From Kiritimatiellia bacterium (GTDB lineage Bacteria > Verrucomicrobiota > Kiritimatiellia > JAAZAB01): DNA of 40,169 nucleotides. Positions 1 through 40,169 of this stretch are shown piece by piece (within the stretch, counting starts at the first letter, position 1; each line of letters opens with the position of its first letter). The position numbers and the translations under genes are program-made. The notes below the pieces were generated by a model that was not told the DNA's origin, did no database searches, and was given only the letters and a program-made list of their open reading frames with translations. The DNA lies in assembly GCA_028715905.1 (NCBI GenBank), contig JAQUQV010000021.1, positions 1-40,169 of the forward strand, written 5' to 3'.

Positions 1-137
1 ATGGCCGCGAAAAGCGCATCCGGCGCCGGTATGTTTGACATTTCGGCGCGCCGTAACGCTTGATCGGAATTCAGTTGCCGCCAGGCAACCACGCATCAGT
101 CCGTTTATGACAGATGAAACGTCCCTGAGGATTGAAT

Positions 138-266
138 TTGAAGGCGCAGGCATATCTTGACTTTATGCTGGGAAACTGTATGGTAATGACGGAACAGAAT
201 TACGACGAAGCGCTCAATTATTTTAACACCCGAATATTGCACGAATTTCGCGCAATATTCGGGTAA
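138..266 (+). pseudogene. TPR-like protein fragment ended by a palindromic repeat
   Basis: An open frame of 42 codons, lacking an ATG at its head (TTG at 138), reads like part of a tetratricopeptide repeat: an AYLDFMLGN helix followed by YDEALNYFN. The TPR-like match stops where the 37-bp palindrome begins, and the palindrome supplies the last residues and the stop codon. This looks like a truncated gene remnant into which, or next to which, the palindrome was placed. The TPR assignment rests on residue pattern only and the fragment is short, so it could also be a chance open frame. Confidence 0.3.
228..264. repeat. 37-bp palindromic element, copy 1
   Basis: The two arms ACCCGAATATTGC (228-240) and GCAATATTCGGGT (252-264) are perfect reverse complements, and the spacer itself continues the palindrome (CGAA T TTCG at 242-250), leaving one A/C mismatch at 241/251. 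A second copy of the same length lies at 19534-19570. The AT-rich core contrasts with the GC-rich genes. It resembles a REP-like or miniature mobile palindrome rather than a terminator, since no T run follows. Confidence 0.75.
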
Positions 267-327
267 TAAATTCAGACAAGAATATGGCTGTCATGCGGCG
301 CCGCTCAATATCTGGAAAAAATTAAAC

Positions 328-1722
328 ATGGATAAATATGATATAGCCGTCATCGGCGGCGGACCGGGCGGATATCCGGCCGCCATCCGCGCCGCGCAGC
401 TCGGCGCCAAAACAGCGCTCATTGAAAAGGAATTCCCCGGCGGCACCTGCCTGAACTGGGGCTGTATCCCGACCAAAACCCTGATCGCCGCATCCTCCTT
501 TCATGCCCGCGCCCTCCGGGAACCGCCGCCAGGCGTGAAAATTGACAAGGTGTCCTTTGTCTATTCTGAAATGATCGCCAATAAAAACAGGGTGGTCGCA
601 AAACTGCGCGGCGGCATTGCCGCCCTGCTCAAGGCCAACGGGGTTGATTTTTATCCGGCAACCGCCTCTTTCGCCGGCCGCAATCTTTTGCTTCTGAAAG
701 ATTCCACCGGCAAGGAAAGCCGGCTGGAGGCGAAACACATCGTCATTGCCGCAGGCTGCGTCTCCGCCGTGCCGGCTTTCCTGCCGCGCGACGAAAAAAT
801 CATGGAAAGCAGGGCGTTTCTTGAAATGGACAAACTGCCCGCGCGATTGATCGTCCTCGGCGGAGGAATAATCGGGTGCGAGTTGGCCGGCATGGCCGCC
901 CAGCTCGGCGCGGAAGTTACAATTGTTGAAATCCTGGAAGACATCATGGCCAATCTGGACAAGGATTTGCGCGGCGAAGTCCGGAAACATATGGAAAAGA
1001 ATCTGAAAATCCAAATATTAACCGGCCAGCCTTTGAAAAACATTGCCGTTAGCGGCAAAACCGTGAAAGGACAATGCGGCGGCAAAACCCTGGAAGCGGA
1101 ACTTCTGCTTTGCGCCGCCGGCCGGGTCCCGGTTTCGGGCGACCTGGCGCTGGAGGCATGCGGACTGAAAGCGAATGGAAAAGGATTCATTGAAACCGAC
1201 GCCGATTGCCGCACAAAGGCGGCCAATATCTTCGCCGTGGGCGACATTAACGGTAAACATCAGCTGGCCCACGCCGCCACGGCTCAGGGAATTTTCGCCG
1301 CGGAAGCCGCCCTGGGACGCCGCCGATCCCATAAGCCCGCCGTCATTCCATCCTGCATCTTTACCTCGCCGGAAATCGGCGTTGCCGGCCTGGATGAACA
1401 GGAAGCGGTAAAAACCAACCGGAAGGTTGTCATCGGCAAATTTCCGTTCGCCGCACTCGGCAAGGCGGTCTCTTCGGGCGAGACGACCGGCTTCGTCAAA
1501 TGGATCGCCGACCCGGAAAACGGGCAGCTGCTCGGCGCGGCGGCGGTCGGCGCGCACGCCACCGAGCTGATTGCCGAGGCAACTCTGGCCATTCAATCCG
1601 AACAGACTTACGAGGAACTGGGCCGGATTGTCCATGCCCATCCGACTTTTGCGGAAGCCTGGATGGAAGCGGCGCACGGCGTCGGCGGAAATTGCATCCA
1701 CGCGCCGCCGAAACATCGGTAA
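328..1722 (+). CDS. lpdA: dihydrolipoyl dehydrogenase (E3)
   Basis: A 464-residue flavoprotein disulfide reductase that would reoxidise dihydrolipoamide with NAD+ in 2-oxo-acid dehydrogenase or glycine-cleavage complexes. The N-terminal FAD-binding Rossmann motif is GGGPGGYPAA (residues 10-19), followed by the redox-active disulfide GGTCLNWGCIPTK. A second dinucleotide motif, VLGGGIIGCELA, binds NAD, and a GDI segment completes the FAD site. The C-terminal dimerisation domain carries HAHPTFAEA with the catalytic His-Glu pair. Length is normal for the family. No E1 or E2 gene lies nearby, so the partner complex cannot be named. The start has only a weak GGAAAA upstream. A relative such as a mercuric-reductase-like protein is less likely given the HxHPT motif and the short N-terminus. 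Confidence 0.92.
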   Translation: MDKYDIAVIGGGPGGYPAAIRAAQLGAKTALIEKEFPGGTCLNWGCIPTKTLIAASSFHARALREPPPGVKIDKVSFVYSEMIANKNRVVAKLRGGIAALLKANGVDFYPATASFAGRNLLLLKDSTGKESRLEAKHIVIAAGCVSAVPAFLPRDEKIMESRAFLEMDKLPARLIVLGGGIIGCELAGMAAQLGAEVTIVEILEDIMANLDKDLRGEVRKHMEKNLKIQILTGQPLKNIAVSGKTVKGQCGGKTLEAELLLCAAGRVPVSGDLALEACGLKANGKGFIETDADCRTKAANIFAVGDINGKHQLAHAATAQGIFAAEAALGRRRSHKPAVIPSCIFTSPEIGVAGLDEQEAVKTNRKVVIGKFPFAALGKAVSSGETTGFVKWIADPENGQLLGAAAVGAHATELIAEATLAIQSEQTYEELGRIVHAHPTFAEAWMEAAHGVGGNCIHAPPKHR

Positions 1723-1852
1723 ATAAAAACCATTATCACCGCCCGCTTCGCTAGGCACGGAGGACGCGGAGACAAGAAAAATAATTGGTTTTGAATTTGA
1801 AAAATAAAAAAAGATTTTGATTTACCTCTGCGGTAAAAAATCTCCTTTTCGA

Positions 1853-3109
1853 ATGAACAACGCACTACCATCCAAAATGCAGGCGGTGCGCCTGCACGGC
1901 CAGGGGTTTGAAAACATCAAGGTTGACGAAATCCCCGTGCCGGAACCGAATGCGAACCAGGCGCTCGCGCGCGTGGACGCCGCCGGAGTCTGCACCTCCA
2001 TCCTGAAACTGGTGGCACAGGGCAGTGACCATACCTTTATTAACGGCTGGGACCTTGAAAAATTCCCGGTCATCCTGGGCGACGAAGGCTCCCTTACCAT
2101 CGTGAAAACCGGTAAAAATGTAGCTAAAAAATACCCCGTCGGCAAACGATTTGTCGCCCAGCCGGCGGTGGATTCGCCGCCGATCAATTTCCGCGAACGT
2201 TACGCGCGGAACGGCGAAGGGATGGAAAAGACCGCCATCGGCTATTCCCTCCCCGGCCACATGGCGCAATACATGCTCATCACCGAGGAAACAATTGCCG
2301 CCGATTGTCTATTGCCACTGCCCTCCGAAGATATCCCCTACTTTGCCGGCGCCTTGTGCGAGCCGCTTTCCTGCGTCATTTCGGCCCAGGACCGGCACCT
2401 GCATATTTCGCAGGAAACGCCGGTTGCGCCGCGCGTGCCGAAACTGGCGCTTCTCCGGCATGGCGTCTGCGTCATAATCGGCGCCGGGGCGATGGGGCAA
2501 ATCCACGCCGAGGCGGCCCTGCGTTTCGCGCCCGCGCATCTGGTTATTCTGGACATCATGCCGGAAAGAATCGCCCAAGCGAGGAACAAACTGGACGCTA
2601 AAGCCAGAAAGGCCGGCACAACGCTGCACACGGCGCTTGCCAACGAGGGCCCGGACATTATCAGGGCAATTAGCCGCGGCAAGGGCGCCGATGATATTAT
2701 CGTCGCGGTCGGCAATCGCAAGGCGCAGATTGAATCCCAGCAGTGGCTGGCCAAGGGAGGCGTGCTCAACCTGTTCGGCGGCTTGAAACGCGGAGAGCAC
2801 ATCATTGAGCTGGACACGCTCCGCGTGCATTACGATGAAATCCGGCTCTGCGGCTCAAGCGGCGGCCGGCCGGCGGATGTGGCCGAGGCCCTGAGAATGA
2901 CGGCGGAAGGCGAATTTGACGCCGGGGACTATCTGGACATGGTCGGAAGTTTGGATCAGTTTCCGCGGGCGATTGAAATGGTCAAAAACATGGAGACCGA
3001 GGGTAAAATCGTGCTTTACCCGCATATCCGCCGCACGGAACTCATGCGCGTCAAAGCCTGGGATCGCCGTACGGAAAAAGATTTTGTCGCGCGCAAAATT
3101 TTGGGATGA
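1853..3109 (+). CDS. zinc-binding alcohol dehydrogenase, L-sorbose-1-phosphate reductase-like
   Basis: A 418-residue medium-chain dehydrogenase. The N-terminal GroES-like domain has a catalytic-zinc cysteine in AAGVCTS and a GDEGS motif where most relatives have GHE. The conserved acidic EP appears in ALCEPLSCV. The Rossmann domain has VIIGAGAMGQIHAEAA. The four-cysteine structural-zinc lobe is absent, as is usual in the SorE (sorbose-1-phosphate reductase) branch, and the chain is longer than classic alcohol dehydrogenases. It probably interconverts a ketose or ketose phosphate and a polyol; the substrate is inferred only. The ATG at 1853 is preferred over an in-frame TTG at 1817 because the domain begins shortly after it. 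Its 3' end overlaps the convergent deacetylase gene by 59 bases. Confidence 0.8.
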   Translation: MNNALPSKMQAVRLHGQGFENIKVDEIPVPEPNANQALARVDAAGVCTSILKLVAQGSDHTFINGWDLEKFPVILGDEGSLTIVKTGKNVAKKYPVGKRFVAQPAVDSPPINFRERYARNGEGMEKTAIGYSLPGHMAQYMLITEETIAADCLLPLPSEDIPYFAGALCEPLSCVISAQDRHLHISQETPVAPRVPKLALLRHGVCVIIGAGAMGQIHAEAALRFAPAHLVILDIMPERIAQARNKLDAKARKAGTTLHTALANEGPDIIRAISRGKGADDIIVAVGNRKAQIESQQWLAKGGVLNLFGGLKRGEHIIELDTLRVHYDEIRLCGSSGGRPADVAEALRMTAEGEFDAGDYLDMVGSLDQFPRAIEMVKNMETEGKIVLYPHIRRTELMRVKAWDRRTEKDFVARKILG

Positions 3110-4043
3110 CTTTCCCGCGCTTCCTTAAAACACCTTGGGGGGGGGGGCGCAAGCCAACCGCGGAGCACGCTTTGATAATCACTTCGTTTTGCGGATTGCC
3201 GGCATATTGCGTGCGGAACCCATCCATTTGAACCGCCCCTTCCGCATCCGGGAAAAACGGTTCTATGCGCCAGAACGCTTCGGCAAAGGACGCGCCGGCA
3301 TATTTGCCCCAAAATGCATTCTGGGCCATGCAATATTGGCGCCTGGCTCCCAACCGCTGGTCCGCGCATTGCGACACAAAACAATCGGTGGCTTTCAGTT
3401 TCAGCTCCATTAATTCGCTTATATCCACAAAATCAGTCGGCCAATACGACATCACCGGAGCCCGGCTGGCCTGCTCGTAAGCGTAGATACGGCAATTGAT
3501 TTTACTTTCAATAAATAATTTACGGCATGAGCGCCAGACCAGATTAAAAACCAGATAGTGCTCATAATGCGCGTCGCACGGATTGGGGACCAGAATGATT
3601 TCAGGTTTTCGCCGCTCTATAAATCCGGCCACGTAATCAATACTTGCCGGATTGTTGCACGCCTCGGTTATGAATTCCCGCCCCGGCATTTGTTTCATGA
3701 GATATTCATATTCTTCGGACGCGCAACGCATGCCGTCCAGCCGCACGCGCTCAAGCGTGCCCGGCTTGTAATAATAAGAGCTCTTGAAATCCCAGAAACA
3801 CACTTCTTGCGCGCCGAGCAAAGCGGCGGCTTTCTGCGATTCTCTCTTGCGGATGGCAATGATTTCCTCGTTGCCAGGGAAGCTGTCGCGCGCTTTTTCA
3901 TCCGGGGTCGGATTATAGTGGGGCGTGGTAGTCGCGTTTACGTATGTGCAACGGCAGCCTTCCGCGGCAAATTTTGCGAATGTCCCGCCGCAATGGGTTT
4001 CAAGATCGTCCTCGTGCGCTCCGATGGCAATTAAGGTTTTCAT
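3051..4043 (-). CDS. PIG-L/LmbE-family deacetylase
   Basis: A 330-residue PIG-L family protein, zinc-dependent N-deacetylases acting on N-acetylglucosaminyl conjugates and related sugars. Zinc ligands are visible in AIGAHEDDLETH (the family usually has AHPDD) and in the later HYEHYLV segment. The ATG at 4043 follows an AGGAAG site; an adjoining TTG is less likely. It is the last gene of a long minus-strand sugar-catabolic cluster, 48 bases below a Gfo/Idh gene, suggesting removal of an acetyl group from an N-acetylated sugar. The 3' end contains an 11-base C tract (3137-3147). With one C fewer the frame would end at once in KVF-stop, so the last ~25 residues, which overlap the convergent dehydrogenase gene, are doubtful. 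Confidence 0.85.
   Translation of the reverse strand: MKTLIAIGAHEDDLETHCGGTFAKFAAEGCRCTYVNATTTPHYNPTPDEKARDSFPGNEEIIAIRKRESQKAAALLGAQEVCFWDFKSSYYYKPGTLERVRLDGMRCASEEYEYLMKQMPGREFITEACNNPASIDYVAGFIERRKPEIILVPNPCDAHYEHYLVFNLVWRSCRKLFIESKINCRIYAYEQASRAPVMSYWPTDFVDISELMELKLKATDCFVSQCADQRLGARRQYCMAQNAFWGKYAGASFAEAFWRIEPFFPDAEGAVQMDGFRTQYAGNPQNEVIIKACSAVGLRPPPQGVLRKRGKVIPKFCARQNLFPYGDPRL
3137..3147. repeat. 11-bp G/C homopolymer in the deacetylase 3' end
   Basis: Eleven consecutive G on the plus strand (C in the deacetylase mRNA) fall inside the reading frame of the minus-strand deacetylase. Loss of a single base puts a TAA about four codons downstream, near 3125, which would also remove the coding overlap with the plus-strand dehydrogenase. 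Either a sequencing length error or a slippage-prone tract explains it. Confidence 0.8.
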
Positions 4044-4091
4044 CAACGCCTGCTTCCTTGCGGCACAATCACGGCGTGCTTCCGCTTTTTA

Positions 4092-5285
4092 TCAGTCCAG
4101 ATGAACGTAATAATCCCATTTTTCGGCCGGCACTGGCAGAGGCTGATTCAACAGGACCGATTTCATCGCCAGTTCCGAAAGGAAAGTGGCGCGGTAGCCG
4201 TCCATTTCATCGCAGGGCGGCCTGGTATTTTCAAGAATTGAATCTATGAATCCGTTGAACATCAGCGTATAACCGTGGTCAGCCTGCAGTTCATGCCACA
4301 CTTTTCTCATGTTCCCCGTCCCCTTGCTGGTGGCCAGGCGTTTTTTCATGAAACCGGCCATTCCGCCTTCTTTGCCGATTTTCGGCAATGGATCGCGCGC
4401 CATGGGGAAAACTTCACGCTCCTTTCCCGGCCGGCCGTAATACTGGTTTTCCAGGAAAAACTCCATCCGGAACAAGGCGCCGTCGCAGGCAATCTCATAC
4501 ATCTCCTTCGGATAATCAAAAGTGCCGTTCGGCGTCATGATAATCGTGGCGGCATTGCCGCTCTGGAACGCGAGATGAATGCCGTAACGCATGCGGGTTG
4601 ACCCCCAGGCGCGCACTTCCACCGGACGCTCGTTGTCAAAGAGCCAGCAGGCCAGGTCAAGCCAGTGGGCGGCCTCGCCGATAATCAGTCCGCCGCCATG
4701 GAACGGGTCAAGGTGCACCATGCGGTAACTGGCGCTTTCATCCTGCACCCTTACCAGAAAATCAGTGGCCTTTTCCTCCTCCAGCCGGTCGTGGGCAGTT
4801 TCAATGTAACGCCAGGGCTGCCGTTTCGGCCTGGCCTGGTGTTGGCGCCACTCGCGCTTGAGCGCGGTAACCGCCGGCGCCAGGCGCCGCATGTAATCAA
4901 CGCAAAGCTTGACTTTGGCGCGCCGGACCGCGCGGATGATATCGTAGCATTCTTTTTCCGTCATCGCCAGCGGCTTTTCGCAGAAAATATGCTTGCCGTG
5001 CGCGGCCGCGCTTTCAATAATGGGCACGCGCGCCTCGTGGGTGGTGGCGATGCAGACAATATCAACTTCCGGGTCCTCGGTTACTTCCTTGAAATCGGCG
5101 GTGGTTTGTACTGCCTTGAATTGGCCGGCGAAAAGGCGCGCGTTTTTTTCCACCACATCGCACGCCCATTTAAACCCGGCCACGTGGGGGTTCGCCAAAG
5201 CGTTCGGCCCGTGCTGCTCCCGCCCGAAAGCTCCGCATCCAATCTGTCCGACCACGAATTTTTCTTTTTTGTTCCGCATATTCAT
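4092..5285 (-). CDS. Gfo/Idh/MocA-family oxidoreductase A
   Basis: A 397-residue NAD(P)-dependent dehydrogenase. The N-terminal Rossmann fold begins with VGQIGCGAFGREQHG, and the family signature HIFCEKPLAMT, with the catalytic EKP lysine, follows near residue 105-115. The C-terminal alpha/beta domain contains EAAHWLDLACWLF, an HWxD-type active-site segment. Such enzymes oxidise or reduce sugars, inositols or sugar acids; the substrate is not readable from sequence. The start at 5285 is chosen because AAAGGG sits 6 bases upstream; an ATG at 5300 would lie inside the preceding gene's stop region. It follows the next Gfo/Idh gene by only 11 bases, so the two are surely co-transcribed. Confidence 0.88.
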   Translation of the reverse strand: MNMRNKKEKFVVGQIGCGAFGREQHGPNALANPHVAGFKWACDVVEKNARLFAGQFKAVQTTADFKEVTEDPEVDIVCIATTHEARVPIIESAAAHGKHIFCEKPLAMTEKECYDIIRAVRRAKVKLCVDYMRRLAPAVTALKREWRQHQARPKRQPWRYIETAHDRLEEEKATDFLVRVQDESASYRMVHLDPFHGGGLIIGEAAHWLDLACWLFDNERPVEVRAWGSTRMRYGIHLAFQSGNAATIIMTPNGTFDYPKEMYEIACDGALFRMEFFLENQYYGRPGKEREVFPMARDPLPKIGKEGGMAGFMKKRLATSKGTGNMRKVWHELQADHGYTLMFNGFIDSILENTRPPCDEMDGYRATFLSELAMKSVLLNQPLPVPAEKWDYYVHLD

Positions 5286-5296
5286 TGATTTCCCTT

Positions 5297-6502
5297 TCAT
5301 TTTTTAACCGCGCCGACCTGGCGCACTTTTACAAACCGGCCGGTCAACGACGATTCCTTGGCCGCCAGGCAGGCATAAACGCTCTGGATGCCGATTGGCA
5401 ACGGCGTTATGGATTTGGCGCGCCCCCTTATGACATCAAGAAAATTGCGCCCAAGCTCAATATCACCGCCGAAATGGCTGGCGACGCCGGCCGGAGTGGC
5501 AACATCAGTGAACGGCTCATGATGGCGGACGTTTTTAAGCTCGTTTTTATACCAGTCAAAACCAACCGTGCCAAGGTACCCGCTGACAATCGCGCCGCGC
5601 GCGGAAGCGTCGCGCCGCGAAAAGAAAACCTGCGAATAAACCCCGTGCGCGCCCGATGCGAACCGGAGCAGGGCGCTGGAACAATCCTCGTTCATGCCGG
5701 TTTTGGGGGAGCCGCAATCCACGCTGAAAGTGCAAAGATGATCATCACGGCTGCCGGAACCATTCCGGAACCGGTTTTGCGGGCTTTCTCGGCAAGTCCT
5801 TTGTTCGGCGCATTTGCCGCAGGTCAATCCGGCCCGTTTTTTGCCGCCGAACACCCGGCCCCAGTTGGCCATGGCCGCCACCTGCGTGATTTCCGCCCCC
5901 ATGAGAAACGTCAGGTAATCAAAATCATGGGTTGCTTTCTGCAGGAACAAGCCCTGGGTAACTTTATAATCGCGATACCCCTTTTCCCAGTAAGCAGCGC
6001 CGTACGACACATAATTAACGGCGCTAATATGCTCCGCCGAACCGACCGCCCCGGCCTGGATCAGCCGGCGCGCATGAACGCAAAGGGGCGAGACGCGCAG
6101 CGGAAAACTGACCACCACCGGCGGCGATTTTGACCGCAGGAAGGCATGCTCCAGGCTGACGGCCTGGCGCATGTTAACACTCACTGGTTTTTCCAGAAAA
6201 ACCGGTATATCGTAGCACGCGGCCTGAAGCGCATAAGGCGTATGCAAGTTGCACCGGGTGCCGATAAGCAAGCCGTCCAGTTTTGCCCGGCGCGCCATTT
6301 CGTCAATGGTTTTATAAAAAACAACGTCCCGGCAATCGCGCTCATCAAGCCGCGCGCGGGCGCCGGTTTCATCGGGATCAACGATCCCGGCCACGCGGAT
6401 TTCAGGCTGAACCGATTCCGGCTCCGCCTTGCGTAATACGTGCCGGATAAAAGCGCTTACCCGCTTGCCATGCCCAACCACTCCCAGACGAATAACACTC
6501 AT
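5297..6502 (-). CDS. Gfo/Idh/MocA-family oxidoreductase B with cysteine-rich insert
   Basis: A 401-residue member of the Gfo/Idh/MocA family with the Rossmann start LGVVGHGKRVSAF, the EKP motif in VFLEKPVSVN and the family HDFDYL segment (KATHDFDYLTFLMG). A cysteine-rich stretch near residues 228-265 (CGKCAEQRTC followed by two more Cys) is absent from the other two family members here and could bind a metal. A good Shine-Dalgarno (AAGGAGAAT) precedes the ATG. The gene sits between a VOC protein and Gfo/Idh A in the same operon. The different inserts and low similarity of the three paralogues argue for successive steps of one pathway rather than recent duplicates. Confidence 0.87.
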   Translation of the reverse strand: MSVIRLGVVGHGKRVSAFIRHVLRKAEPESVQPEIRVAGIVDPDETGARARLDERDCRDVVFYKTIDEMARRAKLDGLLIGTRCNLHTPYALQAACYDIPVFLEKPVSVNMRQAVSLEHAFLRSKSPPVVVSFPLRVSPLCVHARRLIQAGAVGSAEHISAVNYVSYGAAYWEKGYRDYKVTQGLFLQKATHDFDYLTFLMGAEITQVAAMANWGRVFGGKKRAGLTCGKCAEQRTCRESPQNRFRNGSGSRDDHLCTFSVDCGSPKTGMNEDCSSALLRFASGAHGVYSQVFFSRRDASARGAIVSGYLGTVGFDWYKNELKNVRHHEPFTDVATPAGVASHFGGDIELGRNFLDVIRGRAKSITPLPIGIQSVYACLAAKESSLTGRFVKVRQVGAVKK

Positions 6503-6560
6503 AATTCTCCTTAAACATCTATAAGTGCACAGGGGGCTCGCGCCCCGCGGCGATACAACC

Positions 6561-6917
6561 TCATTTTTCCTTGTGCTGAACGTTAAACCAGGCGTTTTCG
6601 CCTTTCAGATACTGCATCAGTTCAATGACGGCGCCGTCTTTTGTTTCAAAAAAACCGACGCGCACGAAACCGCCGACTTCAAACGGCTCCAGGAGAATTT
6701 TCAGGCCGGCGGAGGCCTTGTCAAAATCCTCAACCTGATAGGCGACGTGCGCCTGATAACGCACGGCGTTTTTCACGGGAGAATTCGGCTCGTAGCGCAG
6801 CCATTCAATATGAAAAGGATGGCTTTTCGGATCGGTCACCCACACCCGGGTGGCCTCCACCCAGTTCTCATCCGCTTTCTTTTCAGTTGTAATCAGGCCG
6901 ATATGGTCAAATTTCAT
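6561..6917 (-). CDS. VOC-superfamily (glyoxalase/bleomycin-resistance fold) protein
   Basis: A 118-residue single-domain protein with the VOC pattern: an N-terminal metal-binding His in MKFDHIGLIT, a central strand with AVRYQAHVAYQVEDFDKA, and a C-terminal glutamate strand, KDGAVIELMQYL. Members are metal-dependent isomerases, epimerases, lyases or dioxygenases. The location between two Gfo/Idh genes suggests an epimerase or isomerase of a keto-sugar intermediate, which is an inference. It lies 58 bases before one Gfo/Idh gene and 74 after another. Only a distant AAAGG precedes the ATG. Confidence 0.78.
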   Translation of the reverse strand: MKFDHIGLITTEKKADENWVEATRVWVTDPKSHPFHIEWLRYEPNSPVKNAVRYQAHVAYQVEDFDKASAGLKILLEPFEVGGFVRVGFFETKDGAVIELMQYLKGENAWFNVQHKEK

Positions 6918-6991
6918 AATCGCTATGCAACCTTTCCTTATTTTTTATGATCTTCACTTTGTGCTTTCTGCCTCTGTGCCTATCTTCCTTC

Positions 6992-7993
6992 TTAAAACAA
7001 TTTCACAACCTCCCCCGATTCCGCCGACTGCTCCGCCGCGCACATGGCCGCGACCGCGGCCTTGGACTCAACGGGGGTGATGACTTCCGGTTTTTTGCCC
7101 GCGCGGACGCAGTCAATAAAATACTCCAGCTCCATCCGCAAAACACCAACCCGCCGTCCGTGCAGATGCGGCCAGTAGACCGTGTCGGGCTTACGCATCC
7201 CTCCGGCATCGTTAATGGTCAGCCCCGCGTCGCCGCAATCAATATAAACGGCGCCCTTCTCGCCGATGACTTCCATGCGCGCGTCAATCGCAAAGGGCGT
7301 GCTGTCCGGCAGCGCCCAGACGGTTTCAATGACGCCGACGGCGCCGCCGGCAAACCGGCACATGGCCCAGCCGATATCCGGATATTTATAATCATGCACG
7401 CGGACGTTCCGGGCGTAGACCGAAGCAATCCGGTCGCGCGTCAGCCAGAGCATGATGTCCACGTCGTGAATGCCGTCGCCCATCAGGGGGGAAATCTTGT
7501 CCAGCACCCCGCCGGCGACGGATGCGGGCAGGTTGCGCGCGGCATGCATGGAAACAATCCGTCCGATGCGGCCTTCGTCCACCGCCTCCTTGGCCATGGC
7601 CACGCGCGGATCAAAACGGCAGATGTGGCCGACCATGAATATCGCCCGCGCCCCGACGGAAGCAGCGATAATGGCATCGCAATCCTCCGGCGTAGCGGCC
7701 ATCGGTTTTTCAAGAAATACATGTTTCCCGGACTGCAACGCGGCCACGGCAATATCGCGGTGATCATTGATGTGGGTTACGATGCTGACCGCGTCAATTT
7801 CAGAATCGTTCAAAAGGTCATGATAGTCCGTATAGGTTTTCGGGACATTGAACCTTTCCGCTGTTTCCCTGAGCCGGCCAGCGCGCCGGGTGCAGAGAGC
7901 GGAAAGAGTCACCCCCGGCATGTTTTGCAGAACCTCGGCGTGTTTTTCGCCGAAAAAACCGAGCCCGATGATGCCGTATCTTATTTGTTGCAT
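6992..7993 (-). CDS. Gfo/Idh/MocA-family oxidoreductase C
   Basis: A 333-residue dehydrogenase with the cleanest family signatures in the cluster: YGIIGLGFFGEKHAEVL at the N-terminus, HVFLEKPMAATPEDCDAI with the EKP lysine, and GDGIHDVDIMLWL in the active-site helix. It resembles inositol- and glucose-fructose-oxidoreductase-like enzymes, but a substrate cannot be given. An excellent GGAGGAAT site precedes the ATG. A 137-base gap separates it from the upstream epimerase gene, longer than elsewhere in the cluster, so an internal promoter is possible. That gap contains a degenerate copy of a CAGAGGC-type intergenic repeat and nothing else recognisable. Confidence 0.9.
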   Translation of the reverse strand: MQQIRYGIIGLGFFGEKHAEVLQNMPGVTLSALCTRRAGRLRETAERFNVPKTYTDYHDLLNDSEIDAVSIVTHINDHRDIAVAALQSGKHVFLEKPMAATPEDCDAIIAASVGARAIFMVGHICRFDPRVAMAKEAVDEGRIGRIVSMHAARNLPASVAGGVLDKISPLMGDGIHDVDIMLWLTRDRIASVYARNVRVHDYKYPDIGWAMCRFAGGAVGVIETVWALPDSTPFAIDARMEVIGEKGAVYIDCGDAGLTINDAGGMRKPDTVYWPHLHGRRVGVLRMELEYFIDCVRAGKKPEVITPVESKAAVAAMCAAEQSAESGEVVKLF

Positions 7994-8130
7994 GATTATT
8001 CCTCCAGAAATATTTTTTTTGCCCCAGAGACGATGAGGTCGCAGAGGCGGAGCGTTTTTATTATTCTGATTTCATTAACATGATTTTTTTTCCGGCGTTC
8101 GGCTATTTCAAGCAAAACGGGCGGTTAAAA

Positions 8131-9141
8131 TCAGCCGATATATTTTGTCGGCGTCCGTTTTTTTCCGGCCCGGCGGAACGCAAGCGCATCGTCAATAATG
8201 CGCAGGATGTCATATTGCGGATTATAGCCCAGGATTGAGCGCGCCTTGGCGATGCTGTGGTTAAAATCGTGGAAATAATCGCAGGTAAACTCCACGACCG
8301 GCAAATCAAGCTTTTTGGCGGCGTATTCGGCCGCCACCGCGTAACTGAACGGCGCCGGACCGGTAATGGCAAAGGCCTGGCCGACGGCCGCCTGGCTGCC
8401 GAGGGCAAGCATAATGCCATGGACGACGTCTTTTATGCCGACAATGTGCCTGATGCCCGGTTTGCCGCCGGGATGAATCAGCTTGGCAACGCCGTCCATT
8501 TTCCTTTTGAAAAATTCCTTTTGTTTCGGCGTCCTGGCCAGTTCCTTCCATACCGGCACGCCGAAATCCGGCTTTTTAAGGGTCAAATGCGCAAGGATAT
8601 CATCCTCGTCATGCACCCATGAGAACCGCAGGGCGGTAACGGGCAGTTGGTATTGAATGATATACTGCTCGCACATGGTTTCTTCCAGCACCTTGGAAAA
8701 GGCGTAATAGCCGGGATAAGCCTGATGCGGCAGGGTTTCATCAATCGGGAACGGGTGCGGATGGTAAAATATGCCCACGCGGGCGTCGGAGCCGGCCTGG
8801 ACAAACTGCTTGATATGGCCGCAGTTCTTGGCTTCATCCAGCAGATAGAAAGCGCCCTTGACGTTCGTATCCATGAAAAGCCGGCGGTTTTCCTTGCAAT
8901 TCGCCAGGTGGATGACCGCATCCATGTCTTTTAAAGCTTTTTTGGCCAGGCTTTCGTCCCGCAGGTCACCGGGCATGATTTCCACGTTTTTGAAATTCTC
9001 CACCGGCTCCTCTTCAAATTTCAACGCCCGGACACGATATCCGGCCCGGACCAGTTCCGGAAGCAATGAACGCCCTATCTTTCCGCTGCCGCCGGTTAAG
9101 AATATGTTTTTTATTTTCATTTTTCTGTCCTTATTATCCAT
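8131..9141 (-). CDS. NAD(P)-dependent sugar epimerase/dehydratase (extended SDR)
   Basis: A 336-residue extended short-chain dehydrogenase. It shows the Rossmann motif TGGSGKIG near the N-terminus, a DLRD adenine-ribose segment, HLANCKEN in the NNAG-like position, and the catalytic YYAFSK (YxxxK). Relatives include UDP-glucose 4-epimerases and uronate dehydrogenases; this sequence cannot decide between them. The ATG at 9141 is preceded by AGGAG inside the last two codons of the upstream LacI gene, implying translational coupling; a second ATG at codon 8 is also possible. The cluster context suggests it acts on the same sugar as the Gfo/Idh enzymes. Confidence 0.85.
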   Translation of the reverse strand: MDNKDRKMKIKNIFLTGGSGKIGRSLLPELVRAGYRVRALKFEEEPVENFKNVEIMPGDLRDESLAKKALKDMDAVIHLANCKENRRLFMDTNVKGAFYLLDEAKNCGHIKQFVQAGSDARVGIFYHPHPFPIDETLPHQAYPGYYAFSKVLEETMCEQYIIQYQLPVTALRFSWVHDEDDILAHLTLKKPDFGVPVWKELARTPKQKEFFKRKMDGVAKLIHPGGKPGIRHIVGIKDVVHGIMLALGSQAAVGQAFAITGPAPFSYAVAAEYAAKKLDLPVVEFTCDYFHDFNHSIAKARSILGYNPQYDILRIIDDALAFRRAGKKRTPTKYIG

Positions 9142-9147
9142 TGTTGT

Positions 9148-10161
9148 TTACTCCTGCAAACAAAGTTCCGCCGACAGGCGCGCGGGCGACAGGCGCACCG
9201 AGGGGTTTGCCAATTTAAGCGCCAGATACTCCGCCGCTTTTGCGGCCAGGGCGTTCACATCCTGCCGGATCACCGGCAAAGGCTCGGCCAGCATGCGCCA
9301 GGCGGCAAAATCGGCGGCGTTATTGATCACCATGACCGGCGGATCAAATCCGATGACGCGCACATCGTTTGGAATGGTCTTTCCCGCGGCGCGCGCCGCA
9401 TCCAGAAAACCCGGCAAAAAACGGTTGGATTCAAAAAACAAGCCGCTCTGCGCCGGCATTCGGCGCAGAACAGACAGACATTTCTTATAAACCTCCCCGC
9501 GCTCCGGCGCGCTGAAAATGACGCGCGCCGCCGGCAGTTTCACGGCATCCCGCACCCCGGCCAGGCGGTCGTCCAGCGCCGCTTGCCGCCGGCGCTCCCC
9601 AAGATAAAAAATATGTTTTACCCCGGACTTTACGAGCCAGCCGGCTCCGCGCCGGGCCGCCGAACAACCATCAGTCATGACATAATCAAACGGCGCGCCG
9701 GGCAGATAGCGGTCAACGCATAAAACCGGCGTGCCGGACTCATGGATGCGGCGCAGCAAAGGGGCATTGGCGCCGTTCCCGGCCGGAGCAATGACCAGCG
9801 CGTCAATGAAACGGCTGCGCAGCGTTTCCAGGTGTTCTTTTTCGCAGGGGACATCATCCCGGCTGTTGCAGATCAAGGTCTGATATCCGCGCGCAAAGAG
9901 CGCCATTTCAAGCAGGCGAATCAGTTCCGGATAAAACAAAGTGCTCATATCCGGCACCACCACGCCGATGGCGCCGGCCTTTTTCATTTTCAGGCTGCGG
10001 GCAATCAGATTGGGGCGGTAGTTGCATTCCCGGGCGGCCTTGAGAATCAGGCGCCGTTTTTCTTCGCTGATGCGGATCGGCGCGCGGTTGAGAACCTTGC
10101 TGACCGCGGTCGTTGAGACCCCGATTTTCAGGGCAATATCTTTCAGGCTGAACAAGGTCAT
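9148..10161 (-). CDS. LacI-family transcriptional regulator
   Basis: A 337-residue LacI/GalR regulator. The N-terminal helix-turn-helix reads LKDIALKIGVSTTAVSKVLNR, followed by the hinge region YRPNLIARSLK. The periplasmic-binding-protein-like sensor domain fills the rest, starting with AGAIGVVVPDMST and including DVRVIGFDPP. It overlaps the upstream cyclase-family gene by ATGA, and its last codons carry the ribosome binding site of the epimerase gene, so it is embedded in the operon it probably controls. The effector is presumably a sugar of that pathway. No operator could be assigned from this region. Confidence 0.92.
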   Translation of the reverse strand: MTLFSLKDIALKIGVSTTAVSKVLNRAPIRISEEKRRLILKAARECNYRPNLIARSLKMKKAGAIGVVVPDMSTLFYPELIRLLEMALFARGYQTLICNSRDDVPCEKEHLETLRSRFIDALVIAPAGNGANAPLLRRIHESGTPVLCVDRYLPGAPFDYVMTDGCSAARRGAGWLVKSGVKHIFYLGERRRQAALDDRLAGVRDAVKLPAARVIFSAPERGEVYKKCLSVLRRMPAQSGLFFESNRFLPGFLDAARAAGKTIPNDVRVIGFDPPVMVINNAADFAAWRMLAEPLPVIRQDVNALAAKAAEYLALKLANPSVRLSPARLSAELCLQE

Positions 10162-10811
10162 TGCCGCCCTCTTTCAACAATCAACGCCCGGCAGGGAAAC
10201 GCGCAGGTGCGGGCGACCCGCGGCGGCGCGGCGATCAAGGTCGCGCGTTTTGCGCGCACCCGGCGCAAATTAACGAGCGGCGCCAGAATCAGCAGTCCGC
10301 GGCGGAACAGGCGGTTGACCAGACCTTCCGAGGCGCAGGGGTCGTCATAACAGGGAATATCGCCGCCGAGCAGGGATATTTCCTTTGAAAGCAGCCAGTC
10401 CATTGCCTCGGAAGTAAAATGGGGGCTGTCCTTGACGAAGTTTTTTTTATGCCACATCCGGTCCCAGCCCGAGGCCACAAGCAGAGCGTCGCCTTTCCTG
10501 ATGCGGACCCCGGAACTTTGCAGGTCATGGAGCGTGATGTGTTCCCGCGGCCGTTTTGTTTTCACCTGGATAATGGCCGCCGGCATAATCAGTTTTTCCG
10601 GCGGGACATCATCCAACGCCGGCGCGTCCGGCAGGCGATGGGCGGCGGTTTCCAGATAAGTGCCGGAGAGCGAATTCAAGGCGAACGCATAACTTGTTTC
10701 GCCGCGCCGGGACAACTTGCGGATGCGGACCGGCGGCAACGGCGGGCCGTAATGCCACATGCCTTCCGTAATTAAACCGCTTACATCCACGATCCGCGGC
10801 TTATTTTTCAT
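10158..10811 (-). CDS. cyclase/kynurenine-formamidase-fold protein with altered active site
   Basis: A 217-residue protein of the cyclase family (metal-dependent hydrolases such as kynurenine formamidase and isatin hydrolase). The usual signature HxGTHxDxPxH is seen only in part, as SLSGTYLETAAHR: the first His and the Asp are missing and only the distal His remains. The GDALLVASGWDRMW and LLGGDIPCYDDP segments fit the family well. The start at 10811 has AGAGGG at ideal spacing. It is the first gene of the minus-strand sugar cluster and overlaps the LacI gene by 4 bases. The divergent motif suggests changed metal binding or a non-standard substrate. Confidence 0.75.
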   Translation of the reverse strand: MKNKPRIVDVSGLITEGMWHYGPPLPPVRIRKLSRRGETSYAFALNSLSGTYLETAAHRLPDAPALDDVPPEKLIMPAAIIQVKTKRPREHITLHDLQSSGVRIRKGDALLVASGWDRMWHKKNFVKDSPHFTSEAMDWLLSKEISLLGGDIPCYDDPCASEGLVNRLFRRGLLILAPLVNLRRVRAKRATLIAAPPRVARTCAFPCRALIVERGRQ

Positions 10812-10922
10812 CATTGCCCTCTGGACGGATATGCCGTGATTTATCGTTTGACCATACGATCCCAAAAAAAAACGGCTCTGTCAAATCTTTTTTTCCGGAA
10901 AATGGCGAGACCTTACGAAAAA

Positions 10923-11006
10923 TGCACCCGAGAGGATTTGAACCTCCACAGCCTTGCGGCCACCAGGACCTGAACCTGGCGTGTATGCCAGTTTCACCAC
11001 GGGTGC
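10923..11006 (-). tRNA. tRNA-Leu (anticodon CAG)
   Basis: The minus strand folds as a class II tRNA. The acceptor stem pairs GCACCCG with CGGGTGC, the anticodon stem pairs CCAGG with CCTGG around the loop TTCAGGT (anticodon CAG), a long variable arm (GGCCGCAAGGCTGT region) follows, and the T arm is GGAGG-TTCAAAT-CCTCT. The discriminator is A. The 3' CCA is not encoded, unlike in the tRNA-Ser of this window. Confidence 0.93.
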
Positions 11007-11036
11007 GTCTGAAACCAGTAGTCAGAATCCGGAAGT

Positions 11037-11103
11037 CAGGAGTCAGAATATAAGAATAAATCGTTATGAGTCAACATAATATCTGATTTTATTCTGACTC
11101 CTG
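11037..11103. repeat. 14-bp inverted repeat of the CAGGAGTCAGAATA type
   Basis: CAGGAGTCAGAATA (11037-11050) and its exact reverse complement (11090-11103) enclose 39 bases. A partial direct repeat, AGTCAGAAT, also occurs at 11020-11028. The element fills the space between the tRNA and the stop of the exported-protein gene. No T run follows either arm, so it is not a standard terminator. Confidence 0.7.
11047..11074 (-). promoter_or_regulatory. candidate promoter of tRNA-Leu
   Basis: On the minus strand TTGACT (11074-11069) is followed after 16 bases by TATATT (11052-11047), about 40 bases before the tRNA 5' end. The -10 hexamer overlaps the left arm of the neighbouring inverted repeat. Only sequence resemblance to a sigma-70 promoter supports this. 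Confidence 0.45.
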
Positions 11104-11108
11104 TCTTT

Positions 11109-12044
11109 TTATTTCGGGCCGAACAGTCCGCCCCGGCTGAGCCGGGGCTTCGGCGCGGCCGGGGAAACCGCGTTGGACAAGGCGGCGCTTCCGCCCGCGC
11201 TTGCCCCTTCCGGCGGAAGGGGCGAAACCGATATCCGGCCGCTTGAGAGATTATGCAAACTGATCTTTCCCGTGCGGTCCATGTATTCCCTGGAAAACAA
11301 CTGCACGCCGTAGGGGGTGAAAGCGGTATGGATAAAGACCATGGACATGGTCTGGAAAAGAACGTGGAGATTGCCGGATTCATCAATCTTCATCTCCGGC
11401 TTGCGGACGCGGACAATATGTCCAAGGCGGTGCATGCCGTAGACGGCGGCGGCATCGGAATCCTCAATCCTCAGATAAAGCTGTTCGCCATGTTCCTGGG
11501 GCAGATATTCAAGGATATAAATCCGCGTCGCGCCGTTTTCCCCGGGCACGCCGGCAATCAGCCTGGCAATCTCAAACCCCTTGAGCATTTCCAGCTCCAC
11601 CGCCGGCGAAACCAGCAGGACGTTGTTCCACTCCAGACAGGCCCTGATCTTGTAAACGCCCCGCGCCTGCATGGCGTAAAGCGAAGTCAGGCTGAAAACG
11701 TTCGTGGCGCACCCGGCCGGCACCAGTTTCAATCCTGCCAGAAGCGGACGGCGGTCAAGAAGTCTGACCGGCTCGTGTTTATTGAGTTCAATGTCAAAGA
11801 AAAAACGGGCCGACACCGGACCGGCGTCAAAACACAACATTTCGCCGGTATTATTGCGAATAACAACGGCCGCCTGGACCGGCTCATAAAGCAGGGCGCG
11901 GACCGGCGCAATATCCAGGCCGACCTCAATCTGGCCCGGCGCCGGCGCGGCGGCCAACAGCGCCGAGGCGGCGATCAACGCCGGTTGCCGGAAGAAGCGG
12001 CGCGCAAACACCCGCCTCAAAAAAAAGCGGACTTTAAGGGGCAT
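11109..12044 (-). CDS. exported protein of unknown function
   Basis: A 311-residue protein not recognised as a known family. It begins with a strongly basic stretch and a hydrophobic segment, AALIAASALLAAAPAPG, consistent with a signal peptide of about 37 residues ending near APGQ. The mature part is rich in beta-strand pattern (VQAAVVIRNNTGEMLCFD, VYKIRACLEWNNVLLVSP), like an immunoglobulin-like or carbohydrate-binding beta-sandwich, and ends in a proline- and alanine-rich low-complexity tail. The ATG follows GGAG at 8 bases. It is a single gene on the minus strand, divergent from the hybrid kinase. A location in the periplasm or outer envelope is inferred. Confidence 0.7.
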   Translation of the reverse strand: MPLKVRFFLRRVFARRFFRQPALIAASALLAAAPAPGQIEVGLDIAPVRALLYEPVQAAVVIRNNTGEMLCFDAGPVSARFFFDIELNKHEPVRLLDRRPLLAGLKLVPAGCATNVFSLTSLYAMQARGVYKIRACLEWNNVLLVSPAVELEMLKGFEIARLIAGVPGENGATRIYILEYLPQEHGEQLYLRIEDSDAAAVYGMHRLGHIVRVRKPEMKIDESGNLHVLFQTMSMVFIHTAFTPYGVQLFSREYMDRTGKISLHNLSSGRISVSPLPPEGASAGGSAALSNAVSPAAPKPRLSRGGLFGPK

Positions 12045-12191
12045 GGGGAGTCTCCATGTTTTTTCTTTACAGGAATTCTCTTTTTCTCTAGTCTACCAAT
12101 GGCCGGAGCATAAGCAATCAAATAGTTGCGCGGCGCGCCGGATAAATTCCATGCGCGGGGATTTTTAAACCTTACGGAAATCATTCAAATA

Positions 12192-14117
12192 ATGAACGAA
12201 CCCATGAAACGTTCTTCCGATGCGCAATACCTGGCAACAATATTCCAGCAATCCCCGGACGGGATCGTCCTGCAGGACCCCGGAGGAACAATAATAGAGA
12301 CCAACGCGAGTTTCTGCAAGCTCTGCAACCAGCCCCCGGAAAAAATCATCGGAAAAAAGTTCGCAGACATGCTCTGCCCGGCGAGCAGAACGCAGTGGGA
12401 CCACGACCTGGCAAAACTGTTGAAGAACGAATGGTCCGAGATTGACGAAATATGCATTTTTACGGACGGACACAAAATACCGGTTGAAGTCGGGCTCATC
12501 GCAAAAACGGCTTACGGCGGAAGAGACGCGGTCATCCTGCATGTCCGCAATGTTTCCGTTTATCACACGGTTGAAAACGCGCTGCTGGCCTCGCAGAATC
12601 AATGGGAACTGTGCTTCAACTCCATCAGCGACAAAATGCTGATCCTGAACCGGCAGGGCTGCATCCTGCGCGCCAACCAAGCCGCGCTTCAGAAAATCAC
12701 GCCCCTGGCCGCCGAACCGGTCGGCGCGGTTTTTTTTGATATTTTCCGCACAAAAAATCCCGCCGGCCAGATTCAGGAATTACGCGCCAAAATGTACGCC
12801 GCCCCCTGCGCGCTGGCGGAAATTGAATTTGAAAAATTACCCGGCAAATACAGCTTTTTTTCCTATCCCATCATAAGCGGCAACGACAAAAACTCGGGTT
12901 GCATTGTCATCATAAAGGACATTACGGAACAATGCCGGCAAGCGGAACTCCTTAAAAAAGCGGAGGCGCGCCGCCAGCGGACGAACCGGATTGAAACGCT
13001 GGGGCGCATGGTCGGCGGCATCGCGCATGATTTCAACAATATCCTGACCACCCTGCTCGGCTATGTTTCACTGGTACTGCAGTCGGAAACCCTCGGCCAG
13101 AACGAACGCATTTCTCTCACTGAAATCATGCGGACCGTTGAGCGCGGAACGGCGCTGACCCGCCAGCTCTTTGATTTCAGCTCTGAAAAGAAACCGGATT
13201 TAAAGATTATCAACTTGAACGCCGTTATTCAAAACATGCAGAAAATGCTCATACAGCTCCTCGGCCCGAACATCACCATCGCCGCGCGCCTGGACCAGCA
13301 ACTGTGGAACACCAACGCCGATGTCTCCCGCCTTGAGCGAATCATCGCCAACTTCGCCGCCAACGCGCGGGATGCCATGCCCGCGGGGGGCGAATTCGTG
13401 ATTGAAACCGGCAATACGATCCTGGACGCCAACTTCTGCCGGACGCACCCGGAGCTCAAACCGGGCAACTACGTGCTCCTGCAAGTCAGCGATACCGGCA
13501 CGGGCATGCCGCCGGCGGTGCTGGAAAGGATTTTTGAGCCTTTCTTCACCACGAAAAAGAACGCCAAAGGCCTGGGGCTCGGACTTTCCTCCGTTTTCGG
13601 CATTGTCCGCCAGTTCGGCGGCGAAATCATCTGCTATTCGGAAGTCGGCCGCGGAACAACCTTCAAGGTATACCTGCCGCAATCAACCGAGAAAGCATAC
13701 GAAGAACCGCAGAACGCGGCGGACAGCAACCTGCCGGGCGGTCCCGAGACCGTTTTCATCGTGGACGACGAAATCCATATCACGAGCATGCTCAGCCAGA
13801 TTTTGTCAAAAATCGGGTATAAAGTGCTGACGGCCACGACTTCTTCAAAGGCGATTGCCCTCTGCCGGAAACATAAAGGCAATATTGACATCATTTTGTC
13901 CGATATTATAATGCCCGACATGAACGGCGTGGAACTGCTTGCAACTCTGCGGGAGACCCGCCCGGAATTGAAGGCCATTTTTATGTCCGGCTATACCAGC
14001 AGCATGGCGGTTGAATCAACCGGCATGGATAAAAACACCGTTTTTCTGCAGAAACCTTTTACCTTTGAGGAACTGGCCAGGAAAATAAGGTCTTCCCTGG
14101 ATGCGGACAAAGCATGA
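12192..14117 (+). CDS. hybrid sensor histidine kinase (PAS-PAS-HisKA-HATPase-REC)
   Basis: A 641-residue cytoplasmic sensor with no membrane segment. Two PAS domains (about residues 10-125 and 130-255) precede the dimerisation domain with the phospho-acceptor His279 in GGIAHDFNN. The ATP-binding domain shows an N box (FAANARDAMP), G1 box DTGTGMPP, F box FEPFFTTKK and G2 box GLGLGLSSV. A C-terminal receiver domain has VDDE, phospho-acceptor Asp571 in LSDIIMPDMNG, and KPF. The kinase class resembles NtrB-like enzymes. The ATG at 12192 is preferred over a TTG 66 bases upstream. Its stop overlaps the guaB start (ATGA), so the two are coupled. No separate output regulator gene is nearby, and the signal is unknown. 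Confidence 0.9.
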   Translation: MNEPMKRSSDAQYLATIFQQSPDGIVLQDPGGTIIETNASFCKLCNQPPEKIIGKKFADMLCPASRTQWDHDLAKLLKNEWSEIDEICIFTDGHKIPVEVGLIAKTAYGGRDAVILHVRNVSVYHTVENALLASQNQWELCFNSISDKMLILNRQGCILRANQAALQKITPLAAEPVGAVFFDIFRTKNPAGQIQELRAKMYAAPCALAEIEFEKLPGKYSFFSYPIISGNDKNSGCIVIIKDITEQCRQAELLKKAEARRQRTNRIETLGRMVGGIAHDFNNILTTLLGYVSLVLQSETLGQNERISLTEIMRTVERGTALTRQLFDFSSEKKPDLKIINLNAVIQNMQKMLIQLLGPNITIAARLDQQLWNTNADVSRLERIIANFAANARDAMPAGGEFVIETGNTILDANFCRTHPELKPGNYVLLQVSDTGTGMPPAVLERIFEPFFTTKKNAKGLGLGLSSVFGIVRQFGGEIICYSEVGRGTTFKVYLPQSTEKAYEEPQNAADSNLPGGPETVFIVDDEIHITSMLSQILSKIGYKVLTATTSSKAIALCRKHKGNIDIILSDIIMPDMNGVELLATLRETRPELKAIFMSGYTSSMAVESTGMDKNTVFLQKPFTFEELARKIRSSLDADKA

Positions 14118-15625
14118 GGCAATCAACCATGTCAAAAACGAGAGCCGTTAACTCTTTCTTTAAGTCGCTCGGCAGGCAAAGCATCACGTTTGACGATGTT
14201 TCCCTGCTCCCGCGCTACGCCGATTTTCTTCCGAAAGACGCCGACATCACCAGCCGCCTGACGCGCAGGATAAAGGTTAATATTCCGTTCGTCAGCGCGG
14301 CGATGGACACGGTGACTGAAAGCAAAATGGCAATCGCCATGGCCATGCTGGGCGGCATCGGCATCATTCACAAGAACCTTGACATCAGCCGGCAATGCCG
14401 GGAGGTGGAAATCGTAAAACATTACTTGAACGGGCTGATCCTGCACCCGATCACTTTCCGCGCCTCCGATACCCTGGCGTACGTAAAAGAAATCCGGATT
14501 AAAAACGGATATGGTTTCTTCGGATTTCCCATACTGGACGAGCGGGACATGCTGGCCGGCATCCTGACCAGCGCCGACATGAAATTCGCCCACGATCCAA
14601 ACGCGCGGGTCAGCGACATCATGACCAAAGAAGTCATCAGCGCCGGCCCCGGCACGACCCTCAAAAAAGCCTATGAAATCATGAAACGCAACAAAATCGG
14701 CAAGCTTCCCCTGGTTGACAAGGGAAAACTGGTCGGGCTTTACAGCTTTTCCGACGTCAGCACGCTGATTGAAAATGCCCAACCCCTCTTTAACCGCGAC
14801 GACCGCCACCGCCTGCGGGTCGGCGCGGCCGTCGGCCCCGCCGATTACCAGCGGGCCGAGGCGCTCGCGGAAAAGGACGCGGATGTGCTCGTCATTGACA
14901 CGGCCCACGGCCATAGCCGCAACGTAATCAAAATGTGCGCATGGATCAGAAAAAAAATGCCCGGCCTTGACATCATCGCCGGCAATATCGCCACCGGCGA
15001 GGCGGCAAAAGCGCTGTTGAAAGCCGGCGCCGACGCCGTAAAAGTCGGCATCGGGCCCGGATCAATCTGCACCACGCGCGTGATCGCCGGCGTAGGCATC
15101 CCGCAGATTTCAGCCATTTATCAATGCGCCCAGGCGCTGAAATCGGCCATCCCCATCGTCGCCGACGGCGGTATCCGCTATACCGGCGACGTCGCCAAGG
15201 CCATCGTGGCCGGAGCGGACACGGTCATGATGGGATCGGCCCTGGCCGGAACCGACGAAAGCCCCGGGGAAAAAATAATCCACCAGGGACGCCAATATGT
15301 GATTTACCGCGGCATGGGAAGCCTGGCGGCCATGAAAACCGGCGCCGGCAGCCGCGAGCGCTACGGACAAATGGACGCGCGGGAAGAAGAGCTTATTCCC
15401 CAGGGGATTGAAGGCATTGTGCCCTATGCCGGCAACGTGGCCAAAGTGCTCGTGCAATACGCAGGCGGCTTGCGGGCCTCCATGGGGTATTGCGGGACGC
15501 GCACAACCGCCGCTCTCCAGTCAAACGGCTCCTTCACGCTGATCTCGCCGGCCGGCGGACGCGAGGGGCATCCGCACGACGTCAAAATCATCAAGGAAGC
15601 CCCGAATTACAGCCTGAATGCATGA
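14114..15625 (+). CDS. guaB: inosine-5'-monophosphate dehydrogenase
   Basis: A 503-residue IMPDH, which oxidises IMP to XMP with NAD+ in guanine nucleotide synthesis. The barrel starts with [15 protein letters not shown]. Two CBS domains are inserted at about residues 105-220. The IMP/NAD loop with the catalytic cysteine is [15 protein letters not shown], and the mobile flap contains [10 protein letters not shown]. The C-terminus has [12 protein letters not shown], as in bacterial enzymes. Its ATG overlaps the kinase stop codon by 4 bases; an alternative ATG at 14129 with GAGG upstream is possible. Coupling of guaB to a hybrid kinase is unusual. Confidence 0.95.
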
Positions 15626-15638
15626 GGATTCTGGTTTA

Positions 15639-16394
15639 TCAGAACGCCCCGAAATAAATGCTGGAGAAGGTTACGATCGGCGAGGTTTCCCGCAGGTCAT
15701 CCACCGTCATGCGCGTGTCCGTGATCAATTTTTTGGCTTCCACATAAATGGCGTCATCGTTAACCAGCAGTCCGAGCGTACCCTCGCCGCTGTTGATTTT
15801 CTCCGTTATCTGGTTCAGGTTGGCGACGCCGTCCTCAAGATTCGCCAGCAGATTACGTTCCCTTATGGCCGTCTTTATTTCCCCGACAATGGCGCGGGTG
15901 TCATCATATAAAGCGTCGTCATATATGAATTTTCCGAGGGACCCTTCCCCCCGCGCGATTTTGGCGGTAATATCCTTCAGGTCGGCGGCAACATCCGACA
16001 CCAGCGCGATCAGGTCGTGCGGCTTCCGGCCGCAAACCACGGCCCCCTCTGCCAGAGGGGCGGCATCGGCGCTGCCTTCAGAAATCTGCAGATAACGGCC
16101 GCCGAGGACGGAAGTGGCGATCACCTCAATTTGATAATCCGACTTCAAAGCAACGGGCTGCAAAAGCGCGGCGATGACGTGAACGCCGTCCTCCTTCAGA
16201 ACAAGCCGCTTGATCTTGCCGACGTCCATGCCGCGCACCACCACGTTGTCGCCGTCCCGCAATCCCATGACATCGTCAAAAACGACCTCAAAGAGGTAAG
16301 TTTTCTGCAGAAAATTCTCCCGGCTGAGCACGATGGTGAACACGCACAAGCCCAGCAGCACGGCAAACATGAACGTGCCGACTATCACTTCCAT
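15639..16394 (-). CDS. mlaD: MCE-domain substrate-binding protein of an Mla-type lipid transporter
   Basis: A 251-residue protein with one N-terminal membrane helix (VIVGTFMFAVLLGLCVFTIV) and an MCE domain (about residues 35-120) including VVFDDVMGLRDGDNVVVRGMDVG. The C-terminal part is a helical region in which a GEGSLG/GEGTLG motif followed by IYDDALYDD or VNDDAIYVE occurs twice, as in many MlaD homologues outside Proteobacteria. It would bind phospholipid between the inner-membrane permease and the outer membrane. The ATG at 16394 follows AGGGAG and lies 10 bases after the ATPase stop; longer upstream starts would overlap that gene. It is the last gene of the envelope operon. Confidence 0.88.
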   Translation of the reverse strand: MEVIVGTFMFAVLLGLCVFTIVLSRENFLQKTYLFEVVFDDVMGLRDGDNVVVRGMDVGKIKRLVLKEDGVHVIAALLQPVALKSDYQIEVIATSVLGGRYLQISEGSADAAPLAEGAVVCGRKPHDLIALVSDVAADLKDITAKIARGEGSLGKFIYDDALYDDTRAIVGEIKTAIRERNLLANLEDGVANLNQITEKINSGEGTLGLLVNDDAIYVEAKKLITDTRMTVDDLRETSPIVTFSSIYFGAF

Positions 16395-16404
16395 TGATAA
16401 CTCC

Positions 16405-17181
16405 CTAATTTTCCTGCTTTTCATTGATATGCGCCTCCCATTTTCCGCGTTTGGTGATATATTGCGATTCAAGAAAGCTTCTGACAATCTCATTTCGCGA
16501 GCGGATAAATTCCGCGGGCGATGAAATTTCAAGGATACGGCCGTTATAAAGCATGGCGATCCGCGAGCCGATCGCCAGGGCGCTGAAGAGGTCGTGGGTA
16601 ACAACCACGTTGGTAACTTTTAATTCAACCCGCATCCGGTCAATGAGCTGGTCAATGGAGCGGGAAGTTACGGGGTCCAGGCCGGAAGTGGGTTCGTCAT
16701 AAAGAATAATGTCCGGATTCATCACCAGCGACCGGGCGAGCCCCACCCTCTTGCGCATTCCTCCCGATAATTCCGAGGGGAACAAATTATACGCGTGTTC
16801 AAGATTCACCTGTTCCAGGCGCTCGTTGACCCGCCGTCTTATTTCCGTCTCGCCCATATTCGTCTTTTCGCGCAGCGGCAGGGCGATGTTATCGCCCACG
16901 CTCATCCATTCCAGCAGCGCGGCGCCCTGGAAAAGCACGCCGAACCGCTCCCTTAATTTCTGCAGTTCGCGCCCCGCCGCCCGGCTGATTATTTGCCCGC
17001 CCACAAAAACCTTGCCGTAATCGGGCGTCAGCAAACGGATCATATGTTTCAAGGCGACGCTTTTCCCGGCCCCGGAAAAACCGACGATCACAAAAGTTTC
17101 CCCGGCCGCAACCGTGAAATTCACGCGTTCCAGCACTTTTTTATCGCCAAAATACTTGGTTACGCTTTCAAACCTGATCAT
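16405..17181 (-). CDS. mlaF: ABC transporter ATPase of an Mla-type lipid transporter
   Basis: A 258-residue ABC ATPase. Walker A is GFSGAGKS, the Q loop is in VLFQGAALLEWMSV, the signature is LSGGMRKRVGLARSL, Walker B is IILYDEPTSGLD, and the switch His is in VVTHD. The GAALLEWMSVxxN context and the SGGMRKRV signature are typical of MlaF/Ttg2A. The start is placed at the ATG that overlaps the permease stop by ATGA; upstream in-frame codons would run far into the permease gene. Together with the neighbouring permease and MCE protein it forms the energised inner-membrane complex for phospholipid trafficking. Confidence 0.92.
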   Translation of the reverse strand: MIRFESVTKYFGDKKVLERVNFTVAAGETFVIVGFSGAGKSVALKHMIRLLTPDYGKVFVGGQIISRAAGRELQKLRERFGVLFQGAALLEWMSVGDNIALPLREKTNMGETEIRRRVNERLEQVNLEHAYNLFPSELSGGMRKRVGLARSLVMNPDIILYDEPTSGLDPVTSRSIDQLIDRMRVELKVTNVVVTHDLFSALAIGSRIAMLYNGRILEISSPAEFIRSRNEIVRSFLESQYITKRGKWEAHINEKQEN

Positions 17182-17990
17182 TCGTAAAACAACCTCGTGA
17201 TAATGTAGCCGACAATCAGCAGCGAGAGAAAAGAAATAATCACACTGCGCCGCGTGGCGCGGCCGACGCCGACCGCGCCCTCGGTGGTGGAAAACCCCTG
17301 ATGGCACGAAATAATGGTGATCATAATGCCGAAAACAAAAGCCTTTAAAAGGCCGATGTATAAATCCTTGTTTTCGGCCCAGCGCACGGCGTTATCCATG
17401 TAGGCGTTGAAGGCCACCCCCAGTTGCGTGCTGCCCACGATGGCGCCGCCCATCACGCCGATCATGCACGCATAAAAGGTCAGGAGCGGGGTCATGACCA
17501 TCATCGCCGCCAGGCGCGGCATGACCAGGAAGCGGACCGGCGAGATGGACATGACCTCCAGCGCGGCGATTTCTTCCGAAACGACCATGGTCCCCAACTC
17601 GGCGGCAAAAGACGCCCCGACGCTGGCCGCCAGAATCATGGCGGTCATGAAAGGCCCCATTTCGCGGAGCATAGTGATCATGACGGCCGCGCCGATATTG
17701 ACTTCCTGGCCGAACTTGCGCAGTTCCAGCCCGGTCTGCAGAGCCAGGATCATGCCGGTGAACATGCCGACCACGGTGATCACGCCCAGGCTCTTGATGC
17801 CGGTGATATACAGCTGTTGCAGCACAAAGGGCCGCGAACGCCGGCTGAACGCAAACCGCAAATCCAAGAGGGCCTCCCAAAGAATGAGCAGAGACCGGCC
17901 GGCGTTGCGGCAACTGACGAGAATAACGCGGCCGAGACGGCCGCGCGCGTTCAGGGCCGGCGCAAAAAATTCAGGTTCGCGGGTAATCAT
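17178..17990 (-). CDS. mlaE: permease of an Mla-type lipid transporter
   Basis: A 270-residue MlaE/YrbE-family integral membrane protein. Hydrophobic helices include SLGVITVVGMFTGMILALQTG, LGTMVVSEEIAALEVM in the conserved coupling region, and the C-terminal SVIISFLSLLIVGYIITRLFY. The motif EIxALxxM before the P-R-FLVMPR segment is characteristic of the family. The ATG at 17990 lies 7 bases after the stop of the WP/FPF-repeat gene, so the exported repeat protein and the transporter are co-transcribed. It is followed by the ATPase with a 4-base overlap. Confidence 0.92.
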   Translation of the reverse strand: MITREPEFFAPALNARGRLGRVILVSCRNAGRSLLILWEALLDLRFAFSRRSRPFVLQQLYITGIKSLGVITVVGMFTGMILALQTGLELRKFGQEVNIGAAVMITMLREMGPFMTAMILAASVGASFAAELGTMVVSEEIAALEVMSISPVRFLVMPRLAAMMVMTPLLTFYACMIGVMGGAIVGSTQLGVAFNAYMDNAVRWAENKDLYIGLLKAFVFGIMITIISCHQGFSTTEGAVGVGRATRRSVIISFLSLLIVGYIITRLFYE

Positions 17991-17997
17991 GTCTGTT

Positions 17998-19416
17998 TTA
18001 TAACCTGATGAAATATAATAGACGAAACCGCCGTTTTGCGCCAGCTTTCTCGCGCGCAATCAATCCCTTCAGGAACGACCAGGTAAATTCGCCGGTTTTC
18101 TTCTCCCGTTCCACGGAAATCAAGGGAAAGAGCGAAAAACGCTCTTCGGTCCGCGACTGGCGCAGCCGCATTAATCCCCATAACAATTCATCTTCGCGCC
18201 GGCCCGCGCAGGATGAGTGCGTGAAAACCGTCCACAAGGGGGAATAATTGCGCTCAATGGCGTCATAATCCCGGTAAGGGAAAAGGCTTAACATGGCAAA
18301 ACGCCTGGCCCCCGCGTCGTTGACGAAAGAAAACAGCGGCCAGATTTTAATCGTCCGGAGCGGCTGATCCATGGACCGTTCGGGCTTGTCAAAAGAACCG
18401 CGGATTGAGACGGCGTAGAAAAAAGGAACAAACATGGTGCGGGTGCGCTCGTAAAAGGGGGCCTTTTGTTCGTAACGCGTCCCCAGCGGCCAGAGAAAAA
18501 ACGAATAGGCGCTCGTGTCCCTGTGTTTATGGCCGATCAGCGGCCATATATAAAACCGGTTTTCCTTGCCGGCGCTGTGCTGGATGAACGGCCAGGGACA
18601 ATAAGTCAGGCTCTGCCCGGCGCCGCGCGCGAAACGAAAAAGGGGCGGAACCAGCATGAGCGAACTCTGGTTTTCCAGCTTAACCCGGCCGTAAAACGGA
18701 AAGACAATATAGGCGTAACCGGGCGACTGCGGTTGGTCGTAATGGGCATAAGTCCAGATCGGCCAGAGAAAATACTGTTTTGCCGATTCTGCGCGCAGAT
18801 TTGAATAGCCATAAAACGGAAACACGCTCAAGCGGTCGTTCCCCCCCCCGGTTGTCCTGGACAGGATGGGCCAGACAACGGCCGTCGTCTTGACCTCGTT
18901 TACGCGGGTGCCGAAGGCAAAGGGGAAAAGCGCGAAACGAAATTCGTCAAATACTATGAATTCACGGATGCTTCCGGCCAGCGGAAAAACCGCCAGATAC
19001 GGCGCGCCTTTTATATCCCGCCCCTGAAAATAAAGGGGAACAAGCCATAACCGGTATTTTGAAAGGGGATTGTTGACGTCAAAGTCGTGATAAGTACAGA
19101 GGAGCATGAAATGACAATCCAGTTCGTCAGCATTTCCTTTTTCCATCCAGACCGGATATATGATCTGGCGCCGGTATAAATTATTGGCCGCATTAAAGGC
19201 ATAAGTGTAGAACGGACGAAAGGCCAGAAGCCGGTCGCCTTCCCCGGTCCGCCGGGATTCAAACAACGGCCCCAGAGCGCGCCGGCGTTCATGGCCGAAA
19301 ACGTCCGTGTCCTTTTGAAAGAAAGGCCCGAAATCTATTTCGCCGGCGCCCAAAACAGGCGCAACGGAAAGAACCGGGAAAACCAGAAAAATCAAATAAA
19401 TGAACCGGATTTTCAT
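17998..19416 (-). CDS. exported WP/FPF-repeat protein of unknown function
   Basis: A 472-residue protein not recognised by family. A signal peptide is clear (MKIRFIYLIFLVFPVLSV, cleavage near VLGA). The rest consists of about 15 to 20 degenerate units of 20 to 30 residues, each centred on an aromatic-proline turn such as FLWPIW, VFPFYG, LVPPLF, CPWPFI, IWPLIG, FLWPLG, FVPFFY, IWPLFS and LFPYRD. The alternating aromatic pattern suggests a beta-strand-rich solenoid or an outer-membrane barrel. It directly precedes mlaE with a 7-base gap, hinting at a role as the outer-membrane or periplasmic partner of the lipid transporter; this is inference. An ATG 21 bases upstream is an alternative start. 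Confidence 0.75.
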   Translation of the reverse strand: MKIRFIYLIFLVFPVLSVAPVLGAGEIDFGPFFQKDTDVFGHERRRALGPLFESRRTGEGDRLLAFRPFYTYAFNAANNLYRRQIIYPVWMEKGNADELDCHFMLLCTYHDFDVNNPLSKYRLWLVPLYFQGRDIKGAPYLAVFPLAGSIREFIVFDEFRFALFPFAFGTRVNEVKTTAVVWPILSRTTGGGNDRLSVFPFYGYSNLRAESAKQYFLWPIWTYAHYDQPQSPGYAYIVFPFYGRVKLENQSSLMLVPPLFRFARGAGQSLTYCPWPFIQHSAGKENRFYIWPLIGHKHRDTSAYSFFLWPLGTRYEQKAPFYERTRTMFVPFFYAVSIRGSFDKPERSMDQPLRTIKIWPLFSFVNDAGARRFAMLSLFPYRDYDAIERNYSPLWTVFTHSSCAGRREDELLWGLMRLRQSRTEERFSLFPLISVEREKKTGEFTWSFLKGLIAREKAGAKRRFRLLYFIRL

Positions 19417-19533
19417 TTGAGACGGCAGAACTGCCATCCAAAACCTGTGACGGTTTACGGTTAATATTGAAAAAACCATGCCTTCATGCGCAAAAGCATG
19501 CTCCGCGCAAGACAAACGCCGGCGGATGTTATA

Positions 19534-19570
19534 ACCCTAATATTGCACAAAAATCGTGTAATATTCGTTT
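19534..19570. repeat. 37-bp palindromic element, copy 2
   Basis: ACCCTAATATTGCAC (19534-19548), a 7-base spacer and GTGTAATATTCGTTT (19556-19570) have exactly the same length and layout as the copy at 228-264, sharing most positions. AATATTGCAC pairs with GTGTAATATT with a single G-T wobble. It lies between two genes of the envelope operon, downstream of the small exported-protein gene and before the WP/FPF-repeat gene. Confidence 0.7.
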
Positions 19571-19628
19571 TCGCTCAAGCGGGCATTGCCCGCCGGCGGC
19601 ATTGCCCAAGCCGCGGACAACGCGGCTT

Positions 19629-20291
19629 TTACCGATCCTGAGCCGGCTTTTGTTTCTGGTGCGGAAGCTCGCGCCCGGCAACGGCCTCGTAGGCCGCCGT
19701 GAAGATTTTAAGACTGGCATTGGTTGTTCCCTGAAAATAGACCGCCCGGCGCAGGACGGAAGGAGCGGCCGGGGCCGGGACGGCATCACCGGGCGTCTCA
19801 AGCATGTCAACCGCAATAAGTTGTCCGCCCCCGGCGGCGTCCGGACGGGCCGAAACGGCGAGAACCGCCGGCTCCCTTGATAATTCCGGGGCGGCCGGCT
19901 TCGGGCCGGCGATCACCCAAGCGCGCGGATTCTTATCCGGCGGCGCATCCGGCGTCCAGACGAGGCGGTTGCCGTTGGCCTCCAGTATCTTCCCGATCTG
20001 GCCGTCGGTCAGGGGCGAACCGCCGCTTTTTTTGAAAATCTCACACTGGCTGGTGCCGTTTAAAAAAACAACGGCAATCTCCAGACCTTCGGCGCGATAA
20101 CGTCTTTCCGTCAGGGACGGCGACAATTTTTGTTCGGCCGCGGGCTCGCCGTAAGCGCGGGATATCTTGAGCTCATTATCGCCGAGTGCGGCGAAAGACT
20201 CTGCCGGCCGCGCCGCCGCCGTCAAAACAGCCGCCAAAAAAACGCATAATTTGAGCCGGAAAACAACGCCGCCGCAAAAAAAACGCCGCAT
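19629..20291 (-). CDS. small exported protein of unknown function
   Basis: A 220-residue protein with a hydrophobic N-terminal segment (LKLCVFLAAVLTAAARPAES) read as a signal peptide. A small domain of about residues 40-125 contains ISRAYGEPAAEQ and YRAEGLEIAVVFLNG followed by CEIF, which resembles SmpA/BamE-like or related two-layer folds in which a short strand pair follows a YG(K/E)P turn; this is a weak resemblance. The C-terminal half is proline- and alanine-rich. The ATG at 20291 is chosen to give a normal signal peptide; a GTG at 20333 is possible. It follows the CsgG-like gene by 44 bases in the same operon. Confidence 0.62.
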   Translation of the reverse strand: MRRFFCGGVVFRLKLCVFLAAVLTAAARPAESFAALGDNELKISRAYGEPAAEQKLSPSLTERRYRAEGLEIAVVFLNGTSQCEIFKKSGGSPLTDGQIGKILEANGNRLVWTPDAPPDKNPRAWVIAGPKPAAPELSREPAVLAVSARPDAAGGGQLIAVDMLETPGDAVPAPAAPSVLRRAVYFQGTTNASLKIFTAAYEAVAGRELPHQKQKPAQDR

Positions 20292-20335
20292 GTTAAAAAT
20301 AGATGTCCCGCACATCTGAGATTTTGTTTCCACCG

Positions 20336-21271
20336 TTATTTTTCCGGCTGGACGGACATGGCGGCCTTGATTTTACCGCCGCCTTCCAGGGCCTCGCAAT
20401 AGGTGATTTTTTCCTTGACCTTCACGGCCTTGATTTTACCAACCTCTTTGATTTCCGTATCCAGCACTTCACCGGTGTCATCATCGGTGATCGTTTCCGT
20501 TTCGCCGACCGCGAACACGATCCCCTCCTCCACCCCTTCGCGGCTGCCGCGGTTGATCAGGATTTTATCGCCGGTCTTGAGAACCGTGCCTTCCCAGGGA
20601 ATTTTTTCAAGTTGTTTTTCAAGAAATTCAACGGCCTGGGCCACGGCGTCCTCGCAGGCTTTGCCAACGTTATCCTTCATAAACCCGCCCAAATCGCCGC
20701 CGAAATGGGAACCGCTATAGCCGATATTAAGCCCCTTGCGCCCGGCCTTGCCGACGACCTTGGTGGAAGCCTTAACCTGGCCGGTGGCGGAATCAATGAT
20801 ATAAATGGTGGCATTGATTTCCGCGCGGTCCTTGGACCCGCCGACCCTGAATCCGTACAGCGAAACACCCCCGCCCCCGCCGGTGGTGCTGTCCTGCACG
20901 TGGGTGATATCACCCTTGACCAGCAGCTGGGCCGGGGTCATCCGGCCGGTTTGGGGAGCCTTTTTTCCGCCGGCGGTCCGGCCGCTGGCGGCGAGATCCT
21001 GTTCATCCATGGCTTCCTTGCGCATATCCTTTTCGCCAAGCACGACGAATTTTCCGGAAGCCTGCAGAGCGTCGGTCATGATTGAGCCGAAACCGTCGCC
21101 CACGTCCCAGCGTCCGGACCAGCCGGCCTTGTTTTGGAACTTGGAAACACTGATGCTGTAACGCAAGTTGCCGCCGGTCTTGTCCGCCGCAAAAACAGAC
21201 CCGCCGGATGCGCCGATAAAACAGGCCGCCGCCGAAACCGCCAGCCCCGTTATGAATGCGTTTTTCTGCAT
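20336..21271 (-). CDS. CsgG/HfaB-like exported protein
   Basis: A 311-residue exported protein resembling the CsgG family (curli and holdfast secretion lipoproteins and many uncharacterised relatives). After a signal peptide ending near SVFA, the sequence has SVSKFQNKAGWSGRWDVGDGF, MTDALQASGKFVVLGEKDM, and LLVKGDITHVQD, all in family order, then a strand with INATIYIIDSATGQV and a C-terminal region of short strands. A possible lipobox (SAAAC) is weak. No curli subunit genes lie nearby, so curli secretion is not implied. The ATG at 21271 follows AGGGGG at ideal distance. It heads the minus-strand envelope operon and has a strong promoter. Confidence 0.78.
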   Translation of the reverse strand: MQKNAFITGLAVSAAACFIGASGGSVFAADKTGGNLRYSISVSKFQNKAGWSGRWDVGDGFGSIMTDALQASGKFVVLGEKDMRKEAMDEQDLAASGRTAGGKKAPQTGRMTPAQLLVKGDITHVQDSTTGGGGGVSLYGFRVGGSKDRAEINATIYIIDSATGQVKASTKVVGKAGRKGLNIGYSGSHFGGDLGGFMKDNVGKACEDAVAQAVEFLEKQLEKIPWEGTVLKTGDKILINRGSREGVEEGIVFAVGETETITDDDTGEVLDTEIKEVGKIKAVKVKEKITYCEALEGGGKIKAAMSVQPEK

Positions 21272-21320
21272 AAACAATCCCCCTTTTTTCTTTTTAAGAC
21301 ACTATTCGTTAAATATTTAA

Positions 21321-21349
21321 TTATTATGCGGGCCTTTCCCGGTTGTCAA
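21321..21349 (-). promoter_or_regulatory. sigma-70-type promoter of the envelope operon
   Basis: On the minus strand a perfect TTGACA (21349-21344) is followed after exactly 17 bases by TAATAA (21326-21321). The start of transcription would fall near 21314, about 43 bases before the CsgG-like start codon. This is one of the clearest promoters in the window. Confidence 0.68.
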
Positions 21350-21384
21350 CGCCAAATTAGGCCCGGGGTTCCGGTGTTTTTTGC

Positions 21385-21415
21385 TTGACTCCGGCGGGCG
21401 TTGAAATAATTTATA
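21385..21415 (+). promoter_or_regulatory. candidate promoter of ilvC
   Basis: TTGACT (21385-21390) and TTTATA (21410-21415) lie 19 bases apart upstream of the ilvC start, in an AT-rich stretch. The spacing is longer than ideal, so support is modest. The region 21272-21470 otherwise holds only the divergent promoter of the envelope operon. Confidence 0.35.
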
Positions 21416-21470
21416 TAACCAGGTTAAACGCTCAAGCGAAATCAGGTAATAAATTCCGGAGGAAAAAAAG

Positions 21471-22568
21471 ATGCCCTTGATTGATTTTGGCGGAACGAAA
21501 GAAAAAATTGTCACCCGCAAGGAATTTCCCATGGCCAAAGCCAAGAAAATCCTGCGCAACGAAACCATCGTCATTATCGGTTACGGCGTCCAGGGGCCGG
21601 CCCAGGCGCTCAACCTGAAGGACAACGGCTTCAAGGTAATCATCGGCCAGTCCAAACAGTTCAAGCGCGACTGGGACCGCGCCCGGAAGGACAGCTGGGT
21701 CCCCGGGAAAACGCTGTTTGAAATTGACGAGGCCGTCCGCCGCGGCACAATTATCCAAATCCTTGTTTCCGACGCGGCCCAGAAACAAATCTGGCCGGTC
21801 GTCAAGCGCAACCTGAAGAAAGGCGACGCCCTCTATTTTTCGCACGGGTTTTCAATAGTCTACCGCGACCAGACGGGAATCGTGCCGCCGAAAGACGTGG
21901 ACGTGATCATGGTGGCTCCCAAGGGTTCCGGCACTTCCGTCCGGCGCAATTTCCTTTCAGGGGCGGGAATCAACTCCAGTTATGCCGTGTTCCAAAACGC
22001 CACCGGCCGCGCCAAACAGCGTTGCCTGGCAATCGGCGTCGGCATCGGCTCAGGTTATCTTTTTCCGACCACCTTTGAGGGGGAAGTCTACAGCGACCTG
22101 ACCGGCGAGCGCGGCGTGCTCATGGGCGCGCTGGCCGGAATCATGGAGGCGCAATATGATGTTTTGCGCAAAAACGGCCATTCGCCCAGTGAAGCTTTCA
22201 ACGAGACGGTTGAAGAACTGACCCAGAGTCTTATCCGGCTTGTTGACGAAAACGGCATGGACTGGATGTTTTCCAACTGTTCCGCCACGGCCCAGCGCGG
22301 CGCGCTGGACTGGAAACCGAGATTCAAGGCGGCGGTCATGCCGGTCTTCAACGAGCTGTACCGGAAGGTCAAGAGCGGCTTTGAAACCAAACGCGTGATC
22401 GCTTCGTGCGGACGGCCGGACTATCAGAAACAGCTGGCCAAGGAATTAAACGCCCTCGGCAATTCCGAGATGTGGCACGCCGGGAAAGCGGTCCGCGCGT
22501 TGCGTCCAAGGGAAAAAGCGCACGCCATCACGAAGCAGACCAGGGGCATCGGCGGGCGCAAGGCGTAA
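21471..22568 (+). CDS. ilvC: ketol-acid reductoisomerase
   Basis: A 365-residue NADP-dependent reductoisomerase of branched-chain amino acid synthesis. The nucleotide-binding motif is IIGYGVQGPAQALNLKDNG. The conserved APKGSGTSVRRNF and GYLFPTTFEGEVYSDLTGERGVLMG stretches carry metal-binding Asp and Glu residues, and NGMDWMFSNCSATAQRGALDW is the knotted C-terminal domain. Phrases such as FSHGFSIVYRDQTGIVPP and GINSSYAVFQNATGRA match the fungal/Bacteroidetes-like branch of class I enzymes rather than the common ~330-residue form. A strong CGGAGG ribosome binding site precedes the ATG. No other ilv genes are adjacent, and a terminator-like hairpin follows. Confidence 0.95.
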   Translation: MPLIDFGGTKEKIVTRKEFPMAKAKKILRNETIVIIGYGVQGPAQALNLKDNGFKVIIGQSKQFKRDWDRARKDSWVPGKTLFEIDEAVRRGTIIQILVSDAAQKQIWPVVKRNLKKGDALYFSHGFSIVYRDQTGIVPPKDVDVIMVAPKGSGTSVRRNFLSGAGINSSYAVFQNATGRAKQRCLAIGVGIGSGYLFPTTFEGEVYSDLTGERGVLMGALAGIMEAQYDVLRKNGHSPSEAFNETVEELTQSLIRLVDENGMDWMFSNCSATAQRGALDWKPRFKAAVMPVFNELYRKVKSGFETKRVIASCGRPDYQKQLAKELNALGNSEMWHAGKAVRALRPREKAHAITKQTRGIGGRKA

Positions 22569-22592
22569 ACGCGAAACGCGATTGTTCTGGAC

Positions 22593-22654
22593 AGCGGGGC
22601 TTTGTTCCCAGCGGAGCATTGCTCCGGCCGTCCGGCGGGATGCGCCCCGCTTTT
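22593..22654 (+). terminator. terminator-like hairpin after ilvC
   Basis: AGCGGGGC (22593-22600) pairs with GCCCCGCT (22644-22651), followed by a short TTTT run (22651-22654). Inside the loop a second hairpin, CGGAGCA/TGCTCCG, forms around 22612-22626. The T run is short and the stem is long-looped, so it may be a weak terminator or an attenuator before the next gene, which starts 17 bases on. Confidence 0.5.
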
Positions 22655-22671
22655 CACGCGATGCGTAATTT

Positions 22672-24333
22672 ATGAACCAGATTCAGGTTTCCGTTGAAGG
22701 TGGCGCCGCGCAAAATTACCCGGTTAACACGCCGGTTTCCGCCCTTTTGAGAACCCCGCTTGACAAGCGCGGTTTTCCTTTCATCGGCGCGCTGGTCAAC
22801 CATTACACAGTTTCGCTTTCTTATCCTCTGAAAGTCAACTGCCGGGTGCGTTTCCTGACGGCGGCCGACCCGCTGGGAATGCGCATTTACCGCAATTCGC
22901 TTTCCTTTCTGCTGGCCAAAACCGTCTGCCAATACTTTCCCGGTGTCCGGCTCTGCATTGAACATTCGCTCAGCACCGGAGTTTTTTACACCGTTGAAAA
23001 CGCAAAAAAAGGCGGCCGGGCGGCGCTTTTCCGTCAAATTGAAAAAAAAATGCGGCAGACCGCGGCCGCAAACCCGGCTATTGAAAGACGCAACCTTTCA
23101 TTCGCGGACGCGATCAAACTGCTGGAACGCGCCGGCCTGAAAGAAAAAGCCGATCTCCTGCGTTTCCGCAACCCGCCCAAGATAACCGTTCACTGGTGCG
23201 ATGGTTTCTTTGATCTGGCCCACGGCCCCCTGGCTTCCCGCGCCGAAGACCTGAAATGTTTCCGTTTGATCAATTATCCGCCGGGACTCGTGCTGCAGTT
23301 TCCCGATCCGCGAAATCCGCGGCGCGCGGCCGGATTCCGCGCGCAGCCGCACTTGTTCAATATTTTTCACGAACACAAGGAATGGGGCCGCATTCTCGGC
23401 GTCAGCAATGTCGGCCGGTTGAACGAACTTATTGCCGCCGGCGAAATCGTCAATTTCATCAGAATTTCCGAAGCGTTCCATGAAAAAAAAATAGCGCGGA
23501 TTGCCGACGCCATCCAGGCGCGCCGGGGACAGGTCAGGTTGGTGTTCATCTCGGGGCCGTCCGCCGCCGGCAAAACGACTTTTTCAAAACGGCTGGCGAT
23601 CCAGATGGAAGTGAACGGCATGCGGCCGATCACGCTTTCACTGGACAATTATTACGTGGACAATGAAAAGACGCCCCGCGACAAAAGCGGCAAGCCAGAT
23701 TACGAGCATATCAAGGCCCTGGATGTCGCCCTTTTCAACCGGCACCTTGTCCGCCTGATCCACGGCGGGGAAATTGAGCTTACCCGTTTTGATTTCGGCC
23801 GCAAAAAAAGGATCATGACGGGCCGGAAACTGAAAATTGAACGGGATCAGATCGTCATCGTTGAGGGCATTCACGGCCTGAACCCGGCCTTTACACCCAT
23901 GCTGGACCGGCGGCGGCAATTTAAAATTTACATCAGCGCCATGACCCAGCTCAACATTGACTGCCACAACCGGATATCAACAACCGACAACCGCCTGATG
24001 CGCCGCATGATCCGCGACCATATCTTTCGCGGTAATCCGCCCCTGACCACCCTGAAAATGTGGCCGGTGGTGCGGCGCGGTGAAAAACGATGGATTTTCC
24101 CGTTCCAGGGCCAGGCCGATGTCTTTTTCAATTCCGCCCTGGATTACGAACTGGCCGTCCTCAAACCGCTGGTTGAACCGCTCCTGATGCAAATCAAGCC
24201 GGCCGATCCCGAATACGCCGAAGCCAGGCGGCTGCAGGAATTTCTCTCAAACTTCCTCGGCGTGGTCAAAAACGCGGTTCCGCCCACGTCCATTCTGCGC
24301 GAATACATCGGGTCCAGCACTTTCAAGTATTGA
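22672..24333 (+). CDS. TGS-domain uridine-kinase-like nucleoside kinase
   Basis: A 553-residue multidomain protein. Residues 1-60 form a TGS-like domain (NQIQVSVEGGAAQNYPV). About 60-230 resemble the second additional domain of threonyl-tRNA synthetase (IEHSLSTGVFYTVEN and, further on, HWCDGFFDLAHGPL). The C-terminal kinase domain has a Walker A GPSAAGKT at 295-302, LDNYYVDNEKTPRD, DFGRKKR and IVIVEGIHGLNP, as in uridine kinase/phosphoribulokinase proteins. This architecture is known in several phyla, including PVC and Spirochaetes, usually annotated as nucleoside kinase; its true substrate is not settled by sequence. There is no clear ribosome binding site. Confidence 0.85.
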   Translation: MNQIQVSVEGGAAQNYPVNTPVSALLRTPLDKRGFPFIGALVNHYTVSLSYPLKVNCRVRFLTAADPLGMRIYRNSLSFLLAKTVCQYFPGVRLCIEHSLSTGVFYTVENAKKGGRAALFRQIEKKMRQTAAANPAIERRNLSFADAIKLLERAGLKEKADLLRFRNPPKITVHWCDGFFDLAHGPLASRAEDLKCFRLINYPPGLVLQFPDPRNPRRAAGFRAQPHLFNIFHEHKEWGRILGVSNVGRLNELIAAGEIVNFIRISEAFHEKKIARIADAIQARRGQVRLVFISGPSAAGKTTFSKRLAIQMEVNGMRPITLSLDNYYVDNEKTPRDKSGKPDYEHIKALDVALFNRHLVRLIHGGEIELTRFDFGRKKRIMTGRKLKIERDQIVIVEGIHGLNPAFTPMLDRRRQFKIYISAMTQLNIDCHNRISTTDNRLMRRMIRDHIFRGNPPLTTLKMWPVVRRGEKRWIFPFQGQADVFFNSALDYELAVLKPLVEPLLMQIKPADPEYAEARRLQEFLSNFLGVVKNAVPPTSILREYIGSSTFKY

Positions 24334-24646
24334 CCCGCCGGATAACCTTGGAAGGAGTTCGGCCGCTATATTCTTGCGCGGCCAGGCATGGCCGCGGCGC
24401 CGGACAAAGCCTGCGCCGTGTTCCAAACCGGCCGGCGCGCGCTTCAGGAACGCCACGCATATTACTTCGCCCAAGGGGCTATGAAGGTCGCGAGCCACAG
24501 GGCATCTTGGCGAAGAAGGGTGAAAACAATTGTCCCGAAAAAAAAAGAGGCAAGAATTAAAAAATTGATTCCGCGGCTTTAAAAAGGTAAATTATTTGTT
24601 TGCCGAATCTTCGGGGACTGATTTTTCCGGAGAAGAGCAAAAAAAC
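24334..24646. other. 313-bp intergenic region with a hairpin, no gene
   Basis: No convincing gene is present. GCGGCCA (24378-24384) and TGGCCGC (24389-24395) make a perfect 7-bp hairpin with a GGCA loop, without a T run. The two open frames crossing the region have arginine-rich, non-protein-like composition on both strands. The final 80 bases are AT-rich and hold the tRNA-Ser promoter. Confidence 0.5.
24565..24593 (+). promoter_or_regulatory. candidate promoter of tRNA-Ser
   Basis: TTGATT (24565-24570) is followed after exactly 17 bases by TAAATT (24588-24593). Transcription would begin near 24600, about 45 bases before the tRNA 5' end. Confidence 0.5.
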
Positions 24647-24737
24647 GGAGAGGTGACCGAGCGGCCGAAGGTGTACGACTGGAAATCGTATGTGCCCCAA
24701 AAGGGCACCGCGGGTTCAAATCCCGCCCTCTCCGCCA
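24647..24737 (+). tRNA. tRNA-Ser (anticodon GGA)
   Basis: A class II tRNA with acceptor GGAGAGG pairing with CCTCTCC, anticodon stem TACGA/TCGTA around CTGGAAA (anticodon GGA), a long variable arm (GTGCCCCAAAAGGGCAC region) and a T arm GCGGG-TTCAAAT-CCCGC. Discriminator G is followed by an encoded CCA at 24735-24737. The efp gene begins 103 bases downstream. Confidence 0.95.
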
Positions 24738-24840
24738 GTATTCCGCGGGCGCGGGAAAAAAACAGGCTTGCCAAAAACCGCGCGTTATATTAAAAAAAAC
24801 GCCGCATCTGGAACAACCACGGGGAGGAGAAAAAGAGAAT

Positions 24841-25413
24841 ATGTATTCGGCATCCGATTTGCGCAAGGGACTGCGGGTGGAAATTGACGGCGTACCTTAT
24901 ATCATCACCGATTTTAATTTTGTCAAACCGGGGAAAGGCGCGGCGATTTACAACTGCAAAATGAAAAACCTGCTTAACGGCAGCACTCTTTCCAGAAGTT
25001 ATCGGACCAACGACAAGCTGGACGAGCCCAAACTGGAAGAGCGCGCCGTGCGGTTTTCATACCAGGACGGCGAAAATTACATTTTTGTTGATAAAAATTT
25101 TGAGCAGGTCGGCGTTGCGGCCGAAGTGCTCGGCGACTCGCGTTTCTTTTTGACAGAGGATATTGAAGCGGAAATCCTGATTCATAACGGACGCCCCATA
25201 GACGTGGAACTGCCGACCTTCGTTGAAAAGGAAATCAAGGAAACCGAACCCGGCTTCCGCGGCAATACGGCCACCAACGTTCAGAAACAGGCCAAAATTG
25301 AGGGCGGATACGAACTGCAGGTGCCGCTCTTCATCAACCAGGGCGACATCGTCAAAATTGACACCCGCACCGGCGGTTATGCCGACCGCGTCCGCGCTAC
25401 CAAGGTGCTATAG
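24841..25413 (+). CDS. efp: translation elongation factor P
   Basis: A 190-residue EF-P of normal length that relieves ribosome stalling at polyproline stretches. All three beta-barrel domains are present. The modification loop reads FVKPGKGAAIY with the target lysine at position 32 (equivalent to E. coli Lys34), and the C-terminal domain ends with GDIVKIDTRTGGYADRV. A GGAGG ribosome binding site lies about 12 bases before the ATG. The next gene is an epmA-like ligase 132 bases on, which predicts beta-lysylation of Lys32. Many proteins in this window carry Pro-Pro motifs (for example FRNPPK and GNPPL in the kinase), consistent with a need for EF-P. Confidence 0.96.
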   Translation: MYSASDLRKGLRVEIDGVPYIITDFNFVKPGKGAAIYNCKMKNLLNGSTLSRSYRTNDKLDEPKLEERAVRFSYQDGENYIFVDKNFEQVGVAAEVLGDSRFFLTEDIEAEILIHNGRPIDVELPTFVEKEIKETEPGFRGNTATNVQKQAKIEGGYELQVPLFINQGDIVKIDTRTGGYADRVRATKVL

Positions 25414-25545
25414 TCCGTTTTGCCGGGAATTACCGGCCGGATGCAATTGTAATTCCGCGCTGTTCAATATTTTTGATCTGCATGACCTTCAGGCCTTGGG
25501 CGCACTTTATAAACTGCGCCCGGTTATCGTCACCGTAACTTTCAT

Positions 25546-26466
25546 ATGTTTCAAGATGAAAAAACACGTCTCGGCGGGTTTAAATCAGTTCTTGAACTGC
25601 GCGCCAAGATGTTATCCGCAACACGCGAATTCTTTCGCGAGGGGGGGTATCTTGAAGTGGAAACCCCCGTGCTGGTCAGAACCCCGGCCTTGGAACTCCA
25701 CATTGACGCCTGCCCCGCCGGCGAGGGATATCTGCGCACTTCCCCCGAACTGCACATGAAACGTCTCCTGGGCGCCGGCTACGAACGGATTTTTCAGGTC
25801 GGCAAATGTTTCCGTGCCGGAGAACGGGGGCGGCTGCACAACCCGGAATTTACCATGCTGGAATGGTACCGGGTAAACGCCGGTTACCTGGATATTTTAA
25901 CGGAGACCCGGGAACTCGTAAAGCATCTGGCGGAAAAATGCCTCGGCCGGCTGGTTTTTACCGTCAACGGCAAACCCCTGAATATCGGACAAGAATGGCA
26001 GTCGTTTTCCGTTGAAAAACTCTTTGAAAAATTCGCCGGATGGAATCCGGCCGCTGATTTTGACGAAGTCCGGTTTGACGACGACCTGGTCAACCGCGTT
26101 GAGCCTAATCTGCCGGCGGACCGGCCGGTTGTCCTGCTGGATTACCCCGCCCCGGCCGCCGCCCTGGCCCGGCTGAAACCGGACGACCGGCGCCTGGCCG
26201 AGCGCTGGGAATTGTACCTGGCCGGCATAGAGATCGCCAATGCCTTTACCGAATTAACCGACGCGGCCGAACAGCGCGCAAGGTTTGAGGAATGCGCCCA
26301 GAAACGCCGTGTCTTCGGCAAAGAGGTTTATGAGGTTGACGCTGAATTTATGGCCGCGCTGGAAAAAGGCCTGCCCCCCTCGGCCGGGGTCGCGCTCGGT
26401 TTTGACCGCCTGGCCATGCTCTTTGCCGGCGTTGATTCCCTGGATAAAGCGCTTCCTTTCCGGTGA
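25546..26466 (+). CDS. epmA: EF-P lysine ligase, lysyl-tRNA synthetase paralogue
   Basis: A 306-residue class II synthetase-like protein without the anticodon-binding domain. Motif 2 reads RIFQVGKCFRAGERGRLHNPEFTMLEWY and motif 3 is GVALGFDRLAMLF; EVETPVLVRTPALELH is the EpmA-type motif 1 region. The length and these motifs match EpmA (GenX/PoxA), which attaches (R)-beta-lysine to EF-P. Its position directly behind efp supports this. The aminomutase EpmB that supplies beta-lysine is not in the window. The spacer 25414-25545 holds an 8-bp inverted repeat (GGAATTAC at 25426-25433, GTAATTCC at 25449-25456) but no clear terminator. No ribosome binding site is evident before the ATG. Confidence 0.9.
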   Translation: MFQDEKTRLGGFKSVLELRAKMLSATREFFREGGYLEVETPVLVRTPALELHIDACPAGEGYLRTSPELHMKRLLGAGYERIFQVGKCFRAGERGRLHNPEFTMLEWYRVNAGYLDILTETRELVKHLAEKCLGRLVFTVNGKPLNIGQEWQSFSVEKLFEKFAGWNPAADFDEVRFDDDLVNRVEPNLPADRPVVLLDYPAPAAALARLKPDDRRLAERWELYLAGIEIANAFTELTDAAEQRARFEECAQKRRVFGKEVYEVDAEFMAALEKGLPPSAGVALGFDRLAMLFAGVDSLDKALPFR

Positions 26467-26640
26467 ATTGCGGAATTATTTTGTTTCATTGACACGCGCT
26501 TGAAAATTGCCTATCAATTCACATCATTTCCCGCGCCAAACGATTGCCGGAGACCGGCAGCCGGACCGGCGCTTGCAAAAGCCATTGCGGTCGCGCATAA
26601 CTGAAAAGGTCAAAAATGTGTTTTAACGGAACAATTTAAA

Positions 26641-27681
26641 ATGTTCAAACCGCACTATGTCAGACCTGTTTACCCCCGGCGCCCGGAGGCGCCGGCCGGC
26701 CCGCTTGAAAAAACCTCCTTCACCTTCAAACTCACCGAGGCGCAGCAGATTATCATGAGCGATCTCCTGACAAAGGGAAATTACCGGCCGATTCAAATCC
26801 CCTACACCATTGCCGCGGCGGAAACGGACGAATACAAGGTGGCCATTTACCAGAGCGGCAAATGCCTCGTGCAGGGAAAGGGGGCGAAGGATTTTGTCCA
26901 GTTCATTCTGGAACCGAAGGTGCTCGGCCAGGCCGGGACGGGTTACGAAGAAGAGCTGAAACCCGAGCAGTTTGAAGCGCATATCGGCGTGGATGAAAGC
27001 GGCAAGGGCGATTATTTCGGACCGCTCGTTATCGCGGCCGCCTATGTGGACAAAACGCTCGCGAAAAGCATGCTGGCGCGCGGAGTCAAAGACAGCAAGA
27101 ACGTATCCAGCGACAAGCGCATTGTTGAGCTGGCCGGCCAAATCCGCAAAATGCTCGGGAAACGCTTCAGCATCGTTGTTATCGGCGCGCAGGCCTACAA
27201 CCGGCTTTACGGAAAGATGAAAAACGTCAATCTGGTGCTGGCGTGGGGGCACGCCCGCGCGATTGAAAACATACTGGCCAATGTTCCGGAATGCCCGCGC
27301 GCCATTTCTGATCAATTCGGCCATAAACATCTCATTGAAAAAGCCTTAATGGCCAAGGGCCGAAAAATCGTCCTGCAGCAGCGCCATAAGGCCGAGTCCG
27401 ACGTGGCCGTGGCGGCCGCCTCCATCCTGGCGCGCGAGGCCTTTTTGCTGGGGCTCCGCAAAATGCAGGAGCAATACCATCAGCGTTTTCCGAAAGGCGC
27501 CTCGGCGCAGACGCTGGAAGCGGCCAAACAGCTTGTGGATAAGAACGGCCCGGACGTTCTCCGGCAGACGGCCAAATGCCATTTCAAGACCACGGACGCC
27601 ATCCTGGGCGCCGGCGGGATGAAGCGGCTCATGGCGGCGGCGCAGCAACCAGCTTCTGCAGAAAGACCGGCGGACGGATGA
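26641..27681 (+). CDS. rnhC: ribonuclease HIII
   Basis: A 346-residue RNase HIII that cuts RNA in RNA-DNA hybrids. A TBP-like N-terminal substrate-binding domain (about residues 25-105) precedes the catalytic domain, which opens with GVDESGKGDYFGPLV containing the first two acidic residues. Asp in ISDQFG and the later KAESDVAVAAASILARE complete the active-site set. The glycine after DES and the GKGDYFGP context are typical of HIII rather than HII. A GGAA site lies 9 bases before the ATG. The 3' end overlaps the convergent thioesterase gene by 53 bases. The 174-base spacer before it shows nothing recognisable. Confidence 0.93.
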   Translation: MFKPHYVRPVYPRRPEAPAGPLEKTSFTFKLTEAQQIIMSDLLTKGNYRPIQIPYTIAAAETDEYKVAIYQSGKCLVQGKGAKDFVQFILEPKVLGQAGTGYEEELKPEQFEAHIGVDESGKGDYFGPLVIAAAYVDKTLAKSMLARGVKDSKNVSSDKRIVELAGQIRKMLGKRFSIVVIGAQAYNRLYGKMKNVNLVLAWGHARAIENILANVPECPRAISDQFGHKHLIEKALMAKGRKIVLQQRHKAESDVAVAAASILAREAFLLGLRKMQEQYHQRFPKGASAQTLEAAKQLVDKNGPDVLRQTAKCHFKTTDAILGAGGMKRLMAAAQQPASAERPADG

Positions 27682-28036
27682 TTTTGAGGTCCGCGGAAAC
27701 GCAGGCGTGGACCGTGTAACCGGTAACGATCAGGTCGTTCCCGCGGAAGACCTCATATTCAACGCGCAACCGAACGCCCTTGATTTCGCAGCGCGAAACG
27801 ATTTTTAACTCATCGTCGTAGTGCGCCGGCGTCTTGTATGCGCAGTGCGCTTCCACCACCGGCAGGAAAACCCCCTGTTTTTCCAGCTCGCCGTAAGGCA
27901 GGCCCGTTTCTCTCAGCATTGCGGCGCGCGCCATTTCAAAATACACAAGATAATTCGCGTAATAGACAAACCGCATCTGGTCGGTGTGGGCATAAGGAAC
28001 ACGGACAAAATACTTGAAGATTTTTGCTTCGCTCAT
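27629..28036 (-). CDS. 4HBT-fold acyl-CoA thioesterase (YbgC/FadM-like)
   Basis: A 135-residue hotdog-fold thioesterase. The active-site region reads PYAHTDQMRFVYYANYLVYFEMAR, corresponding to the YxDTDxxGxVYxxNYLxxFExAR pattern of YbgC/4-hydroxybenzoyl-CoA thioesterases, with the catalytic Asp kept and the GVVY portion changed to RFVY. It hydrolyses acyl-CoA thioesters; the chain length is unknown. Its ribosome binding site GGGAG is inside the last codons of the upstream WaaP-like kinase fusion gene, so translation is coupled. The last residues overlap rnhC on the other strand. Confidence 0.88.
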   Translation of the reverse strand: MSEAKIFKYFVRVPYAHTDQMRFVYYANYLVYFEMARAAMLRETGLPYGELEKQGVFLPVVEAHCAYKTPAHYDDELKIVSRCEIKGVRLRVEYEVFRGNDLIVTGYTVHACVSADLKIIRPPVFLQKLVAAPPP

Positions 28037-28043
28037 GTTTTGG

Positions 28044-30296
28044 TTACTCCCGCCCCGGTTGTTTTTTTATGATTTTTTTTCGCAACATGCCTTTCACGAA
28101 ATGCTTCAAATCATAATAATAAAAGGGAATGTTCATCCAAAAGCGGTAATCCCGGCCGAAGGATGCCATGTATCTGGCAAGAAACATTCTCCTGCCTTTC
28201 CAGCACAAGGGGTGGCACATCCGCATCAGGTCGCAAAGCCTTGCCCGCAAGCCGATGCTTTTATAGCAAAAGACGGCGCGGGCGGTGTCAATCAGCGCGA
28301 ACGCAATGTCCCGGCCGGGTTGTATTCTGAAGAGAAGATTCCCGGCGGAAAGGTCCCGGAAATAAACGCCCCGGTCATGGATTGTTCTCAGGAAAAGCGC
28401 CAGCTGATCGTAAAACTCGCCGTCCTGCAGTCCCTCAAATTCGGCGCCATTGTTCCCCCGTGCATGGTAAGTTTCGCTGAAAGCGGTAAAAGCTTTCCGG
28501 ACGGAAAAACTTTCCGCAAAATCCTCGCACACGTACCAGCCTGCGCGCGCAAGGGGCGCTTTTGAACCATGAAAAAACGCGATCGGCCCCGGCGTGGCGA
28601 TGCCGCGCCGTAAAAGCTCCTGGGCTCCGTTCCAGCTGCGCAGGGCCTTGTCGCCCTTATGCCCGGACAAAAAACGCCTGATCAGCGGCAACGGCCTGAA
28701 TTGTTTGACGATTACGTTTTCATTTGTATCCCCGCCGGGCAGGGCGCGCCAGACCCGGTTGCGGGCGTCGCGGAGAATTTTTGCCTTCGCGTCCGCCGTT
28801 GGCGGCGCAATTATATCCAATATTTTGCCGGCATAATCATGCCGGCAGACGCCTTCCAGATTATCGCGCGCGATAAAATCATATTTCCTTCCGGCCGTGT
28901 TCGCGAAACGGATGTGTTGCAGGACGCGCGGCTTGCCCGTCATTGCCGGCGCGGGCGCGCGATTTTCGGAAAATCCCGGACCGGGCCAGAAAATATAAAC
29001 CGGGCTTTCGGAAATCATGGCGGGCGGCTCGTCCAGCGGAACGCCGGCGCGCGAGTAAAAGCGCGCGCGTTTCAGCGCCTCTTTTGCATAACAGTCTCCG
29101 GTCAGGGCGCAACGTCCGTTCATCGTCCAGGCAACATGGAGCAGGCCGCTTTTCGCGCGGAATTCATGGATTTCAAGGCCGTATTCCGAGGGGATTTTGC
29201 GGCTGTAAGCCGTTCCGGACAATAACCGGTTCACGGCCTTAAAGGCGAAATATGCGGGCCGGACACGATAACCGGCTGGATTGCCGCGCGCCTCGCCGTA
29301 AAAGGTTACATGCGGTATTTCCGGAAATTCCGCGGTGCCGTCGTCAATCAACCCCTCGCGCTGGCCGATCAACGGCCCCCAGTAAACATTTTCAAGGGCG
29401 CCGCTCGCGGCGGCCAGACAGCAATAACGCGCCAGATAATCAGCCTGTTTTTCTTCGGTTTCTCCCAGAAAACGCGCGATTCTCCGCAAACTCCAGGAAA
29501 CATGCGGACAAATGGTTTTCGGCACAGCGAAAGACAAGGCAATATCTTTGAGCGTCATTGCCTTGCGAACCAGGTTGAAACGGAAAACACCGGCAAAAAT
29601 CCGGCCGGCGATTTTATGGTCGTAGGACTCCGGTTCCGAGGCGCGCTCCACAAAAAGATTGTCGGTATGAACGGCGGGCAGCAACCCGAGCTGTTTCATC
29701 CGGCTCAACAAGGCAATATTGTAAACCGGCTCAAAATCGGTTACATTGGGGGCGGCCAGCGCGCAATTATGGGCGGACGCCGCCTCGCAGGCAATCCGCC
29801 AGGCGTGCAGATACCCCGGCAGGGTATAACCGGACCATTTGCGCCGGTTACAGGTTGAACCGATTTCAACAAGATCAACCTCATGGCCGTAGGCGGCCAG
29901 AGTTTCGGCCACAAACAGCCGCCAGTCCCGGCCGGCCTGGGCGTTGCCCGGCAGGGACTCGGCCTCGGAACGGGATTGCACCAGGTGGAGGCAGATTTTG
30001 AACTTTTCGTCAATCAGTCTCCTCAACAGCCGTTCCTGAAATGTACTGCGGCTGGCGGCCGCAAAATCAACCCGTACGCGGCGCAAACCGAGCTCTCTCA
30101 GGCGCGCGACAATAATATCATCGCAGGCAGAGTCTTCGCCACCGGCCACGCCGACGCCGAAAAAATCATCGCCGACCAGATGTTCTCCGGGAGGCTTATC
30201 GCCGCCAATGGCGCGCCAGCGGCCGGACAAAGCATATTTTAATACGGCCGGCGCGGCGCGGAAAAATGCAAATAAATTTTGCCAAAATGCGGACAT
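28044..30296 (-). CDS. putative glycoside-hydrolase-like domain fused to a WaaP-like kinase
   Basis: A 750-residue protein with two unrelated parts. The C-terminal ~220 residues match lipopolysaccharide core kinases (WaaP/Kdo kinase type): NENVIVKQFRPLPLIRRF with the ATP-binding lysine, WYVCEDF hinge, RDLSAGNLLFR catalytic loop near 647-657 and IDTARAVF as metal-binding segment. The first ~420 residues look like a TIM-barrel glycoside hydrolase-type domain: RRVRVDFAAASRS, DLVEIGSTCNRRKWSG, NVYWGPLIGQREGLID. This half was judged by strand pattern and conserved Asn/Glu/Trp positions only. It probably acts on envelope glycan. The ATG at 30296 is preferred over TTG at 30317. It diverges from pgi and is coupled to the thioesterase. 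Confidence 0.72.
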   Translation of the reverse strand: MSAFWQNLFAFFRAAPAVLKYALSGRWRAIGGDKPPGEHLVGDDFFGVGVAGGEDSACDDIIVARLRELGLRRVRVDFAAASRSTFQERLLRRLIDEKFKICLHLVQSRSEAESLPGNAQAGRDWRLFVAETLAAYGHEVDLVEIGSTCNRRKWSGYTLPGYLHAWRIACEAASAHNCALAAPNVTDFEPVYNIALLSRMKQLGLLPAVHTDNLFVERASEPESYDHKIAGRIFAGVFRFNLVRKAMTLKDIALSFAVPKTICPHVSWSLRRIARFLGETEEKQADYLARYCCLAAASGALENVYWGPLIGQREGLIDDGTAEFPEIPHVTFYGEARGNPAGYRVRPAYFAFKAVNRLLSGTAYSRKIPSEYGLEIHEFRAKSGLLHVAWTMNGRCALTGDCYAKEALKRARFYSRAGVPLDEPPAMISESPVYIFWPGPGFSENRAPAPAMTGKPRVLQHIRFANTAGRKYDFIARDNLEGVCRHDYAGKILDIIAPPTADAKAKILRDARNRVWRALPGGDTNENVIVKQFRPLPLIRRFLSGHKGDKALRSWNGAQELLRRGIATPGPIAFFHGSKAPLARAGWYVCEDFAESFSVRKAFTAFSETYHARGNNGAEFEGLQDGEFYDQLALFLRTIHDRGVYFRDLSAGNLLFRIQPGRDIAFALIDTARAVFCYKSIGLRARLCDLMRMCHPLCWKGRRMFLARYMASFGRDYRFWMNIPFYYYDLKHFVKGMLRKKIIKKQPGRE

Positions 30297-30307
30297 CAGG
30301 CTAGAAT
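30279..30307 (+). promoter_or_regulatory. candidate promoter of pgi
   Basis: TTGCCA (30279-30284) and TAGAAT (30302-30307) are separated by exactly 17 bases; the start point would be near 30314, about 38 bases before pgi. It overlaps the first codons of the divergent fusion gene. A near-palindrome, GCTTATTAATAAAGC, lies just downstream in the leader (about 30321-30335) and could be an operator. Confidence 0.5.
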
Positions 30308-30351
30308 AATGCAACACAAACGCTTATTAATAAAGCTAAAAGAATCTCTCA

Positions 30352-31989
30352 ATGAAAAAGAATGGATTTAATCCGATCAACCTTCCGGAATGGAAACATC
30401 TTGCGCAACATTGCCGCCGGATACGAAATGTTCATCTTCGCGATTTATTCGCACGGGACTCCCGCCGCGCCCAGAAATTCACCCTTTCCGCCGAAGGTCT
30501 CACGCTGGACTATTCAAAGAACCGGGTTACTTCCGAAACCATGCGCGCCCTGTTTGCCCTGGCGCGCGCATGTGGGATCGCAAAAGCGCGCCGGGCAATG
30601 TTTTCGGGCCAGGCGATCAACCGCACCGAAAACCGGCCGGCGCTCCATATCGCCCTGCGCCATATTTCCGGCGGGCCAATCCTGGCCAACGGCACGGACG
30701 TCATGCCGGAAGTGAAAAGGGTTTTGCGCCAAATGGACCGTTTCAGCCGCGCGGTCCGGGAAAATGCATGGCGCGGCCACACCGGCAAAACGATCCGCAA
30801 CATAATCAATATCGGCATCGGCGGCTCGGACCTCGGGCCCGCCATGGCTTACGAGGCCCTCAAGCCGTACGCTAAAAGGGACCTGAATGTAAAGTTTGTC
30901 TCCAATATTGACGCCGCCCACCTGCTGGAAGCGGTGCGCGGACTGGACGCCGCGGAAACGTTGTTCGTGGTCGTATCAAAAACCTTCACCACGCAGGAGA
31001 CGATTGCCAACGCGCTTTCGGCGCGCGCCTGGTGTTTGGCCCGGCTGAAAACCGAAAAAGCGGTTAAAAAACATTTTGTGGCGGTTTCCACCAGCACGGA
31101 AAAGGTAAGGGAATTCGGAATTGACCCGGAAAACATGTTCGCGTTCTGGGACTGGGTCGGCGGCCGCTATTCGCTCTGTTCGGCGGTGGGCCTTGCCCTG
31201 ATGCTGGCAATCGGCCCTGAAAATTTCAACCGGATGCTGGCCGGCTTTCACGCCATGGACCAACATTTCCTGACCGCGCCCCTGAATAAAAACATGCCGG
31301 TGATCATGGCCCTGCTGGGAATATGGTATAATAATTTTTTCAACGCGCAAACCCAGGCCGTTCTGCCCTACTCCCAGTATCTGGCGCGTTTCCCGGCTTA
31401 TCTCCAGCAGGCGGACATGGAAAGCAACGGCAAGAGCATCGCCCGAAACGGGAAAAAAGTCCGTTGGCAGACCGGGCCGATAATCTGGGGCGAGCCCGGC
31501 ACCAACGGCCAGCACGCGTTTTACCAGCTTCTGCACCAGGGCACGAAACTGGTCCCGGCCGATTTCATCGGGTTTGGCAGGCCCGTTGAAGAACTCGGCG
31601 AACACCATGCCATGCTTATGGCCAATTTCTTTGCCCAGACCGAAGCGCTGGCGTTCGGCAAGACCGCGGGCGAGTTGGCCGCGGAAAAAATTGCGGCCGG
31701 ATTGATTCCGCACAGGACTTTTGAGGGCAACCGGCCGACCAACACTATTTTGGCCGCAAGGCTTAATCCGGCCGCGCTCGGCAAGCTGATCGCTCTTTAC
31801 GAACATAAAATATTCACCCAGGGCGCAATCTGGAACATTTATCCCTTTGACCAGTGGGGCGTCCAGCTCGGCAAGGAGCTGGCCGGGAAAATACTGCCGG
31901 AATTGCAGGTTGCGCGGCCGGCAAAACTCAAGCATGATTCTTCCACCAATGCGCTCATTAAACGTTTCCGGGCAATGCAAAAAAAATGA
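30352..31989 (+). CDS. pgi: glucose-6-phosphate isomerase
   Basis: A 545-residue PGI interconverting glucose-6-phosphate and fructose-6-phosphate. The signatures are [34 protein letters not shown] for phosphate binding, [17 protein letters not shown], and [18 protein letters not shown] with the catalytic Glu and His. [13 protein letters not shown] near the C-terminus holds the catalytic lysine. Length is that of the common proteobacterial/eukaryotic-type enzyme. Its stop overlaps the start of the XylR-type regulator by ATGA, an unusual pairing of a housekeeping glycolytic gene with a sugar-responsive regulator. Confidence 0.96.
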
Positions 31990-33134
31990 CCCGCAAAGTC
32001 GGCATCAGGCTTTACATGGAGTTTGAACACAACCGCCGCCTGCTGGAGGGTATTCTGCATTATATCCGGGGCGGCGCGCAGTGGCAGATTGCCGCCAACC
32101 CGTTTGCCAGCCACCATTGGCCGGAAATTTTAAAGCAATGCGACGGCGCCATTCTCCAGGTCTATGAAAAGCCGCTGGCCACAGTCGTCAACCAGATGGA
32201 TATACCCATGGTCAGCGTGGTTAACAGCGCTTTCACGCCGGGATTACCGGCGATTATCAACGACGACTTTGCCGTAGGAAAAATGGCGGCCGAATACTTG
32301 CTGGGATTAAACTGCCGGGCTTTCGGCTTTGTCGGATTCTACCACCCCAGAGAATGGTCGCATGAAAGGGGAATCGGCTTTGCCGAAGGCCTTAAAAAAT
32401 CCGGGGTGGCATGCCGTTCATTATCGCCGCCCGGGACCGGGCGGACGCCTTTTAAATATTTATGGACGGCGGCGGGTTTGAAGAAATGGCTGAAATCATT
32501 GCCGCCGCGCACGGGCATATTCGCCGCCACTGATTTTGTGGGCGTTATGGTCATTGACGCCTGCCGCGAACTCGGCCTGGCCGTGCCGGAAGATATGGGC
32601 GTCATCGGCGTTGACAACAACGTCATGCTCTGCGAAATGGCTTCCGTGCCGCTGACCAGCATCGCCACCGATGCGCCCCGGCTGGGATTTGAAGCCGCGC
32701 AAATGCTTGATCTGATGATGAAGGGCAAAGAACCGCGCCCGCGCCGGATAAAACTGCCGCCGCTTGATATTGTCATCCGCCGGTCAACCGAATTTTTTGC
32801 GATTGACGATCCGGTCCTGGCAAAAGCCATGCAGTTCATTGCCGCCAATTGCCAGAAACACATCGGCGTGGAGGATGTGCTCAAAGCCGCGCCGTTACTG
32901 TGCCGGCGCAACCTTGAACGGCGGTTCCGGGACAAACTATCCAGTTCAATTCATGCGGCCATTATCCGCGCCCGGATTGACCGGACCAAAAGACTGCTGG
33001 CTGAAACCAACCGGGGGATAAACCTCGTGGCGGAACAGGCCGGTTTCTCCGACGCAAAAAAATTAAACGGGCACTTCCGCAAAGCCACGGGACTCACGCC
33101 CACCGCCTACCGGAAAAAATGTTCCCTGCCATGA
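31986..33134 (+). CDS. XylR-type transcriptional regulator (LacI-like sensor plus AraC DNA-binding domain)
   Basis: A 382-residue regulator. Residues 1-270 are a periplasmic-binding-protein-like sugar sensor ([59 protein letters not shown]), and the last ~100 residues are an AraC-type double helix-turn-helix ([43 protein letters not shown]). This arrangement is typical of XylR-like regulators abundant in Planctomycetes, Verrucomicrobia and Lentisphaerae. It overlaps the pgi stop by 4 bases and probably answers to a sugar. The target genes are unknown and could include pgi itself. Confidence 0.92.
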
Positions 33135-34202
33135 TCAACCGGACCGGGCAATCGCCGGGAGGGATGCTTCCTCGCGGATCCGCGTGGAAATTCTTGTCAA
33201 CCTTGGCTTTTCCCGGCCCTCAAGCCAGGCAAACACGCGCGCGAGCATGGCCTCGTGCGGAACGACCACGGCAGTCAAGGGCACTTCAAAATATAAACTT
33301 TCAGGCAGACCGTCCCAGGAAATAAAAGCCAGTTGTCCGGGAACGCGCACTCCCTTTTCACGGAGACGATGAATCATCCCAGCGGCGACCCGGTCGTCAT
33401 TAACATAAACGGCCTTTGGCAGGCCATGACGCGCAAAGGAAAGGAGGCGTTCCGCGGCAAGCTCCCCCCGTTTGAAAAGCGGCGTCAAACCATCGGACGC
33501 CAATTCATAAAATTCCGCCCGGATCCCGCCGCGCGGATAATATTTTTCCGGGATGGTCTCAAAAAAGCCTTTGGGCAGTATCAGCCGCTTGTATCCCGCC
33601 GCAATCATGAAATCAAGGGCCTGTTTCCGGGCGCGGGCGCGGTCAAAACCGACGACAGCGCTTTTTCCGGACAACAAAAGCGCATCGGGATTGACGGCCG
33701 GGAAGGGAAAGTCATAGAGCATGCAGGCGGCGCGGGGAACGCTTCCGAAGAATCTGACCCATGAACCAAGATTGTCTTTGTTGATGCCGGCGGAAAAAAC
33801 TATCAGCTTCTCAACTCTGTATATCTTCAGAAATTGAACCGTGTCCGCCATGTTGTCATTGCCGAACGGCAGGACGATATAAGTTTTGCGGGTTTGTTCC
33901 AACCTCTCAACCAGGCTGAAAAAAGCGTTTTTATGATGATCCACCGGCCGCGCCGGGATAAGCACGGCAATTTCCTTCACCGTTTTGCCCCGCAGGGCCA
34001 GGCCCAGCAGGTTCGGCCGGAAACCGACCTCGCGGACATAGTCCAGGACTTTTTCGGCGGTAGCGCGGGAAATCCCCCGCGCCGCCCAGCGGTCGTTCAG
34101 AATATACGAGACCGTGACGCGGGAAAGACCGAAACGTTCCGCGATTTCGCTCACTTTTCCGGGCGTTTCAGGTCGGCTGCGTTTTTTTGCGCTTTTTTTC
34201 AT
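33135..34202 (-). CDS. LacI-family transcriptional regulator
   Basis: A 355-residue LacI/GalR-type regulator with a basic N-terminal extension. The helix-turn-helix is VSEIAERFGLSRVTVSYILNDR with the hinge FRPNLLGLALRGK; the ligand-binding domain includes KEIAVLIPARPVDHH and LAFISWDGLPES, which is somewhat divergent at the C-terminus. The ATG at 34202 is used; a TTG at 34226 lies within the operator region. It diverges from the amidohydrolase pair, with two repeated ACATGTAGCA boxes in the 108-base gap, so it is the likely repressor of that pair and of itself. Confidence 0.9.
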   Translation of the reverse strand: MKKSAKKRSRPETPGKVSEIAERFGLSRVTVSYILNDRWAARGISRATAEKVLDYVREVGFRPNLLGLALRGKTVKEIAVLIPARPVDHHKNAFFSLVERLEQTRKTYIVLPFGNDNMADTVQFLKIYRVEKLIVFSAGINKDNLGSWVRFFGSVPRAACMLYDFPFPAVNPDALLLSGKSAVVGFDRARARKQALDFMIAAGYKRLILPKGFFETIPEKYYPRGGIRAEFYELASDGLTPLFKRGELAAERLLSFARHGLPKAVYVNDDRVAAGMIHRLREKGVRVPGQLAFISWDGLPESLYFEVPLTAVVVPHEAMLARVFAWLEGREKPRLTRISTRIREEASLPAIARSG

Positions 34203-34210
34203 TTCCTTGC

Positions 34211-34239
34211 TTGACACATGTAGCAAGACAGAATATCCT
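34211..34239 (+). promoter_or_regulatory. promoter of the amidohydrolase pair A/B
   Basis: A perfect TTGACA (34211-34216) and TATCCT (34234-34239) lie 17 bases apart, reading toward the gene at 34311. The first operator box overlaps the last base of the -35 hexamer and the spacer, placing the regulator where it would block RNA polymerase. Confidence 0.6.
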
Positions 34240-34257
34240 TTCTTTATACATGTAGCA
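34216..34257. promoter_or_regulatory. two repeated operator boxes between divergent genes
   Basis: The 10-mer ACATGTAGCA occurs twice in the same orientation, at 34216-34225 and 34248-34257, 32 bases apart (about three helical turns). Each contains the palindrome ACATGT, extended to TGNNACATGTNNCA at the first box and to TACATGTA at the second. LacI-family dimers bind palindromes of this size, and cooperative binding at this spacing would shut both divergent promoters. Confidence 0.6.
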
Positions 34258-34281
34258 TACCATTATGGCAAGAAGTGTCAA
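34254..34281 (-). promoter_or_regulatory. promoter of the LacI regulator gene
   Basis: On the minus strand TTGACA (34281-34276) and TATGCT (34259-34254) lie 16 bases apart, reading toward the regulator. The second operator box overlaps this -10 hexamer, which would give autorepression. Confidence 0.55.
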
Positions 34282-34310
34282 GCGGCGGGAAATCGAAGGA
34301 AGAAACGCCC

Positions 34311-35123
34311 ATGCAAACCAAAATAATAAACGTCGGCAAATATCAACCGGTTGATTTCCATAATCATGTCCGAATGCAGGCTGGGAAATTGAACCGCGCA
34401 AACGCCCGGACGGTTTTAGAGGCGGCGGAAAAGCTCGGCATTGACAAAATCTGCGTTTCCTGTCCGCTGACGGGCGATTCGCCCGCGCCGGACGAATTCC
34501 ATGCCGGCAACGACGCGGTTCTGGAGGCCATGGCCATGTCAAAGCGTTTTCGCGGATTCTGTTTCCTGAATCCGGGCCACGCCCGCGAAAGCCTTGCCGA
34601 AATGGAGCGCTGTATTGTCCGCAAAGGCATGCTGGGAGTAAAATTATATCACCAGTATTTCATCTGCGATCCGGCCCTGACGCCCGTCATGGAATATGCC
34701 GCGCAACTCGGGATTCCCGTGCTGATGCACGCCGGCAAGGCGACTGATTCCGTCACGCAAAAACTCCAGCCGCGCTTCAGCCACGCCGGCCATTTTCTGA
34801 AGGCGCTGAAAATGTTTCCGGAAACAATCCTGGTTCAGGGACATATCGGCGGCGGCGGCGACTGGGAATGGAATCTGCGGACGCTGGAGGCCTTGCCGCC
34901 GGAGGCGAAGTATTTCCTGGACACCAGCGGCTCGGTGATTGACGCCGGCATGGTTAATAAAACCGTCAAAACCATCGGCGAAGACCGGGCTTTATTTGCC
35001 ACCGATATGTCGTTTGAGGAAGGAATCGGGAAAATTATTGACGCGGATTTGTCGGACAAACAACTCCAAAAAATATTTTCCGGAAATTTTCATCAAATCC
35101 TGTCGGAACGGAGAGTAAAATGA
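34311..35123 (+). CDS. amidohydrolase-family protein A (metal-ligand-bearing member)
   Basis: A 270-residue TIM-barrel hydrolase of the amidohydrolase-2 type. Metal ligands are visible as the HxH in VDFHNHV (His17, His19), a His in VLMHAGKATD, a His in VQGHIGGGGDW and the final Asp in LFATDMSFEEG, in family order. Such enzymes act as lactonases, decarboxylases or hydrolases of ring compounds and sugar lactones; the substrate is unknown. The ATG at 34311 follows AAGGAAG. It overlaps its partner B by ATGA and is controlled by the divergent LacI gene. A second diverged copy of this pair lies 3.3 kb downstream. Confidence 0.82.
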   Translation: MQTKIINVGKYQPVDFHNHVRMQAGKLNRANARTVLEAAEKLGIDKICVSCPLTGDSPAPDEFHAGNDAVLEAMAMSKRFRGFCFLNPGHARESLAEMERCIVRKGMLGVKLYHQYFICDPALTPVMEYAAQLGIPVLMHAGKATDSVTQKLQPRFSHAGHFLKALKMFPETILVQGHIGGGGDWEWNLRTLEALPPEAKYFLDTSGSVIDAGMVNKTVKTIGEDRALFATDMSFEEGIGKIIDADLSDKQLQKIFSGNFHQILSERRVK

Positions 35124-35905
35124 TTTTTGACGCCAACACCGCCGCCGGCCACTGGCCTTTCCGCAAAGTCCCGCATGAAAACATTTCCGATTTGAAGCGT
35201 CTTTTGAAATCCAGGGGAATAACCGGCGCGGCGGTGGCCAACACGAACGGCTTATTTTACAACAACTGCCATGACGCCAATCTGGAGCTGGCCGAAGCGC
35301 TGGCCGGCCATTCCGCTTTTTTTGCGGGCGTGGCCACCCTGAATCCGCTCTATGCCGCCTGGGAAAAAGATTTGGCTGACTGCGCGAAAAAACTGGGCAT
35401 GAAAGCCCTGCGCATGACGCCGCAATATCATAATTATGACCTGACGTCCCCGGAAGCGCCGGCGATGCTTTCCGCCGCCACGGCGCTCGGCCTGCCGGTC
35501 TTCATTCCCGCCCGGGTTGTTGACGTCCGCGGCCGGAACTGGATGGACACGGAACGGGTTTTGAGCGTGGATGAAATTGGAAATTTTTCGCTTGCCGTCC
35601 CGAAGGCGCGCATCGTGGTCACCGAAAGCGCGGTATCGCCGGAAGAACTGATCACGCCGGATAAAAAATTGAAATACCCCGGCCTTTATTTTGAAATCTC
35701 ACGCCTGCGCTCAGCCAACGGACAGGCGATAGCCGCCCTGGCCGGGACAATCGGGGCAAAGAGCCTGCTCTTCGGCAGCGGCGCGCCTCTCAAGGAGGTT
35801 ACCCCCGCGCTCCTCAAATTGAAGCACGCGGCGCTCGCCCCGAAGGAAAAGGCCGCGATTGCCTGGCAAAACGCCGCGCGGATTTTGAAACTGCCTTTGA
35901 ATTAA
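35120..35905 (+). CDS. amidohydrolase-like partner protein B (no HxH)
   Basis: A 261-residue protein of the same barrel family as its neighbour, but the HxH motif is replaced by DANTAAGHWPF (Asp4, Asn6, His11). Other family metal positions are also changed: PQYHNYDL is present, PARVVDVRGRN stands where a His is expected, and LLFGSGAP lacks the final Asp. The same substitutions occur in protein D at 39190. The shared NT-x2-GHWPF and YHNY motifs suggest a conserved, distinct role such as a modified active site or an obligate partner of protein A. It overlaps A by 4 bases. Confidence 0.75.
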   Translation: MIFDANTAAGHWPFRKVPHENISDLKRLLKSRGITGAAVANTNGLFYNNCHDANLELAEALAGHSAFFAGVATLNPLYAAWEKDLADCAKKLGMKALRMTPQYHNYDLTSPEAPAMLSAATALGLPVFIPARVVDVRGRNWMDTERVLSVDEIGNFSLAVPKARIVVTESAVSPEELITPDKKLKYPGLYFEISRLRSANGQAIAALAGTIGAKSLLFGSGAPLKEVTPALLKLKHAALAPKEKAAIAWQNAARILKLPLN

Positions 35906-36011
35906 ATGTTGCAGGGTGTGGAACTGATGGTCGAGCTGGCCGGCAAGATCGCCTGAGTCGCCGGCGGAATGAAACGCATCCTGCCGCCAACGGAGACAGC
36001 GCATTTCTGGA

Positions 36012-36790
36012 GTGGATAGCACACGCGGCACGGGAAACAATAATAACAGTAACCGTGCATTCTCCGCGGGGTGTATATGCGCGAAAGCAAATCAATCTTT
36101 AATGTGCAGCGGGACGCATACCCATTGCGGTCCGAGTGTCCGCACCGAGGACATCGATCGGCATGGCGGGATCGATCATGAATATGTTCACCGGGCGATC
36201 ATGATCATGGCCAGCACGGCATCCATCGCCTGGAAATACCGCTATCCGGCTCGGCTGAACTTCGGAATCGGTCAGTGCAATTTCGCGGTCAGCCGCCGCA
36301 AGCCCGATCCGGAAAACATTGGTCGGGCGCTTTGGGCGCCGGACCCGCAAGGTCCGCATGACCACGAGGTATCGGTGCTGACTATCGAGTCGCTCGATGG
36401 TGTTGTCCGCGGCGTCTTTTTCAATTACGCCTGCCACCCCACAAGCCGCGGCGGACTGCTCATCGGCGGCGATTATCCGGGTTTTGCCTATGACCGCATC
36501 CAGGAAGCGTTTGACAATGCCCAACCTTGTTTTCTCCAGGGCTGCGGGGCTGATCAGAAACCGATTCCGGCTGACCCGCATGCGGCTTCATTCCCCGCAC
36601 CATCGAACAGACGCGGGATATCGGCAATCAGCTCGGCGATGCCGTGATTCAAACCGTCAGGGACGGAAATCTTCAGCCAGTCACCGGCCGTTTTGTCGAG
36701 GAGACGGAAGACCGAATCAATGAAACGATCGCGGACATGCTGGATATACGGAAAACAGACGATTTACAGGAGGATCGAAAGGACGTATGA
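36012..36790 (+). pseudogene. neutral ceramidase-like gene remnant, frameshifted
   Basis: The frame contains clear neutral/alkaline ceramidase-like motifs: CSGTHTHCGPS, a zinc-binding NYACHPTS, GGDYPGFAYD and FLQGCGADQKP. The reading frame is lost in a CCCC run near 36593-36596. With one extra C it would continue as FPRTIEQTRDIGNQLGDAV and run to the TGA at 36788-36790. The N-terminal third and the C-terminal domain of the family (normally 400 to 700 residues) are missing, and no ribosome binding site or plausible start is seen. Residues before about LMCSGTH are probably not homologous. It is a decayed fragment; the single-base shift alone might be a sequencing error, but the truncations are not. 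Confidence 0.75.
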
Positions 36791-36886
36791 ATGTAAATGT
36801 TAAAAGGTTGAGGAAATCCTGGCCAAGGCCCGGCGCTTGGTATATCCCGAGCTAATTGTAAAAAACTTTAATAATAAACTTGAATT

Positions 36887-36892
36887 TATAAT
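36887..36892 (+). promoter_or_regulatory. -10 element of the toxin-antitoxin operon
   Basis: A consensus TATAAT lies 24 bases before the antitoxin ATG in a markedly AT-rich stretch (36850-36915). No good -35 hexamer is found at 17 bases, as is common for autoregulated toxin-antitoxin promoters. Confidence 0.45.
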
Positions 36893-36916
36893 GCTTATTT
36901 GGATAATAACAACATT

Positions 36917-37153
36917 ATGACTGCTACTCTTGAAAGATTGACAAAGGAAATTCAAACGCTTCCGGCGGATGAATTGGATGAATTCCTGTCCTGGCTTGCG
37001 AAATTTGAGGCTGAACAAATGGATGCGTGGGATAAAGAAATCAAACAGGATTCCATGCCGGAAGGCCGCCTCAAGTCTGTCGTTAACCGTGTTCACAGAG
37101 ATATTGCCGCCGGAAGGACAAAACCACTTGATGAAATCCTCGACAACTCCTGA
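36917..37153 (+). CDS. antitoxin of a ParE/RelE-type module
   Basis: A 78-residue acidic protein: an N-terminal helical part (MTATLERLTKEIQTLPADEL, then LDEFLSWLAKF) and a C-terminal toxin-neutralising tail with WDKEIKQDSMPEGRLKSVV and AAGRTKPLDEIL. The pattern WDxxIxxD...GRL...AGRTxPLxE is that of antitoxins paired with small RelE/ParE-like toxins. The ATG at 36917 is preferred to a TTG 18 bases upstream. The last 23 bases overlap the toxin start, giving coupled translation. It sits beside a decayed gene, as mobile toxin-antitoxin pairs often do. Confidence 0.72.
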   Translation: MTATLERLTKEIQTLPADELDEFLSWLAKFEAEQMDAWDKEIKQDSMPEGRLKSVVNRVHRDIAAGRTKPLDEILDNS

Positions 37154-37388
37154 CTTCTGGGAGTCGTATAATACTCTTCCGCCAGGCGTTAAGGCTATGG
37201 CCAGGCGCGCATACCGAATATGGAAGACAAATCCAAGACATCCCTCCTTATGTTTCAAGAAAGTCGGAAACCTCTGGTCCATCAGGATCACTGGCGGATA
37301 CCGGGCGCTTGCTATCCACCACGAAGAAACTTTTTTCTGGTTTTGGATCGGTAATCACGATGAATATATGCGTCTCATCAGGACATGA
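37131..37388 (+). CDS. RelE/ParE-superfamily toxin
   Basis: An 85-residue basic protein with the RelE/ParE fold pattern: TPDFWESYNTLPPGVKAMARRAYRIWKTNP, FKKVGNLWSIRIT, YRALAIH and FFWFWIGNHDEYMRLI. The W-S-x-R...YRAL core and WIGxHxEYxRL end define a well-known subfamily encoded next to AGRTxPL-type antitoxins. Such toxins cleave mRNA on the ribosome or poison gyrase; which applies here is not readable. The start ATG at 37131 lies inside the antitoxin gene. The gene ends 39 bases from the convergent AraC regulator. Confidence 0.8.
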   Translation: MKSSTTPDFWESYNTLPPGVKAMARRAYRIWKTNPRHPSLCFKKVGNLWSIRITGGYRALAIHHEETFFWFWIGNHDEYMRLIRT

Positions 37389-37427
37389 TCTCAAACTTTT
37401 TAATTTTGACTTATCGCGGAGATACAA

Positions 37428-38246
37428 CTATTTACTCACGCCGTATTTTTTATAAGACCGGATAAAATTCTGCGAATTGGAATACCCGCACCGGCGCGCA
37501 ACCTCCTTGACGCGCAATTCGCCGGCTGCCAGCAGCATGCGGGCGTGGCTCATGCGGTATTGCAGGTAATATGCCCGCGCCGACATCCCCGCAAGTTTTC
37601 TGAAATACGCCGTGAAGGAGCGGCGGCTCATGTTGAGTTGGGCGGCCATGCGGTTGATTCCGGGATATCGGAAAGGCGGCATGCGCAATTGTTCCAGTAT
37701 GTCTTTGAATCCGGCCTGTTCAGACCGGCTGCGCGCGGCGATTTGACCCCGCGGTTCGGGCGCCTCGTCAAGCTCAAGGAGGTCCGCCAGCAGAACTCCC
37801 AGCAAGGCGTGTTTCCGCAGTGAACATCTTTTCGGCGGAACGCTGTGGCAGAGACGGGTCAGTTGACCGAATATTCTGAGCGTATTGCGGCTCAGACGGC
37901 GGGCGGCAATTGCGCGCGGGAATATTTCGGCAACCGGTCCGTCGCAGTTGATGTGCAGAAAATAAATGGTATAGGGGGTTTTAACGTCCGCACGGTATTT
38001 GTGTATTTCGTTGGGATAAACGACATGGACCAGACCCGGCCGCAGATTGTATTTCCGCCCGCCCGCGAGACACGCGCCTTTGCCGCGGACAGTATAAGTG
38101 ATATGCCAGCGGTCGGGATGCAGATGCAGATTGGTCTGTTCGCCGGGCGAGGCTGCAAAATGGTTGGCCGTAACGGAGAAAATGTCCGCCTGCAACTCCT
38201 TGAAAAGCGCCATGCGCTCCGTGCTGTCTGCCCGAAATGATTGCAT
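37428..38246 (-). CDS. AraC-family transcriptional regulator
   Basis: A 272-residue regulator with an N-terminal cupin-like effector domain (LHLHPDRWHITYTVRGKGAC, RPGLVHVVYPNEIHKY) and a C-terminal AraC helix-turn-helix pair (INRMAAQLNMSRRSFTAYFRKLAGMSARAYYLQYRM, VKEVARRCGYSNSQNFIRSYKKYGV). AGAGGG precedes the ATG at good distance. It is divergent from the small ORF and second amidohydrolase pair, which it probably activates. A 6-bp inverted repeat in the gap (38281-38299) is a candidate binding site. Confidence 0.9.
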   Translation of the reverse strand: MQSFRADSTERMALFKELQADIFSVTANHFAASPGEQTNLHLHPDRWHITYTVRGKGACLAGGRKYNLRPGLVHVVYPNEIHKYRADVKTPYTIYFLHINCDGPVAEIFPRAIAARRLSRNTLRIFGQLTRLCHSVPPKRCSLRKHALLGVLLADLLELDEAPEPRGQIAARSRSEQAGFKDILEQLRMPPFRYPGINRMAAQLNMSRRSFTAYFRKLAGMSARAYYLQYRMSHARMLLAAGELRVKEVARRCGYSNSQNFIRSYKKYGVSK

Positions 38247-38280
38247 ATTTGCCCTCTATGATTATTGATATTCCGGAGAA

Positions 38281-38299
38281 AATCAAGTAGTATTTGATT
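38281..38299. promoter_or_regulatory. inverted repeat, candidate operator of the AraC regulator
   Basis: AATCAA (38281-38286) and TTGATT (38294-38299) flank 7 bases in the 82-base gap between the divergent AraC gene and the small ORF. No other repeated box is seen in the gap. Support is limited to symmetry and position. Confidence 0.35.
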
Positions 38300-38328
38300 C
38301 AAAACCAGTTTTAACAGAGGGAAAATCC

Positions 38329-38472
38329 ATGTGTCAGGATAAAGGCAATCTTGTCAAACTTGACGGCGCCGCTCCGCAAGAACAGGCTTGCGGCCGGATC
38401 GGATTTGACCTGACGCGCGGTTCTCCGCGGAATAAAATATTAATCACGACGAAAATAATTCATGATCATTGA
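38329..38472 (+). CDS. small ORF, 47 residues, leader of amidohydrolase pair C/D
   Basis: An ATG preceded at 7 bases by AGAGGG opens a 47-codon frame (MCQDKGNLVKLDG at the start, IGFDLTRGSPRNKIL in the middle) that ends by overlapping the start of the next gene by 11 bases. The ribosome binding site is as good as any in the cluster, and the overlap implies translational coupling. It is basic toward the C-terminus, has two cysteines and no membrane segment. It resembles no family known to me; it could be a small protein, a translated leader, or the decayed head of a longer gene. Confidence 0.5.
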   Translation: MCQDKGNLVKLDGAAPQEQACGRIGFDLTRGSPRNKILITTKIIHDH

Positions 38473-39193
38473 TATTCATACCCATATACCCGCAAAGAAG
38501 GTCGGTAAAATCCTGGCCGAGGTTCACCGATTGGGCATTTCCAAAGTGGTCAATTTGGGCACGGGATATCCCAGCACAACACCGGAACAGGTCGCGGCTT
38601 CCAACAATGAAACCATGCGGCTGGCCCGTCAATACCCGGCCGCGATCATCGGCTTTTGCTTCCTGAACCCGAACCACGAAAAAAGTTTCCTCTTGAAGGA
38701 AATCACCCGTTGCGTGGAAAAAGGAAATCTGAAGGGCATCAAACTGTGGGTGGCCGTAAACGCGCGCAGTAAAAAGCTGGATCCGATCATGGAAGCCTGC
38801 GCAGGGTTGAATATTCCAGTATTGCATCACGCCTGGCACAAGACCGTCGGCAAAGCGCTGGATGAATCCAGCCCCGCGGATATCGCCGATTTGGCCGGCC
38901 GCCATCCCAAAACAAAAATCATCATGGCGCATATGACCGGCTGCGGTCCGCGCGGCATCCTGGATATCCGGCCCTGCCCCAACGTATATGTTGACACCTC
39001 CGGCTCCCAGCCGTTTGCGGGAATGGTGGAATATGCGGTTGAAAAACTCGGCGCGGAACGGATTCTTTACGGCTCGGATGCTCCCATCCGCGATTTTTCA
39101 TGCCAGCTCGGCCGTATTTACGGGGCCAAAATCAGCCGGCATGACCGGGAATTGATTCTCGGGCTTAACGCCAAGAAACTGTTACAATTATGA
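38462..39193 (+). CDS. amidohydrolase-family protein C (metal-ligand-bearing member)
   Basis: A 243-residue amidohydrolase-2-type barrel with the HxH at the N-terminus (IDIHTHIP, His6 and His8), a lysine-bearing strand GIKLWVAV, metal-ligand His residues in LHHAWHKT and IMAHMTG, and the terminal Asp in LYGSDAPIRD. It corresponds to protein A (34311) with low overall identity but the same motif order (FCFLNP and DTSG are shared). No ribosome binding site of its own is obvious, consistent with coupling to the small ORF. The stop overlaps protein D by ATGA. Confidence 0.82.
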   Translation: MIIDIHTHIPAKKVGKILAEVHRLGISKVVNLGTGYPSTTPEQVAASNNETMRLARQYPAAIIGFCFLNPNHEKSFLLKEITRCVEKGNLKGIKLWVAVNARSKKLDPIMEACAGLNIPVLHHAWHKTVGKALDESSPADIADLAGRHPKTKIIMAHMTGCGPRGILDIRPCPNVYVDTSGSQPFAGMVEYAVEKLGAERILYGSDAPIRDFSCQLGRIYGAKISRHDRELILGLNAKKLLQL

Positions 39194-39927
39194 TCATAGA
39201 CGTAAATACATCATTAGGTCATTGGCCGTTTCAGAGATTTAATATGAATTCGGCCGGGGCGCTATCGCGCCGCTTAAAAGCCGCCGGCATTGCCAGAGCA
39301 TTGGTGTCTTCAACCGACGCCATTCTGTATCCGGACCCCGCGGCCTGCAATGCAGACTTGCTCAAGGCGGTGAAGGGGCATCCCATGCTGATCCCCGTGC
39401 CGGTCGTGAATCCCGCCTTGACCAACTGGCGCGCGATTGTAAGCGCAAAGAATGTAAAAGCGGTCAAAATCATACCGAATTATCACAATTATCCGCTGGT
39501 CGGCCCCGTGTTGGCACAACTGATGGAAGTCCTGGCGGAAAGAAAAATCCCGCTGATGATCCAGATGCGGGCGGAAGATGAGCGCAACCAGTATCCGCTG
39601 ATGAAAATCCCAGGCGTGGACTTTAAGGCTGTCGTTCAGCTTGCGAATGATTTTCCTGCAGTGTCAATCATTTGCCTTTGCGCGTATTTCGGCGAAGCCG
39701 TTGAACTGGCGCAAAAGACCGGAAAGGTAAGCGTGGATATTTCATTCATAGAAACGTTCCAGACATTGCCATCACTGTTAAAGCAAATCCCGCCGCAAAA
39801 AATACTCTTTGGCTCGCACACTCCGTTTTTATACACTGAAGCGGCGATGATGAAGTTGAAAACGACCGCGCCGGCGGCGCGCAGAACAATTGCCTGCGCC
39901 AACGCCCGGCGCCTGTTTGATATTTGA
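39190..39927 (+). CDS. amidohydrolase-like partner protein D (no HxH)
   Basis: A 245-residue counterpart of protein B. It begins DVNTSLGHWPF, has PNYHNYPL, an Arg-Glu-Arg segment (QMRAEDERNQYP) in the middle and LFGSHTPF near the end. Thus the HxH and the terminal Asp are lost exactly as in B, while Asn6, His11 and the YHNY motif are kept. The two diverged copies keeping the same alternative residues implies selection on them. It overlaps protein C by 4 bases and is followed after 10 bases by the gene that runs off the window. Confidence 0.75.
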   Translation: MIIDVNTSLGHWPFQRFNMNSAGALSRRLKAAGIARALVSSTDAILYPDPAACNADLLKAVKGHPMLIPVPVVNPALTNWRAIVSAKNVKAVKIIPNYHNYPLVGPVLAQLMEVLAERKIPLMIQMRAEDERNQYPLMKIPGVDFKAVVQLANDFPAVSIICLCAYFGEAVELAQKTGKVSVDISFIETFQTLPSLLKQIPPQKILFGSHTPFLYTEAAMMKLKTTAPAARRTIACANARRLFDI

Positions 39928-39937
39928 AGGAATCATT

Positions 39938-40169
39938 ATGATAAAATCCCATTATCCGCCGTTTGCCGGTCCGTTTATCCTGGAAAATGAACTGGAGCGG
40001 CTTTTTCCCAAACGCGATGTGCCCATGTCGGCCGGTCAAAACCGGCCGCTCTATCTTGATCTGGCCGAAAACATCATTGAACAGGCCTGCCATTGGATTG
40101 ACGGGCGGGGCATGGTCGTTGACCCCGTGGAAGGCGGCGACCAACGCTGGAAGGGCGGAACATCCGCGC
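39938..40169 (+). CDS. partial gene, possible carbohydrate-active enzyme
   Basis: The first 77 codons of a gene cut by the window end; AAGGA precedes the ATG. The fragment reads LYLDLAENIIEQACHWIDGRGMVVDPVEGGDQRW. A helical start followed by W-x-D-x-x-G-x-x-x-DP resembles the opening of (alpha/alpha)-barrel glycosidase- or heparinase-like proteins from PVC bacteria; this is a weak recollection of pattern, not a domain match. It is the third gene of the C/D operon and may reveal the substrate once complete. Confidence 0.6.
   Translation, partial: MIKSHYPPFAGPFILENELERLFPKRDVPMSAGQNRPLYLDLAENIIEQACHWIDGRGMVVDPVEGGDQRWKGGTSA

Follow-up and report, generated by a model that had tools for sequence, protein, structure and literature searches.

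Fusion of a GH39/PslG-like barrel, predicted to be non-catalytic, with a WaaP-type kinase in Kiritimatiellae and other bacteria

Lipopolysaccharide (LPS) kinases of the WaaP/RfaP family (PF06293; structure 6DFL) are stand-alone proteins of approximately 260 amino acids (aa). The C-terminal helices of Pseudomonas aeruginosa WaaP bind acyl-ACP (PMC6147952). It is not well understood how such kinases select one hydroxyl group among those of a large glycolipid. PslG (5bx9), a GH39-like glycosidase of Psl exopolysaccharide synthesis, is located at the inner membrane and in the periplasm, carries no kinase, and its catalysis runs through E165 and E276 (PMC9075953). The binding of glycans by pseudoglycosidases that do not cut them is a known principle, exemplified by α/β-Klotho and the chitinase-like protein YKL-39, which are ligand-binding glycosidase barrels without catalytic residues (PMC7828330). 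These belong to other GH families and are animal, extracellular proteins with no kinase.

The window analyzed here, i.e. the whole stretch of 40,169 nucleotides from a Kiritimatiellia bacterium, contains a gene encoding a protein in which a predicted barrel precedes a WaaP-type kinase (Table 1). An in-frame ATG at position 30296 (residue 8), taken as the start codon in an earlier note on this DNA, is an alternative start; no clear ribosome-binding site was found before GTG 30317 or ATG 30296. A Pfam search of the protein identified only PF06293 (Kdo/WaaP kinase) at residues 558-700, leaving the N-terminal ~500 residues without a match. The earlier note had proposed a single polypeptide with a glycoside-hydrolase-type TIM barrel ahead of a WaaP-type kinase, and this arrangement is borne out by structure prediction, the intact reading frame and its recurrence, with homologues of similar length being present in many genomes.

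Table 1. Predicted features of the barrel-kinase fusion gene and its product
Feature	Residues	Position	Strand	Remarks
Fusion CDS		28044..30317	(-)	757 aa from GTG at 30317, stop at 28044; frame uninterrupted
(β/α)8 barrel, GH39/PslG type, predicted non-catalytic	~53-366	29220..30161	(-)	AlphaFold2, Foldseek, PDB profile
β-strand domain packed after barrel	~370-445	28983..29210	(-)	Strands in predicted models
Strand-4 end, EIGSTCN	151-157	29847..29867	(-)	Clan-A N-E acid/base site; Glu position is Thr155
Strand-7 end, PHVSW	271-275	29493..29507	(-)	GH39/PslG nucleophile Glu site; His272 in the window protein
WaaP/Kdo-family kinase	~505-757	28047..28805	(-)	PF06293; WaaP 6DFL profile match; full-model fold match
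Predicted ATP-binding Lys (K51 of WaaP)	Lys538	28704..28706	(-)	Conserved in 41/42
DLSAGN catalytic loop, Asp655 and Asn660	655-660	28338..28355	(-)	Conserved in 41/42
Metal-binding Asp, DFG-like motif (IDTAR)	Asp677	28287..28289	(-)	Conserved in 41/42

A whole-genome search within the same class revealed relatives in 29 of 58 genomes, and a scan of 84,980 species genomes yielded 161 relatives, 80 of which were kept. At approximately 73 loci both domains are encoded in one frame, in either of two orders. Going by record titles, with metagenome bins making up many of the entries, the barrel-kinase order, represented by the window protein, occurs in Kiritimatiellae, Lentisphaerae, Phycisphaerales, Beta- and Gammaproteobacteria and Geobacteraceae; the kinase-barrel order is found mainly in PVC bacteria and additionally in one Saccharospirillum. 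Other PVC genomes, where the earlier note had proposed to look for it, thus contain the fusion, and its spread extends beyond this group. Because both domains share one frame at ~73 loci of other genomes, their chance joining can be dismissed, as can a frame error in a pair of genes that is otherwise always separate, which the note had named as a finding that would overturn its proposal. The exceptions to the fused form are L009, whose kinase part looks broken, apparent contig-edge or frame-broken pieces (L033 and L096), and a relative from Sumerlaeota without a kinase (L097:6839-8077). In the latter, the gene adjoins one encoding a class 3 lipase, and Thr and Phe occupy the catalytic positions; the barrel can therefore exist on its own. 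A plasmid search gave no match, and a phage search returned a single unannotated 4.2-kb record containing the kinase part only.

In trees of both the kinase and the barrel, each type lies on its own side of one branch, with strong support for the kinase-barrel type and weak support for the barrel-kinase type. Barrel and kinase distances are correlated within each type (r = 0.59 for barrel-kinase proteins, with 0 of 2000 permutations as high, and 0.88 for kinase-barrel proteins). The two orders may have a single origin: the kinases of both types sit close together, and a one-clade constraint was not rejected (p-AU 0.71), although the branches are long. That the same pair exists in two orders speaks for joint action of the two domains.

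The fold of the N-terminal part was examined at the levels of structure and sequence profile. An AlphaFold2 model of the barrel built from a 46-sequence alignment (pLDDT 91.6, pTM 0.92) comprises eight β/α units followed by a small β-domain, together spanning residues ~53-445. With this model, the best solved Foldseek match was PslG (E 4.9e-17, TM 0.63-0.66, 17% identity), followed by GH39 xylosidases and related enzymes. A PDB profile search with the window-type barrel alignment also retrieved PslG (E 4e-4), the sole match below E 1. Since these two results draw on different information, the predicted barrel can be firmly assigned to the GH39/PslG fold, and not to one unrelated to glycan enzymes, the outcome that would have counted against the earlier proposal. 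No Pfam glycoside hydrolase family was matched in 41 full-length proteins (the window protein and 40 relatives) or in the barrels of 24 kinase-barrel proteins. When the window protein alone was searched by sequence against the PDB, no useful match emerged, and profiles built from kinase-barrel barrels, or from both types mixed, produced chance matches only.

Although the barrel fold of GH39 and clan GH-A is present, the paired catalytic Glu residues are not. At the acid/base position, where the clan-A N-E reads S-T, barrel-kinase proteins have Thr in 45 of 46 cases and kinase-barrel proteins Ala in 23 of 24, with Glu in none of either (0/46 and 0/24); this strand-4 register was set by motif and spacing (108 to 117 residues between the two catalytic positions in the family versus 111 in PslG) rather than by residue-level structure alignment. 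The nucleophile position of the barrel-kinase type is occupied by His, Ala, Tyr, Ser and others (Glu in 0/46), while the kinase-barrel type retains Glu in 24/24. As a check of the latter register, the PslG strand-7 motif STEWGW aligns to the non-acidic "staafW" of window-type barrels. The suggestion that the barrel trims a glycan is therefore not supported, as both clan-A Glu are missing in 46/46 barrel-kinase proteins and the PslG nucleophile aligns to a non-acidic position. Invariant residues nevertheless cluster where the C-terminal strand ends form the sugar site: these ends account for 80 of 320 positions but for 15 of the 30 invariant residues (p 0.0017), compared with 1 of 30 for the opposite end of the barrel. 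Such a distribution is that of a ligand site which has been retained while its chemistry was lost, and the conserved sugar-site face is the one feature suggesting that the barrel binds a glycan.

The C-terminal part was recognized in the earlier note as a WaaP-type kinase by its motifs at residues 654-662 (HRD-like) and 676-681 (DFG-like). PF06293 matches, similarity to 6DFL and intact active-site residues all agree with this assignment. The PF06293 score of the window protein is marginal (21.8 bits, cutoff 21.3), and the model is matched by 40 of 41 members at E ≤ 0.01. PDB profile searches placed WaaP 6DFL within the top three for window-type kinases, with eukaryote-type Ser/Thr kinases also matched, and first (E 1e-12) for kinases of the kinase-barrel type. 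WaaP was also the top kinase match in a fold search with the full-length model, among whose matches Klotho structures appear. Among 42 kinases of barrel-kinase architecture, the lone exception in the active-site residues is L084, which is gapped and degenerate. In P. aeruginosa WaaP, a change of the matching Lys or of either Asp abolished growth (PMC6147952). The fusion kinases share the fold and catalytic residues of WaaP, but differ in carrying a ~450-residue barrel module and in having mostly Phe in place of the HRD His. The window kinase scores far below the equivalog cutoffs for RfaP/WaaP (NF011703, 14.8 versus 170 bits) and Kdo kinase (NF002475, 16.9 versus 142 bits), so a heptose or Kdo acceptor does not follow from the sequence.

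In the full-length model (pLDDT 91.8, pTM 0.92) the two domains are predicted to form a compact unit, with the barrel and kinase tightly packed. A clear membrane-spanning segment was found neither in the window protein nor in nearly all relatives; the kinase-barrel protein L101 has a hydrophobic stretch. Because the kinase needs ATP and such a segment is missing, the barrel, and with it the fusion protein, is expected to be cytosolic, unlike PslG.

In Azonexus and Methylobacillus, the fusion gene shares a locus with rfaP. The Azonexus locus contains genes encoding a GT4 glycosyltransferase, RfaP heptose-I kinase (432 bits, cutoff 170), two more WaaP-type kinases and MsbA (779 bits, cutoff 602); a 200-aa kinase gene follows that of MsbA and is overlapped by the fusion gene. 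The equivalent Pseudomonas locus comprises several heptose kinases and PA4998 adjoining msbA (PMC8005017). In both Methylobacillus and Pseudomethylobacillus, the fusion gene is a neighbor of rfaP and overlaps the heptosyltransferase I gene at its end; in Methylobacillus this gene, waaC, scores 341 bits (cutoff 185). Several kinase-barrel genes come after those of a heptosyltransferase and a GT2 enzyme: L118 and L122 are the last in an overlapping GT9-GT2-Rce1 chain, and L102 lies downstream of GT9-GT2. A GT4 gene is located immediately upstream of the fusion gene in several Kiritimatiellae. Altogether, a recognized glycan or LPS neighbor is present at 31 of 77 loci (18 of the 50 longer ones), the window locus not being among these, and a further WaaP-type kinase in 11 of the 50 longer loci; the whole genome of the window organism has three PF06293 matches.

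The neighbors in the window encode RNase HIII, a thioesterase and a divergently oriented PGI. The PGI gene is kept in close relatives only, so it probably reflects shared locus ancestry. A lipid link through the coupled thioesterase had also been proposed. No homologue of this gene was found in any of the relatives' neighborhoods searched, and the coupling was rejected. The genome encodes LpxC, KdtA and three GT9 proteins, which makes an LPS core plausible in this organism.

Taken together, we propose, with a probability of about 0.6, that the fusion protein is a cytosolic sugar kinase acting on a core-type envelope glycan, likeliest lipid A-core (the LPS inner core) before its export, and that a non-hydrolytic GH39/PslG-like barrel recognizes the acceptor. 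The cleft of the barrel would bind at least one sugar of the nascent core and thereby place a neighboring sugar hydroxyl in the kinase active site, which presumes that the cleft faces this site in the predicted packing. Phosphate would then be transferred from ATP through Lys538, Asp655, Asn660 and Asp677, as is expected of the WaaP family, and the phosphorylated lipid-linked sugar would be exported. The two orders would be alternative means of joining the same two domains. Within this proposal we infer both the identity of the substrate and the binding role of the barrel. Of the earlier idea that one polypeptide both reads or trims a glycan and phosphorylates it, trimming is not supported, and reading combined with phosphorylation is the most likely interpretation.

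The acceptor might instead be another cytosolic lipid-linked glycan, such as an exopolysaccharide, O-antigen or glycolipid, with the location in core loci of Azonexus and Methylobacillus being one variant. The closest fold, PslG, does belong to an exopolysaccharide pathway (PMC9075953), LPS-core neighbors are missing at most loci, that of the window included, and the GT4 genes of Kiritimatiellae would suit such a role. We nevertheless consider it unlikely, since the neighbors that are informative encode heptosyltransferase, RfaP and MsbA, and the kinase belongs to an LPS kinase family.

Still less probable is a bifunctional enzyme whose barrel cuts a glycan by means of unusual catalytic residues and whose kinase phosphorylates the product. 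Its appeal lies in the GH39/PslG fold with a conserved sugar-site face, in the nucleophile Glu of all kinase-barrel proteins, and in an invariant Glu151 four residues ahead of the lost acid/base. However, none of the barrel-kinase proteins examined has either clan-A Glu, no kinase-barrel protein has the acid/base, and the variability of the nucleophile position in the window type is unlike that of an active site. A regulatory protein, in which the kinase targets a protein or itself under the control of the barrel as a sugar sensor, would fit the profile matches to eukaryote-type Ser/Thr kinases and the Tyr kinase activity reported for WaaP (PMC9138534). It seems very improbable given that the WaaP structure is the top kinase match of the model, that the gene neighborhoods are those of LPS synthesis, and that regulatory domains and a membrane sensor are lacking.

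Open-access literature searches returned no description of a barrel paired with such a kinase. Both parts and the pseudoglycosidase principle are already known, and the pairing is a new variant rather than a new category. The fusion protein resembles PslG in its tie to envelope glycan synthesis, and Klotho and YKL-39 by principle only. Relatives occur in several phyla, yet Pfam lacks a model for the barrel family, so that the fusion proteins are visible only as weak "LPS kinase" matches. If the preferred reading, that of an acceptor-recognizing barrel joined to a glycan kinase, is correct, acceptor recognition could be tested directly on a kinase whose sugar-binding barrel is permanently attached, and a glycosidase fold would have found a new use in envelope synthesis, as a module that recognizes the substrate. 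More tentatively, at somewhat below even odds, these proteins may constitute a new class of glycan kinases, widespread and built of two parts, with the acceptor selected by a dead glycosidase barrel. The pair would be kept across phyla in both orders and linked to a CAAX-like (Rce1) intramembrane protein, which the window's family has fused to another WaaP-type kinase.

The fused form of this partner is encoded on another contig of the window genome, C43 (L124:70-1821, (-) strand), as a 583-aa protein composed of an Rce1/CAAX-like intramembrane protease and a second WaaP-type kinase, a combination conserved in the window's family. Several kinase-barrel genomes instead have the Rce1-like gene as a separate unit that lies directly upstream of the kinase-barrel gene and overlaps it. 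Tandem double WaaP-type kinase proteins are encoded near the fusion gene at several loci (L061:2768-4402, L048:3357-4880 and L051:10656-12209).

Elsewhere in the window, positions 22672-24333 encode a protein of 553 aa that combines a uridine-kinase/phosphoribulokinase-type domain with a weakly TGS-like N-terminal part. A XylR-like regulator composed of a periplasmic-binding domain and an AraC-type HTH is encoded at 31986-33134, convergent with the gene of a LacI-type regulator at 33135-34226.
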